Part shown: in pieces, positions 1 through 64,000 of the stretch
Layout of the letters: every line of letters begins with the position of its first letter
Numbering within the stretch: position 1 is the first letter of the stretch
Source of the DNA: Saxidomus purpurata
Taxonomy: Eukaryota > Mollusca > Bivalvia > Venerida > Veneridae
NCBI GenBank assembly: GCA_022818135.1
Contig: JAFMSR010000012.1
Span: 7,121,570-7,185,569 of the forward strand
Length of the DNA stretch: 64,000 nt
Direction of reading: 5' to 3'
Program-made: the position numbers and the translations under genes
Notes under the pieces: model-generated
The model's input: only the letters and a program-made list of their open reading frames with translations
The model's database searches: none
What the model was told of the DNA's origin: nothing

Positions 1-1297
1 CAAGCAATGTCTGTGTTCAAGCTAAATACGCCACAAGAGTAAAGTAATTGCTTTGTTTGTTGTAATTTTGTATTTATGTATACTGCTGCATAAAATATAA
101 GTAATAACTTTTGTTAGGAATGAGAATAGGGAAAACTTGATATGTAGGTACCTTTTTGGATTATTTTTGGTTCAGTCGTTCCAATGTCATCCTCATTGTT
201 GTTAAAAATAGAAGAAACATAATGTTCTTATATCTTTGGTTCTGATTGACCTATCATCGCAACACTTGCACATCAGAATATAGTTTGGAGTAATTCGGGC
301 CAATGTCAAGGTCATTGTCAGTAAGAATAGATAAAGGTTTCCAGTGGATAACTTCAATGTAGATTGTTGCAAATATATATAGTAAGCCTACATCAATCTG
401 TCTGCAAAATCGAAAAGGATTTTGAAAACCATTGTAGTTTTACTTAGAAATTCCTATTTATAGTCCATTGTGCAAGGTTCTGTCATGGACATACTCAGTT
501 GTCACTTGTAGCATCGGTTAAAAATTTTAAACATTCCTTACTAACTGTTTCTAAATTTTGAAACTGGGTAATCTAGGTCAAATTTTAGAGAAAAAAACGT
601 TAATAAGTAGTTGATAAGAAAATTTCAGACGAGGATTGAGATATATCCCAAAAACGAGGCTCTTGAGTTTAAAAGACTGAGGTCTATAGCTTAGATATTT
701 TGCGTATAACATTTTGTATCAGTTGTTAAAATAATTCAAATTGTATCACGCCCTTGAGGTTACAAAGTTTTGAGTACTGAGTCTGTGATCCCCAACCATC
801 ATAGACCTGAAGGTTACTACTACTGATATTTAGGTCATTATGTAAAGATCAAGGTCAAACATCAACTATGCAAGCATTGTAAAATCGTTTGCCAAGGGGT
901 CCTCAAACTTGATTGGCATAAAATGACCACTACCCTCATTTCAATAACTGGGCCATAGATAAGGTGATTTTCGATTATCAATTAAACGAATTTGCTTGTT
1001 ACTCAATATTGACTTTAACATTTTATTTCTGCAAAATTATTGGTTTTGTTAAATGGTTGTAGTGTTGACTGATAACTATTTTGTAATGCAGTAATACATG
1101 TATATGTTCTATGCATATAAACAACATTAAGTTACATGTACCCAAAATACAAACAGAATTATCTATATCAGAATGTGTTTATGTTGTTTTTTTACAAAGA
1201 CCGACATGTTTTCCATAACACCCCCTACCCACGTACGTTAAACACTTATTACCAATAAAAGATCGAAGCTATTTCAATAACAGTTTCAAAACACTTT
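1..1297. other. AT-rich non-coding stretch
   Basis: No coding signal, RNA gene or clear repeat boundary is visible. Around 760-1,010 there are phrases about 'aggtcaaggtcaaa' and 'actgggccatag' that look like worn copies of a dispersed repeat, but I cannot delimit it. Confidence 0.5.
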
Positions 1298-1570
1298 TTG
1301 GTAGATCCCTGGTGTCGAGCGGGCGAGGTATGTAGGTAGACGTTAGTCTGACTCTTCGTGCTAGAAGTGCCTGAATGATAGCATGAAGGGAAACGCCTCG
1401 TCTATTGTGGCGAAGACAATTTGAAAATGTGAGTGCTTGCCAGGCAAGGCTCTGCAATCCCAAGTGCCTGTTGCATTATAATCGTGACACAGTGCCTTGG
1501 GTGCGCTGCGGGTCGTCAGTCTGTCAAACATTCGCACTTCCGAATTCATCGACACCCAGGTAAATAAAAA
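1298..1570. other. GC-richer island, unidentified
   Basis: Base composition is visibly closer to 50% GC than the AT-rich flanks. Short open frames exist on the minus strand, but none resembles a protein I know and none has a convincing start or splice context, although 'cccaggtaaat' near 1,556 would serve as a plus-strand donor site. It may be an old exon or a fragment of a mobile element. Confidence 0.25.
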
Positions 1571-1697
1571 TGCTCTATAAAATGTTTGTACACACTCTCC
1601 ATCCAATAAGAGTCTTTACAAAGTTGAGTGACATATCTATAAAATCCCTCTGTTAACCTAGAGAAAATGCTGGAATAAAGCAATATTATTAAAAGTA

Positions 1698-1806
1698 CTA
1701 TGTTGATGCACCGCATCAACATAGTTGCCTTATACAGCTAATGTATAGTAAACAAACTATGTTCATGCAACATAGTTACTATGTTGATGCGGTGCATGAG
1801 CATAGT
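1698..1806. repeat. two nested hairpins built on one motif
   Basis: Arms at 1,698-1,709 and 1,713-1,724 are perfect inverses with a 3-nt loop (motif CTATGTTGATGC). A second, longer foldback uses arms 1,756-1,768 and 1,794-1,806 with one mismatch, and re-uses the same motif inside. The arrangement suggests a small palindromic element or the relic of repeated inversions. Confidence 0.7.
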
Positions 1807-1923
1807 CAGCTATATGTAATATAATATCAATATTGAACCACTGGGGATACAGAAGGTTTCAGGAAAGTGATGCATGCGTAGTAAACTATGTTTCAAAATG
1901 TTTTTTGTTATCTGGGCAAGTCG

Positions 1924-2375
1924 GTAATATTATATGTTATTTGGTTTTTGAAGTGGTATATGGGGATATATTACCCGCCTAGACTTATATTACTCGAGCC
2001 GTTAGGCGAGGGTAATATATTGTCGAGGCGGGTAATATATCTCCATATATCAAGTCAAAAAACAAATAACAATTTTATTTACCCTTCCCTTTCTTAGATA
2101 TTGAAAGATTCCGTTTATGTTTTATTTATTTAACGGCTGAACGTAACCAGACCTTCAAATCCCCTTATGATACCTCAATGTCACTACGTGACGTCACAAA
2201 TCAGCACGGACTTCTACATTGACGTAATGTACGCGGCGAACAAGCTCACGTGCAACATGGGGTACAGTAACGGGGTTATGTCAATTGTATATTACCGGCT
2301 TGCCCGTAAATATCAATATCTATTTACGGATCATTGACCAATCAGAAGACTGCAAATTTCATGGGTAATAAAATT
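1924..2375 (+). mobile_element. dispersed repeat family A, copy 1 (MITE-like)
   Basis: This is the longest copy of a family also seen reversed at 7,262-7,500 and 10,804-11,112 and as fragments near 12,000 and 57,400. It opens with a foldback: two inverse segments around 1,960-2,060 share the core GGCGGGTAATATAT. Next come conserved blocks containing GTGACGTCAC near 2,190 and TTGACCAATCAGAAG near 2,334. It has no coding capacity. The small open frame across its left part is a by-product. Ends carry GGTAATA-type sequence, but I could not define a target duplication. Confidence 0.75.
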
Positions 2376-2399
2376 AAATAGCAGTTATGAGTTTAACTA

Positions 2400-2750
2400 T
2401 GATAATACCGTGTTTTCAGCTACATGTAGATCTATATCATTTTTACATGGAGATCTGAGCTCATAATGTGTTTTATTAGCACATGTTGCTAAAATATCTT
2501 TCATGTACAATGGGGATAAATTATGAAGTGTTTTATACACTTGTATACCAATATGATATTTGTTTCTTGCATTTTACTTCTTTAAATAATGGAGCAGATG
2601 GATAATCGTAATTCTTATGGAGTATCATTCTTGCAGCACGCTTTTGAATATTCAGAATTTTGTTTAGGTGCTTCATGCTACTGTTAGACCATAGTATGCT
2701 TCCATAATCAAAAATTGGCAGAACATATGCATTAAAATAACGTATCCTGA
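2400..2750 (-). pseudogene. LINE ORF2 C-terminal fragment (CR1/L2 type)
   Basis: Read on the minus strand, the sequence encodes a piece typical of the region after the reverse transcriptase palm of CR1/L2-type non-LTR retrotransposons. A 'PIFDYGS' block (about 2,698-2,718) is followed by 'NIQKRAARMI' and, after a frameshift near 2,550, 'TLHNLSPLYM'. Only some 110 codons survive and there is no start or tail. It abuts family A copy 1, so one of the two probably interrupted the other. The LINE call rests on the order and spacing of these blocks. Confidence 0.65.
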
Positions 2751-3675
2751 CTCAAATATGGCTTAATTCGACGTAAAAGTAAGCTTTTTGTAAACAAAAC
2801 AGTAAATAAAGTCAGTGTAAATGGCATCGTAACATTAATCAAGTTTACTGGACGTGTATCATCCATCGGATCCTCCCGTTTGCCCCAAGTCATGCACAGT
2901 ATTCCATGTACGATCCTCTATACGTCGGGTAAATTGAACAGCCAAACCACGATGCGCGTGCAACGTCGTTCAAGGTCGGATATTGCAGAGTAACCCAAAT
3001 AGATTTTGTTTTTCATGTATGTAGGTTATTCGCTGGTCGTGTTAGAATAATTAAGATAAAATTTAGAAGACCCAATAAACTATTTTTATTAAGTTAAAGA
3101 TTATGCCTTGTCTTAGAGCAATATAGGTCATAACGGTACAATTTTGTGTTTAATCTCACGGCTAAGAAGTGGAAGGTAGATCTAGATCAAACCAAACTTG
3201 AAAACAAAAAATTCTGAAAAAAAAGTAGATAGCCATGCGCATGTTATTACCAGCGGATGTTCAACATACAGGCAAACCTGTGTTTAGGATACACATTCAG
3301 AGACAAATATGTGTTTGAACATGTACGTCTCCCGTGAAATGTTTCTGCACTTTCTGTAGACACCGTAAAAATTTATTATTTTTAAGGCCTGTAATTTACA
3401 ATTCGGTCCTGCATATACATATACTCCTTCACAAGTCAATATTACGTACGATGCACAAACTTTAGGAAAACCTCCTTTTTTAACTTTGTTGAAAAGTTTA
3501 AAGGAACACAGATTTACCAGTATCATTGAAAAGAACTGCTTCAAAGAAACACGTAAAGAAAGAAGTCATACAGTGTCCACCAGGGGCGTAACTAGGTGTA
3601 CTCCTGTACGCACGTGCATACAAATCGATTCCGTAATCGAAAAGAAAGGCGTACCTTAAACTTCGAAAAAAGTAA
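2751..3675. other. non-coding stretch
   Basis: No gene, RNA or repeat with definable limits was seen. Short open frames here have no recognisable domains. Confidence 0.45.
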
Positions 3676-4312
3676 TAATCAAAGGACTGAAAGTGCTGGA
3701 GGATCGATTGTTTTGAACAACACAGTCTGCACACATACATGTGTTAATATCAGGACAACACAGATTGTACACATCACATGTGTGAATATCAGGACAACCC
3801 TTGCACGAGTAAACTGGAGACACAACTGTCCACAAATTTTGACCTTTTACCATTTGTATAAACTTTACTTTTGAGATAGGAACCCATGTGCTTACATTTT
3901 GCATGCAGTGACTATGTTCAACTACACTATGAAGTATTAAGCTGTGAATGGTAACTGAGAAATGGATTCCGAAAAAACTGAACTGAAAATTCATAGTTTG
4001 AACAACTTTTAATGTCATTCAAAAGTTATGGGATATGCTCCTAGGGTTGATTGTATTGCGCCAATTCATTGATTCGAATTTAACGTCGCACTCAACAGCT
4101 AAGGTCATATTGTAACTTCCAGCTTTCATGGAGGAGAAAGACCCTGGGTGCCATTTCTGGCATTATTTCAGTCACGAGCGGGCACCTGGGTAGAACCTAG
4201 ATAGCTCCCAGACATAAAAGAATTCGACCCAAGTAGGGCACGAACCTACAGCGGTGAGGGACAAGTAAACATCAGTCAGTGACCTTAACCACTCGGCCAC
4301 AGATGTCATTGT
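3676..4312 (-). mobile_element. long tRNA-Ser-like SINE (family B) with tandem tail
   Basis: On the minus strand the element starts with a tRNA-like head. The A-box region reads TGGCCGAGTGGTTAAGG (about 4,283-4,300) and the B-box AGGTTCGTGCCC (about 4,235-4,247), as in serine tRNA genes. A conserved body follows, with CTCCATGAAAGC and GTGCGACGTTAAA blocks. The 3' part is unusually long and contains two or three copies of a roughly 35-bp unit with ACACATGTATGTGTG. It ends in the AGTCCTTTGATT block shared by every copy. The layout resembles molluscan V-SINE-type elements such as RUDI; that assignment is from memory and unverified. A fuller plus-strand copy lies at 49,772-50,352. Confidence 0.75.
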
Positions 4313-4529
4313 ATGATGCCAAGCAATTGTCTGAAGTGTTAAGGCTTTAATGGTTACCGAGAAAGTGAATTTTAAGGAAGCTTAACCATATTCAAGACGA
4401 CAGTGCCGACTGACGTCAAGAAGATTATTACAGTGGCTCTTCCGTTTTTCAAAGAAAAGCTAAAAATTGATTGATCAATCTTTTCTTATAAATTGATTCA
4501 GTATATACCTATTGTAGAACAAGTACTTG

Positions 4530-4583
4530 CAGCTTTTTTTTTTTTTTGGTTTTTTTATTTTAAAATAAAAAAAAAAAAAATAT

Positions 4584-4669
<86 letters not shown>

Positions 4670-4850
4670 TAATATAAAAAAGATTTTTTTTTTTTTTTTT
4701 TTTAAAATTATATTTGTTTTTGTTATTTTTTTAAAAAAAAAAAAAAAGTATTTTTTTTTGGTTTAATAATTTTTTTTTTTTTTAATTATTTTTTTTTTAA
4801 ATACCCCCCAAAAATTTATTTAAAAAAAAAAAATTAGGAAAAAGTTAATT
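4530..4850. repeat. homopolymer A/T block, suspected artefact
   Basis: Alternating long runs of T and A with almost no other bases. Together with the G/C runs further on, this is unlike normal low-complexity animal DNA and looks like a badly resolved sequencing or assembly stretch. Confidence 0.7.
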
Positions 4851-5224
4851 ACAAATAAAATTCTAATTGTATTTATATTGAGTTAACTATCCCCATGACC
4901 ACAAAAAACAAAAAAAAGAAATTTTTTTTTCCTTTAGATTATTGCATTTCTGTGCTTCTCAAAAAAATACTGCTGTAATTGTGTTTCTTGCAATATACCG
5001 GGTAAACTTCCAATGCGTGTCAGAACCACCATTTAAATACAACATTACCAGCCCTTCTAGCATACTGTTTTAAAATTTTTTGCTAATCGAAACCCTAAGA
5101 CGTCAGGCGGGGAGTTTGATGGTAGAGGCGTGGCAAGTTACAAAAAGGTTTTTTGGATTCCGAGTGTTGTAATTAAAAAAATAAATGCCTTGTTTTTATT
5201 AATGACACCCAAATTCTGATACAG

Positions 5225-5480
5225 GGTGATTTATTTTGGCACCCAGGATCTTCCTCCTCCATGAAAGCCGGAAGGTGCAATATTGTTTTTAAAGATACCT
5301 TAGCTGTTGGGTGCGACGTTAATTTATCCGTATCCAAATTAACAGAGTATTTCGTCGGGTTAAAAAAAAATTTTGTGGAATGGAAAAAGGTTTTATTTTG
5401 TTTTGTTTTAAAAATTATATAGTAAATACAATATCAATCAACCATTTATTTGTGTTTGTTCCTACAGGGCATATCCCGTA

Positions 5481-5512
<32 letters not shown>

Positions 5513-5691
5513 AAAAAGAGGGGGACAGGAGATTAAAAAAAAATAGTTTTTTTGGGGGGGGGGGTTTTTTGGGGTTTTGGCGACTTTGTGACGCAAGAAA
5601 GCAAGAGGGAGCAATGTAATGGGGGATTTGAATGACATTTAAAAGTTGTTCAAACCATAAATTTTCAGTTCAGTTTTGTCAAAATCCATTT

Positions 5692-5753
<62 letters not shown>

Positions 5754-5906
5754 GTTTGGGGGGGTTGGGGGGGGGGGGGGGGGGTCGGGCCCCCTCCCCC
5801 CCCCCCCCCCTTTTTTTTTTTTTTTTTTTGGGGGGGGGGGGGGGGGGCGCCCCCCCCCCCCCCCCCCCCCGGGGGGGGGGGGGGGGGGCCCCCCCCCCCC
5901 CCCCCC

Positions 5907-5949
<43 letters not shown>

Positions 5950-6345
5950 TTCCTCCTTCCCCCCCCCCCACCCCCCCCTGGGGGGGGCCCCCCCCTTTTT
6001 TTTTTTATTTTTTAGTTTTTCAACCCAAATTTTTGTTTGTTTGCTTCAGTTACGATTCACAGCTTAATTTTTAATACTTCATAGGGTAGTTGAACATTGT
6101 CACTGAATGACATAATGTAAGCACATAGGTTCCTATCTCAAAAGTAAAGTTTACACAAATGGTGAAAGGTCAAAATTTGTGGACAGTTGTGTCTCCAGTT
6201 TATAACTTTACTCGTGCAAGGGTTGTCCTGATATTCACACATGTATGTGTACAGTCTATGTTGTCCTGATATTTACACATGTATGTGTGCAGACTGTGTT
6301 GTTCAGAGACAATCGATCCTCCAGCACTTTCAGTCCTTTGATTAT
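5225..6345 (+). mobile_element. family B element fragment, broken by homopolymer blocks
   Basis: Body blocks of family B are recognisable at 5,225-5,330 (CTTCCTCCTCCATGAAAGC and the GCGACGTTAA block), 5,625-5,692, and 6,040-6,345 (the tandem ACACATGTATGTGTG tail and the AGTCCTTTGATT end). Between them lie homopolymer runs at 5,481-5,590 and 5,693-6,040 that are absent from the matching copies at 37,905-38,335 and 52,664-53,165. The tRNA head is missing, as in those composite copies. Confidence 0.7.
5481..6010. repeat. poly-G/poly-C/poly-T blocks, suspected artefact
   Basis: Runs of G up to about 60 nt alternate with runs of C and T, cutting through a repeat whose other copies are contiguous. 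Glycine- and proline-only open frames here (5,632-6,074 on either strand) are meaningless. Confidence 0.75.
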
Positions 6346-6680
6346 CTTCTAGTGTCTCCGGTCTAACTATCAAAACCGCGTAGGAAAAAAGTTCTATACA
6401 TAACAGATACCTCGTATCAATATAATTTTATGTTATTCTGAAATGTTTTGATATCATTTAGATATGTTACTGTATAATTTTTAAAACAGAAGACAGTTTA
6501 ATTCGAAACAACTGAATATATGAAACTACTTGTTTGTATGTAAAGCGTTCGGCCGTTTCAAGGACTATCCTATCTGCTTCTATTTTCATATACACTTAGA
6601 CTAGTTTTGCTTAGACCCCTCGTTATACTCTGTTAACATTGGATCAATTGAAAATTCAATCGATCCAAAAATCAGAATCT
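6346..6680 (-). repeat. terminal part of composite element C
   Basis: Matches the left end of element C (36,405-36,690) in reverse. It has the 'accgcgtagg' block, the 'ctacttgtttgtatgtaaag' block and the terminal palindrome around 6,640-6,666 based on TTGGATC...GATCCAA. It is fused directly behind a family B end in the opposite relative orientation to the two other C copies, so this is a rearranged junction. Confidence 0.65.
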
Positions 6681-7261
6681 TAGGGGGATAGGGGCACATA
6701 TTTACTGACTCTGTGGCTAGCTAGAACTCTGTTTTCGAATTTGTTCTGTGTAGGGCCATGGTCGGTTCTGTGCCCCAAAACTTCTTCCGAGATCTGCAAA
6801 ACAGTTACCTTCGGTGACGGATATTTCCATCTGAACCAAATGTCTCATGATAGAAACATTTTCTTGCATACCGTCTAAGTAGATTTCTGAATGCAAACCT
6901 ATCTATTTTCATATAAAACAAACGAAATTTATATGTTGAGGTTTGGGAATGTGGCGTCACAATGTTTATAACGTTACGTCACAAGTAATTCAGGAGAGGG
7001 GTCAGACCGGTTTTTCCGGCATTGGTAAAATCAACATAAATGCCGATCCGATTTGCAAAAAAGTATAGTTTACAGATTTGATTGACGAATTAAGAAACAC
7101 TTGTAAACATGTAATTGAAATGCAGAGTAAAGCTCCCAATGTCGCTCGTGAAAAGACACAGGGATCGTGTTTTTGACAGTAAGTCCCCAACGATACTCTT
7201 TATAACATATTTGACGTCATAAGCATTCAATAACAAACTTTCTATATTTTCAATATATAAC
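6681..7261. other. non-coding stretch
   Basis: Nothing recognisable as a gene. Two GTCAC-containing phrases near 6,955-6,985 are isolated. Confidence 0.45.
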
Positions 7262-7500
7262 TTTATTACCCTTCCATGAAATTTGCGGTCTTCTGATTGG
7301 TCAACGATCCGTAAATAGATATTGATATTTACGGGCAAGCCGGTAATATACACTTGACACTACGCCGTTACTGTAACCCATGCTTTAACAGCAGTGACAT
7401 TGAGGTATCATAAGGGGATTTGAAGGTTTTGTTACGTTCAGCCTTTAAATAAATAAAACATAAACGGAATCTTTCAATATTCCAGAAAGGGAAGGCCCTT
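7262..7500 (-). mobile_element. family A, copy 2
   Basis: Reverse-oriented copy lacking the foldback start of copy 1 and missing the central GTGACGTCAC segment (junction near 7,390). Shared blocks include the CTTCTGATTGGTCAA segment and the CATAAACGGAATC segment. It has no coding capacity. Confidence 0.75.
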
Positions 7501-8121
7501 TAAGGAGGCAGACTACAGTCTTGGCTTTTCACACAACACTCCACTCCGCAACTTGCAAAACCACAACCCAAACACTGTAATCACATACCTGAAACAAATG
7601 TAGTACATTTTTAGCATGATCATGTGTGACTCAATAAGAAATGCCAGTAGTTTCAGTCCGAAACCAAAACCGTCATCCACCAGCTCAGCATTCTGTGTTT
7701 TCAAATATCGCGAAATATGACGACAAAATAACACATTTTGCTAATGTTTACACTACTACTGAACATTCTTCTACACTGATGGAACCAACTGCTACACTGT
7801 TTCCGACTCTTGAAACACTGTAAATCAAGAAAACAAGCTCCATGCTACAAATATTCAATACCGTTTTATCAAAATTTCAAATCTCCAAGGGTCCCTGTCA
7901 AAATGAAACTTGCATTCCCGGCTAATTCTAGACAGACATGCTTTCGTACTTGGCAGCCATTACGTCACTACTGCAAGGTCAATGTCACTGGTTTGACTTT
8001 CATCAAATCACTAAATCTCAATACTTGACAATGAAAATGCATATATAGCATGTATTAATATTATCAACCAAGACCATGCACTTGGATCTGCATTTTACCT
8101 CTAATTTGTAAATTTCGTCAC
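7501..8121. other. no confident gene
   Basis: Two adjacent short frames (7,641-7,823 and 7,810-8,028) lie just upstream of LINE ORF1 material, on the same strand. They may be decayed 5' sequence of that LINE, but I see no diagnostic motif in them. Confidence 0.35.
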
Positions 8122-8538
8122 TAACAGCCTGAAACCGTATACTGCCACTTAAACGAAACACTACAGCGCGTGTGCACTGATTCAGGTGCGAGGCTTATTG
8201 ACGTGTACTCATCTTGCGTATATGCTGATGGCCAGACAGATATCAATTTGTTCAACAGAGACCGGATACACCTCAACACTGTTGGGTCTTCACATCTTGT
8301 ACAGCGTATTCAACGGGATGTTCCGATTATCAGAGACAAAACACGCAACGATAACGCTCCCCAAACTGGAGTTTGGCAACATCGACCTCGACAAACCGGA
8401 TATTACGCCCCTTCGCAGACAAATTGGCGTGGCGGATTTAAGAACATCCAGAGTGGACATCTGCATGGACCACGTCCATACTGTACAAACTGTAATAAGA
8501 GGAACCATTACACACACGAGTGCCGGATGTGCTGGTAG
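8122..8538 (+). pseudogene. LINE ORF1 C-terminal part (esterase-like plus zinc knuckle)
   Basis: The frame reads through a stretch with 'LIDVYSSC' and 'DRIHLNTVG', matching the C-terminal end of the SGNH-type esterase found in ORF1 of many CR1/L2-type LINEs, where the D..HLN block holds the catalytic Asp and His. It ends with a CCHC zinc knuckle of exact spacing C-x2-C-x4-H-x4-C (residues CTNCNKRNHYTHEC) just before the stop at 8,536-8,538. Such proteins coat the element's RNA. The N-terminus, including the catalytic serine block, is missing. No good start codon exists, so this is a remnant. Confidence 0.65.
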
Positions 8539-8832
8539 GGACTCGGTGACAATCACACATTGAACGAGGACCGGTATTGTTCAAATGCATTTAATGTTCT
8601 ACAAAACATATGTTCTGAATGTAACACGTTTATATGTTGTTGCTCTAAGAAGTCTTACAATAGTTACACTAATAATGTAAATATTACTATTGATACTAAT
8701 TTTAACATGTCTTTTACCAACGAACCATGCGTTGTAATACCTCTATTCTAACAATACCTGATAGAGAAATAACCACTATTAACCACTATTCCTACAAATA
8801 ATATAGGAATTACTAATTTTTCTGATATCCAG

Positions 8833-9121
8833 TCATTTAAAAGGAAGGGTTTACATGCAGCTCACCTAAACATTCAGCATTTTTACCAAAGTTTGATGAA
8901 ATTAAATATCAGCTATCTCGAAAGGAAAACAGTACTGATATCTTCAGTTTTTGTGAGACTTTTCTGAGCAAACGGCTGATTCTAAATTAATGATAGCAGA
9001 CTATGTAATTGAAAGAAAAGATAGAACTGCGAAATCTGGTGGTGGAATTTTGATTCATATACTCAGTTCATTGCCATATACACGGCGTCGACAGTATAGA
9101 AGCAATGTGGATTGAGATATA
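8833..9121 (+). pseudogene. LINE ORF2 endonuclease, N-terminal half
   Basis: Reads 'AHLNIQHF', 'KFDEIKYQL', 'DIFSFCETFL' and 'SGGGILIHI' in order, the start of an AP-like endonuclease of CR1/L2-type ORF2; the E in 'CETFL' is the expected metal-binding position. Frameshifts lie near 8,885, 8,970 and 9,080. The frame ends in 'MWIEI' at the left edge of the inserted LTR element and resumes at 9,523. Confidence 0.7.
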
Positions 9122-9168
9122 TGTCACAGTTCGGACTTAGTTCACAATTGGTGAGAATATGTGTAAGC

Positions 9169-9241
9169 GGCCCGGTAGCTCAGTCGGTAGAGCATTCGCC
9201 CTGTAAGCGAAAGGCCCCGGGTTCGAGCCCCGGTCTGGCTG
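9169..9241 (+). tRNA. tRNA-like gene inside 5' LTR, anticodon TGT (Thr-type)
   Basis: Folds as a 73-nt cloverleaf. The acceptor stem GGCCCGG pairs with TCTGGCT (one C:T mismatch, two G:T pairs). The D arm is GCTC/GAGC, the anticodon stem TTCGC/GCGAA, the variable loop five bases, and the T stem CCGGG/CCCGG with loop TTCGAGC. The A box TAGCTCAGTCGG and B box GGTTCGAGCCC fit Pol III consensus. The anticodon loop is CCTGTAA, giving TGT, but position 33 is C where tRNAs have U. Together with the acceptor mismatch this argues against a working tRNA and for a retained promoter or RNA structure. A T4 run follows at 9,246-9,249. Confidence 0.8.
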
Positions 9242-9245
9242 CACA

Positions 9246-9249
9246 TTTT
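9246..9249 (+). terminator. Pol III T4 terminator after the tRNA-like gene
   Basis: Four T residues lie five bases past the discriminator base. The matching spot in the 3' LTR has five T (9,499-9,503). Both are minimal Pol III stop signals. Confidence 0.6.
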
Positions 9250-9265
9250 CTCACCCTGTGACATT

Positions 9266-9283
9266 TGGCGCCCAACACGGGAC
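9266..9283 (+). promoter_or_regulatory. primer-binding site, tRNA-Lys type
   Basis: TGGCGCCCAACACGGGAC begins two bases after the 5' LTR. It is complementary to a tRNA 3' end finishing in ...GTTGGGCGCCA, the form of lysine tRNA (CUU). This is the position and kind of site at which LTR elements start minus-strand DNA synthesis. The primer tRNA is different from the threonine-type sequence carried within the LTR. Confidence 0.85.
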
Positions 9284-9337
9284 TGTGACTGGATATATAC
9301 TTCGAGATCATGTTTACCTTGTTCTCTTAACCCGTAC

Positions 9338-9357
9338 GAAATTCGAGGACGAATTTC
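9338..9357 (+). repeat. 8-bp perfect inverted repeat before the polypurine tract
   Basis: GAAATTCG and CGAATTTC are separated by AGGA. The hairpin sits six bases before the purine-rich tract and is one of the few structured parts of the interior. Confidence 0.7.
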
Positions 9358-9362
9358 AATAT

Positions 9363-9374
9363 GGTGGGGGAGTA
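9363..9374 (+). promoter_or_regulatory. polypurine tract
   Basis: GGTGGGGGAGTA sits immediately before the 3' LTR, where plus-strand synthesis would be primed in an LTR retrotransposon. Confidence 0.75.
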
Positions 9375-9517
9375 TGTCACAGTTCGGACTTAGTTCACAA
9401 TTGGGGAGAATATGTGTAAGCGGCCCGGTAGCTCAGTCGGTAGAGCATTCGCCCTGTAAGTGAAAGGCCCCGGGTTCGTGCCCCGGTTAGGCTGCACATT
9501 TTTCTCACCATGTGACA
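9375..9517 (+). repeat. 3' LTR of the TRIM
   Basis: 143 bp, same ends as the 5' LTR. Six substitutions and one extra T separate the two; four of the substitutions fall in the 3' half of the tRNA-like gene. Confidence 0.9.
9422..9494 (+). tRNA. decayed tRNA-like gene inside 3' LTR
   Basis: Same 73-nt fold as the 5' copy. An anticodon-stem C is now T (G:T wobble), the invariant T-loop A58 is T so the B box reads GGTTCGTGCCC, and the acceptor 3' strand is TTAGGCT. It is probably not transcribed or processed as well as the upstream copy. Confidence 0.6.
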
Positions 9518-9522
9518 TTTAC

Positions 9523-9870
9523 ACACAATCAAAACCTTTTTTATTTGGTTTTATTTACCGCCCCCCAAATAGTAGGCGTCAGTGGTGTGATTATTTTTCT
9601 CAGGTGATGGATAAAATTGATAGTCAAAATATAGAATATCACTCAGTCGGCGATTTTAATTTCGAATATATACCAACAAAATTTAAAACTTCATACTGGA
9701 ATGACATAGTTCAGCAATATGGTATAACACAGTTGGTAGACTCTCCTACTCGAGTCTCACAAAAAAGTTCCACTATAATCGATCATTTATATTCCAGTAT
9801 GGCAGATAGAATAACCGAGGTCTTTATTCCATCAAGTCAAAAACTTCTCGGTATATTAATATATCGATAA
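9523..9870 (+). pseudogene. LINE ORF2 endonuclease, C-terminal half
   Basis: Continues the frame split by the TRIM: 'FGFIYRPPN', then 'GDFNFEY' (the GDFN metal and phosphate-binding block) and 'SSTIIDHLY' (the S-x-x-DH catalytic histidine block). These are the diagnostic C-terminal motifs of LINE AP endonucleases. Downstream the frame ends at 9,870, and the reverse transcriptase domain is missing. Residues before 'TQSKPF' belong to the inserted LTR, so the apparent start near 9,460 is false. Confidence 0.75.
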
Positions 9871-10029
9871 AAATCTCAAGTGGGACTTGCAAGTAGAAAC
9901 AGTTTGCAAAAGGCTTAATTCTAAAAAATTTCTTTTTTTATCTAGATGACACTATGAAATTTATGTTTTACAATTCATGTATTATGTAAACGTTTGACTA
10001 CCGCGTAAAAATAAACAATCGCACATCTC

Positions 10030-10430
10030 AAAAATTACAAATCTCCAGAAGCGAGCAGCGAAGGTAATATGTAATCCAGTCAGAACACTTTAAAACCCTT
10101 CAGTGGCTCACGTTTGAAAATCGCTGTTTCTATCATGCAGGAGTAATAACTTACAAATCATTCCATAATGATGTCCCTAAATAGATCTATATTAGTGATT
10201 TGATACCTCTTGCGAATAATAACAGATACATGTTGCGATCCTCTTCAAGACAAAATGTTGTACAAATCTCATTTAATTCTCATTATATGAAACAGTCTTT
10301 TCAATACTTTAGCATGCGGGTGTGGAACTCTATTCCTGATACGATTCGTAAAGCAAAATCCCTGAATGTTTTCAAATATAATTATAAAAAAAACATCTTC
10401 TATCACTACAGTCAAATTTATAAATATTAA
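10030..10430 (+). pseudogene. LINE ORF2 C-terminal end
   Basis: After a frameshift the sequence reads 'HAGVITYKSFHND' and then 'MLRSSSRQNV', 'FQYFSMRVWNSIP' and 'SLNVFKYNYKK'. This is the thumb and tail pattern that ends ORF2 in CR1/L2-type LINEs. A stop at 10,428-10,430 looks like the natural end of the protein. What remains of the untranslated region runs to the ATT tail at 10,804. Confidence 0.7.
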
Positions 10431-10774
10431 ATGTCTCTTACTTACAACATTGTTTAGCTAGATAGATCTACATGAACTTGATGTTTGTTAATTATACTGC
10501 ACACACTAGTTAATTAATTTTCACTAGTATATTTGATGTTTAGTGCATATAGCAGTTGTTTAATACATATTCTTTACTATGATATGCATGTATGTGTGTC
10601 TGTCACGTATCAATATATTTATTTTTCTACTTGAATCAGTAAAATGTAATTTTTAGTTTTTCAAGATTCTGTTTGTTTTGCATGAATGTGAATTGCCATG
10701 TTTTCTTTGTTGTTATAAAGGCCGCATAGTATATAAGTTGTTTGTCTTAATGTGTTACCTTCGGAAAATAAAGA

Positions 10775-10804
10775 TATTATTATTATTATTATTATTATTA
10801 TTAT
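10775..10804 (+). repeat. (ATT)n tail of the LINE
   Basis: About ten ATT units close the LINE's 3' end. Family A copy 3 begins directly after them. Confidence 0.8.
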
Positions 10805-11112
10805 GCTGAACGTGAGCTTGTTCGCCGCGTACATTACGTCAATGTATAAGTCCGTGCTGATTTGTGACGTCACGCAGTGACATTGAGGTATCATAAGGGG
10901 ATTTGAAGGTTTGGTTACGTCCAGCCGTTAAATAAATAAAACATAAACGAAATCTTTCAATATTCCAGAAAGGGAAGGGTAATAAAATTGTTGTTTGTTT
11001 TTTGACGTGATATATGGGGATATATTACCCGCCTCGACATAATATAAGTCTAGACGGGTAATATATCACCATATAGATCTACCACTTCAAAAACCAAAAT
11101 AACATATAATAG
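10804..11112 (-). mobile_element. family A, copy 3
   Basis: Reverse-oriented copy that keeps the foldback start (here 11,010-11,080), the CATAAACGAAATC block and the GTGACGTCAC segment. It is cut off at the LINE tail, where it would continue into the TTGACCAATCAG part of copy 1. Confidence 0.75.
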
Positions 11113-11989
11113 TGTAAAACATTATGACGTATTGTCATTTTGCTGTTAAAGCGCGTCAGCGCTCTTTTAAGTAACTTTTCTAGTAATGATGTTTTCTTTG
11201 ATATTTGACATTTTAAATTTGTCATAAATAGAACATTGCATTTGTGGTCATAAGATCTCTATGTTGAGCAGAACAGCATATTAAATCAATTTGAGTAACT
11301 CGTTTAATATTTTCGATACAATAATGACCACTCATGCAATATCTTTTGTGCATCAACCAGCAGTGGAGAAACAACACCTGTTATTGTTCAAACAGTTTAT
11401 AGGTATGTTTAATCAAAAATAAGAAAAATAAAAAATGACCTAAACTTTAAATTTGATATAAAATGTAACGTTTGTCAGAGAAACATATATTAACAGTTAA
11501 AGTGTCTGTTTTGATTTTTCACCCAAAGATGTCGTCAATGTAGCCTCTGGATAGTCACGAAATGCCAGGAAATCGCTTCCTTCTCAAAAAAATTTCGTTG
11601 CGGACGGCGTGGGAGGGGGGGGGGGGGTGCCCCCAAACCCTGTCAAGCCCTGTCCGTCTCCAATGTCCAACCATTCTATATATTTTAGTCATATCATGTT
11701 TCGGACTTTCATACATCGGTTTGCTTTCTTTAATTTCATCACTGAAAAATGGATATAATTTAAACATAATATGAGAGGTGGATCATAGCATCTGCCGCAT
11801 ATAGAATCAAAGCGCTGAAGGCACTGGAGGTGTACTTTTTACGATAATGGTGACCACTTCCCAAAGCATACAGATCTTAAATGGTATTGTAACATTGTAA
11901 CAAGAGGACAGTGATGATTCAATACTGCAGAGCTGCATTCTAGTTTGAATATGATTGCTCCATTGATGTACTTAATGCGAACACTCGCG
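11113..11989. other. non-coding stretch
   Basis: Contains a G14 run near 11,614. Overlapping short frames on both strands at 11,555-11,774 mirror each other and have no recognisable domain. Confidence 0.4.
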
Positions 11990-12095
11990 TTCAGTGTGGG
12001 GTACACTGACAGGATATGGCAAGTGTATATTACCAGCTTGCCCATCATTGACCAATTAAACGGCTGGCAATTTCATTGAAGGGTAATAGATACAT
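11990..12095 (+). repeat. family A fragment
   Basis: Matches the right-hand part of copy 1 (GTGTATATTACC, GCTTGCCC, ATTGACCAATTA, GGGTAATA) with several differences. Confidence 0.6.
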
Positions 12096-12739
12096 CAATT
12101 ATTGGATTAGCTAGAGTTATGGATTTTGGTCACTGCACTCACTGATGGTGTGATTCAAGTATTTATTCATTCCCAGTGTTCAATACTATCCAACAGTTCC
12201 TGACAAGCTTTTGACAGAAAGGGAGTAAGTTATCTAAAGTTACAGTTCTCCATATCCTAAATGTCTTCAATCATTGCATGAAGTATCAAATAACGACGGC
12301 CATAGTGGTCTGTAAATCAAACTGTCTTTAATGCAACATCATTTCTCTGTAAATTTATCAATCCTGCCATAGTTGGGTGGCTCTTAGATAATATTGTACA
12401 TATTTTATGTATCTATCTTTAATAGTTCCTCCAAATATGAATCATACATTTTTTGTACTTAAGTTTCTTATGATATATTAGAGTTTGCATAGGACTCGCA
12501 TACACTTGTATACATTCAAAAACTAGATGCTCACGTACAACATGTTGAGCCGCCAGCTGTAAAAAGGGCCAACTCTTTATCGAGTAGATAGGTAAAAAAA
12601 ATACCTAAATATTAGATGTAACATGCATTTTGTACCACAGAAAGGTTGTCTTGATTTTTCTGAACAGCCAGAAATAAAAAAAGTTAAAATGTAAGCTATT
12701 TACAGTAACAACAAAGAGAAGTAATTCTAAAAACAAAAA
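12096..12739. other. non-coding stretch
   Basis: No gene or bounded repeat seen. Confidence 0.4.
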
Positions 12740-13265
12740 GGGTAGCTCATGGTGGTGAACATTTGTGCCAAGTTCAATCAAATCCCTCCATGCATGAAGA
12801 AGAAATTCTCAGGACAAATATATTATTGGATTTAACCTTTAACCTCCAAGTGTGACCTTGACCCTAGATCTTGTTCTTGTACATGATCCTCCGTTTCATG
12901 GTGGTGAACATTTGTGCTAAGTAACATCAAAATCCCTTCAGACATATAGAAGAAATGCTCCGGACAAAGTCATTCTTGAATTATTCTTGTATCTGACCTT
13001 TGACCTGTGTGACCTTGACATTGGAAGGCATGACACTCTATCTTAATGGTGAACATTTGTACCAAGTTACATAAAAATCCCTTATGCATGAAGGAGATAT
13101 GCTCCGAACAGTCGTTCTTGAATATTGACCTTTAACCTCTAGGAGTGACATTGACCTTAGAACTAGGGACCTGGTTCTTGCGCATGACACTCCGTCTCAT
13201 GGTGGTGAAAAATTCTGCCAAGTAATTTAAGAATACCTCGATACATGGATAGTAACAGCTCGGAC
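12740..13265 (+). repeat. four degenerate tandem units of about 150 bp
   Basis: The phrase ATGGTGGTGAACATTTGTGC or close variants recurs near 12,748, 12,897, 13,045 and 13,198. Each is followed by blocks similar to TGCATGAAGAAG, GCTCCGGACAA and TGACCTTTGACC. Spacing is 148-153 bp. Units are well diverged, so the array is old. Molluscan genomes hold many such repeats; I do not assign a name. Confidence 0.75.
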
Positions 13266-14013
13266 AAGCTAAACTCAGATGTACGGACGCACATGCATAC
13301 ACTGAACGGCCATTTTGGCAGCTATATTGAGTTGCAAGAGGTTCGACAACAATACTGTACAATTTTGTTACATAAAATAGATTTCATATTCATAATATTA
13401 AAATCAAAGAATGAATCTGAAGTAAACGAGGCATTAAATCCCTATACCTGTAGAATGAATAAATAATTATGATTAAATAAATAAGTAAAATAAATAAATT
13501 TCCCTCCTCAACAAAACCAAGGGCATAAGCTATTCCTAAAGCATGTGAAAACCCTGTTCATACAGATCTACCAGACTACTAATTGAAAACTTTTACAACG
13601 ATTTAATAGTGACTAGAATCCACCAGATTATACCGATAATAATAGTTTCACCCTGTACCGTGGTATAATGTAAATGTAAAACTGCAATTTCCCTGTCATT
13701 TATCATGTTTATTCGCTGAATAAGAATTCATGAGTTAAGTTTTTTTAAACGTGGCGACAATGACACAGTAACTTAGTAAATTGGCTGTTAATAATTCTAC
13801 CTCAAAAGGTAAACACAACATATAAACATAACTTATTTTGTCCAAGCGTGGCTTAAGACATCAAGTCAAGATGGCTTTTCAATAAACATCTCGAAACAGT
13901 CGAAAATCATTGCAAATTTGTTGCCAAAGTATTTGTGAAATTCCATTGGCATAGTTTTTCGGATTGTTTCATGCTCTGGCCATCTAATGAGCTTCCGCAT
14001 TCTCTTATATATC
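13266..14013. other. non-coding stretch
   Basis: No gene or bounded repeat. The frame at 13,245-13,466 begins in the last unit of the preceding array and has no known domain. Confidence 0.4.
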
Positions 14014-14688
14014 TGCAATCAAAGGGGACTGGTACATGGCAAAAAAAAAAAAAAAAAATATATATATATCATACTATATATAGACAAGGGTTTCAGCACG
14101 ATTTCTCATGCGGGCTGCCATTAAACGTCATGTAACCAATTTTGTAAACTGCAATTTGATTGGTCGATTTTGGTTCCTGTTACCAATCAAATTGCAGCGT
14201 ACAAAATTAGTCACGTATCGTTTAATGGCAGCCCGTATTAGAAAAGTAAACGGAATGCAAAATATCGTCGGCAACAGGTCTCTGCGACAGTATATATGAG
14301 GATTACTGGCATTGAGCACAAAATAAAATATTTCTCCAACACTGTTAACCGCTAGATTGATCGCACTCGCTCTATAATGGCCATTTCACTCGTGGATACG
14401 CGTGTTACCGGAAGATTTCCTACATACGGTTTTGAGACAAATTCGTCCCGATTGCAGTTCGATTGCGGAAAATCGTTTCAAAATATTTAGAATCGAACTA
14501 TATGTTGCTGTGGAGTATTCATTTGGCTGCAAGTAGCGTGGTTGTTTACTGAAATCGAGCAGGGATGTTTTATTTTATGATAGAAAAAGTGTGACGAAGG
14601 TTATTTTGAGATTTTAGAGCTGAAACCCTTGTCTATATATAGTATGAGATATTTTTTTGTTGCCATGTACCAGCCCCCTTTGTCTGCA
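14014..14688. mobile_element. foldback element with about 85-bp terminal inverted repeats
   Basis: Outer arms (about 14,014-14,095 and 14,610-14,688) are inverse copies containing CTGGTACATGGC, an A-run or T-run, and CTATATATAGACAAGGGTTT. Inside lies a second inverted pair at 14,108-14,165 and 14,180-14,237, sharing GGCTGCCATTAAACG and CAATTTGATTGG. The interior has no coding capacity. The two-layer structure fits a MITE that took in a smaller palindrome. The small opposite-strand frames at 14,108-14,319 arise from the palindrome. Confidence 0.75.
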
Positions 14689-14959
14689 ATAGTTGCAGTG
14701 AACAGTCTTGATAAAGTTGGTCGTGTTGTATCGAATTTCCCGAAAATGCAACAGTAAAGCTTCATTTTAACACAAACTGAAAACTATGATGTGCAAACAT
14801 AGAGAACAAGGCTCGAAACTCTATGACCAATGGGTCGACGTTTAAAAATCTCACATTGACTCTTGAAAATTTTACGCTGAAGTGACAATGCCCCTTGAGT
14901 TTCAAAGCCTATCGGACACCCTGATGGCCATAATAATCAGTTATGACGGTAAGCCATCA

Positions 14960-15235
14960 TCAAAGAGGTAACTAGTCAACTGGTACCTAAGTCAATTCGT
15001 ACCTTAGTCATCTTGTACCCGAATTGGTCAACTCGTACCTGATTTTGTTTTCGAGAAAGTCAACTCGTACCTTAACATTTTTTATTCAGTTTCTTTGAGA
15101 TAGTAATATTTTTTTATCAATCATCATGAAAATTTTTTCATTGAAATACGTTATTTAGCTCTTGTTTTGCAAAACTGTATCAGAAAATGGTAGAAATAAA
15201 GAGAATGTTTTAAAAGTCAACTCGTACCCTACGTA
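14960..15235 (+). repeat. cluster of GTCAACTCGTACCTTA-like motifs
   Basis: Three near copies lie head to tail every 16 bp from about 14,976, another follows at about 15,028, and single copies recur near 15,058 and 15,216. The consensus is GTCAACTCGTACCTTA. No coding frame crosses the cluster. Confidence 0.65.
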
Positions 15236-15649
15236 ATCATTCATTTGAAGTGTTACATGTACTAAAATAATGAATAACGGGACTTTCGAAAATTGTTTTA
15301 TTTTCATCATGTAAATGACAAAAATATGTTTATTTCAGTTCAACTTAAGGTACTTTAAGACAAAATAGGCCCTCCAACATCGAATTTAGGTTTGTAGATA
15401 CGCTCATAAAATTAGTTAATTTACTTCCTGTTTTATTTGTGTACCGATTTATGTACAAAACATTTCTGTGTGAATTCATTTATCAAGGCAATGGAATTTC
15501 TGATCAAGTGACAGTAACAATTAACTGAAATTTGAGGAGACTGCATAAGTTACGTCTCGAACAACAATTTAGTTAATTTCAACTTTTTAACATCTGAAAA
15601 TTATACAATATTGACTATTGAGCACTATAAAGGTAAAGTAAAATGTATG
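15236..15649. other. non-coding stretch
   Basis: AT-rich, with nothing I can identify. Confidence 0.4.
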
Positions 15650-15900
15650 TTTATTATAGTGCCACCCCTATTTAAAGGGCCAGCCATTTCTGACTTATGA
15701 GACACCTTTTTTTTAGCACATTTACCTCCCGAATCTTATCCTTTCAATGCAAGGCATCAGGCAGGTAGGCATTTGGTAACCATTATTTAACTAGCTGGCG
15801 GCTCACCAACCGGCCATATCACTATCAGAATGCTGGGATTTGAACCTTCGACCTCCCGCTCCCAAGGCGGATGCCTAAACCACTAGACCAATGGAGACCG
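15650..15900 (-). mobile_element. tRNA-Pro-like SINE
   Basis: Minus-strand head resembles a proline tRNA gene. The A box is TGGTCTAGTGG (about 15,879-15,892), the anticodon loop CTTGGGA gives TGG, and the B box is GGTTCAAATCC (about 15,836-15,846). The body continues to about 15,650 with GGAGGTAAATGTGCT and GGCTGGCCCTTTAAATA blocks. The head has lost the regular acceptor stem, so it is a SINE and not a tRNA gene. Confidence 0.7.
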
Positions 15901-16072
15901 TATAACTATTAACACAGATCTCAATGAAATAATGATAAATTCCAACCTTTGATTACATATCAGAACCTTTTGTTCCTGGTTGAAAATTAGTCCAACTACA
16001 ATGTAATTGTATGCGCGTATAATGAAGAAAATGATAAAATTCAAAATAAGTTATATATTTTTTCCCAAGTCA

Positions 16073-16387
16073 CGCATATATGCACCCCCCTTTGTCATGC
16101 TCACATCCTATGAAGAAGATGGCTACTTATTTAGCCGTTCCTCGGCCAGACCAGGTATTGTGTTTGCCCGTCAATATGCACAGGATGAGGAGGAAGAAAT
16201 AAGCATTTTAAAGAAAAATGTTGATGTGTCTGGTTTCCCTGACAGGATGCAAATAACAGGGATGGATACAACAAGACAGTGGTACTTGTATGATGAAATT
16301 GCCCCACTGTGCCATAATAGTGACTTTGCTTGTCCAATGCCAGATGTTGCCAAACCGTGTAAGCGGATTAAATTGGACAAATCTTAA
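16073..16387 (+). CDS. candidate terminal exon of an unidentified nuclear protein
   Basis: An open frame of about 105 codons ends at a stop at 16,385-16,387. Its composition looks coding: acidic 'DEEEEIS', then 'GFPDRMQITGMDTT', 'WYLYDEIAPLC', and a C-terminal 'KPCKRIKLDKS'. The last block has the pattern of a Myc-type monopartite nuclear localisation signal (PxxKRxKLD-like), so a nuclear protein is likely. A pyrimidine-rich run (TTTTTTCCCAAG, about 16,058-16,070) could be the splice acceptor. An upstream ATG at 16,007 lies in unlikely, AT-rich sequence. I do not recognise the family and no further exon was found in the window. Confidence 0.4.
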   Translation, partial: RIYAPPFVMLTSYEEDGYLFSRSSARPGIVFARQYAQDEEEEISILKKNVDVSGFPDRMQITGMDTTRQWYLYDEIAPLCHNSDFACPMPDVAKPCKRIKLDKS

Positions 16388-16719
16388 AAAATGTCATTTT
16401 ATCGGTTTTCAAAACAGTTGCAGATAACATGTTTTAGTTTCTCTGGCGTTAGAATATATGATTTGCATATTTTGATGAGGAAGAGATTACCACACTTTAA
16501 CAGTTATTAATGAACTGGTTGTCATAGCAACCATTAAATTTGGTTCATGTAAATGGTAAACTCAAATATTAAAAATATTTGCGACCATTAAAAACCGTAT
16601 ATACAGTCGCAAATATCAAAATTACAAAACAGTTATTCCTATATTTCACGTAATGATCATGCTCTTTTTCCCAAACTATTTCCAGTCTTTTTTTATACAA
16701 TTATGTATTTTTTATTATC

Positions 16720-16865
16720 GAAATCAGTACTGGATATAGAATAGCTCTAGAACAAAAAGTAAGGTATTTGTCTACTTAGAACCGTAAGTTTTGAAATCAG
16801 TAATGGATATAGAATAGCTCTAGAACAAAAAGTAAGGTATTTGTCTACATAGAACCGTAAGTTTC
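16720..16865 (+). repeat. 73-bp tandem duplication
   Basis: Copies at 16,720-16,792 and 16,793-16,865 differ by only two or three bases. The origin looks recent; no gene is involved. Confidence 0.9.
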
Positions 16866-17617
16866 GAATGTGTTCAGGGTAGGTTCAAGGAAATTAAATA
16901 TATAACGCCCTTATTAAAATGGTTTAATAAATGGTTTACATTTTACGTTTTGCTGAAATGGAATGAGTCATTTCTTTTTTAGAAACTTAAATTCGAAAGC
17001 TATTTTTTTCCTAAATACATGTAAGGTTTGAATGTTGTAAATAGTTCTACTTGCCGTGGATTACTTCCCTTGGCCATAGTCAATCAGGTATGTGGGCTAA
17101 ATAGGTGAAATCCGGAAGCAGGTTATTTTGTCTAGGAAATTGCGGACCTACACTATATGGTCAGATGCTCTTCTTGTTTTACGCATTGGCTAACACTATT
17201 TTAATTTTGTCAAAAGGAGACTCTGTTTCATACCATATCGAATGTTGACAAATGAAATATTTTTTGGATCAGATTATATATTCTCTTTATTTCCCCATTT
17301 GCATGAGATAGTACAATTAATTTAAGAAACAACACATATAATATAACAACTAAATAGACTGGATAAGTTATGTTATCTACAATGTACATTTTTACACTCT
17401 TTCGGTTAGCGTAAGTAACAGTATACATGACAGGGTGTCTCATAATACCTGTTGTCATTACAAACTACTATAAAAGATACATATAATGAAAAATGCAGTT
17501 ATGTCATATATCATTTTAAAGGAGACATAAAGTTTTTTTTGTGGTGGAGAAAATACTCAAAAATGTTGACGTCATGATGTCATCAATGACGTCGTCTAAA
17601 CAAGTCGTTTTTTTTCA
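16866..17617. other. non-coding stretch upstream of the transposase relic
   Basis: No gene. Three GACGTC/TGACGT phrases occur at 17,568-17,596, just before the transposase start, and may belong to that transposon's 5' region. Confidence 0.4.
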
Positions 17618-17619
17618 GG

Positions 17620-17930
17620 ATGGCACTGTCCACGGAGCAGCGCACAGAAGTTGTTAAACTGTATTACAAGAGTTATTGACGAGTTACAGTGATCAGATCA
17701 ATACAGAAATTGTACCCCGACAACGAGAAACTCAGTAAGATGTAAGTGCACAGAATTGTCAAAAGGTTTGAGCATTCAGGATCAGTAATTAATCGACGCC
17801 GCAGCAATGCCGCCGGCCAAAATCGGTCAGGACTTCAGAGAGTATCGAACTGAGAACAGTTATTTTCGGAAATTACACAAAGGTCTGTTCGTAGAGTGTT
17901 AGGTGACAAAAAAGAGAAAAAATTTCACAC
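17620..17930 (+). pseudogene. helix-turn-helix transposase N-terminus, truncated
   Basis: From an ATG at 17,620, preceded by T8CAG that could be an acceptor, the frame reads 'MALSTEQRTEVVKLYY', 'SIQKLYPDNEKLS', 'VHRIVKRFEHSGSV' and, after frameshifts, 'RSVRRVLGD'. This is the DNA-binding helix-turn-helix head of mariner/IS630-like transposases of the DUF4817 type. In-frame stops near 17,677 and 17,740 kill it. The DDE catalytic part is absent, because the 129-bp satellite starts directly where it should follow. The family call is from motif pattern only. Confidence 0.65.
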
Positions 17931-17990
17931 CTTTCCCGGATATGTCGACCGTTCGGCGTAAATCGGCGTTTTTCCTTATTTTTCACACCT

Positions 17991-19034
17991 TTGGCCGAAG
18001 TGGGTCATGTCGCATATCAAAATGTCGAGCTCGGCGCCCACTTTAAGATGGTGCAAGAAAATTCCCGGATATGTCGACCGTTCGGCGTAAATCGGCGTTT
18101 TTCCTTATTTTTCACACCTTTGGCCGAAGTGGGTCATGTCGCATATCAAAATGTCGAGCCCGGCGCCCACTTTAAGATGGTGCAAGAAAATTCCCCGATA
18201 TGTCGAAAACACTTTTAGACCGTTCGGCGTAAATCGGCGTTTTTCCTTATTTTTCACACCTTTGGCCGAAGTGGGTCATGTCGCATATCAAAATGTCGAG
18301 ATCGGCGCCCACTTTAAGATGGTGCAAGAAAATTCCCCGATATGTCGACCGTTCGGCGTAAATCGGCGTTTATCCTTATTTTTCACACCTTTGGCCGAAG
18401 TGGGTCATGTCGCATATCAAAATGTCGAGCTCGGCGCCCACTTTAAGATGGTGCAAGAAAAATCCCGGATATGTCGACCGTTCGGCGTAAATCGGCGTTT
18501 TTCCTTATTTTTCACACCTTTGGCCGAAGTGGGTCATGTCGCATATCAAAATGTCGAGCCCGGCGCCCACTTTAAGATGGTGCAAGAAAATTCCCGGATA
18601 TGTCGACCGTTCGGCGTAAATCGGCGTTTTTCCTTATTTTTCACACCTTTGGCCGAAGTGGGTCATGTCGCATATCAAAATGTCGAGCCCGGCGCCCACT
18701 TTAAGATGGTGCAAGAAAATTCCCGGATATGTCGACCGTTCGGCGTAAATCGGCGTTTTTCCTTATTTTTCACACCTTTGGCCGAAGTGGGTCATGTCGC
18801 ATATCAAAATGTCGAGCTCGGCGCCCACTTTAAGATGGTGCAAGAAAATTCCCGGATATGTCGACCGTTCGGCGTAAATCGGCGTTTTTCCTTATTTTTC
18901 ACACCTTTGGCCGAAGTGGGTCATGTCGCATATCAAAATGTCGAGCTCGGCGCCCACTTTAAGATGGGCAAGAAAATTCCCGGATATGTCGACCGTTCGG
19001 CGTAAATCGGCGTTTTTCCTTATTTTTCACACCT
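17991..19034 (+). repeat. satellite block 0: 8 irregular monomers
   Basis: Order L, P, I, L, P, P, L, L-deleted. The second monomer carries CCCCG and a 13-bp insertion near 18,207-18,219, and the fourth has AAAAATCCC. Irregularities at the left edge are what is expected where homogenisation is weakest. Confidence 0.9.
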
Positions 19035-20581
19035 TTGGCCGAAGTGGGTCATGTCGCATATCAAAATGTCGAGCTCGGCGCCCACTTTAAGATGGTGCAA
19101 GAAAATTCCCGGATATGTCGACCGTTCGGCGTAAATCGGCGTTTTTCCTTATTTTTCACACCTTTGGCCGAAGTGGGTCATGTCGCATATCAAAATGTCG
19201 AGCTCGGCGCCCACTTTAAGATGGTGCAAGAAAATTCCCGGATATGTCGACCGTTCGGCGTAAATCGGCGTTTTTCCTTATTTTTCACACCTTTGGCCGA
19301 AGTGGGTCATGTCGCATATCAAAATGTCGAGCTCGGCGCCCACTTTAAGATGGTGCAAGAAAATTCCCGGATATGTCGACCGTTCGGCGTAAATCGGCGT
19401 TTTTCCTTATTTTTCACACCTTTGGCCGAAGTGGGTCATGTCGCATATCAAAATGTCGAGCTCGGCGCCCACTTTAAGATGGTGCAAGAAAATTCCCGGA
19501 TATGTCGACCGTTCGGCGTAAATCGGCGTTTTTCCTTATTTTTCACACCTTTGGCCGAAGTGGGTCATGTCGCATATCAAAATGTCGAGCTCGGCGCCCA
19601 CTTTAAGATGGTGCAAGAAAATTCCCGGATATGTCGACCGTTCGGCGTAAATCGGCGTTTTTCCTTATTTTTCACACCTTTGGCCGAAGTGGGTCATGTC
19701 GCATATCAAAATGTCGAGCTCGGCGCCCACTTTAAGATGGTGCAAGAAAATTCCCGGATATGTCGACCGTTCGGCGTAAATCGGCGTTTTTCCTTATTTT
19801 TCACACCTTTGGCCGAAGTGGGTCATGTCGCATATCAAAATGTCGAGATCGGCGCCCACTTTAAGATGGTGCAAGAAAATTCCCCGATATGTCGACCGTT
19901 CGGCGTAAATCGGCGTTTATCCTTATTTTTCACACCTTTGGCCGAAGTGGGTCATGTCGCATATCAAAATGTCGAGCTCGGCGCCCACTTTAAGATGGTG
20001 CAAGAAAATTCCCGGATATGTCGACCGTTCGGCGTAAATCGGCGTTTTTCCTTATTTTTCACACCTTTGGCCGAAGTGGGTCATGTCGCATATCAAAATG
20101 TCGAGCCCGGCGCCCACTTTAAGATGGTGCAAGAAAATTCCCGGATATGTCGACCGTTCGGCGTAAATCGGCGTTTTTCCTTATTTTTCACACCTTTGGC
20201 CGAAGTGGGTCATGTCGCATATCAAAATGTCGAGCCCGGCGCCCACTTTAAGATGGTGCAAGAAAATTCCCGGATATGTCGACCGTTCGGCGTAAATCGG
20301 CGTTTTTCCTTATTTTTCACACCTTTGGCCGAAGTGGGTCATGTCGCATATCAAAATGTCGAGCTCGGCGCCCACTTTAAGATGGTGCAAGAAAATTCCC
20401 GGATATGTCGACCGTTCGGCGTAAATCGGCGTTTTTCCTTATTTTTCACACCTTTGGCCGAAGTGGGTCATGTCGCATATCAAAATGTCGAGCTCGGCGC
20501 CCACTTTAAGATGGGCAAGAAAATTCCCGGATATGTCGACCGTTCGGCGTAAATCGGCGTTTTTCCTTATTTTTCACACCT
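19035..20581 (+). repeat. satellite higher-order unit 1, 12-mer
   Basis: 1,547 bp, that is 12 x 129 minus 1. Order L6, I, L, P, P, L, L-deleted. Confidence 0.95.
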
Positions 20582-22128
20582 TTGGCCGAAGTGGGTCATG
20601 TCGCATATCAAAATGTCGAGCTCGGCGCCCACTTTAAGATGGTGCAAGAAAATTCCCGGATATGTCGACCGTTCGGCGTAAATCGGCGTTTTTCCTTATT
20701 TTTCACACCTTTGGCCGAAGTGGGTCATGTCGCATATCAAAATGTCGAGCTCGGCGCCCACTTTAAGATGGTGCAAGAAAATTCCCGGATATGTCGACCG
20801 TTCGGCGTAAATCGGCGTTTTTCCTTATTTTTCACACCTTTGGCCGAAGTGGGTCATGTCGCATATCAAAATGTCGAGCTCGGCGCCCACTTTAAGATGG
20901 TGCAAGAAAATTCCCGGATATGTCGACCGTTCGGCGTAAATCGGCGTTTTTCCTTATTTTTCACACCTTTGGCCGAAGTGGGTCATGTCGCATATCAAAA
21001 TGTCGAGCTCGGCGCCCACTTTAAGATGGTGCAAGAAAATTCCCGGATATGTCGACCGTTCGGCGTAAATCGGCGTTTTTCCTTATTTTTCACACCTTTG
21101 GCCGAAGTGGGTCATGTCGCATATCAAAATGTCGAGCTCGGCGCCCACTTTAAGATGGTGCAAGAAAATTCCCGGATATGTCGACCGTTCGGCGTAAATC
21201 GGCGTTTTTCCTTATTTTTCACACCTTTGGCCGAAGTGGGTCATGTCGCATATCAAAATGTCGAGCTCGGCGCCCACTTTAAGATGGTGCAAGAAAATTC
21301 CCGGATATGTCGACCGTTCGGCGTAAATCGGCGTTTTTCCTTATTTTTCACACCTTTGGCCGAAGTGGGTCATGTCGCATATCAAAATGTCGAGATCGGC
21401 GCCCACTTTAAGATGGTGCAAGAAAATTCCCGGATATGTCGACCGTTCGGCGTAAATCGGCGTTTATCCTTATTTTTCACACCTTTGGCCGAAGTGGGTC
21501 ATGTCGCATATCAAAATGTCGAGCTCGGCGCCCACTTTAAGATGGTGCAAGAAAATTCCCGGATATGTCGACCGTTCGGCGTAAATCGGCGTTTTTCCTT
21601 ATTTTTCACACCTTTGGCCGAAGTGGGTCATGTCGCATATCAAAATGTCGAGCCCGGCGCCCACTTTAAGATGGTGCAAGAAAATTCCCGGATATGTCGA
21701 CCGTTCGGCGTAAATCGGCGTTTTTCCTTATTTTTCACACCTTTGGCCGAAGTGGGTCATGTCGCATATCAAAATGTCGAGCCCGGCGCCCACTTTAAGA
21801 TGGTGCAAGAAAATTCCCGGATATGTCGACCGTTCGGCGTAAATCGGCGTTTTTCCTTATTTTTCACACCTTTGGCCGAAGTGGGTCATGTCGCATATCA
21901 AAATGTCGAGCTCGGCGCCCACTTTAAGATGGTGCAAGAAAATTCCCGGATATGTCGACCGTTCGGCGTAAATCGGCGTTTTTCCTTATTTTTCACACCT
22001 TTGGCCGAAGTGGGTCATGTCGCATATCAAAATGTCGAGCTCGGCGCCCACTTTAAGATGGGCAAGAAAATTCCCGGATATGTCGACCGTTCGGCGTAAA
22101 TCGGCGTTTTTCCTTATTTTTCACACCT
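20582..22128 (+). repeat. satellite higher-order unit 2, 12-mer
   Basis: 1,547 bp, same order as unit 1. Its I monomer (near 21,394) keeps GAGATC and TTTATCC but has the ordinary CCCGG, a mosaic of I and L states that suggests gene conversion or a reversion. Confidence 0.95.
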
Positions 22129-24062
22129 TTGGCCGAAGTGGGTCATGTCGCATATCAAAATGTCGAGCTCGGCGCCCACTTTAAGATGGTGCAAGAAAAT
22201 TCCCGGATATGTCGACCGTTCGGCGTAAATCGGCGTTTTTCCTTATTTTTCACACCTTTGGCCGAAGTGGGTCATGTCGCATATCAAAATGTCGAGCTCG
22301 GCGCCCACTTTAAGATGGTGCAAGAAAATTCCCGGATATGTCGACCGTTCGGCGTAAATCGGCGTTTTTCCTTATTTTTCACACCTTTGGCCGAAGTGGG
22401 TCATGTCGCATATCAAAATGTCGAGCTCGGCGCCCACTTTAAGATGGTGCAAGAAAATTCCCGGATATGTCGACCGTTCGGCGTAAATCGGCGTTTTTCC
22501 TTATTTTTCACACCTTTGGCCGAAGTGGGTCATGTCGCATATCAAAATGTCGAGCTCGGCGCCCACTTTAAGATGGTGCAAGAAAATTCCCGGATATGTC
22601 GACCGTTCGGCGTAAATCGGCGTTTTTCCTTATTTTTCACACCTTTGGCCGAAGTGGGTCATGTCGCATATCAAAATGTCGAGCTCGGCGCCCACTTTAA
22701 GATGGTGCAAGAAAATTCCCGGATATGTCGACCGTTCGGCGTAAATCGGCGTTTTTCCTTATTTTTCACACCTTTGGCCGAAGTGGGTCATGTCGCATAT
22801 CAAAATGTCGAGCTCGGCGCCCACTTTAAGATGGTGCAAGAAAATTCCCGGATATGTCGACCGTTCGGCGTAAATCGGCGTTTTTCCTTATTTTTCACAC
22901 CTTTGGCCGAAGTGGGTCATGTCGCATATCAAAATGTCGAGATCGGCGCCCACTTTAAGATGGTGCAAGAAAATTCCCCGATATGTCGACCGTTCGGCGT
23001 AAATCGGCGTTTATCCTTATTTTTCACACCTTTGGCCGAAGTGGGTCATGTCGCATATCAAAATGTCGAGCTCGGCGCCCACTTTAAGATGGTGCAAGAA
23101 AATTCCCGGATATGTCGACCGTTCGGCGTAAATCGGCGTTTTTCCTTATTTTTCACACCTTTGGCCGAAGTGGGTCATGTCGCATATCAAAATGTCGAGC
23201 TCGGCGCCCACTTTAAGATGGTGCAAGAAAATTCCCGGATATGTCGACCGTTCGGCGTAAATCGGCGTTTTTCCTTATTTTTCACACCTTTGGCCGAAGT
23301 GGGTCATGTCGCATATCAAAATGTCGAGATCGGCGCCCACTTTAAGATGGTGCAAGAAAATTCCCCGATATGTCGACCGTTCGGCGTAAATCGGCGTTTA
23401 TCCTTATTTTTCACACCTTTGGCCGAAGTGGGTCATGTCGCATATCAAAATGTCGAGCTCGGCGCCCACTTTAAGATGGTGCAAGAAAATTCCCGGATAT
23501 GTCGACCGTTCGGCGTAAATCGGCGTTTTTCCTTATTTTTCACACCTTTGGCCGAAGTGGGTCATGTCGCATATCAAAATGTCGAGCCCGGCGCCCACTT
23601 TAAGATGGTGCAAGAAAATTCCCGGATATGTCGACCGTTCGGCGTAAATCGGCGTTTTTCCTTATTTTTCACACCTTTGGCCGAAGTGGGTCATGTCGCA
23701 TATCAAAATGTCGAGCCCGGCGCCCACTTTAAGATGGTGCAAGAAAATTCCCGGATATGTCGACCGTTCGGCGTAAATCGGCGTTTTTCCTTATTTTTCA
23801 CACCTTTGGCCGAAGTGGGTCATGTCGCATATCAAAATGTCGAGCTCGGCGCCCACTTTAAGATGGTGCAAGAAAATTCCCGGATATGTCGACCGTTCGG
23901 CGTAAATCGGCGTTTTTCCTTATTTTTCACACCTTTGGCCGAAGTGGGTCATGTCGCATATCAAAATGTCGAGCTCGGCGCCCACTTTAAGATGGGCAAG
24001 AAAATTCCCGGATATGTCGACCGTTCGGCGTAAATCGGCGTTTTTCCTTATTTTTCACACCT
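22129..24062 (+). repeat. satellite higher-order unit 3, 15-mer
   Basis: 1,934 bp, that is 15 x 129 minus 1. Order L6, I, L, L, I, L, P, P, L, L-deleted, which equals the 12-mer with a three-monomer block duplicated around the I type. Confidence 0.95.
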
Positions 24063-25996
24063 TTGGCCGAAGTGGGTCATGTCGCATATCAAAATGTCGA
24101 GCTCGGCGCCCACTTTAAGATGGTGCAAGAAAATTCCCGGATATGTCGACCGTTCGGCGTAAATCGGCGTTTTTCCTTATTTTTCACACCTTTGGCCGAA
24201 GTGGGTCATGTCGCATATCAAAATGTCGAGCTCGGCGCCCACTTTAAGATGGTGCAAGAAAATTCCCGGATATGTCGACCGTTCGGCGTAAATCGGCGTT
24301 TTTCCTTATTTTTCACACCTTTGGCCGAAGTGGGTCATGTCGCATATCAAAATGTCGAGCTCGGCGCCCACTTTAAGATGGTGCAAGAAAATTCCCGGAT
24401 ATGTCGACCGTTCGGCGTAAATCGGCGTTTTTCCTTATTTTTCACACCTTTGGCCGAAGTGGGTCATGTCGCATATCAAAATGTCGAGCTCGGCGCCCAC
24501 TTTAAGATGGTGCAAGAAAATTCCCGGATATGTCGACCGTTCGGCGTAAATCGGCGTTTTTCCTTATTTTTCACACCTTTGGCCGAAGTGGGTCATGTCG
24601 CATATCAAAATGTCGAGCTCGGCGCCCACTTTAAGATGGTGCAAGAAAATTCCCGGATATGTCGACCGTTCGGCGTAAATCGGCGTTTTTCCTTATTTTT
24701 CACACCTTTGGCCGAAGTGGGTCATGTCGCATATCAAAATGTCGAGCTCGGCGCCCACTTTAAGATGGTGCAAGAAAATTCCCGGATATGTCGACCGTTC
24801 GGCGTAAATCGGCGTTTTTCCTTATTTTTCACACCTTTGGCCGAAGTGGGTCATGTCGCATATCAAAATGTCGAGATCGGCGCCCACTTTAAGATGGTGC
24901 AAGAAAATTCCCCGATATGTCGACCGTTCGGCGTAAATCGGCGTTTATCCTTATTTTTCACACCTTTGGCCGAAGTGGGTCATGTCGCATATCAAAATGT
25001 CGAGCTCGGCGCCCACTTTAAGATGGTGCAAGAAAATTCCCGGATATGTCGACCGTTCGGCGTAAATCGGCGTTTTTCCTTATTTTTCACACCTTTGGCC
25101 GAAGTGGGTCATGTCGCATATCAAAATGTCGAGCTCGGCGCCCACTTTAAGATGGTGCAAGAAAATTCCCGGATATGTCGACCGTTCGGCGTAAATCGGC
25201 GTTTTTCCTTATTTTTCACACCTTTGGCCGAAGTGGGTCATGTCGCATATCAAAATGTCGAGATCGGCGCCCACTTTAAGATGGTGCAAGAAAATTCCCC
25301 GATATGTCGACCGTTCGGCGTAAATCGGCGTTTATCCTTATTTTTCACACCTTTGGCCGAAGTGGGTCATGTCGCATATCAAAATGTCGAGCTCGGCGCC
25401 CACTTTAAGATGGTGCAAGAAAATTCCCGGATATGTCGACCGTTCGGCGTAAATCGGCGTTTTTCCTTATTTTTCACACCTTTGGCCGAAGTGGGTCATG
25501 TCGCATATCAAAATGTCGAGCCCGGCGCCCACTTTAAGATGGTGCAAGAAAATTCCCGGATATGTCGACCGTTCGGCGTAAATCGGCGTTTTTCCTTATT
25601 TTTCACACCTTTGGCCGAAGTGGGTCATGTCGCATATCAAAATGTCGAGCCCGGCGCCCACTTTAAGATGGTGCAAGAAAATTCCCGGATATGTCGACCG
25701 TTCGGCGTAAATCGGCGTTTTTCCTTATTTTTCACACCTTTGGCCGAAGTGGGTCATGTCGCATATCAAAATGTCGAGCTCGGCGCCCACTTTAAGATGG
25801 TGCAAGAAAATTCCCGGATATGTCGACCGTTCGGCGTAAATCGGCGTTTTTCCTTATTTTTCACACCTTTGGCCGAAGTGGGTCATGTCGCATATCAAAA
25901 TGTCGAGCTCGGCGCCCACTTTAAGATGGGCAAGAAAATTCCCGGATATGTCGACCGTTCGGCGTAAATCGGCGTTTTTCCTTATTTTTCACACCT
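24063..25996 (+). repeat. satellite higher-order unit 4, 15-mer
   Basis: 1,934 bp with the same monomer order as unit 3. Confidence 0.95.
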
Positions 25997-27930
25997 TTGG
26001 CCGAAGTGGGTCATGTCGCATATCAAAATGTCGAGCTCGGCGCCCACTTTAAGATGGTGCAAGAAAATTCCCGGATATGTCGACCGTTCGGCGTAAATCG
26101 GCGTTTTTCCTTATTTTTCACACCTTTGGCCGAAGTGGGTCATGTCGCATATCAAAATGTCGAGCTCGGCGCCCACTTTAAGATGGTGCAAGAAAATTCC
26201 CGGATATGTCGACCGTTCGGCGTAAATCGGCGTTTTTCCTTATTTTTCACACCTTTGGCCGAAGTGGGTCATGTCGCATATCAAAATGTCGAGCTCGGCG
26301 CCCACTTTAAGATGGTGCAAGAAAATTCCCGGATATGTCGACCGTTCGGCGTAAATCGGCGTTTTTCCTTATTTTTCACACCTTTGGCCGAAGTGGGTCA
26401 TGTCGCATATCAAAATGTCGAGCTCGGCGCCCACTTTAAGATGGTGCAAGAAAATTCCCGGATATGTCGACCGTTCGGCGTAAATCGGCGTTTTTCCTTA
26501 TTTTTCACACCTTTGGCCGAAGTGGGTCATGTCGCATATCAAAATGTCGAGCTCGGCGCCCACTTTAAGATGGTGCAAGAAAATTCCCGGATATGTCGAC
26601 CGTTCGGCGTAAATCGGCGTTTTTCCTTATTTTTCACACCTTTGGCCGAAGTGGGTCATGTCGCATATCAAAATGTCGAGCTCGGCGCCCACTTTAAGAT
26701 GGTGCAAGAAAATTCCCGGATATGTCGACCGTTCGGCGTAAATCGGCGTTTTTCCTTATTTTTCACACCTTTGGCCGAAGTGGGTCATGTCGCATATCAA
26801 AATGTCGAGATCGGCGCCCACTTTAAGATGGTGCAAGAAAATTCCCCGATATGTCGACCGTTCGGCGTAAATCGGCGTTTATCCTTATTTTTCACACCTT
26901 TGGCCGAAGTGGGTCATGTCGCATATCAAAATGTCGAGCTCGGCGCCCACTTTAAGATGGTGCAAGAAAATTCCCGGATATGTCGACCGTTCGGCGTAAA
27001 TCGGCGTTTTTCCTTATTTTTCACACCTTTGGCCGAAGTGGGTCATGTCGCATATCAAAATGTCGAGCTCGGCGCCCACTTTAAGATGGTGCAAGAAAAT
27101 TCCCGGATATGTCGACCGTTCGGCGTAAATCGGCGTTTTTCCTTATTTTTCACACCTTTGGCCGAAGTGGGTCATGTCGCATATCAAAATGTCGAGATCG
27201 GCGCCCACTTTAAGATGGTGCAAGAAAATTCCCCGATATGTCGACCGTTCGGCGTAAATCGGCGTTTATCCTTATTTTTCACACCTTTGGCCGAAGTGGG
27301 TCATGTCGCATATCAAAATGTCGAGCTCGGCGCCCACTTTAAGATGGTGCAAGAAAATTCCCGGATATGTCGACCGTTCGGCGTAAATCGGCGTTTTTCC
27401 TTATTTTTCACACCTTTGGCCGAAGTGGGTCATGTCGCATATCAAAATGTCGAGCCCGGCGCCCACTTTAAGATGGTGCAAGAAAATTCCCGGATATGTC
27501 GACCGTTCGGCGTAAATCGGCGTTTTTCCTTATTTTTCACACCTTTGGCCGAAGTGGGTCATGTCGCATATCAAAATGTCGAGCCCGGCGCCCACTTTAA
27601 GATGGTGCAAGAAAATTCCCGGATATGTCGACCGTTCGGCGTAAATCGGCGTTTTTCCTTATTTTTCACACCTTTGGCCGAAGTGGGTCATGTCGCATAT
27701 CAAAATGTCGAGCTCGGCGCCCACTTTAAGATGGTGCAAGAAAATTCCCGGATATGTCGACCGTTCGGCGTAAATCGGCGTTTTTCCTTATTTTTCACAC
27801 CTTTGGCCGAAGTGGGTCATGTCGCATATCAAAATGTCGAGCTCGGCGCCCACTTTAAGATGGGCAAGAAAATTCCCGGATATGTCGACCGTTCGGCGTA
27901 AATCGGCGTTTTTCCTTATTTTTCACACCT
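25997..27930 (+). repeat. satellite higher-order unit 5, 15-mer
   Basis: 1,934 bp with the same monomer order as units 3 and 4. Confidence 0.95.
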
Positions 27931-30122
27931 TTGGCCGAAGTGGGTCATGTCGCATATCAAAATGTCGAGCTCGGCGCCCACTTTAAGATGGTGCAAGAAA
28001 ATTCCCGGATATGTCGACCGTTCGGCGTAAATCGGCGTTTTTCCTTATTTTTCACACCTTTGGCCGAAGTGGGTCATGTCGCATATCAAAATGTCGAGCT
28101 CGGCGCCCACTTTAAGATGGTGCAAGAAAATTCCCGGATATGTCGACCGTTCGGCGTAAATCGGCGTTTTTCCTTATTTTTCACACCTTTGGCCGAAGTG
28201 GGTCATGTCGCATATCAAAATGTCGAGCTCGGCGCCCACTTTAAGATGGTGCAAGAAAATTCCCGGATATGTCGACCGTTCGGCGTAAATCGGCGTTTTT
28301 CCTTATTTTTCACACCTTTGGCCGAAGTGGGTCATGTCGCATATCAAAATGTCGAGCTCGGCGCCCACTTTAAGATGGTGCAAGAAAATTCCCGGATATG
28401 TCGACCGTTCGGCGTAAATCGGCGTTTTTCCTTATTTTTCACACCTTTGGCCGAAGTGGGTCATGTCGCATATCAAAATGTCGAGCTCGGCGCCCACTTT
28501 AAGATGGTGCAAGAAAATTCCCGGATATGTCGACCGTTCGGCGTAAATCGGCGTTTTTCCTTATTTTTCACACCTTTGGCCGAAGTGGGTCATGTCGCAT
28601 ATCAAAATGTCGAGCTCGGCGCCCACTTTAAGATGGTGCAAGAAAATTCCCGGATATGTCGACCGTTCGGCGTAAATCGGCGTTTTTCCTTATTTTTCAC
28701 ACCTTTGGCCGAAGTGGGTCATGTCGCATATCAAAATGTCGAGCTCGGCGCCCACTTTAAGATGGTGCAAGAAAATTCCCGGATATGTCGACCGTTCGGC
28801 GTAAATCGGCGTTTTTCCTTATTTTTCACACCTTTGGCCGAAGTGGGTCATGTCGCATATCAAAATGTCGAGCTCGGCGCCCACTTTAAGATGGTGCAAG
28901 AAAATTCCCGGATATGTCGACCGTTCGGCGTAAATCGGCGTTTTTCCTTATTTTTCACACCTTTGGCCGAAGTGGGTCATGTCGCATATCAAAATGTCGA
29001 GATCGGCGCCCACTTTAAGATGGTGCAAGAAAATTCCCCGATATGTCGACCGTTCGGCGTAAATCGGCGTTTATCCTTATTTTTCACACCTTTGGCCGAA
29101 GTGGGTCATGTCGCATATCAAAATGTCGAGCTCGGCGCCCACTTTAAGATGGTGCAAGAAAATTCCCGGATATGTCGACCGTTCGGCGTAAATCGGCGTT
29201 TTTCCTTATTTTTCACACCTTTGGCCGAAGTGGGTCATGTCGCATATCAAAATGTCGAGCTCGGCGCCCACTTTAAGATGGTGCAAGAAAATTCCCGGAT
29301 ATGTCGACCGTTCGGCGTAAATCGGCGTTTTTCCTTATTTTTCACACCTTTGGCCGAAGTGGGTCATGTCGCATATCAAAATGTCGAGATCGGCGCCCAC
29401 TTTAAGATGGTGCAAGAAAATTCCCCGATATGTCGACCGTTCGGCGTAAATCGGCGTTTATCCTTATTTTTCACACCTTTGGCCGAAGTGGGTCATGTCG
29501 CATATCAAAATGTCGAGCTCGGCGCCCACTTTAAGATGGTGCAAGAAAATTCCCGGATATGTCGACCGTTCGGCGTAAATCGGCGTTTTTCCTTATTTTT
29601 CACACCTTTGGCCGAAGTGGGTCATGTCGCATATCAAAATGTCGAGCCCGGCGCCCACTTTAAGATGGTGCAAGAAAATTCCCGGATATGTCGACCGTTC
29701 GGCGTAAATCGGCGTTTTTCCTTATTTTTCACACCTTTGGCCGAAGTGGGTCATGTCGCATATCAAAATGTCGAGCCCGGCGCCCACTTTAAGATGGTGC
29801 AAGAAAATTCCCGGATATGTCGACCGTTCGGCGTAAATCGGCGTTTTTCCTTATTTTTCACACCTTTGGCCGAAGTGGGTCATGTCGCATATCAAAATGT
29901 CGAGCTCGGCGCCCACTTTAAGATGGTGCAAGAAAATTCCCGGATATGTCGACCGTTCGGCGTAAATCGGCGTTTTTCCTTATTTTTCACACCTTTGGCC
30001 GAAGTGGGTCATGTCGCATATCAAAATGTCGAGCTCGGCGCCCACTTTAAGATGGGCAAGAAAATTCCCGGATATGTCGACCGTTCGGCGTAAATCGGCG
30101 TTTTTCCTTATTTTTCACACCT
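27931..30122 (+). repeat. satellite higher-order unit 6, 17-mer
   Basis: 2,192 bp, that is 17 x 129 minus 1. The leading run has eight L monomers where the 15-mers have six, and the rest is identical in order. Confidence 0.95.
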
Positions 30123-32057
30123 TTGGCCGAAGTGGGTCATGTCGCATATCAAAATGTCGAGCTCGGCGCCCACTTTAAGATGGTGCAAGAAAATTCCCGG
30201 ATATGTCGACCGTTCGGCGTAAATCGGCGTTTTTCCTTATTTTTCACACCTTTGGCCGAAGTGGGTCATGTCGCATATCAAAATGTCGAGCTCGGCGCCC
30301 ACTTTAAGATGGTGCAAGAAAATTCCCGGATATGTCGACCGTTCGGCGTAAATCGGCGTTTTTCCTTATTTTTCACACCTTTGGCCGAAGTGGGTCATGT
30401 CGCATATCAAAATGTCGAGCTCGGCGCCCACTTTAAGATGGTGCAAGAAAATTCCCGGATATGTCGACCGTTCGGCGTAAATCGGCGTTTTTCCTTATTT
30501 TTCACACCTTTGGCCGAAGTGGGTCATGTCGCATATCAAAATGTCGAGCTCGGCGCCCACTTTAAGATGGTGCAAGAAAATTCCCGGATATGTCGACCGT
30601 TCGGCGTAAATCGGCGTTTTTCCTTATTTTTCACACCTTTGGCCGAAGTGGGTCATGTCGCATATCAAAATGTCGAGCTCGGCGCCCACTTTAAGATGGT
30701 GCAAGAAAATTCCCGGATATGTCGACCGTTCGGCGTAAATCGGCGTTTTTCCTTATTTTTCACACCTTTGGCCGAAGTGGGTCATGTCGCATATCAAAAT
30801 GTCGAGCTCGGCGCCCACTTTAAGATGGTGCAAGAAAATTCCCGGATATGTCGACCGTTCGGCGTAAATCGGCGTTTTTCCTTATTTTTCACACCTTTGG
30901 CCGAAGTGGGTCATGTCGCATATCAAAATGTCGAGATCGGCGCCCACTTTAAGATGGTGCAAGAAAATTCCCCGATATGTCGACCGTTCGGCGTAAATCG
31001 GCGTTTATCCTTATTTTTCACACCTTTGGCCGAAGTGGGTCATGTCGCATATCAAAATGTCGAGCTCGGCGCCCACTTTAAGATGGTGCAAGAAAATTCC
31101 CGGATATGTCGACCGTTCGGCGTAAATCGGCGTTTTTCCTTATTTTTCACACCTTTGGCCGAAGTGGGTCATGTCGCATATCAAAATGTCGAGCTCGGCG
31201 CCCACTTTAAGATGGTGCAAGAAAATTCCCGGATATGTCGACCGTTCGGCGTAAATCGGCGTTTTTCCTTATTTTTCACACCTTTGGCCGAAGTGGGTCA
31301 TGTCGCATATCAAAATGTCGAGATCGGCGCCCACTTTAAGATGGTGCAAGAAAATTCCCCGATATGTCGACCGTTCGGCGTAAATCGGCGTTTATCCTTA
31401 TTTTTCACACCTTTGGCCGAAGTGGGTCATGTCGCATATCAAAATGTCGAGCTCGGCGCCCACTTTAAGATGGTGCAAGAAAATTCCCGGATATGTCGAC
31501 CGTTCGGCGTAAATCGGCGTTTTTCCTTATTTTTCACACCTTTGGCCGAAGTGGGTCATGTCGCATATCAAAATGTCGAGCCCGGCGCCCACTTTAAGAT
31601 GGTGCAAGAAAATTCCCGGATATGTCGACCGTTCGGCGTAAATCGGCGTTTTTCCTTATTTTTCACACCTTTGGCCGAAGTGGGTCATGTCGCATATCAA
31701 AATGTCGAGCCCGGCGCCCACTTTAAGATGGTGCAAGAAAATTCCCGGATATGTCGACCGTTCGGCGTAAATCGGCGTTTTTCCTTATTTTTCACACCTT
31801 TGGCCGAAGTGGGTCATGTCGCATATCAAAATGTCGAGCTCGGCGCCCACTTTAAGATGGTGCAAGAAAATTCCCGGATATGTCGACCGTTCGGCGTAAA
31901 TCGGCGTTTTTCCTTTTTTTTTCACACCTTTGGCCGAAGTGGGTCATGTCGCATATCAAAATGTCGAGCTCGGCGCCCACTTTAAGATGGGCAAGAAAAT
32001 TCCCGGATATGTCGACCGTTCGGCGTAAATCGGCGTTTTTCCTTATTTTTCACACCT
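30123..32057 (+). repeat. satellite higher-order unit 7, 15-mer with one extra T
   Basis: 1,935 bp. Same order as the 15-mers. A T-run at 31,914-31,922 replaces TTATTTTTC and adds one base, offsetting the usual deletion. Confidence 0.95.
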
Positions 32058-33306
32058 TTGGCCGAAGTGGGTCATGTCGCATATCAAAATGTCGAGCTCG
32101 GCGCCCACTTTAAGATGGTGCAAGAAAATTCCCGGATATGTCGACCGTTCGGCGTAAATCGGCGTTTTTCCTTATTTTTCACACCTTTGGCCGAAGTGGG
32201 TCATGTCGCATATCAAAATGTCGAGCTCGGCGCCCACTTTAAGATGGTGCAAGAAAATTCCCGGATATGTCGACCGTTCGGCGTAAATCGGCGTTTTTCC
32301 TTATTTTTCACACCTTTGGCCGAAGTGGGTCATGTCGCATATCAAAATGTCGAGCTCGGCGCCCACTTTAAGATGGTGCAAGAAAATTCCCGGATATGTC
32401 GACCGTTCGGCGTAAATCGGCGTTTTTCCTTATTTTTCACACCTTTGGCCGAAGTGGGTCATGTCGCATATCAAAATGTCGAGCTCGGCGCCCACTTTAA
32501 GATGGTGCAAGAAAATTCCCGGATATGTCGACCGTTCGGCGTAAATCGGCGTTTTTCCTTATTTTTCACACCTTTGGCCGAAGTGGGTCATGTCGCATAT
32601 CAAAATGTCGAGCTCGGCGCCCACTTTAAGATGGTGCAAGAAAATTCCCGGATATGTCGACCGTTCGGCGTAAATCGGCGTTTTTCCTTATTTTTCACAC
32701 CTTTGGCCGAAGTGGGTCATGTCGCATATCAAAATGTCGAGCTCGGCGCCCACTTTAAGATGGTGCAAGAAAATTCCCGGATATGTCGACCGTTCGGCGT
32801 AAATCGGCGTTTTTCCTTATTTTTCACACCTTTGGCCGAAGTGGGTCATGTCGCATATCAAAATGTCGAGCTCGGCGCCCACTTTAAGATGGTGCAAGAA
32901 AATTCCCGGATATGTCGACCGTTCGGCGTAAATCGGCGTTTTTCCTTATTTTTCACACCTTTGGCCGAAGTGGGTCATGTCGCATATCAAAATGTCGAGC
33001 TCGGCGCCCACTTTAAGATGGTGCAAGAAAATTCCCGGATATGTCGACCGTTCGGCGTAAATCGGCGTTTTTCCTTATTTTTCACACCTTTGGCCGAAGT
33101 GGGTCATGTCGCATATCAAAATGTCGAGCTCGGCGCCCACTTTAAGATGGTGCAAGAAAATTCCCGGATATGTCGACCGTTCGGCGTAAATCGGCGTTTT
33201 TCCTTATTTTTCACACCTTTGGCCGAAGTGGGTCATGTCGCATATCAAAATGTCGAGCTCGGCGCCCACTTTAAGATGGTGCAAGAAAATTCCCGGATAT
33301 GTCGAC
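32058..33306 (+). repeat. satellite tail, about 10 identical L monomers
   Basis: Only L-type monomers, with no I, P or deletion marker. The array stops inside a monomer after GTCGAC at 33,306. Confidence 0.95.
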
Positions 33307-33359
33307 TCATATTGATTGAAAAGTACTGCTAATGTGAAAGAACTGTTCCAATTAATCAG

Positions 33360-35260
33360 AATAAAATATTACTTCTTATTACTTATTTGTTATTACTTAA
33401 GTAATAAGAAGTAGCTAAAATGACCCTCCAGGGCATCATTTGTTAACAGTAGAAAAGATAATAAAGGGGCAAGTGCAATCAAAAATGTTTAGACTAATCA
33501 AACACACAGACGCACACACACGCGCACGCACACACATTAAGATTCACGGCCCACTAAAACAAAAGTACGGAAGCCCTGGAGGGACATATTTTGATAGCAC
33601 TTGGGACTTATTTGTTATTGATTATTAGTTATTACTTATTTGTTATTATTATGGGCACATGCATAGTTTGGCAGGTTTTACAACTAAACCAAACATCCAC
33701 TGTATCTGTCTTCTACGGAAGCCCTGGAGGGACATTTTAGTTTCTTCTTATTCCTTATTTCTTATTACTTATTTGTTATTACTAATTTGTTATTACTTAC
33801 GATCCCTCCAGGGCATCATTTGTGAACAGCAGAAAGATAATAAAGGGGCAAGTGCAATCAAAAATGTTCAGACTCATCCAATACACAGTCATACACATAG
33901 GCGCACTCACGCACGCACACACATTTCCATTCACAGCCCACTTTAACAAGATAGACATTCGACATGAATGTAAATGAATGTAACAAAATCCCATTTCAAA
34001 TTTCAAAAGTGCAGCATGACTTTAATAGCAAGAAATAATTTGTTATTTTTATGAATTATTGCATTCTCAAGCCAGTTACAGTTAAAATAGGTTAAGCTAT
34101 GTTTGTCTGTTAAATGTGCACCATAGTGCATGTACATGTACAAATGTACATGTTCTTATTCATGTGTACCTGTACATAGTAGTACATGCATGTATGCACA
34201 TTATTTCTTATTAGTCATTTTAAGTTATATTACTAAATCATTAGTTATTTATTTCACATTTGTACAGTAACTACAGTGGATAGAACTGTTTGGTTTAGTT
34301 GTAAACCTGCCAAACTAAGCAGGTGCCCATAAAACATACTGGCAAGAAGACCCAAATTCGGGCACATCCTTAGTTTTGCTAGGCTTTACAAATGAACCAT
34401 ACGTTTCTTTCCGCTGTAGTTACGGACTCTTGGTAAATAAGAAATGACAAGTAAGAAATAACAAATAAGAAATAACAAGGAAGAAATAACAAGTAAGAAA
34501 TAATACTTCTCATGCATGAATGATAAACTAATAACTGTTAAACAAATAAGTAATAAGAAATAACTCCCATATAGGTATATAATACAACGTACATGTACAA
34601 ACGCATACATACATGAACATTTAGTTACGTGCATTATTATGCACATTAAAGTGACATTATGCGCATTTTTTTCAAGTAACAATCCAGCTGAAAATGGTGT
34701 GTACAATAGCGTAGAGGAAATAATAGCTTTTAACCCAATACACCAAAGTCTTCATGCTACCAGTATGAAATAATAACAATTTCAGAAAAGAACAACTGCA
34801 TGCAGTAGTTGCTTCCCTTCCACTGCCGAAATCTCTACCAACATCAACACCGACACAATCAACTATCATTTTATCAGTCCGATTTTTTTTATATCTAAAG
34901 CACCAATTTCAAATACTAATGCGGCATAATCATTAATTTAACACATTTTAGCACAGCAACCATAAATTGCATCACCAAAAATACACTATGTGCATAATGT
35001 CACTTTAAATTTTACAAACAAATATCTAAACATATGCTAAGTTCAATTTAAAATAGCTTAAGAATGCAATAACTCACAACTGGTAACTAATAACAATTAA
35101 CTAATAAGTAACAACTAATAATAAATAACAAATAAGTCACAAGTGCTAACAAAACATGTCCCTCCAGGGCTTCCGTAGTCTTCATTACAAATGTGAAATA
35201 AATAAGAAATAATAACACTAATGATTTAGTTATAAAAATAACTATTTAAGAAATAATAAA
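33360..35260. repeat. large inverted-repeat region rich in TTATTACTTATT motifs
   Basis: Inverse segments include the CGGAAGCCCTGGAGGGACAT block at 33,569 and again at 33,717 against its complement at 35,158-35,178. A pair containing TTTGGCAGGTTT and AAACCTGCCAAA lies at 33,667 and 34,300. Direct repeats of about 135 bp, including a CACACA/GCGCACGC stretch, lie at 33,425-33,560 and 33,798-33,945. Low-complexity TTATTACTTATTTG runs fill the gaps. MITE D copy 1 sits inside the right half. There is no coding capacity. Confidence 0.65.
34646..35008. mobile_element. MITE family D, copy 1
   Basis: 363 bp with inverted ends TTAAAGTGACATTATGCGCA and, at the right, TGCATAATGTCACTTTAA. TTAA sits at both extremes, which suits a TTAA-targeting transposase such as piggyBac type, though this is inference. 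Its interior contains TCCAGCTGAAAATGGTGTG and TCTAAAGCACCAATTTCAAA. The second copy is at 63,326-63,731. No coding capacity. Confidence 0.85.
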
Positions 35261-35274
35261 TGCCTCCCTGTATC

Positions 35275-35620
35275 TTATAGTTGAATAAAATATAGTCAGG
35301 AATTTGAATGCGTAGTAATTAAATCACGAGTGCGTAGCACGAGTGATTTAATTTTTCGCATTCAAATGACTGACTGTATTTTATCGTTGAATAAAATACA
35401 GGGAACAATTTATTATTTCGATTCTAACACGTTATTTTCTTTGAAAACTATCCCGAACTTTATTTAACACGTAGTAGTACATCAGTGTAACCTTAAAACG
35501 CGAGATACGATTGGACGCGCTTGTTAACATACGTCACGTCATTACGTCATTTAAGGCACGTCGTCCTTGGAAAAACGTGCTGTATTTTATCATAAAATAA
35601 AATACAAGCTTCTCCCTATA
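35275..35620. mobile_element. hairpin MITE-like element
   Basis: Arms 35,280-35,312 and 35,357-35,389 are inverse copies with few mismatches, with a perfect inner pair ATTAAATCAC/GTGATTTAAT. TGTATTTTAT recurs at the right boundary near 35,580. No frame. Confidence 0.65.
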
Positions 35621-36015
35621 TGTTTATATAGGAAAAGCAGCCGCTTGTGTTAGAAATAATGTGCATACATAATACTATGAACATTTGTTTTAGTTTATAC
35701 ATTCACTATGCTGCACATTTTACATACAAAAATAGCTAAACATATTTAACTGTAACTGGCTTTAGAATGCAATTAATTTCTAAAAATAACAAATTGCGTC
35801 ATGCCTTCTAACATTTGAAATGGAATTTCGTTACACCTTTTTTTCTATGTTGAAATGTCTATCTTGTTATAGGATTTATCGCGGCGCTTACGGTAAGGCC
35901 CTTATTTACTTTATTCGTCTTAACGATAGTTGCATTGACTAAGGCAGTTATTTTTGATGACGACCAGTTTTCACAGACAGATACGTCACAGCCAAAGTCT
36001 GTCCATTAAATGCGC
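35621..36015. other. non-coding stretch
   Basis: Nothing bounded was seen. Confidence 0.35.
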
Positions 36016-36318
36016 CACTCGTGAAAATATCAATTTTGGTGCCCACTCGGTGAATGTATAACGTGATCTTACAATCGATACCAACAATTTTTCTGTTTAT
36101 TTTATGATAGGTTAAAACAATACTTTTGTTTAGTTTGTTTCTATAAAATATCGAAAATCACAGGAAACGTCATCAGAAAACATAGCGCAAATGACGTCAT
36201 ATAAACGACGTCATCGTCGCATGGTTTCCAGCATTAATTATGCTCGGTATACTTTTTCTTCCATTGCGTTTTTGTGTGTGTTTCAAAACTGTGGATTATC
36301 ACTTTTATTTCACTACAT
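36016..36318 (+). mobile_element. hairpin MITE family E, chimeric fragment
   Basis: Carries the right two-thirds of family E, including TGACGTCA at 36,192-36,199. A central piece is replaced by a patch of about 22 bp (CCATTGCGTTTTTGTGTGTG, about 36,262-36,281) that also occurs in element C at 37,001. Confidence 0.75.
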
Positions 36319-36404
36319 TAACAAAATAAACATAATCCTTGTATGTTGTTTCGAAGGTGGTCAATCACATTTAAGCAACATTTGATGACAATCGTAGTAA
36401 AGTA

Positions 36405-38335
36405 TTTTGGATCAATTGATTTATTCAATCGAATCCAATGTTAACAGAGTATAGCTTCCTTACGGCCGAACTCTTTACATACAAACAAGTAGTTCCATAT
36501 ATTCCGTTGTTACGAATTATACTGTCCTCTGTTTGAAAAATTATATAGTAAAAGATCTAAATAATATCAAAATATTTCAAAATAGCATAATATTATATTG
36601 TTGTTTTTCTTATAATTTGTAACTTAAATCAAGGTATCTGTTCTGTATAGAACTATTTCCCTACGCGGTTTTTATCGTCAGACCGGTGTGAAATGAGAAA
36701 TGTAAGACCCGTGAAATACGTAATCGCTACACCGGATACACTAAATTTAGTGTTTCCGCGAGAGCGCGTTTACTGCGGTTTTGACGCACTCATTTTGTCA
36801 ATGACGTAACAGAAAAAGCAAAGAGTGTCTTCTATGACGCAATTTAAATGTGTATGATCAAATTGCTACAAAAACAACATTTCAAAACCTCTCAAAACGC
36901 TTCGAAATGCAAGATAAATTGTTGATAAAATACGCTTCCGGTATGTCTAATTTTGACCCTATTCCGTCGTCGTCTGATTTCGGATCAACCCGCAATTTGT
37001 TCCATTGCGTTTTTGTGTGTGTTGATTCCTATGATACCGTCATCATAGATCGTAGACGCACAACAAGAGATGGTCGACGAACCTTAAATAGGGGAAACAA
37101 AAACGTCTTTCTGAGTGATTTTAATGTTAATATTGTAGTCATTTCGATCAGACTTGTCACTTTTGAAAGGGGTTTAAATGTGCCAAATAATATCCATGTC
37201 TATGGTTGAATGCACTTATGAAAAATTCGCTTTGTGGACAAATTTGACTTTTGAGATGCAGTGACAAAATGGAAAGCATCCAAAGCATCCAAAGCATCTG
37301 TTGTCTTGCCAACCCTTTGCTTATCCACCATTTTGTGATGTATCACATGCAGTTTTACAGAAGTAAACTGAATAAATAGAGGATAATTGTTGGTTTCGGT
37401 GTAAGATCATGTTATAATTTCACCGAGTGAGCACCAAAAGTGATATTTTCACGAGTGGCGCAGCCACGAGTGAAAATAACTTTTGGTGTTCACGAGTGAA
37501 ATTAACGTGATATTACACCGATACCAACAATTTTTCTGTTTATTTTATGGTTACAACTCTCCTTTTATTGAGTTTGTTTCTACAAAATATCGAAAATCGC
37601 GGGAAACGTCACCAGAAACATAGCGCAAATGACGTCATTTAAACGACGTCATAGTCGCATGGTTTCCAGCATTAATTACGCTCGGTATCCTTTTTGACGT
37701 AAATCCGGGTTAAAGATTGCAAAACAGTGAAAAATAAAAATGGTAATCCACTGTTTCAAAACTGTGGATTATCACTTTTATTTCACTGAGAAAACTCTAT
37801 AATTCACTGAAAAACATAGAATAAAACTTCTTTAACATATAGTCATGCCTTTTATTTTTTAACAATAAAGGGTTCGACCCTCGGAATTTCTAAATGACCC
37901 CTAAATTCTGATACAGGGTCTTCCTCCTCCATGAAAGCCGGAAGTTGCAATATGACCTTAGCTGTTGGGTGCGACGTTAAAACCGAATTAATTCGCATTA
38001 TACCATCAACTATAAATTGTCAAAATCAATTTCTCAGTTACGATTCACAGCTTTATACTTTCATAGGGTAGTTAAACATAGTCACTGAATGACATAATGT
38101 AAGCACATGGGTTCCTATCTCAAAAGTAAAGTTTACACAAATGGTGAAAGGTCAAAATTTGTGGACAGTTGTGTCTCCAGTTTATAACTTTACTCGTGCA
38201 AGGGTTGTCCTGATATTCACACATGTATGTGTACAGTCTATGTTGTCCTGATATTTACACATGTATGTGTGCAGACTGTGTTGTTCAGAGACAATCGATA
38301 CTCCAGCACTTTCAGTCCTTTGATTGTATTTTCTG
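36405..38335 (+). mobile_element. composite element C, short internally deleted form
   Basis: Begins with a palindrome based on TTGGATC...ATCCAA (36,409-36,440) and ends with a family B-derived tail (37,905-38,335) closing in AGTCCTTTGATT. It is collinear with the reverse complement of the long form at 52,664-55,757 but lacks about 1.5 kb; the junction is near 37,004 (CCA|TTGCG). A family E MITE has inserted at 37,377-37,819. Neither form is coding as it stands. The open frame 36,850-37,209 spans the deletion junction and is not a gene. Confidence 0.7.
37377..37819 (+). mobile_element. MITE family E, copy with target duplication
   Basis: 443 bp flanked by AATAAA at 37,371-37,376 and 37,820-37,825. 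The homologous site in the long C element (reverse strand near 53,230-53,245) has a single AATAAA and no insertion, so limits and duplication are defined by an empty site. The left 160 bp form a long foldback: the TTGTTGGTTTCGGTGTAA region against the ACACCGATACCAACAA region, with a GTGGC/GCCAC centre. A TGACGTCA palindrome lies at 37,630-37,637. Non-coding. Confidence 0.85.
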
Positions 38336-39110
38336 TTAGAGATTTATTAAAGGAACAAAAAGACCCATAGAGTTAGATCACTATTAGAAATTTACATTTT
38401 ATTAACATTTATAAAATTTTGTTATTACTCCCCTTTAAAGGTGATCAAGTACTTTTAAGCAACATTTTATGACAATTTTTACTTTTTGTATATTCTGTTA
38501 GAGATTTATTTAATGAACAAAAAGACTCATTACATAGAGTTAGATCCCTTTCAGAAATTTACATTTTATTAACATTTATAAAATTTTGTTATTACTCCCC
38601 TTTAATATGAAAGTATTTAAAACGTTGAGTATTTCTTTTTTATTTCATTATAATTTCTACTTTTACATTTGAATTGGATGGATATACACAAATATTAAAA
38701 TTCGGAACCAAAATGCAAGTTTTAAACCTACGTGTAGCTTCTAAATTCATTTATTTCCAATCTATCTTGGGTACGCACCCAAGATAGGTAAAGGGAGGTA
38801 ATAATATCTTTTCAAACCTTGAATTTCTAATGAATTCCATCTAAGTATATAATTCTTAATGCAAATATTTCACAAACAGGTCTTATATTTATATCTTTCC
38901 TTAGGCAAAGTATGTTTATCAAATTTTTACTTATGATAAAATAGCTCTATCTTGGTTGAGCAACCAGGATAGGGAAATTAAATTTTAAAAATACCTCCTG
39001 TGAAAGTCTTACTTGAATTAAGCGCTAAGTAAACACAAATGAGTGTAAATGATGAGATGTTAAAGTTGCAAACAAATCTGTCACATGGCCAAATTCTAAT
39101 TATATACCTT
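38335..39110 (+). mobile_element. repeat family F, copy 1
   Basis: Also present in reverse at 50,415-51,079. It starts with two tandem units of 162 bp (from 38,335 and 38,497) containing GTTATTACTCCCCTTTAA. It carries two strong palindromes: CTATCTTGGGT/ACCCAAGATAG at 38,761-38,786 and a CTATCTTGGTTG/CAACCAGGATAG pair near 38,946-38,972. It is non-coding. Confidence 0.75.
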
Positions 39111-39480
39111 TAATATGAAAGTATTTAAAAAGTTGAGTATTTCTTTTTTATTTCAATAGAGTTTCTACTTTTACATTTGCATTGGATAAATATACAAATA
39201 TTTAAACATTCTGAACCAAAAGGCAAGTTTTAAAACTACGTGAAGCTTCTGAATTCATTTATTTATATTGGTTGAGACAGGTAATATTTATTTTTCAAAC
39301 TTGCATTTCTTTCGAATTCCATCTAAATATATAATTTTCAATGCAAATATTTTACAAATATTATACAATAAGTTTTATATGTATATCTTTCCTAAGACAA
39401 AGTATGTGTATCAAAGTCGGTAATGAGTAAATGATCTGATGTTAAAATTCACAAATATGTTACATGGCCAAAATCTGTTA
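39111..39480 (+). repeat. partial second copy of family F
   Basis: Repeats the TAATATGAAAGTATTTAAAA to ACATGGCCAAA part of F directly downstream, but without the two palindromes. This suggests tandem duplication followed by loss of the hairpins. Confidence 0.7.
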
Positions 39481-39637
39481 TTTACTTTTAAATGAATGCA
39501 TTTTTGTCTGTCATGTCTAAAAGTGCGCCATTCATTCGTATTTTTTGTAAGCAGGCACAAGACAATTAAGATTACAAATAAATCACAACAACTAGGCACA
39601 TAATTATTTTATCAATACTAAGGAAAACGAAAATACG

Positions 39638-39733
39638 GAGGATAATTGTTGGTTTCGGTGCAAGATATAGAGGATAATTGTTGGTTTCGGTGCAAGATAT
39701 AGAGGATAATTGTTGGTTTCGGTGTAAGATCAT
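39638..39733 (+). repeat. 32-bp unit repeated three times
   Basis: Units start at 39,638, 39,670 and 39,702 and each is the left terminal segment of family E (GAGGATAATTGTTGGTTTCG). The last unit runs on into a full E copy. Confidence 0.9.
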
Positions 39734-40152
39734 GTTATAATTTCACCGAGTGAGCACCAAAAGTGATATTTTCATGAGTGGCGCAGCCACGAGTGAAAAT
39801 AACAACTTTTGGTGTTCACGAGTGAAATTAACGTGATATTACACCGATACCAACAATTTTTCTGTTTATTTTATGGTTAAAATTCTACTTTTATTGAGTT
39901 TGTTTCTACAAAATATCGAAAATCGCGGGAAACTTCACCAGAAACATAGCGCAAATGACGTCATTTAAACGACGTCATCGTCGCATGGTTTCCGTCATTA
40001 ATTACGCTCGGTATGCTTTTTGACGTAAATCCGGGTTAAAGATTGCAAAACAGTGAAAAATAAAAATGGTAATCCACTGTTTCAAAACTGTGGATTATCA
40101 CTTTTATTTCACCGAGAAAACTCTATAATTCACTGAAAAACATAAAATAAAA
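39702..40152 (+). mobile_element. MITE family E, copy 2
   Basis: Full-length match to the 37,377 copy, with TGACGTCA at 39,956-39,963 and the same foldback start. It runs directly into the next copy. Confidence 0.85.
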
Positions 40153-40565
40153 CGTTATAATTTCACCGAGTGGGCACCAAAAGTGATATTTTCACGAGTG
40201 GCGCAGCCACGAGTGAAAATAACTACTTTTGGTGTTCACGAGTGAAATTAACGTGATATTACACCGATACCAACAATTTTTCTGTTTATTTTATGGTAAA
40301 AACTCTACTTTTATTGAGTTTGTTTCTATTAAATATCGAAAATCGCGGTAAACATTGAAAACATTGCGCAGATGACGTCATTTTAACGACGTCATCGTCG
40401 CATGGTTTCCAGCATTTATTACGCTCGGTATACTTTTTTTACGTAAATCCGGGTTAAAGATTGCAAAAACAGTGAAAAATAAAAATGGTAATCCACTGTT
40501 TCAAAACTGTGGATTATCACTTTTATTTCACTGAGAAAACTCTATAATTCACTGGAAAACACAAA
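40153..40565 (+). mobile_element. MITE family E, copy 3
   Basis: Starts at GTTATAATTTCACCGAG without the outermost left segment and is joined head to tail to copy 2. TGACGTCA is at 40,373-40,380. Confidence 0.85.
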
Positions 40566-41790
40566 AAAATCAAATATATTTTAAAAAGCACATAAGTTAT
40601 TTTTAATAAAAGATGGAAGTTGGTATGAAGAAATTTTAAATAAATCACAGTACATGTTCTATTATTTTTCTATGCATTATGAAGAAAGTTAAAAAGTTAA
40701 AAAAGTGGTCATTTTGTCGATTCACTGAGATTTCAACATAATACACATACTTTTCTTCGTGTTCCAAACACTTTTTGTAAATTTTAACATGCCAATCTTT
40801 ATTCTTCCATACAGATAAACAAACAACAGTTATAAAAATACGGACTTTTTTCTGTCAGGCCGTATTTGGCTGTATTTGATAAAAGCCGATATCGGTTAAA
40901 CATGCCGTTATCTTCTGGTATCGGGTATTGTGGATTCGTTACGTTTACAATGACTAGACTTATTTATAATTACACTTTGTTTTTGAATCATGGTAGTATC
41001 AATGTACAGTCACTGACAGTCTATTTTAATCAGACGTTTCATATTAGAGCAATAAACTGACAGGTAGCCAAAGTTAACTAATTGGTCGGGATGCACTTTT
41101 AAATAACGAGACTTTTCAGTAGTGGTGAAGATGTGCGTTGCTTTGTTTACAACAGTTTGACTGCAAATGATTTTGTGAGACTAGAGGTAAGAATAGTATT
41201 ATATATTCTAAGAATCACTTTGATGGAACATCGCGTAGAACATAACCTGAATTAACAGGGATCGTATAAACAATCTAATAAATCCTGATGAAAAAAAAAA
41301 CGGAAAGAGCGTAAAGATTATTGAAAGCTTTTTCACAATTGTTTTTTGTTTCTTTTTAAGTCAGAAAATAAGAAACAGTTACTAAATTGTAAATGCAAAA
41401 ACAAGATAGTCAAGTATTTACTTTACAAGAAATTAGAATATAAATGTATATTCTGTCTCTGTTATAAAGTTTGTAAAGTTAATTTGCATCTTCCATTTTA
41501 AACTATTTACATAAAAGCTTTGTTTCTAGGCCCGCAGTATCACAGTTTTTCTAGTTTTTATATCATACTGCATTATTTCGATAACACTTTATGTGTCTTT
41601 ATTTACTACATTTTATGACGTCATGCGCAAACAGGTCTGTAGAGTCTCGCTCCATCAAGCAAGAAAATGTTTCTATCATGGGGCATTTTGTTCATATGTC
41701 TATCACCTCACAGCCTCGTTTCCACCAAAACAGTTATCCTCATGACGGATATTTTCATTCTTTTGACATTTCTCATGACATTTCCTAGTA
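40566..41790. other. non-coding stretch
   Basis: AT-rich with only short frames lacking known domains. Confidence 0.4.
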
Positions 41791-42140
41791 TAAGCAATTT
41801 TCAATGCACGAGCCAAGGACTTCGCGCTGGTCTGCGGGACTTACAGGAAGACTCGCATTGCGTGGTCTTTTTTCTTTTGAAGCCATTTTAAATATCTCTA
41901 TCAAAAATTTGTCTGTATCAAAGCTCATCTCAACAGACTTATCAAATTCGATTCGTGGTGATCCAAGGAGAAATACAAGCAATAAAGAAATGTTATTGCC
42001 TTTAAATGCTCAAGTAGCACTGACCACAAGAAAAGAAATGAGCCTTGAAAGATTTGACCATTGAAGTAGGGAAAAGATCTTATTTTAACTAAATTCTCAG
42101 TTGAAGTTTTAGATAGACTCCCGTCTTTTCTTGGCATTTT
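41791..42140 (-). repeat. element C long-form fragment
   Basis: The reverse strand matches 54,880-55,120, including CTTGTGGTCAGTGCTACTTG and a short shared peptide 'FDKSVEMSFD'. The peptide is preserved in both copies, so it may be a scrap of the C element's own coding region. A further match to the C left end lies at about 42,440-42,545. Confidence 0.6.
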
Positions 42141-44056
42141 TATAACATCTTCACAATTTCTCCTTCCCTTGAATCTGTTGAGATTAGCTTTGATTGAGAC
42201 AAATATTTGATAGAGATACTTTCTAAAAAGAATAAAGACTTGAAGAGAAAAAATTTAAGACCTCTCAATCTCAACAGACTTTTAAAGGTTTAAGTTTTAG
42301 GTAGCACATTTGGTTTTAGAGATCAGCTCGCATAGCATTTTACAAATACAATGTGGGAAAACAATGAAAGTACACATATTAGACTGCGTGTTCTCCAAAA
42401 GGGTGTTAAAACTTACTGAAAAACATACAATATACAATATACCGTTCTCTCTTTTCAAAATTATATAGTAATAGATCTAAATATTTTAAAAATATTTCAG
42501 AAAAGAATACTATTATTTTGTTATTGTTCTTTAAATTTGTAAATAATCGTAAACACAGAACGAACGACTTGGACATAAAATTGATAAGAACTCGTTTTCT
42601 ACCGTTGAATCAATAAGAAGTTGGTAGAGATTTTGGAAATAGTTTCTGCATTCACTAACTGAAGCGTTCGCAAGTTCGAAACCCATCAAATCCAATATCT
42701 TTTTTTTACATTTTACTTCTGGTTTACTTATCATTTTAAGTGTTTTACAGCAAATAATTATTGAAAGCTTCATTCATGTCAAACTTATAAGGATAATAAG
42801 ACACACATAAGATAATAAGACACACTGTTTACATACTATTCGAAAACAGTAAAGTAATGTCAGGTTTTGCTTGTACAGCCGGAATTGTTTGCTTGAGTTC
42901 TTTTGGCGCCATGCCTCACATCAATCATCACCAAATTTCTAGAATATTTAAATGCCAGTTTTGTTTGTTGGCCCGCTGTGATACTTTATATCACTGTTTT
43001 TCTTGTTCAATTATCAATTTACTCGTGTCTTCTTTGATCTTGCTCATTGTTCAGTTTTTGCCTACAAGATCAAAGAAGACACAGGGTCGATTTTAGAAAC
43101 CTAGTCCAAAAATTCAAAGCGGACCTTTTTGTCGCGGTGAACTCGTAAATTTAGTAGTTTCAAACCTACAATTCAATTAAAAACGCCAGCAGAACATGTT
43201 CCCACTACTTCATTTGTATAATGATGACTACCATATTGTCAAAATGGCAGCAAACCAGTACAGTACAAGACAAATTTTGATGCAAAGCATCAAAGGCGCT
43301 GCGCATGTTTTTGAAACATGATTAAAGGAATCAGTCATTTCAGAATATCAGTAAACAACCTATCAACGGGAAAAACCAAATACATTATGCTATATGTAAC
43401 TGTTATCATAATAAGTAAAAAAAAACACATTTACTACAGTTTAACCAAAAAATAAACGAATCATAAAACAACCTTCCGTATAATGGTACGATGACGCCCA
43501 TTAAACAAGGCTACAGCTCGTGGTCAGTAGACGCTTTTCGACGCAGACGAAACCCACGTGATTAATTTTGTCTTTATTATTGGTCAGTTGTTAGCGATGC
43601 TTTACATAACTTTCATTGAGACCCCATGTATCGCATAGTTAGGTGAACGGTCTTATTTATAATGCCTACATTTTACTTTAGTATGTAGTAATTAAAATGG
43701 GTTTTCATTAATTATTCACGTTGACAACATATGTATATAAACTTCAAAATGTAGGGTCCGTAAACAAAGCAATAAAAAAACCGTAACCTTCAAGTTTGTG
43801 GAAAAGTTATTAAATATTCTATGAATATGTCAAAAGTTTTGAATTAACGGTCGAAGACGTATGCATCTGGTATAGTATTGTTTGTAATCAATTAATACTA
43901 TTTATTTATTCATTATAGGGAGTTTGTTCAAACATAATACATAGTTTTTAATTACAATAATAATGTTGGCTGCTCCCTTTTCGATTATGCAACCCCATGG
44001 TACAAAATTAAAACCTATTCAATACTGGCACTGTGCTTCCGCACAGCGCCAATGAA
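42141..44056. other. non-coding stretch
   Basis: Apart from the C-end fragment near 42,440-42,545, no gene or bounded repeat. The frame at 42,857-43,096 shows no domain I know. Confidence 0.4.
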
Positions 44057-44415
44057 AATTTTCGATGCATAGAATGACCGAAAAAGACAAAAAAAAAAAA
44101 ACACGAAAAAGACCGAAAAACACTTTATGAAGACCGAAAATAACTTATGTTTTAAAAGAGTATATAACTTACATTCTAAATGAAGAAATTTGTAAATATT
44201 GTATTACAAATAAAGTAAAAAGATCGAAAAAACAAATATTGCAGACCTATCTGAATTTAGCACTCCAGATTTTGTAATTGATGCGGCACAGGAACTTATC
44301 AAAACAAACAAATATTCATTACATACATTACATACAAATTCCTTCAATTTTAATCATTAACCGGTTCTTTTTCGGTCTTTTACGGTCTTTTTCGGTCATT
44401 CTATGCACTCGAAAA
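44057..44415. mobile_element. MITE with GACCGAAAAA-rich inverted ends
   Basis: The left arm contains TGCATAGAATGACCGAAAAA and the right arm its complement TTTTTCGGTCATTCTATGCA. Each arm also repeats GACCGAAAAA or its complement internally. About 360 bp, non-coding. Confidence 0.75.
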
Positions 44416-46463
44416 CTTTAATTATTAACATAAATCAGGGTAGCGTCGGTGGAAGACGAGTTGCTGTCTAGACAAATAACTCGGAAATATTTAAAGACAT
44501 TTTTGTTAAAGCTAATTCACTTCTCTCTACTGTTGTTACTGTGGCTCTGAAGATGAACTTCTGGGTGATAGTGATGCGTACATCTGTACATGGAAGACTT
44601 GTTTACCAAATTTTCAACAGTGTGCCCTCTTTGTAAAATAATAATGGCGCCGAGGCTAAAACTTGGGCAAGGAAAAAAGTCAAGAAACTGTCACTTAATT
44701 TTCGCTTAGTAGTGGATCTTTAATGTTGAGGCATGGCCCCAAAAGAACTCAAGGTTACCAATTCTGGTTGTGCAAGACCTGATACGACTACTGACTGACC
44801 TTTAGTATCGAAACTTTACGAATGCCTTATAAACATTATCCTTATAAGTTTGACATGAATGAAGCTTTCTTTGATTATTTGCTGTTAAAAATTTAAAATA
44901 ATTAAAAGTCTTAAAATGTAAAACAGAAGAAAAATGAAAAATAAAATCGAGACAACACGAAGTTTTCAATTTACATGTTTCAACTTTAGGTCTTCGTCGG
45001 AAAACATACAACATGGGTATGGTTTATTACCAGCTTCTTTAGTGCCGTGTTGACTCGTTCAAAGTAAATAATATTATCCTGCTATAAATGTCCACAAAAC
45101 TTTCACGGATTCGTTTTTATTTTTTAGTGTCGCAAATATAGTAGTGGTTTTCAAAGGTCTTTTCGTTAAGTACCAAAGTTGCAAATAGTTCCGGCACGAA
45201 ATAGTTCGGGAGTGGATGGGAAGCAACTCTTGCATGCAGTTGTTTATTTCTTATGAAAAGTAATATTTGGAAGGTTATTATTTCGTACTGGTAGCAGGAA
45301 GAGTTTGTTGTATTGGGTTTAAAGCTATTATTTCCTCTACCCTTTGTACACACATCTATTTCAGATGGAGTTTTACTTGAAAAAAATGTGCATAATTCCA
45401 CTTTCCAATAATTCCAAACGTGATAGTTATATTGTTGAAGTTCTGATATTAAAGCGCGCAAAACTTCACAAATACGGAAATCATGTGACCATAACACTTA
45501 ACCCAGGGATGATATTCACCACAGTGTAAATACACGTGAGTTTCTCTTGAAGTATTGTTGTGTTTTAGTTTACACATGATTTTGTGGTTGTAGATGGTGC
45601 ATGTTCATTCCGTTAGCTTGAATTAATTCGATTGTGAGACAAAATGAGTTAAGGATACACCAGGGGGTGTTGAACTTATACCGATTGTGCCTTCCTTATA
45701 AAAGGAAGTATAGGCAAGCTGCATATCATTTTAAAGCTTATGAAATTTCCTTTTCAACTATGTAACGGCTTTTTTATTACTATTTTGTATATTTACGCAA
45801 ATGCAGATATTGTGTTTTTCTAAAATATGATTCAACTTTTCAATTATTCAACCTTGGGGGTCAAATTTTCTTGCCAGGTATCTACACGGTATGATTTACA
45901 AAAGGGTATCTTGGATTTAATTTATTTCCGCTAGGGAAAAAGTTATAGTAAAATCAGTGTTTTGTACTGGCATATTATGTACCACCTACACCAAAAGGGT
46001 CATAAAGTTTGAATGGAATCTTTTATCAAAATTCTGAGATACCCTTTTTAAGTTCATACATCAAAGAGTCCCCCTGTCAAGTTTCGTGCAATTTGATTCA
46101 GAATTGATGGATTTGAATCAATTAGAACATTGTCTACCAATCTATGATTGCACTTCTGGAAAATGAAGAAAAATGGAATCTGAATGAAACCTCCCATAAA
46201 ATATAAAAGTACTGCTCTCTTCTTAACACTGACCAAGCTAAAGAGCTTATGGTACTACATTTTGTTAAAACCGAGTTCATTTCTATGAATATTAATGAGG
46301 AAAGTACTTCTTGTGCAGTTGATCTTAGCAGTGACGATGGATGTATTTAATGCTTAGACTTTAATTAACAATTTAAGATATCCTTAAGGACAAAAGTTCT
46401 GTTCGGTGAACTTGTTTAATTAAATTTTAATTGTACGTTACTTTTAATTATTTATTAACGGAC
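44416..46463. other. non-coding stretch with a worn family D fragment
   Basis: A reversed, poorly kept family D piece lies at about 45,185-45,350 (GCATGCAGTTGTT and AAAGCTATTATTTCC). The rest has no recognisable gene. Confidence 0.45.
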
Positions 46464-46925
46464 AGTCATATAACCTGATTATTTATTCTAATGATACAGG
46501 AAATAATTTAGGGTTGCCACAACCTAAGTTTATTTTTTAAGTATTTACGGTAACTTTGTGCATGCGCAGTAGTCGAGATTATGTCAACGTGCATGATGAT
46601 TTATGTTGTTAAAATTTTATTTAGATACACGTCTTTCGATATGTTATGTAGTGTTTAACATTATAATTACTCGTTTATTTGCATTTTGATGGCTAGTCAT
46701 ATAACCTGATTATTTATTCTAATGATACAGGAAATAATTTAGGGTTGCCACAACCTAAGTTTATTTTATAAGTATTTACGGTAACTTTGTGCATGCGCAG
46801 TAGTCGAGATTATGTCAACGTGCATGATGATTTATGTTGTTAAAATTTTATTTAGATACACGTCTTTCGATATGTTATGTAGTGTTTAACATTATAATTA
46901 CTCGTTTATTTGCATTTTGATGGCT
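46464..46925 (+). repeat. 231-bp tandem duplication
   Basis: Copies 46,464-46,694 and 46,695-46,925 are almost identical, with one difference seen in a T-run. Recent segmental duplication; the unit has no frame. Confidence 0.95.
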
Positions 46926-47035
46926 TTGAGTAACCGCTGTCGATGTACATTTTTTTACAAATTTGTGAAAATACTACTTGTAGATAAAAATATATATATA
47001 ATTTGACATTTGAATTTTCCAATCTGTTCTTGCAG

Positions 47036-47245
47036 AAATGTGATGCGCCCCTGGATGTTGAGGCTGTAGAAGTTGAGGCAATTGGAATAGAAGCAGAACC
47101 GTTCCTTTGGAATAGTGAGAAAGTTTTTCAGTTGAAATGGGCTCTAAATAAAGAAAATAATGAGGATATAGAAATGGCCATTTTAAAGGGACACTCCCTA
47201 AATCTAGCAGATTATATTCTCAAACATAGATTATGTGTTCAATGA
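47036..47245 (+). CDS. candidate terminal exon, unknown protein
   Basis: A well-formed acceptor, TTTTCCAATCTGTTCTTGCAG (last base 47,035), leads into 69 codons ending at 47,243-47,245. The peptide is acidic ('DVEAVEVEAIGIEAEPF'), then has 'EKVFQLKWALNKENN' and 'LNLADYILKHRL'. Codon use looks mixed enough to be real, but the exon is short and I recognise no domain. No matching upstream exon was found, and the sequence could equally be a chance frame behind a cryptic site. Confidence 0.3.
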   Translation, partial: KCDAPLDVEAVEVEAIGIEAEPFLWNSEKVFQLKWALNKENNEDIEMAILKGHSLNLADYILKHRLCVQ

Positions 47246-48810
47246 AAGTACAATTTCAAAGAAAAACCTATGGCGAAATGCCTCATTTTGCCTTCAAGTA
47301 ATTTAGGTCACAAAATTTGTGTTAGGATGAAAAAAGGGCACGGGGCTGTCAGAAGAGGGCAGGTGCGCGATTTTCTTTCAGTGAAGGGCGTTTCCGTTAA
47401 TTGTTGTGATTAATAAGTTGTGCTAAAGTGTAACACTAGCCTTTATGGCATTTGCCTAATAAGAGTTACAAAAGACATAATTTAATCACCATATTATATC
47501 TACACTTTAATTATGTCATAAAATAACATGTAAAGTGAAAGTGTAAGGTGAACGTTTGAAAAATGGAAAATCATGAAACTGAAGTAAGTGGGTCCAGAGC
47601 AATGCCCTAGCCACGGGTCACAGAGGCAAGAGGCCCCTGGAAGGTCCTGCTCTGTAGTTATTTATGAGGGCTTCTGATGAGTTCCTATATATTTTTGAAA
47701 TATTGAGGCTTTTGTAATAAATCGCATCCACCCATTAATTGTACAACGACTCAACAAAGAATACTGTGTAGTTTACAGTATTTTAGTATATTTCAAACCT
47801 GCATAGCTGAAACGTATAGGAAACTACTTGTCCAATAATGAATTGGAAGGGTGTAGGCCTTGCATAAAAGCCTTTTCAAGGTTATTCAAATAATTTCATT
47901 CCATGCAGAACTCTGGTTGCCATGGTAATAGAAAGAAAAAAACTTTATAAATCTTATTCTCAAGAAAGGAAGGCATGTGGCATAAGCTAGTGGACCCCTG
48001 TTCCAAAACTGACTCGGCACATACTAAGCTACAGCTTATAAAGGAAAAAATTTCATCTCTGTAGGCGTAACCTAGCGGATATCTTCCAAGATTGTTTGAT
48101 TAAACCATGTAGGAAAAATCTTAAATTTTCTCTAAAACCGCAAAGTGTATGGCTTAGATATTTAGCATGTGGTATGACCTAGTGGACCTCTACCAAGATT
48201 GTTAAAATTATGAACCCAGGGTCAAAATTTACAGCGCCCCAGGGTGATTTAACATGGGCTTAGTATACGCAAATCATGTCCCCATGTCAAAATTGACCTT
48301 TTGACCTTGTATTATAGCCAATGGCAGCAAGAAGAGCTATATATGTATTTCTTTGTCATTGTTATTGTTGTTTGTCTTGTTATCTGTCAATCAATGTCAG
48401 TTGACTTAGTTGTATGACGGATGATTGTGCTAGGTAGTTAGTGTGTAATAGTGTCTAGAGGACCTCTTCAAAGTGTGTTCAAATCATGCTCTACCAAGAC
48501 TGCTTAAATTATGACTCCTGGCTCAAAATATTGACCCATCCGGGGTTCACAGATTTAATTAGGCTTATATAGTAATACCTTTTTACGTCCTTAGTTCCTC
48601 CGTATGTCCCCCAGATGCATGATTTAAACCAAGTGCCACGTATAATTTCGTTGTATTTAAGGCCTTATGAAGAGTTAATATTATATATATAAAAGTTTTA
48701 TATGAAAAATGTTAAAGTGGAATTATGCTCATATTTTTAAAGTAAAAATCCAGCTGAAATTTTTTTACTAAGAACTGATATTATCCCAATATAAATACAA
48801 ATAAGATGTA
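47246..48810. other. non-coding stretch with degenerate dispersed repeats
   Basis: Between about 47,980 and 48,560 phrases such as 'agtggacctctaccaagattgtt' and 'aattatga' recur and resemble blocks at 62,740-63,180. A scrap of family D start lies near 48,712-48,760. No gene. Confidence 0.45.
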
Positions 48811-48925
48811 TTGTGTTGTGTTGTGTTGTGTTGTGTTGTGTTGTGTTATGTTGTGTTATGTTGTGTTGTGTTGTGTTGTGTTGTGTTGTGTTGTGTTGTG
48901 TTGTGTTGTGTTGTGTTGTGTTGTA
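48811..48925 (+). repeat. (TTGTG)n microsatellite, about 23 units
   Basis: Pentanucleotide array with two TTATG variants. The cysteine/valine-rich and threonine/asparagine-rich frames across it are artefacts of the repeat. Confidence 0.95.
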
Positions 48926-49771
48926 TTGCAACTAAACCGTTCAAACTTTACCATGATTCTTTTGATAATTTTAAACAGCAAGGTAGAGAGGCTGGTGAAT
49001 AACTAGGGGTTCGCAATAGATCCGAAATATTGCAATTTGCAGTATTTTGGTATAAATAAACTGCAATTTCTACGCATTTATTACTTGTTACTTGGAATTT
49101 GATCTAAGGCTTTGTTGTGGGTTTCCAAATAGTAAATTCTTAAGCGCATAGGTATTTTCGTAATTTACGTGTGGTGAATAGCGATTTAATTCAATATCAG
49201 TCCCAGTCAAATTTTAAAATTTTCTCTAATAAGATAAATGAAAAGTAAAATATCTCAGTATAAATTATACAAATGTAAATCGTTTTTAAAAAAATCACAG
49301 TTTGAACTTTCTGTACTTTTGTTTCGTGTCGACTATGACAGACGGTAGCCGGTATATTGCTCTATCTAAAAAGAGTAAGCAAATAAACATGAATGACTTT
49401 TTCCAAGGTATGATTTAATTACTTTATAAACATAATACACCCTCGTTTGAATACTTCAAAGAATATTTTTGCATGAGTAACTCACTTTCAATATATTGCT
49501 ATAGGGATCCCAATACAGTGTCACAAATTGCAATTTATCGCATTACGAGTTCTGGCAATACAATCCCTATTTATGACAAAACCTAGATCGAACATAATTA
49601 AAATTAAGGTCAAAAGTCAAGTTGACCTTGGGTCAACAAAACAAAGCTCAGGCTTAGGAAGTACAGTCTTGTTAAGGATTGAATGACAATTATGAATGTT
49701 TGGGTTAGAGGTCATAATTAAGCTTTCTGGTTTATCGGTAGCCATTAAAGACATTTGCTTGGCATCAAACA
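48926..49771. other. non-coding stretch
   Basis: Nothing bounded was seen. Confidence 0.4.
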
Positions 49772-50352
49772 ATGGCCTCTGTGTCCGAGTGGTTAAGGTC
49801 ACTGACTGATAAACCACTCTAGGTTCGTGCCCTACTTGGATCGAAGTTCTACCCAGGTGCCCACTCGTGACTGAAATAATGCCTGAATTGGCATCCAGGG
49901 TCTTCCTCCTCCATGAAAGCTTTAAGTTGCCATAAAGCCTTAGCTGTTTAGTGCCACGTTAAATCCGAATTAATCAACTGGCACAATACAATCAACCCTA
50001 TTGGCAAGCCCCATAACTTTTTATGACGTTAAAAGTTGTGCAAACTATGAATTTTAAGTTCAGTTTTGTCAAAATCCACTTTACCAATCATAGCTATGAT
50101 ACTTCATAGGGTAGTTGAACAAAGTCAATGAATGCAAAAGGTAAGCACATGGGTTACTATCTCAAAAGTAAAGTCTACACATATGGTTAAAGGTCAAATT
50201 TTGCCGACAGTTGTGTTTCCAGTTTATAACTTAACTCGTGCAAGGGTTGTAGCATATATTGTGTACAATCTGTGTTGTCTTGATATTAACACAAGTATGT
50301 GTGCAGACTGTGTTGTTCAGAGACAATCGTTCCTCCAGCACTAACAGTCCTA
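49772..50352 (+). mobile_element. family B SINE, fullest copy
   Basis: The tRNA-Ser-like head starts at 49,772, with A-box region GTGTCCGAGTGGTTAAGG (49,781-49,798) and B box AGGTTCGTGCCC (49,821-49,832). It continues through CTTCCTCCTCCATGAAAGC (about 49,902) and the GCCACGTTAAA block to the tail with ACACAAGTATGTGTGCAGAC. It ends at about 50,352. The head carries a CACTGACTGAT segment in place of a normal anticodon arm, so it is a SINE promoter and not a working tRNA. Confidence 0.8.
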
Positions 50353-50355
50353 CAG

Positions 50356-51147
50356 ATTTTATTTCTAAAGCACCAATTTCAAATACTTTAGCGGCATTAT
50401 GATTAATTAAACACATATATATAACACAGGTATATAATTAGAATTTGGCCATGTAATAGATTTGTTTGAAACTTTAACATCTGATCATTTACACTCATTT
50501 ATGTTCACTTAGCGCTTAATTCAAGTAAGATTTTCACTGGAGGTATTTTTAAAATTTGATTTCCCTATCCTGGTTGCCCAACCAAGATAGAGTTATTTTA
50601 TCATAAGTAAAAATTTGATACACATACTTTGCCTAAGGAAAGATATAAATATAAGACCTATTGTATTATATTTGTGAAATACTTGCATTAAAAAATATAT
50701 ATTTAGATGGAATTCATTAAAAATTAAAGTTTGAAAAGATATTGTTACCTCCCTTTACCTATCTTGGGTGCGCACCCAAGATAGATTGGAAATAAATTAA
50801 TTCAGAAGCTGCATGTAGGTTTAAAACTTGCATTTTGGTTGAGAATGTTAAAATATTTGTATATCTATGTATATTTGTATATCTATGTAAAAGTAGAAAT
50901 ACTTTCATATTAAAGGGGAGTAATAACAAAATTTTATAAAAGTTAATAAAATGTAAATTTCTGATAGGGATCTAACTCTATGTAATGGGTCTTTTGGTTC
51001 ATTAAATAAATCTCTAACAGAATATACAACAAGTAAAAATTGTCATAAAATGTTGCTTTAAAGTAATTGACCACCTTTAAACGCACAGCAACCGAAAATT
51101 GCTTTCATAAAACTGTCACTAAAAATACACTATGTACACTTTAAACG
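50356..51147. mobile_element. MITE D fragment split by family F
   Basis: D sequence (TCTAAAGCACCAATTTCAAA) at 50,362-50,410 resumes at 51,080-51,147 (ACAGCAACCGAAAATTGC). The gap falls at a point that is continuous in the intact D copy near 63,650, so F inserted into D. The left half of D is missing next to the SINE end. Confidence 0.7.
50415..51079 (-). mobile_element. repeat family F, copy 2
   Basis: Reverse copy of 38,440-39,110 that keeps both palindromes (CTATCTTGGGTGCGCACCCA at 50,759 onward, and the CCTGGTTG/CAACCAAG pair near 50,567-50,590). Confidence 0.75.
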
Positions 51148-51959
51148 ATATGCCGAAATAAATAAACTATAAATTAAATGAAAATATGACACTATATGAG
51201 TTTCCATTTGTATTTGCCAACCGGTTTATCCTTTGCATAGTATGCTTTATTTGAAACATATTTCATGTTTTATGGCAATGTGGCTATCCATAACTTCCAC
51301 TGGGACAGCTGTTAACATTATAAGATTCATTGACTGTGGGATACGTCCAGGAATAGTTATACCGGAAATCGGAAATATGGCACTTCCGGTCGAGGATAAA
51401 GGGGCAGAGAAGACCTAAAATAGCATGAAAATGACATTTTTTTTGAAGTTTTTATGTCAGAAAATATTACTTGACTGCTTGTTTACAGTAGTGATTTTGC
51501 ATGGTTCCGACCATTTTCAGAAATTATTCATACTCATAACTTTGACCTGAAATGGTGAAAAAAATGCCGGTCAACCTATAGTTTACTGGAGCTTAAAATG
51601 TTGCACTTGGATGATATTATTCAGAACAGGTTAGTTTTATTTGATCGGAATGTCAGAGAAATTGCCAGCTGGCATAATGTTTATATAGAACATATAGTAT
51701 AACTGTGGTCTGAGGCCATATACCAGAAATCCGGAATATGGTACTTCTGGTCGAGGAAGGGGAGGTTATACCAGAAATACGGAATATGGTACTTCCGGTC
51801 GAGGAAGATGAGGTCTTTGGCGTAATTGCGGGATGACAAACCATATAACGATAGACTGCGGACGTCGTATTTAGGGAAACGTAGACAGTCATTCACTAAC
51901 TCTCTTAAATGAATATGTGTTAAGCAATTTGTGTAATAACTGCAGGAAATTAAAGTGTG
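51148..51959. other. non-coding stretch with repeated ACCGGAA/TTCCGGT palindromes
   Basis: Three related segments near 51,358, 51,722 and 51,767 carry ATACC(G/A)GAAAT...GG(T/C)ACTTC(C/T)GGTCGAGGA. The last two are a 54-bp tandem pair. No gene. Confidence 0.5.
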
Positions 51960-52660
51960 ATTTTGTATTATTTCTGTATCAAGAAACTTGTCCAAAAAGG
52001 GGGGAGTTCTCATCAAATTTATCCAGATAATTATAAACCATTCTTTGTTAATTTGTATACTGACCTCCAAACTCAGAGCAATCGTGGATAGACAAATGTA
52101 GAGTACAGCTTGAAGCAGCTGATTGCACAATGTTAGACTTCTATCTTCTTGGAGATAATAATATAACTTTTCTTCCCCAGCCAAATTTAGTTCAGTATAA
52201 TAATTCAAAATGGGCTGAGCTGGTATCAAACTTTGGCCTTCTGCAGTTGATAGAAAGCCCAACCAGAGTTTCTAAAAATAGCTCGAAAATAATCGATCAC
52301 ATCTATTCAAATAATTTGGATAGCATCAATGATGGAGTAGTTTCACATTTATCCGTTAGTGATAACTATCAAACTTCTGTCACAAGATTGGTTTCTAGTA
52401 AAACATCATCAAAATTGTGTCACAAAGTGATTCAACACAGGTCATTTAAAAAATTCAGTGAATAGATTTTTAAAAATAATCTTTTGCATTCAAGTCTCGA
52501 GTATATAGAGAGCATTACAGACCCAAATCACGTGAGCACTAGCCGGGCTGGTTTAATGAGGAAATAAAATGTATTATACATGACAGAGACAAACAACACA
52601 AAATCGGTAACATTGACCAATATCAGTTTCTGAGAAACAAAGTAACAGCACTTATTAAAT
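51960..52660 (+). pseudogene. LINE ORF2 endonuclease fragment
   Basis: Reads 'KKGGVLIKF', 'PPNSEQSWIDK', 'FYLLGDNNI' (GDFN block with F changed to N), 'SPTRVSKNSSKIIDHIY' (the catalytic DH block), and 'WFNEEIKCIIHDRD', which lies just past the endonuclease in CR1/L2-type ORF2. Frameshifts and stops are present. It is cut at 52,664 by the end of element C. Reverse transcriptase motifs of similar type resume at 55,758, so both parts are probably one LINE split by C with loss of some hundred codons. Confidence 0.7.
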
Positions 52661-54127
52661 TAAAGGACTGAAAGTGCTGCAGGATCGATTGTCTCTGAAC
52701 AACACAGTCTGCACAGATACATTTGTAAATATCAGGACAACATAGACTGTTCACATACATGTGTCAATATCAGGACAACCCTTGCACGAGTAAAGTTATA
52801 AACTGGAGACACAACTGTCCGCAAATTTAGACCTTTCACCATTTGTGTAAACTTTACTTTTGAGATAGGAACCCATGTGCTTACATTATGTCATTCAGTG
52901 ACTATGTTCAACTACCCTATGAAGTATTAAGCTGTGAATCGTAACTGAGAAATGGATTTTGACATAACTGAACTGAAAATTTATGGTTTGAACAACTTTT
53001 AATGTCATTCAAAAGTTATGGGATATGCCCATAAAGATTGATTGTATTATGCCAATTAATTCGCATTTAACGTTGCACCCAACAGCTAAGGTCATATTGC
53101 AACTTCCGGCTTTCATGGAGGAGGAAGACCCTGGGTGCCAATTGCCTGTATCAGAATTTAGGGGTCATTTAGAAACTCCGAGGGTCATACCCATTTGTTG
53201 TAAAAAAATAAAAGGCATGACTATGTGTTGAAGAAGTTTTATTCAGTTTACTTCTGTAAAACTGCATGTGATACATCACAAAATGGTGGGTAATCAAAGG
53301 GTTGGCAAGACAACAGGTGTTTCTCTTTGGATGCTTTCCATTTTGTCACTGCATCTCAAAAGTCAAATTTGTCCACAAAGCGAATTTTTCATAAGTGCAT
53401 TAAACTTGGATATTATTTGGCACACTTAAACCCCTTTCAATAGTGACAGTCTGATCGAAATGACTACAAAATGATCATTAAAATCACTCAGAAAGACGTT
53501 TTTGTTTCCCCTACTAAGGTTCGTCGACCATCTCTTGTTGTGTGTCTACGATCTATGATGACGGTATCATTAGAATCAACACACACAAAAACGCAATGTT
53601 ACAGATAGACTGGCATCAGTCGTTAAAGTCCTCATGTTTTGTCTGAACATTTTACAACAACACAATTTCTCCTTCCCTTGACTCTAACGACTGGACAAAT
53701 GCAGGATTGTGCCTGGTTCTATAATTGCCATGAAATAAGGAATCATTGAAGAAGTTTCCATGATATAATGTGACTTTGATTGACTTCTGTAGCTATTTAA
53801 CATTCATTTGTCATAAAACAGAAATCTCTATACCACCTGGCATGCAAATAGATGAATCTAGATATTGAAAATAAAACTGACCAGTACATTTATACCCAGA
53901 TAATAAATACATTCTATTTATTTGTCATAAATGTAACATGACTCACGATTTTGTCTCTGTATACAAAGAGCAGAAAAATTATGTTATATTAAACCATAAA
54001 CAACGCGGGAATCGATATGCTGTAAACATGACGTCATATTGCGCCGCATGACGTTAAATGAGCGTTCGCGTAGAAAATAAAGCTTTGCATTTATTCACCT
54101 TTTGTAATATCTGGTCATGTTAGAATC

Positions 54128-54296
54128 GAAATAACATCCTTTTCAGCGTTGTTATCGTCTAATAAACAATAATTTGTCGTACTGATGCGCAGTTATAAAC
54201 CACTCAGGCATTCGGCCTTCGTGGCTAATTTTGCGTATCAGTACTCCAAATCATTGTTTATTAAACGGCTAACACCGCTGGAACGGATGTTATTTC
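54128..54296. mobile_element. 169-bp foldback MITE
   Basis: Ends GAAATAACATCC and GGATGTTATTTC are perfect inverses. Inverse similarity continues through CAGCG/CGCTG, TAATAAACAAT/ATTGTTTATTA and GTACTGATGCGCA/TGCGTATCAGTAC, so nearly the whole element folds on itself. Confidence 0.8.
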
Positions 54297-54327
54297 ATAA
54301 ACAAATTATGAATTTGAGTTGAATGAT

Positions 54328-54650
54328 ATGGAGGAAGTAATTGCATATAGCTTACAAAAATTGAAATATGCAAATATTCGTGAAAGAAAAAACAGAAAAA
54401 AGTTGTAGAGGGATATTTATCTGGGAAGGATGTATTTTTCTGTGCTCCAACAGGAAGCGGAAAGTCTTTAACATTTGAAATTGCACCTTTTGTGCAGAGC
54501 TTCTAACAGAACAGTTGTAGCTTACCATCAGTATGTTGCATTGTTGTGTCACCGCTAGTTGCATTAATGAAGTCACAGGAGAAGAAACTTCAATCTTTGG
54601 GAGTGAATGCATTGTATTTGACTGATACAAAAAGCACTGAGGCTAGCAAT
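54328..54650 (+). pseudogene. RecQ-like helicase fragment
   Basis: From an ATG at 54,328 ('MEEVIAYSLQKLKYANI') and after a frameshift near 54,408, the sequence reads 'SGKDVFFCAPTGSGKSLTFE', a Walker A motif (APTGSGKS, 54,444-54,467) in the setting typical of RecQ-type superfamily 2 helicases. After another break comes 'IVVSPLVALMKSQ', matching helicase motif Ia, then 'LQSLGVNALYLTD'. The DEAD/H box and all later motifs are missing. Being inside element C, it may have been part of that element's coding region or a captured host gene. Confidence 0.65.
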
Positions 54651-55757
54651 TGGGTGGACATACTGAAAGGCATTCCGTACACTATATGCCTTATACAATT
54701 AGTTATAAAATACTCCCCATACACTATATACACTGTTTTCTTTAACAACACTAAAGAAAATAATTTATTACAAAATTCCGTACACTATATACCATATACA
54801 ATTAGTAATAAAATGCTATGCGTGATGATCTCTAAAATGAAATGTGCTACCCAAAACTTCAACTGGGAATTTAATCAGATCTTTTCCCTAGTTCAACACC
54901 TGGTCAGATTTTCCAAGGCTCATTTACCTTCTTGTGGTCAGTGCTACTTGAGGATAAATTACTTGCCAAGAAGGCGATAAAATTTCTTTATTGTTAAACC
55001 ACTGATGAGTTTCACTTTGGATTAGGTAACCAAGAATCGCATTTGATAAGTCTGTTGAGATGAGCTTTGATTCAGACAAATATTTGATAGAGATATTTTC
55101 TGAAAAGAGAAAAAGGCTTCAAGAAAAAAAGGCCTCTCAATCTCAACAGACTTTTATAAGTCTATGGTACAAAATGCGGGTCGATCCGAAATCAGACGAC
55201 AACGACGACGCAATAGGGTCAAAATTAGACATATCCCATACCGGAAGCGTATTTTATCAACAATTTATCTTGCATTTCGAAGCATTTTGAGAGGTTTTTG
55301 AAATGTTATTTTTGTAGTAATTTGATCATACACATTTTAATTGCGTCATAGAAGACGCTCTTTGCTATTTCTGTTGCGTCATTGACAAAATGAGTGCGTC
55401 AAAACCGCAGAAAACGCGCTCTCGTGGAAACACTGAATTTAGTGTAGCAATACGTATTCACGGGTCTTACATTTCTCATGTCACAACGGTCTGAAGATAA
55501 AAAGCGCGTAGGAAAATAGTTCTGTTTACAGAACAGATACCTCGTTGATTTAAGTTACAAATTATAAGAAAAACAACAATATAATATTATGCTATTCTGA
55601 AATGTTTTGATATTATTTAGATCTGTTACTATATAAAACAGAGGAGAATATAACTCGTAACAACGGAATATATGGAACTACTTGTTTGTATGTAAAGAGT
55701 TCCGTAAGGAAGCTATAATCTGTTAACATTGGATCCGATTGAATAAATCAATCGATC

Positions 55758-56580
55758 CAAAAAGGCTAGAATTTTGCCTATTTTTAAATCTGGTAACAGG
55801 GAACTAACTGATAATTATCGTCCCATCTCAATTTTGCCAACAATTTCTAAAATTTCTGAGCGACATATTGCAACGAAAATCCATTTCTTCTTTCAAAGCT
55901 CTAATCTAATTCCAACTGTTTTTGGATCTTCGCAAGGCATTTGATTTAGTAAATCATGAAAGCTTATTATACAAATTGAAATTGTATCATTTTTCTGGGC
56001 GTTCATTGAAATTATTTACATCTTATTTATCAAACAGAAGTCAAATTATTAAAGTAAAAAATGTGCATTCGGATTCTCTACAAATACAGCCGGGGTGCCA
56101 CAGGGCTCACTACTAGGTCCCTTATCATTTTTGATATACATCAATGATATAACATTAAGTTGTCAAGATCTAAATATAGATCTGTATGCAGATGACTCAA
56201 CGTTGTATGAGTCTGATTTCTAGATATCAGAAATTCAAACTAAACTGCAAATGAATCTTGATTTATTCAATAAATGGTGCATAATAAACAACATGTCTTA
56301 ACATCCCTTAAAACAAAATGCATGGTCATTGGTTCAAATTATAAACTAAAACACGCTGGTAACCTTCATTTAACAATCAATGATTGCATATTAGAAAACG
56401 TTACAACTCAAAACATATCAGGTGTGTATGAATTGTCATGTGTTCTGAATTGGCATAACCATTATTGCATAATGTTTGCAAAAAACTCCAAACTCGCATT
56501 ATTAAAAAACATTATATATTATATATCAGATGAGATGAGCATAATGTTTTATAACGGTTTCATATTGTTAAATATCTTAT
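55758..56580 (+). pseudogene. LINE reverse transcriptase fragment (CR1/L2 type)
   Basis: Reads 'ARILPIFKSGNR', 'NYRPISILPTISK', then after a deletion 'FLDLRKAFDLVNH' (palm motif A), 'GVPQGSLLGP' (motif B), 'LIYINDI', and 'LYADDSTLY' (motif C, catalytic YADD at 56,185-56,196). Further on are 'KTKCMVIGS' and 'NWHNH', the usual post-palm blocks. Frame changes near 55,920, 56,090, 56,222 and 56,300 mean no complete protein. The region between the fingers and motif A is shortened by some tens of residues. Confidence 0.85.
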
Positions 56581-57399
56581 AAACGAGAAGCGCAGTGTGG
56601 TATTTGCATCAAGTGATGTTCCACTTCAAACTATCAGATATATTGCAAAACATGTGTTCAACATTCCTCTTCTAAATTAAAGTACCATTCCTAACAATAA
56701 TCTGTTTCAGACCGAACATTTCCAGTGCCGTCAGCGCTTTGATTAAAAGCAGTTTTTGAAAAAAGACGATATTATCATATCAAACACTCGCCCGAGGAAA
56801 ATAGTAGTCCAAAAAGTAGGTAAAAAACCCAATATTTTCAGCTAATGCTGAAAACAAGTACATTTAAAGCCTCATTACCACTATGGAATGTGCATACAAG
56901 TTGTAGTAACAAAAGGGTTAGGATATAGTATTGTGCATATATTTTTGTCACGGCGTAATCAAGATGTATGCTTCTATGTCAAACTAATTTGTATTGAATA
57001 CTTTGACAGGACTTAAACGAAGTGAGACAACGGTGACCATTGCCTGATGACTGAATGGTCTTCTTGACAACATGGAAATATGCTCGTAAATAAATAAGTA
57101 TAATTATAAGCTTTATTTTCAGTCAAAAAGAGCGCAACAAATAAAATAAGCCCTGAATTAGCTTTTTCGTCTATGAAAACGAAAACCAAGGTGTACAACT
57201 TCTTATCCTTATATACATTTAAAGGTTCATTACAAAGGTAAATGCAGTCTGAAACTGGCTTCTAAAACTTTACAATAGCCGTGTGTCCCTATGTGTTTCC
57301 TTACATTGACCTAGGTGGTATTTTGTCCTACTTTCACTTTATTACTGTTGTAAACAGTGAGAGATATACGTTGCACACCATTGGAAGTCAAAAACCCTA
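56581..57399. other. non-coding stretch
   Basis: The first 180 bp may be LINE tail. No other gene or RNA seen. Confidence 0.4.
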
Positions 57400-57540
57400 T
57401 GATAACCCAATATTATTTCATGACATCACTTTATAAATGTCACAAATCAGTTCATTGATGTACATAACGCGTACGTTCACGTTTAGCGTGGGGTACATTG
57501 ACGGGAAATTTCAAATGTATATTACCGGCTCCCCAATTAA
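57400..57540 (+). repeat. family A fragment
   Basis: Degenerate match to the central and right part of family A (GTCACAAATCAG, GTACATAACGCGTACG, GGGGTACATTGACGG, GTATATTACCGGC). Confidence 0.65.
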
Positions 57541-59239
57541 TTTCAATAATAATTCAACTTTACAATATTACACACTATTAAATTAATACGAGAAAACAGG
57601 GCCAAAATGGAATTCAAACATTCTAACTGGTACGGGAGGAGTCACCTCCGTTAGATTTTTAAACGACGCCATTTTTTAAATCCGATATCGTATTTTATTA
57701 AGTAAATACAAATAAAAAATACAAATGTTATTATTGCAAGAAAATTTATATTCGTTTTTAGCCAATATTGTAAAGTTGAATAATAAAATTATCAAGTGAT
57801 TTCATTTTGGCCTTGTTATTTGTCCCCGGGCAGTCGTATTGACCGGCAGCCTTTACACTCCAATGACTAGAGAACATATCTCTGTGATGATTTTTGTCAG
57901 AATTATGCCCCTTTTTTCACTTGGAAAATACATTGAATATGGGTAAAACCACTTTCCCTTTGAACATGCTGTGAAACTCGGAATGCTTGTTTAAAATCAT
58001 TCTTGTAACAGAAGGTAATTCTGTCAACGACTTTTTTTAAAAATTAAGGCCCTTAATCGATTATGAATCTCGGTTAAGTTTTTCGGTACAAGTGTTTGTA
58101 TACTGGAAATACACCTTATACATATTTAAATCTTGTGCGAGCTATTTTTCAATAACCGCTTGTTACATTTCAACGAAATTTTAAGGCAGGCTCTACTTAC
58201 TACAAATGGAGAAACGAAATGTTTTGTTCAGATTCAAAATGGCTAATGTGTACAGATTTTTTGTAAATCTCGTTCGCGCTATTTTTCAATGAATATAAAA
58301 ATAACCTGTCTAAATTTCAGATGAAGAAGTTTATTGGCAGCAAACCGGTAATAGCTATCTTGAACAGTATGTTAGGTAAAACTTTCAACAGGTCATTTCC
58401 TCTTTTTGCACAAGTTTTAATATCACTATATAATATTTTAAAATTACTTGTTTATAATTGCAACTTCGTGTGCGTTGTGTGTTGTCGCTGTTTAACGCCT
58501 GTTTCACGGCGAGCAGTTTACCGAACCATCGTTTCTTGGACGGACCAAGTACTAAAACTCTTTTCTTTGTATGAAACTGCTAACTTTTTCACACAAAGAG
58601 ACATTGTGTGTGTAAGGGCAAGAGTCCATGATGCAAATCAATGATAGGTGATATGATTTCAAGTCAGCGACACTACCCACTAGACGAATTCTAACCTCCT
58701 GTGGTTATAAGAAACTTGATTTACTACGAACTCTCTAAACATTTGTCAAAAATACCTACCATTTATGATGAGTAAGTTCCGTTTAAATCATGATTAAACT
58801 CAAAGTTTTATGTGCGTTATGACCTATACTAATTGGGAATCAAGTACACGTGTCAAAATATGTTCATCAATAAATTTCAGTGTTGCATCTTGGTTGATAT
58901 GAAAAAAGACAGCGAGAACTTCCTTATTCCCGAACAAAACCTGTAAGGGTGACCACTTATTTTCTTAGTTAGATAATCTGTCCAATGATCAAAATTTGAT
59001 ATTTAGTACCGAAGGTAAAATATTTAATATTTGCGTATGATTTAAAATTTGTGTCTGAAACACGATTTCATTGTTCCCGTCGTTCATGTGGTATGTTTAA
59101 ATATGACACAAATCTAACATAGTGGTACATGCATGAAATCTAAAGTTTGTCCATATTTTATATTGAAAACACCATATAGCACATAATCATCTTACATTCT
59201 CCATTTACTTCATACTAAAAAATGCACGCAAATTTTTCA
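57541..59239. other. no confident gene
   Basis: A frame at 58,321-58,644 begins right after CTAAATTTCAG and contains AGGTAAAA near 58,374, so a small exon is conceivable. The peptide has no recognisable domain. The region directly precedes the pseudogene at 59,240 and may hold its decayed 5' part. Confidence 0.35.
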
Positions 59240-60590
59240 CAATTATTTCAGGGAAATGTGACTTGTGCAATTTACAAGAAAGCCGTTTTAAAAAGTCAGT
59301 CAGTTTCATTTATTCGTGAGAAGGGGAGCAATAATATAAATGTAACAAGCACTGCAAAAGGGGTGATGACACCAAGACTGAGCCAGGACAGCCCATTCAC
59401 AAGGAATGCCGTCGAGATTATATTCATCGCAGAAATACAGTAATACAGACAAGTTCTGAACCAGCCAAAGCATAACGCTCAACACAATCGTTTGAATTTT
59501 TAGAAACAAATGTTTGTTTTGTACATCAGACGCTAAAGTAATACACAGAAAAGGTAGTTATGATGTTTTTCCTGTTACAACACTTGACTTTCAGAAAACT
59601 ATTATAAAAAATTGTAATGAAAGAGGTAACAAATGGGCAATTACTGTACTTGGTAGGCTGGAAAACACAATTGATTTGCCTGCAGCAGATGCTATATACA
59701 ATGCATCACCAAACATTTAACATTACTTTTAGAACGGGTAAATAATTATGTCCCGAAGTGTTTTCAGTCTGATGATTTGAAAAAAAAAAAAAAAAAAAAC
59801 AACTGATCGTGATATAACAAGTCCTGGTGGACCTGTAAGATCAGATCGCTGCATTTGCTGAAATTGTATCATTTATGAAAGAATCGGACGGTAATATAGT
59901 GTCTCTTAATGACTTTGTGGTGAGAGGGCGTATAGTTGTAAGCACATTGTACGTGGAAAGCAATTTAATTGATCATTTTGGCTTAGATATTGTTTTAGTC
60001 AGCTTGACAGTAAAAATGATGTAACTTTAAAACTCACAACTTCCTGTATCATTCATATTTTTCTTAAATCTCAGAAAGTTAATAACCCAGATGAGGAAAA
60101 GATGAAGATTGTTACTACTGCAGCAAAACTAATAAGGAATGATATTCAGTGTACTGAAACGTCCAGAAATTTTTGCCCTTCATCGCAGACAATCGATTCA
60201 ATTGATGAAAATATACGTATGTTTATTAAATTTTCTGCAATCATTATTCAGTAAAAAAGAGGAAAAGTACAAAAACTTGAAATGAATGTTGCAGCTGCAA
60301 ACAATTTCAGTATTTCTGGTTATTTTCTCGAAAAGTTTGTGTAGTTTGTCGCAGACAATATGGATCATAACATTAGAAGTTTGGATGGTTATAATAGCTT
60401 TCATGACACTGGCATAATTGCATGCACCACACATCCGTCTAAGGTACAGATAGCTACTCTAAGGTGTCACATTAAACCTACTGATCTTGCAGACATGGGA
60501 AAAATAGATATAAAATGTAGTTCAGACCTTGCGGAGAAGAAATACTTTCTTGCAAGTTCATGAATATAGATGGCCATACTACCGCTGATC
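59240..60590 (+). pseudogene. uncharacterised, probably transposon-borne gene, frameshifted
   Basis: A series of blocks in one order, spread over all three frames. They are 'KCDLCNLQE' (CxxC) at about 59,255, 'HKECRRDY' (HxxC), 'YDVFPVTTLDFQ', 'CNERGNKWA', 'LPAADAIY' (about 59,680), 'AFAEIVSFMKESDG', 'DEEKMKIVTTAAKLI' (about 60,095), and 'VADNMDHNIRSLDG' followed by 'FHDTGIIAC' (about 60,350-60,425). I recall this order from long uncharacterised proteins that recur in molluscan and cnidarian genomes. The 'ADNxDHN' Asp could be the first residue of a DDE-type catalytic site, but that is inference. At least five frame changes plus an A18 run near 59,780 make it dead. Confidence 0.6.
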
Positions 60591-62099
60591 CCCATTACAG
60601 ATCAAGTGACGTCAATTTCTGTTATAATCTATAAAGGTTGTTAATCTAGTTATATCTCATTAGAAAGGTTGGACTGTATATTTACGTTTGTATGCATGAA
60701 CCTGATGTGCACTCATTACATGCTGAAGTCAGCATTCATGAAAATGATATTTTCGGTTCTATACAGTTGGTGGGGTATTTCCACCTCGTTTAAATGCAAA
60801 ATGTTTGCATAACTATAATTTTAACAAACTAGTTATATTCTTTATATGTATACGTAGAGTGAGATTGAAATTGAACGTGGACACTGGGGAGTGAAAATAC
60901 TTTGTATGAGTGAATATGTTGTAAAAATATATCTTACAGACTTTTTAAAGGATTGACATAACATTACTATTTTGCAGTCCACTTGCAGTATGTCAAACCC
61001 GCTTATATTGAAATATAAATTGTGTCTTATAATTGTTAACAAAAACGGTCAATCACCATTCTTTTGTTTGTATTTGACTCTAGTTACACCTAATCACCGG
61101 CTATATTAGAAGATTTCTAGCGGTATTTCACAGAAAAAATCAATGTATATACTATATAGTCATATATTATTATACACTATTTGCTTAATCAAATTATTAC
61201 TACTGGCTACAGTGAGCAAGGGGTGAAATGACAGATTATCAACACATGTCGTGGTGATTTTATCCACATTATTCACGTTGCATATGGCATATACGTTGCA
61301 TATTCAAGCCTGTCATAACTTATACTTGTTCTGAACACTGGAGAAGTCGAAATAATTTTCATGGATTACTTGACTTTGAGACACCGAGACCGGACTGTTT
61401 CTTTTTTAATTAATTAATAGTATATTGTGATTAAAATGCAACATGTGTTGATGACTTTTGAACAGAAAACTTAAATTACTTTGAGAACTAGTAATGAATT
61501 TCTTATGTTCAGTCTTGTGGTTGGGGTAAATTGACCCCTTTCAAGAAAAAATGTTTAAATATACTGTGCATGAGTATTTGTTCTTCATCTTAGTTGTGAA
61601 TGTCATGCTTGTTTGATCTCATTCATGTAGAAATTACTTTAAGTGACTATGAAATTATGAAAATACTGTCATACTTGTTTTGACATGTCAGAACAGGATC
61701 AGTCGAAGTTTCATGGTTAACCATAAGAGTTCGAGGTCAGGATTATGCTTTTCCGGCTTTGTTTTGTCTTTTTACAGTTTTTTTAGAACCAGGGTAACAA
61801 TATATGATCTTATTATCCCCGGATCTTAACTTTCATATTTTACCGCTGAAGTACCCGGTAGACTGAAAAAAGAAAAGGAGTGACACACGCCATGTTATCC
61901 AACACAAACTGCTAAGAGTTACGTCCCTCAAAAACTGGTTCTCCGTCTACCAATGTGACGCAACATGGAACCGGAACCTATACATGTAAACATAGTGTGG
62001 TGGCAATTTCAATCAAAGCACTGAAACTGCTGACAACAATGTGTCCTCTGCAAAATGAGTGATACCTCGCTAACAGTATCTATGTTCTTGATCATGCGG
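60591..62099. other. non-coding stretch
   Basis: No gene or bounded repeat recognised. Confidence 0.4.
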
Positions 62100-63180
62100 T
62101 TTTAGAGAATATTTTTTTACACATTTATACATTTTGGTTGCTACCAAAGTTTTGCATGGAATGGAAATCATTGAACATTTTGATAGAGTTTCATGCAAGA
62201 AACATCCCTGCAAAGTTTTACAACATTGGACCAGTGGTTTCAGAGATGTCATTTGAAGGAAATGGTGGACTGACGGACAGACGGACGGAATGCAATCCCA
62301 GTCAATCCATGTAGGAGAGTTACAGCCTTTATATATGACAGTTGGGACAGACTGAGGCATTGGATTTTGAAAAACTTGTGGCATTGGAATATCAATAGGT
62401 GCAAGATATTAAGATGATATTTTAAATATATAAAATATAGTTAAATGAAATAAACTATTGTAACAAAACATACGTACAAAAAAGCGAACAAATAACAAAT
62501 GAACGAGATCAAAAATTGGAGATCATATTACATACTATCTATGAAATTGTGTTGCTGATGGGATAAATGTTTTTTTTAACCATATTCATGATTATACTAG
62601 CTTGCATTGCAATTACACAAACTTTGACTGTATTTAACGCATTTCTGTTGCATTCCAAATATGTTTAAAATTTCTGATTACCTTTTACATTCAGTCACAC
62701 AAAAAACATTATCAGCACCCTCAACACACGACCTGGGGGTCATAATTTGAACAATCATGGTAAAGGTGAACTAGGCATTTCTATATGCCAAATATCTAAT
62801 ATTTAGGTCTTGTGAATTTAGAGTGAAAGATTTTAGAAGTTTTTCCCATATAAGCCTATGTAAAACCAAGTGACACCTCGGTTGGGTTCAGTTTTGACAT
62901 GGGGGTCATAATTTGAGTAATCTTGGTAGAGATCCAGTAGACAATGCCACATGCTAACTATCTAACCTCTAGGCCTTGTGGTTTTAGAGAAGAAGAGTCT
63001 TTAAGTGTTTTCTATTTGTTGCCATAGCAATTTGAGTTCTGCATGGAATGAAATATTTTGAACACCATTGATAGAGCTTCATGCAAGAAACATCCCTGGA
63101 AAGTTTTAACAATGAGATAATGGTTTCAGACAACATGGTGTTGTTAAAGGAAATTGTGGATGGATGGATGATAGACATAA
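62100..63180. repeat. degenerate repeated segments
   Basis: Blocks at 62,140-62,290 and 63,030-63,175 share TGCATGGAATG, TCATGCAAGAAACATCCCTG, AAAGTTTTA and a GGA-rich end (GGACGGACAG-like, GGATGGATGG). Blocks near 62,740 and 62,900 share GGGGGTCATAATTTGA and TATCTAA. This looks like two worn copies of a longer dispersed unit. Confidence 0.6.
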
Positions 63181-63325
63181 TGCGATCTTAATAGCACTAT
63201 TGGTCCATTTGAGCTAAAATCAAAAATGCAGTTTTATGTATCAGATTGAAAATGCATCACAAGTGTATATGCGGAAGATGGTCTTTCACAAAGCTATGAT
63301 TTAATAGTAGAATACTGTAAGTGTA

Positions 63326-63731
63326 TTAAAGTGACATTATGCGCATTTTTTTCAAGTAAAAATCCAGCTGAATATGGTGTGTGTTGTACAGCGTAGAGGA
63401 AATAATAGCTTTTAACCCAATATACCAAACTCTTCACGCTACCTATTGATTTTTCTTAACTGACTGGGAGAGTCAATTTAAGAAAAGAACAACTGCATGC
63501 AGGAGTTGATTCCCTTCCACTGCCGAAATCTCTACCAACATAGATAACGACACAATCAATTATCATTTTATCAGTCCGATTTTTTTATATCTAAAGCACC
63601 AACTTCAAATACCAGTGCGGCATAATCATTAATTTAACACATTTAAACGAACAGCAACCAAAAATTGCTTTTATAAAACTGTCACCAAAAAATACACTAT
63701 GTGCAGTAAGATGCGCATAATGTCACTTTAA
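63326..63731. mobile_element. MITE family D, copy 2
   Basis: 406 bp with ends TTAAAGTGACATTATGCGCA and TGCGCATAATGTCACTTTAA, an exact inverse pair, with TTAA at both extremes. Compared with copy 1 it has a short extra or replaced segment near 63,445-63,480. Confidence 0.9.
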
Positions 63732-64000
63732 CCATCAATAGTGATTTATACATTGGGTGTGACAAGTTTCACTTACAATTTCAAAGTACCATGAATGTAT
63801 GATAGATGCAATCATGTTATCATTGGGATGTAGAGCTATGTGCTAAATACAAAAGGACAATGAGCATTTATATGAAACATTTGCCATTGTAGGTGGAGTT
63901 CAGAACAGTGAGATCATTGATACTGAATATATTACAATTTATAATTGAAAACTCGCCAAGTTGAAAATGGCAACAATTTTGTTAAAACAAGAGGGTTTAA
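63732..64000. other. non-coding end of window
   Basis: Nothing identified. Confidence 0.4.

Follow-up and report, generated by a model that had tools for sequence, protein, structure and literature searches.

The element at positions 9122-9517 of the window (the whole stretch of 64,000 nucleotides analysed here) is most likely a copy of a recently active, non-autonomous miniature LTR retrotransposon (TRIM) of the Helenus type, which would be transcribed by Pol III from a tRNA domain in its LTRs, primed by tRNA-Lys and mobilised by the enzymes of a Gypsy element. It has the anatomy of a retrotransposon, its family integrates with 4-bp target site duplications (TSDs) and has moved recently, and both the A box and the B box are kept in most sampled copies.

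The element is complete, with an LTR-internal-LTR structure that covers 396 bp on the forward strand (Table 1). The two LTRs differ by six substitutions and one 1-nt indel, that is, 7 differences over 143 aligned positions; both start with TGTCACAG, and they end with CTGTGACA and ATGTGACA, respectively. A primer-binding site and a polypurine tract were both located between the LTRs by position and sequence, and the primer site was provisionally assigned to the Lys type from the 3' ends of animal tRNA-Lys. In each LTR, ARAGORN predicted a tRNA-Thr(tgt), and both tRNA domains scored above the RF00005 cut-off of 29 bits in Rfam; the name A box for the motif at 9176-9187 follows general usage. The sequence-only reading, which had proposed a TRIM with LTRs of 142/143 nt, a lysine-type primer site, a polypurine tract and a tRNA-like gene within each LTR, was borne out, with the lysine type of the primer site as a provisional assignment.

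Table 1. Features of the element and of its insertion site, with positions in the window.
Feature	Position	Strand	Basis
Target site duplication, left copy TATA	9118..9121	.	Sequence; 4-bp TSD family-wide; LINE-like frame restored
5' LTR, 142 nt	9122..9263	+	Direct repeat with 9375-9517; same boundaries in genomic copies
Left arm flanking the tRNA domain	9150..9165	+	Predicted pairing with 9240-9255 in the 5' LTR RNA fold
tRNA-Thr(UGU)-like domain, 5' LTR	9169..9242	+	ARAGORN; RF00005, 58.7 bits
A box TAGCTCAGTCGG	9176..9187	+	Identical letters in 79/83 LTRs
B box GGTTCGAGCCC	9220..9230	+	Identical letters in 73/83 LTRs
T-run TTTT, 5' LTR; candidate Pol III terminator (putative role)	9246..9249	+	Sequence
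Internal region, 111 nt; no room for a protein gene	9264..9374	+	Sequence; copy comparison
Primer-binding site, presumed Lys type, TGGCGCCCAACACGGGAC	9266..9283	+	Form in 1/51 internal regions (window copy only)
Polypurine tract GGTGGGGGAGTA	9363..9374	+	ATGGTGGGGGAGTA in 39/51 internal regions
3' LTR, 143 nt	9375..9517	+	Direct repeat
tRNA-Thr(UGU)-like domain, 3' LTR	9422..9495	+	ARAGORN; RF00005, 50.4 bits
T-run TTTTT, 3' LTR	9499..9503	+	Sequence
Right copy of the target site duplication, TTTA (one letter unlike TATA)	9518..9521	.	Sequence; flank comparison

TRIMs with a tRNA in the LTR were named Helenus (TRIMp3) by Kojima in 2024 (PMC10886601), and the tRNA-in-LTR design is therefore not new. 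Helenus has been described from six animal phyla, fungi and a plant, with 51 families in five pteriomorph orders of bivalves, and its animal members are mobilised by Gypsy (PMC10886601). According to this description, Helenus elements are TRIMs between 311 and 1263 bp long, whose LTRs contain A and B boxes derived from a tRNA; they have a polypurine tract, a 4-bp TSD in animals and a primer site that corresponds to a tRNA 3' end, which is that of tRNA-Lys in some bivalve families. LTRs resembling tRNA-Thr are among those described from bivalves, where seven families could encode this tRNA, and tandem arrays are reported for zebrafish LTR-11_DR (PMC10886601). At 396 bp and with two LTRs, the window element falls below the limit of 1000 bp used for short elements in Kojima's screening step, its LTRs contain tRNA-derived sequences with A and B boxes (as identified by ARAGORN, Rfam and box counts), and 4-bp TSDs were found in the sampled family. 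Membership in Helenus is thus supported by structure and TSD, with the published families compared by description only. In the available text of that description, we found no account of T-run conservation, within-family primer-site variation or mixed arrays; the word "terminator" appears there a single time, in connection with Cassandra, whereas "termination", "hairpin" and "inverted" are absent (PMC10886601).

The comparison with the plant element Cassandra made in the sequence-only reading is apt; both are TRIMs with a Pol III gene as the LTR promoter, a role that is presumed for the window element. The Cassandra transcript is described as extending from the 5S domain of the 5' LTR to that of the 3' LTR, and its two ends as sharing an 18-bp duplication (PMC10886601), and the question raised earlier of how a Pol III transcript could span from LTR to LTR thus has a published precedent in plants. 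Cassandra also forms long LTR/internal arrays (PMC7215508), but it is found in plants, carries 5S rRNA instead of a tRNA and has a Met primer site (PMC10853983). Membership in Cassandra was rejected, as the two tRNA domains were the sole Rfam matches at gathering cut-offs in the window and 5S rRNA was not among them. Ajax of nemerteans is likewise a TRIM whose LTR includes the sequence of a Pol III small RNA, but this is a 5S rRNA fragment, the primer site is that of tRNA-Leu, and the TSD is 5 bp long (PMC10886601). The biv-TRIM elements of bivalves are also TRIMs with tandem LTR/internal arrays; they differ in having terminal repeats of 202-218 bp, as compared to 142/143 nt here, which excludes membership, an internal domain of 77-80 bp and no unambiguous primer site, and the available text mentions no tRNA gene in the repeats (PMC6934838). 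A tRNA-derived SINE, which has no LTRs and is mobilised by a LINE, was ruled out by the LTRs, the primer site, the polypurine tract and the 4-bp TSD.

We searched the host genome (1,134,997,084 bases in 4232 contigs) with the 396-bp element as the query. From the 2218 first-look candidates, 40 were scored, which yielded 60 hits; these are located within 48 loci (30 and 18 from two retrievals), all of which were examined. Twelve of the 48 loci shared both flanks with another locus and were merged, leaving 36; 38 rows were tabulated, of which five were omitted because the outer LTR was truncated or only a fragment was present, so that 33 insertions with intact outer LTRs remained. The sampled loci are those that match the window copy best, with young and similar copies over-represented, and the conservation figures given below are therefore biased upwards. 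The search for full copies recovered near-identical complete elements repeatedly, and the LTR pair is therefore not due to chance. Within the 48 loci and the window, to which this result is limited, the tRNA domain is almost confined to the LTRs: 136 of 141 tRNA-domain matches were inside LTR matches, and the remaining five were pieces of 13-24 nt, two of which represent one place read twice (L020, L048). No exact match to a 25-base segment of this domain was obtained in viral_contigs or genome_contigs.

In the sampled set, the LTR pairs recur as units flanked by TSDs and not as unrelated insertions, and the TRIM reading has within this sample withstood the refuting conditions that had been set for it. 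Perfect 4-bp TSDs were identified in 18 of the 33 sampled insertions; in four, including the window copy, three of the four letters match, and in 11 fewer do, so that 15 insertions are without a perfect TSD. In a control in which the left flank of one insertion was compared to the right flank of another, only 6 of 1056 comparisons gave a perfect 4-bp match. A perfect 5-bp target duplication, the length proposed earlier, was not found in any of the 33 insertions, and the actual length is 4 bp. If one 4-bp copy of the target site is kept and the window insertion is removed, a LINE-endonuclease-like reading frame, assigned to a LINE by eye from the translation, is continuous through the junction. 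The surrounding region, 8900-9900, appears by eye to be a decayed LINE, the endonuclease-like frame of which is whole at the empty site. A Pfam scan of the frame at 9460-9870, which spans the right flank, identified no family.

Among the 25 simple LTR-internal-LTR copies in the sampled set, seven have identical LTRs, which indicates that the family has been active recently; with its 7 LTR differences, the window copy is among the older sampled copies. Since the copies are so young, letter conservation in the LTRs is weak evidence of constraint, and the frequencies of minor letters in the sampled LTRs (1.9% upstream of the tRNA, 0.94% inside it and 0.76% downstream) should be read accordingly.

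In the mechanism that we favour for the Helenus-type element, the tRNA-like domain would act as an internal Pol III promoter, with transcription starting in the 5' LTR, close to where the tRNA begins. Pol III might sometimes read past the T-run of the 5' LTR and stop at the T-run of the 3' LTR, in which case the tRNA domain of about 80 nt could serve as the R repeat for strand transfer. Reverse transcription would be primed by the host tRNA-Lys, and the enzymes would be provided by an autonomous LTR element, probably of the Gypsy type. We infer that the domain serves as a promoter, rather than as a source of charged tRNA or as a primer. The best ungapped match to the complement of the primer site within the domain covers only 10 of 18 positions, and the LTR tRNA is thus not its own primer. 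A run of at least five Ts is present 3' of the promoter in 72 of the 83 sampled LTRs, with four Ts in 8 and a shorter run in 3, so that Pol III would mostly stop there and produce a short tRNA-like RNA and not the full template, which counts against the favoured mechanism.

The early stop that Pol III would make at the T-run inside the LTR also speaks for transcription by Pol II, from a weak promoter of the element itself or by read-through from the host, with the tRNA domain as a passenger that is kept for RNA structure or packaging, or by recent common descent. The predicted folds are relevant here, since in its energy fold the LTR forms a long hairpin that carries the tRNA domain at the tip. 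Such a hairpin instead of a cloverleaf was obtained for the whole 5' LTR and for the four commonest LTR sequences. The fold of the 5' LTR had an energy of -59.9 kcal/mol (z -5.0), and none of 200 shuffles were as good, as compared to -46.8 kcal/mol (z -1.2) for the 3' LTR, which is not unusual (26 of 200 shuffles as good) and keeps three cloverleaf-like arms. In the commonest LTR sequence, the stretches flanking the tRNA are predicted to pair with each other to an extent equalled by 9 of 2000 letter shuffles, or by 41 of 2000 if the terminal 8 nt are left out, and a hairpin formed by these arms is suggestive only. It may be added in favour of Pol II that the sampled copies are little diverged, so that their conservation says little about selection. 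However, the letters of the A box are intact in 79 and those of the B box in 73 of the 83 sampled LTRs, and for Cassandra, which is related in design, transcription is described as beginning and ending within the 5S domains (PMC10886601). Taken together, we consider transcription by Pol II rather unlikely.

It is much less probable that the LTRs are true tRNA-Thr genes which have multiplied by retrotransposition and contribute to the tRNA pool of the cell. ARAGORN identified tRNA-Thr(tgt) in 81 of the 83 sampled LTRs, and the seven bivalve families reported as able to encode tRNA-Thr point in the same direction (PMC10886601), but the acceptor stem in the 5' LTR, as read by eye, contains one C-U mismatch along with two G-U pairs, a hairpin is predicted both for the whole 5' LTR and for the four commonest LTR sequences, with three cloverleaf-like arms kept in the 3' LTR of the window copy, and a functional tRNA was considered unlikely by Kojima (PMC10886601). 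That the structure arose by chance or local tandem duplication, or from a SINE duplicated twice, with no retrotransposon involved, has a negligible probability: tandem arrays of the LTR/internal unit do occur in 7 of the 33 insertions, but LTR-internal-LTR units with a primer site and a polypurine tract are located at unrelated sites, with perfect 4-bp TSDs at 18 of the 33.

The seven arrays contain two or three internal regions each, and the units of one array are often unlike each other. Perfect 4-bp TSDs surround four of them (L004, L021, L023, L024) and are absent from three (L005, L033, L038). Seven of the ten loci with more than one internal region contain more than one form of the primer site; without L031, which represents separate insertions, this is the case for six of nine arrays, in two of which (L005 and L021) the forms are one substitution apart. 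In L004, a single perfect 4-bp TSD encloses units whose primer sites are of two clearly distinct types, and in L021 a single perfect 4-bp TSD encloses units whose types differ by one letter.

Three forms of the primer site account for most of the 51 internal regions, namely TGGCGCCCAACATGGGAC (31), TGGCGCCCAACGTGGGGC (6) and TGGCGCCCAACGTGGGAC (5); nine others, including the form in the window copy, were found once each, and one of the nine is artefactual, the site having been excised with a shift of one base. The form TGGCGCCCAACGTGGGGC presumably matches the 3' end of a common animal tRNA-Lys. We compared pairs of variable columns in the internal region, using 8 of 10 such columns, as two that adjoin a gap were omitted. 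When a primer-site column was paired with another column, all four letter combinations were observed in 8 of 12 cases, as compared to 1 of 15 for pairs of other columns, with several of the four-combination pairs due to one or two sequences only and with more power in the primer-site columns because of their higher counts of minor letters. The single pair of primer-site columns also displayed all four combinations. The letters of the primer site thus vary independently of their surroundings, which fits a rewriting of the site by the tRNA that primes synthesis; alternatively, templates may have recombined to give this pattern.

A joint reading, which we put forward tentatively and consider doubtful as a whole, is that Helenus arrays may be assembled from several RNA templates in the course of reverse transcription or integration, that the primer sites may be written by one of two tRNA-Lys isoacceptors, and that Pol III may skip the first T-run to produce the genomic RNA, with the tRNA as the R repeat. 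The use of several templates is suggested by L004 and L021, in which a single perfect TSD surrounds mixed primer-site types; alternatively, new copies may have recombined into an old insertion. Host tRNA-Lys isoacceptors ending in GTCCCATGTTGGGCG and GCCCCACGTTGGGCG, if both are present, would support primer-site types that are written by the primer.

Elsewhere in the window, ARAGORN predicted a tRNA-Pro at 5829-5901, which was not counted as a gene because it is located in a G/C homopolymer stretch; long runs of G and C extend over 5481-5996 and are probably a sequencing or assembly artefact. Pfam identified no family for any of the 10 stop-to-stop open reading frames searched, out of 29 with at least 110 amino acids, and no host gene is therefore named. 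A 15.4-kb array at 17933-33306 has 119 copies of a 129-bp unit (99% matches); the length of the unit is divisible by three, and on the forward strand the array is crossed by frames of 304 to 744 codons without a stop. A 231-bp unit is present in two direct tandem copies at 46464-46925 (99% matches). A repeat of 38-39 bp was recognized by eye in about two tandem copies each at 3717-3798, 6222-6302, 38204-38284 and 52699-52779, in both orientations, and may be part of a dispersed mobile element.

A recently active TRIM with a tRNA promoter in a 1.1-Gb genome provides a direct test case for how a full template could arise from LTRs that each contain a putative promoter followed by its own terminator. 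In such genomes the counts of tRNA genes may be inflated, as one intact copy gives two "tRNA-Thr" predictions and an array gives more. The known range of Helenus would widen if the host is placed outside the pteriomorph bivalves and the other listed lineages.
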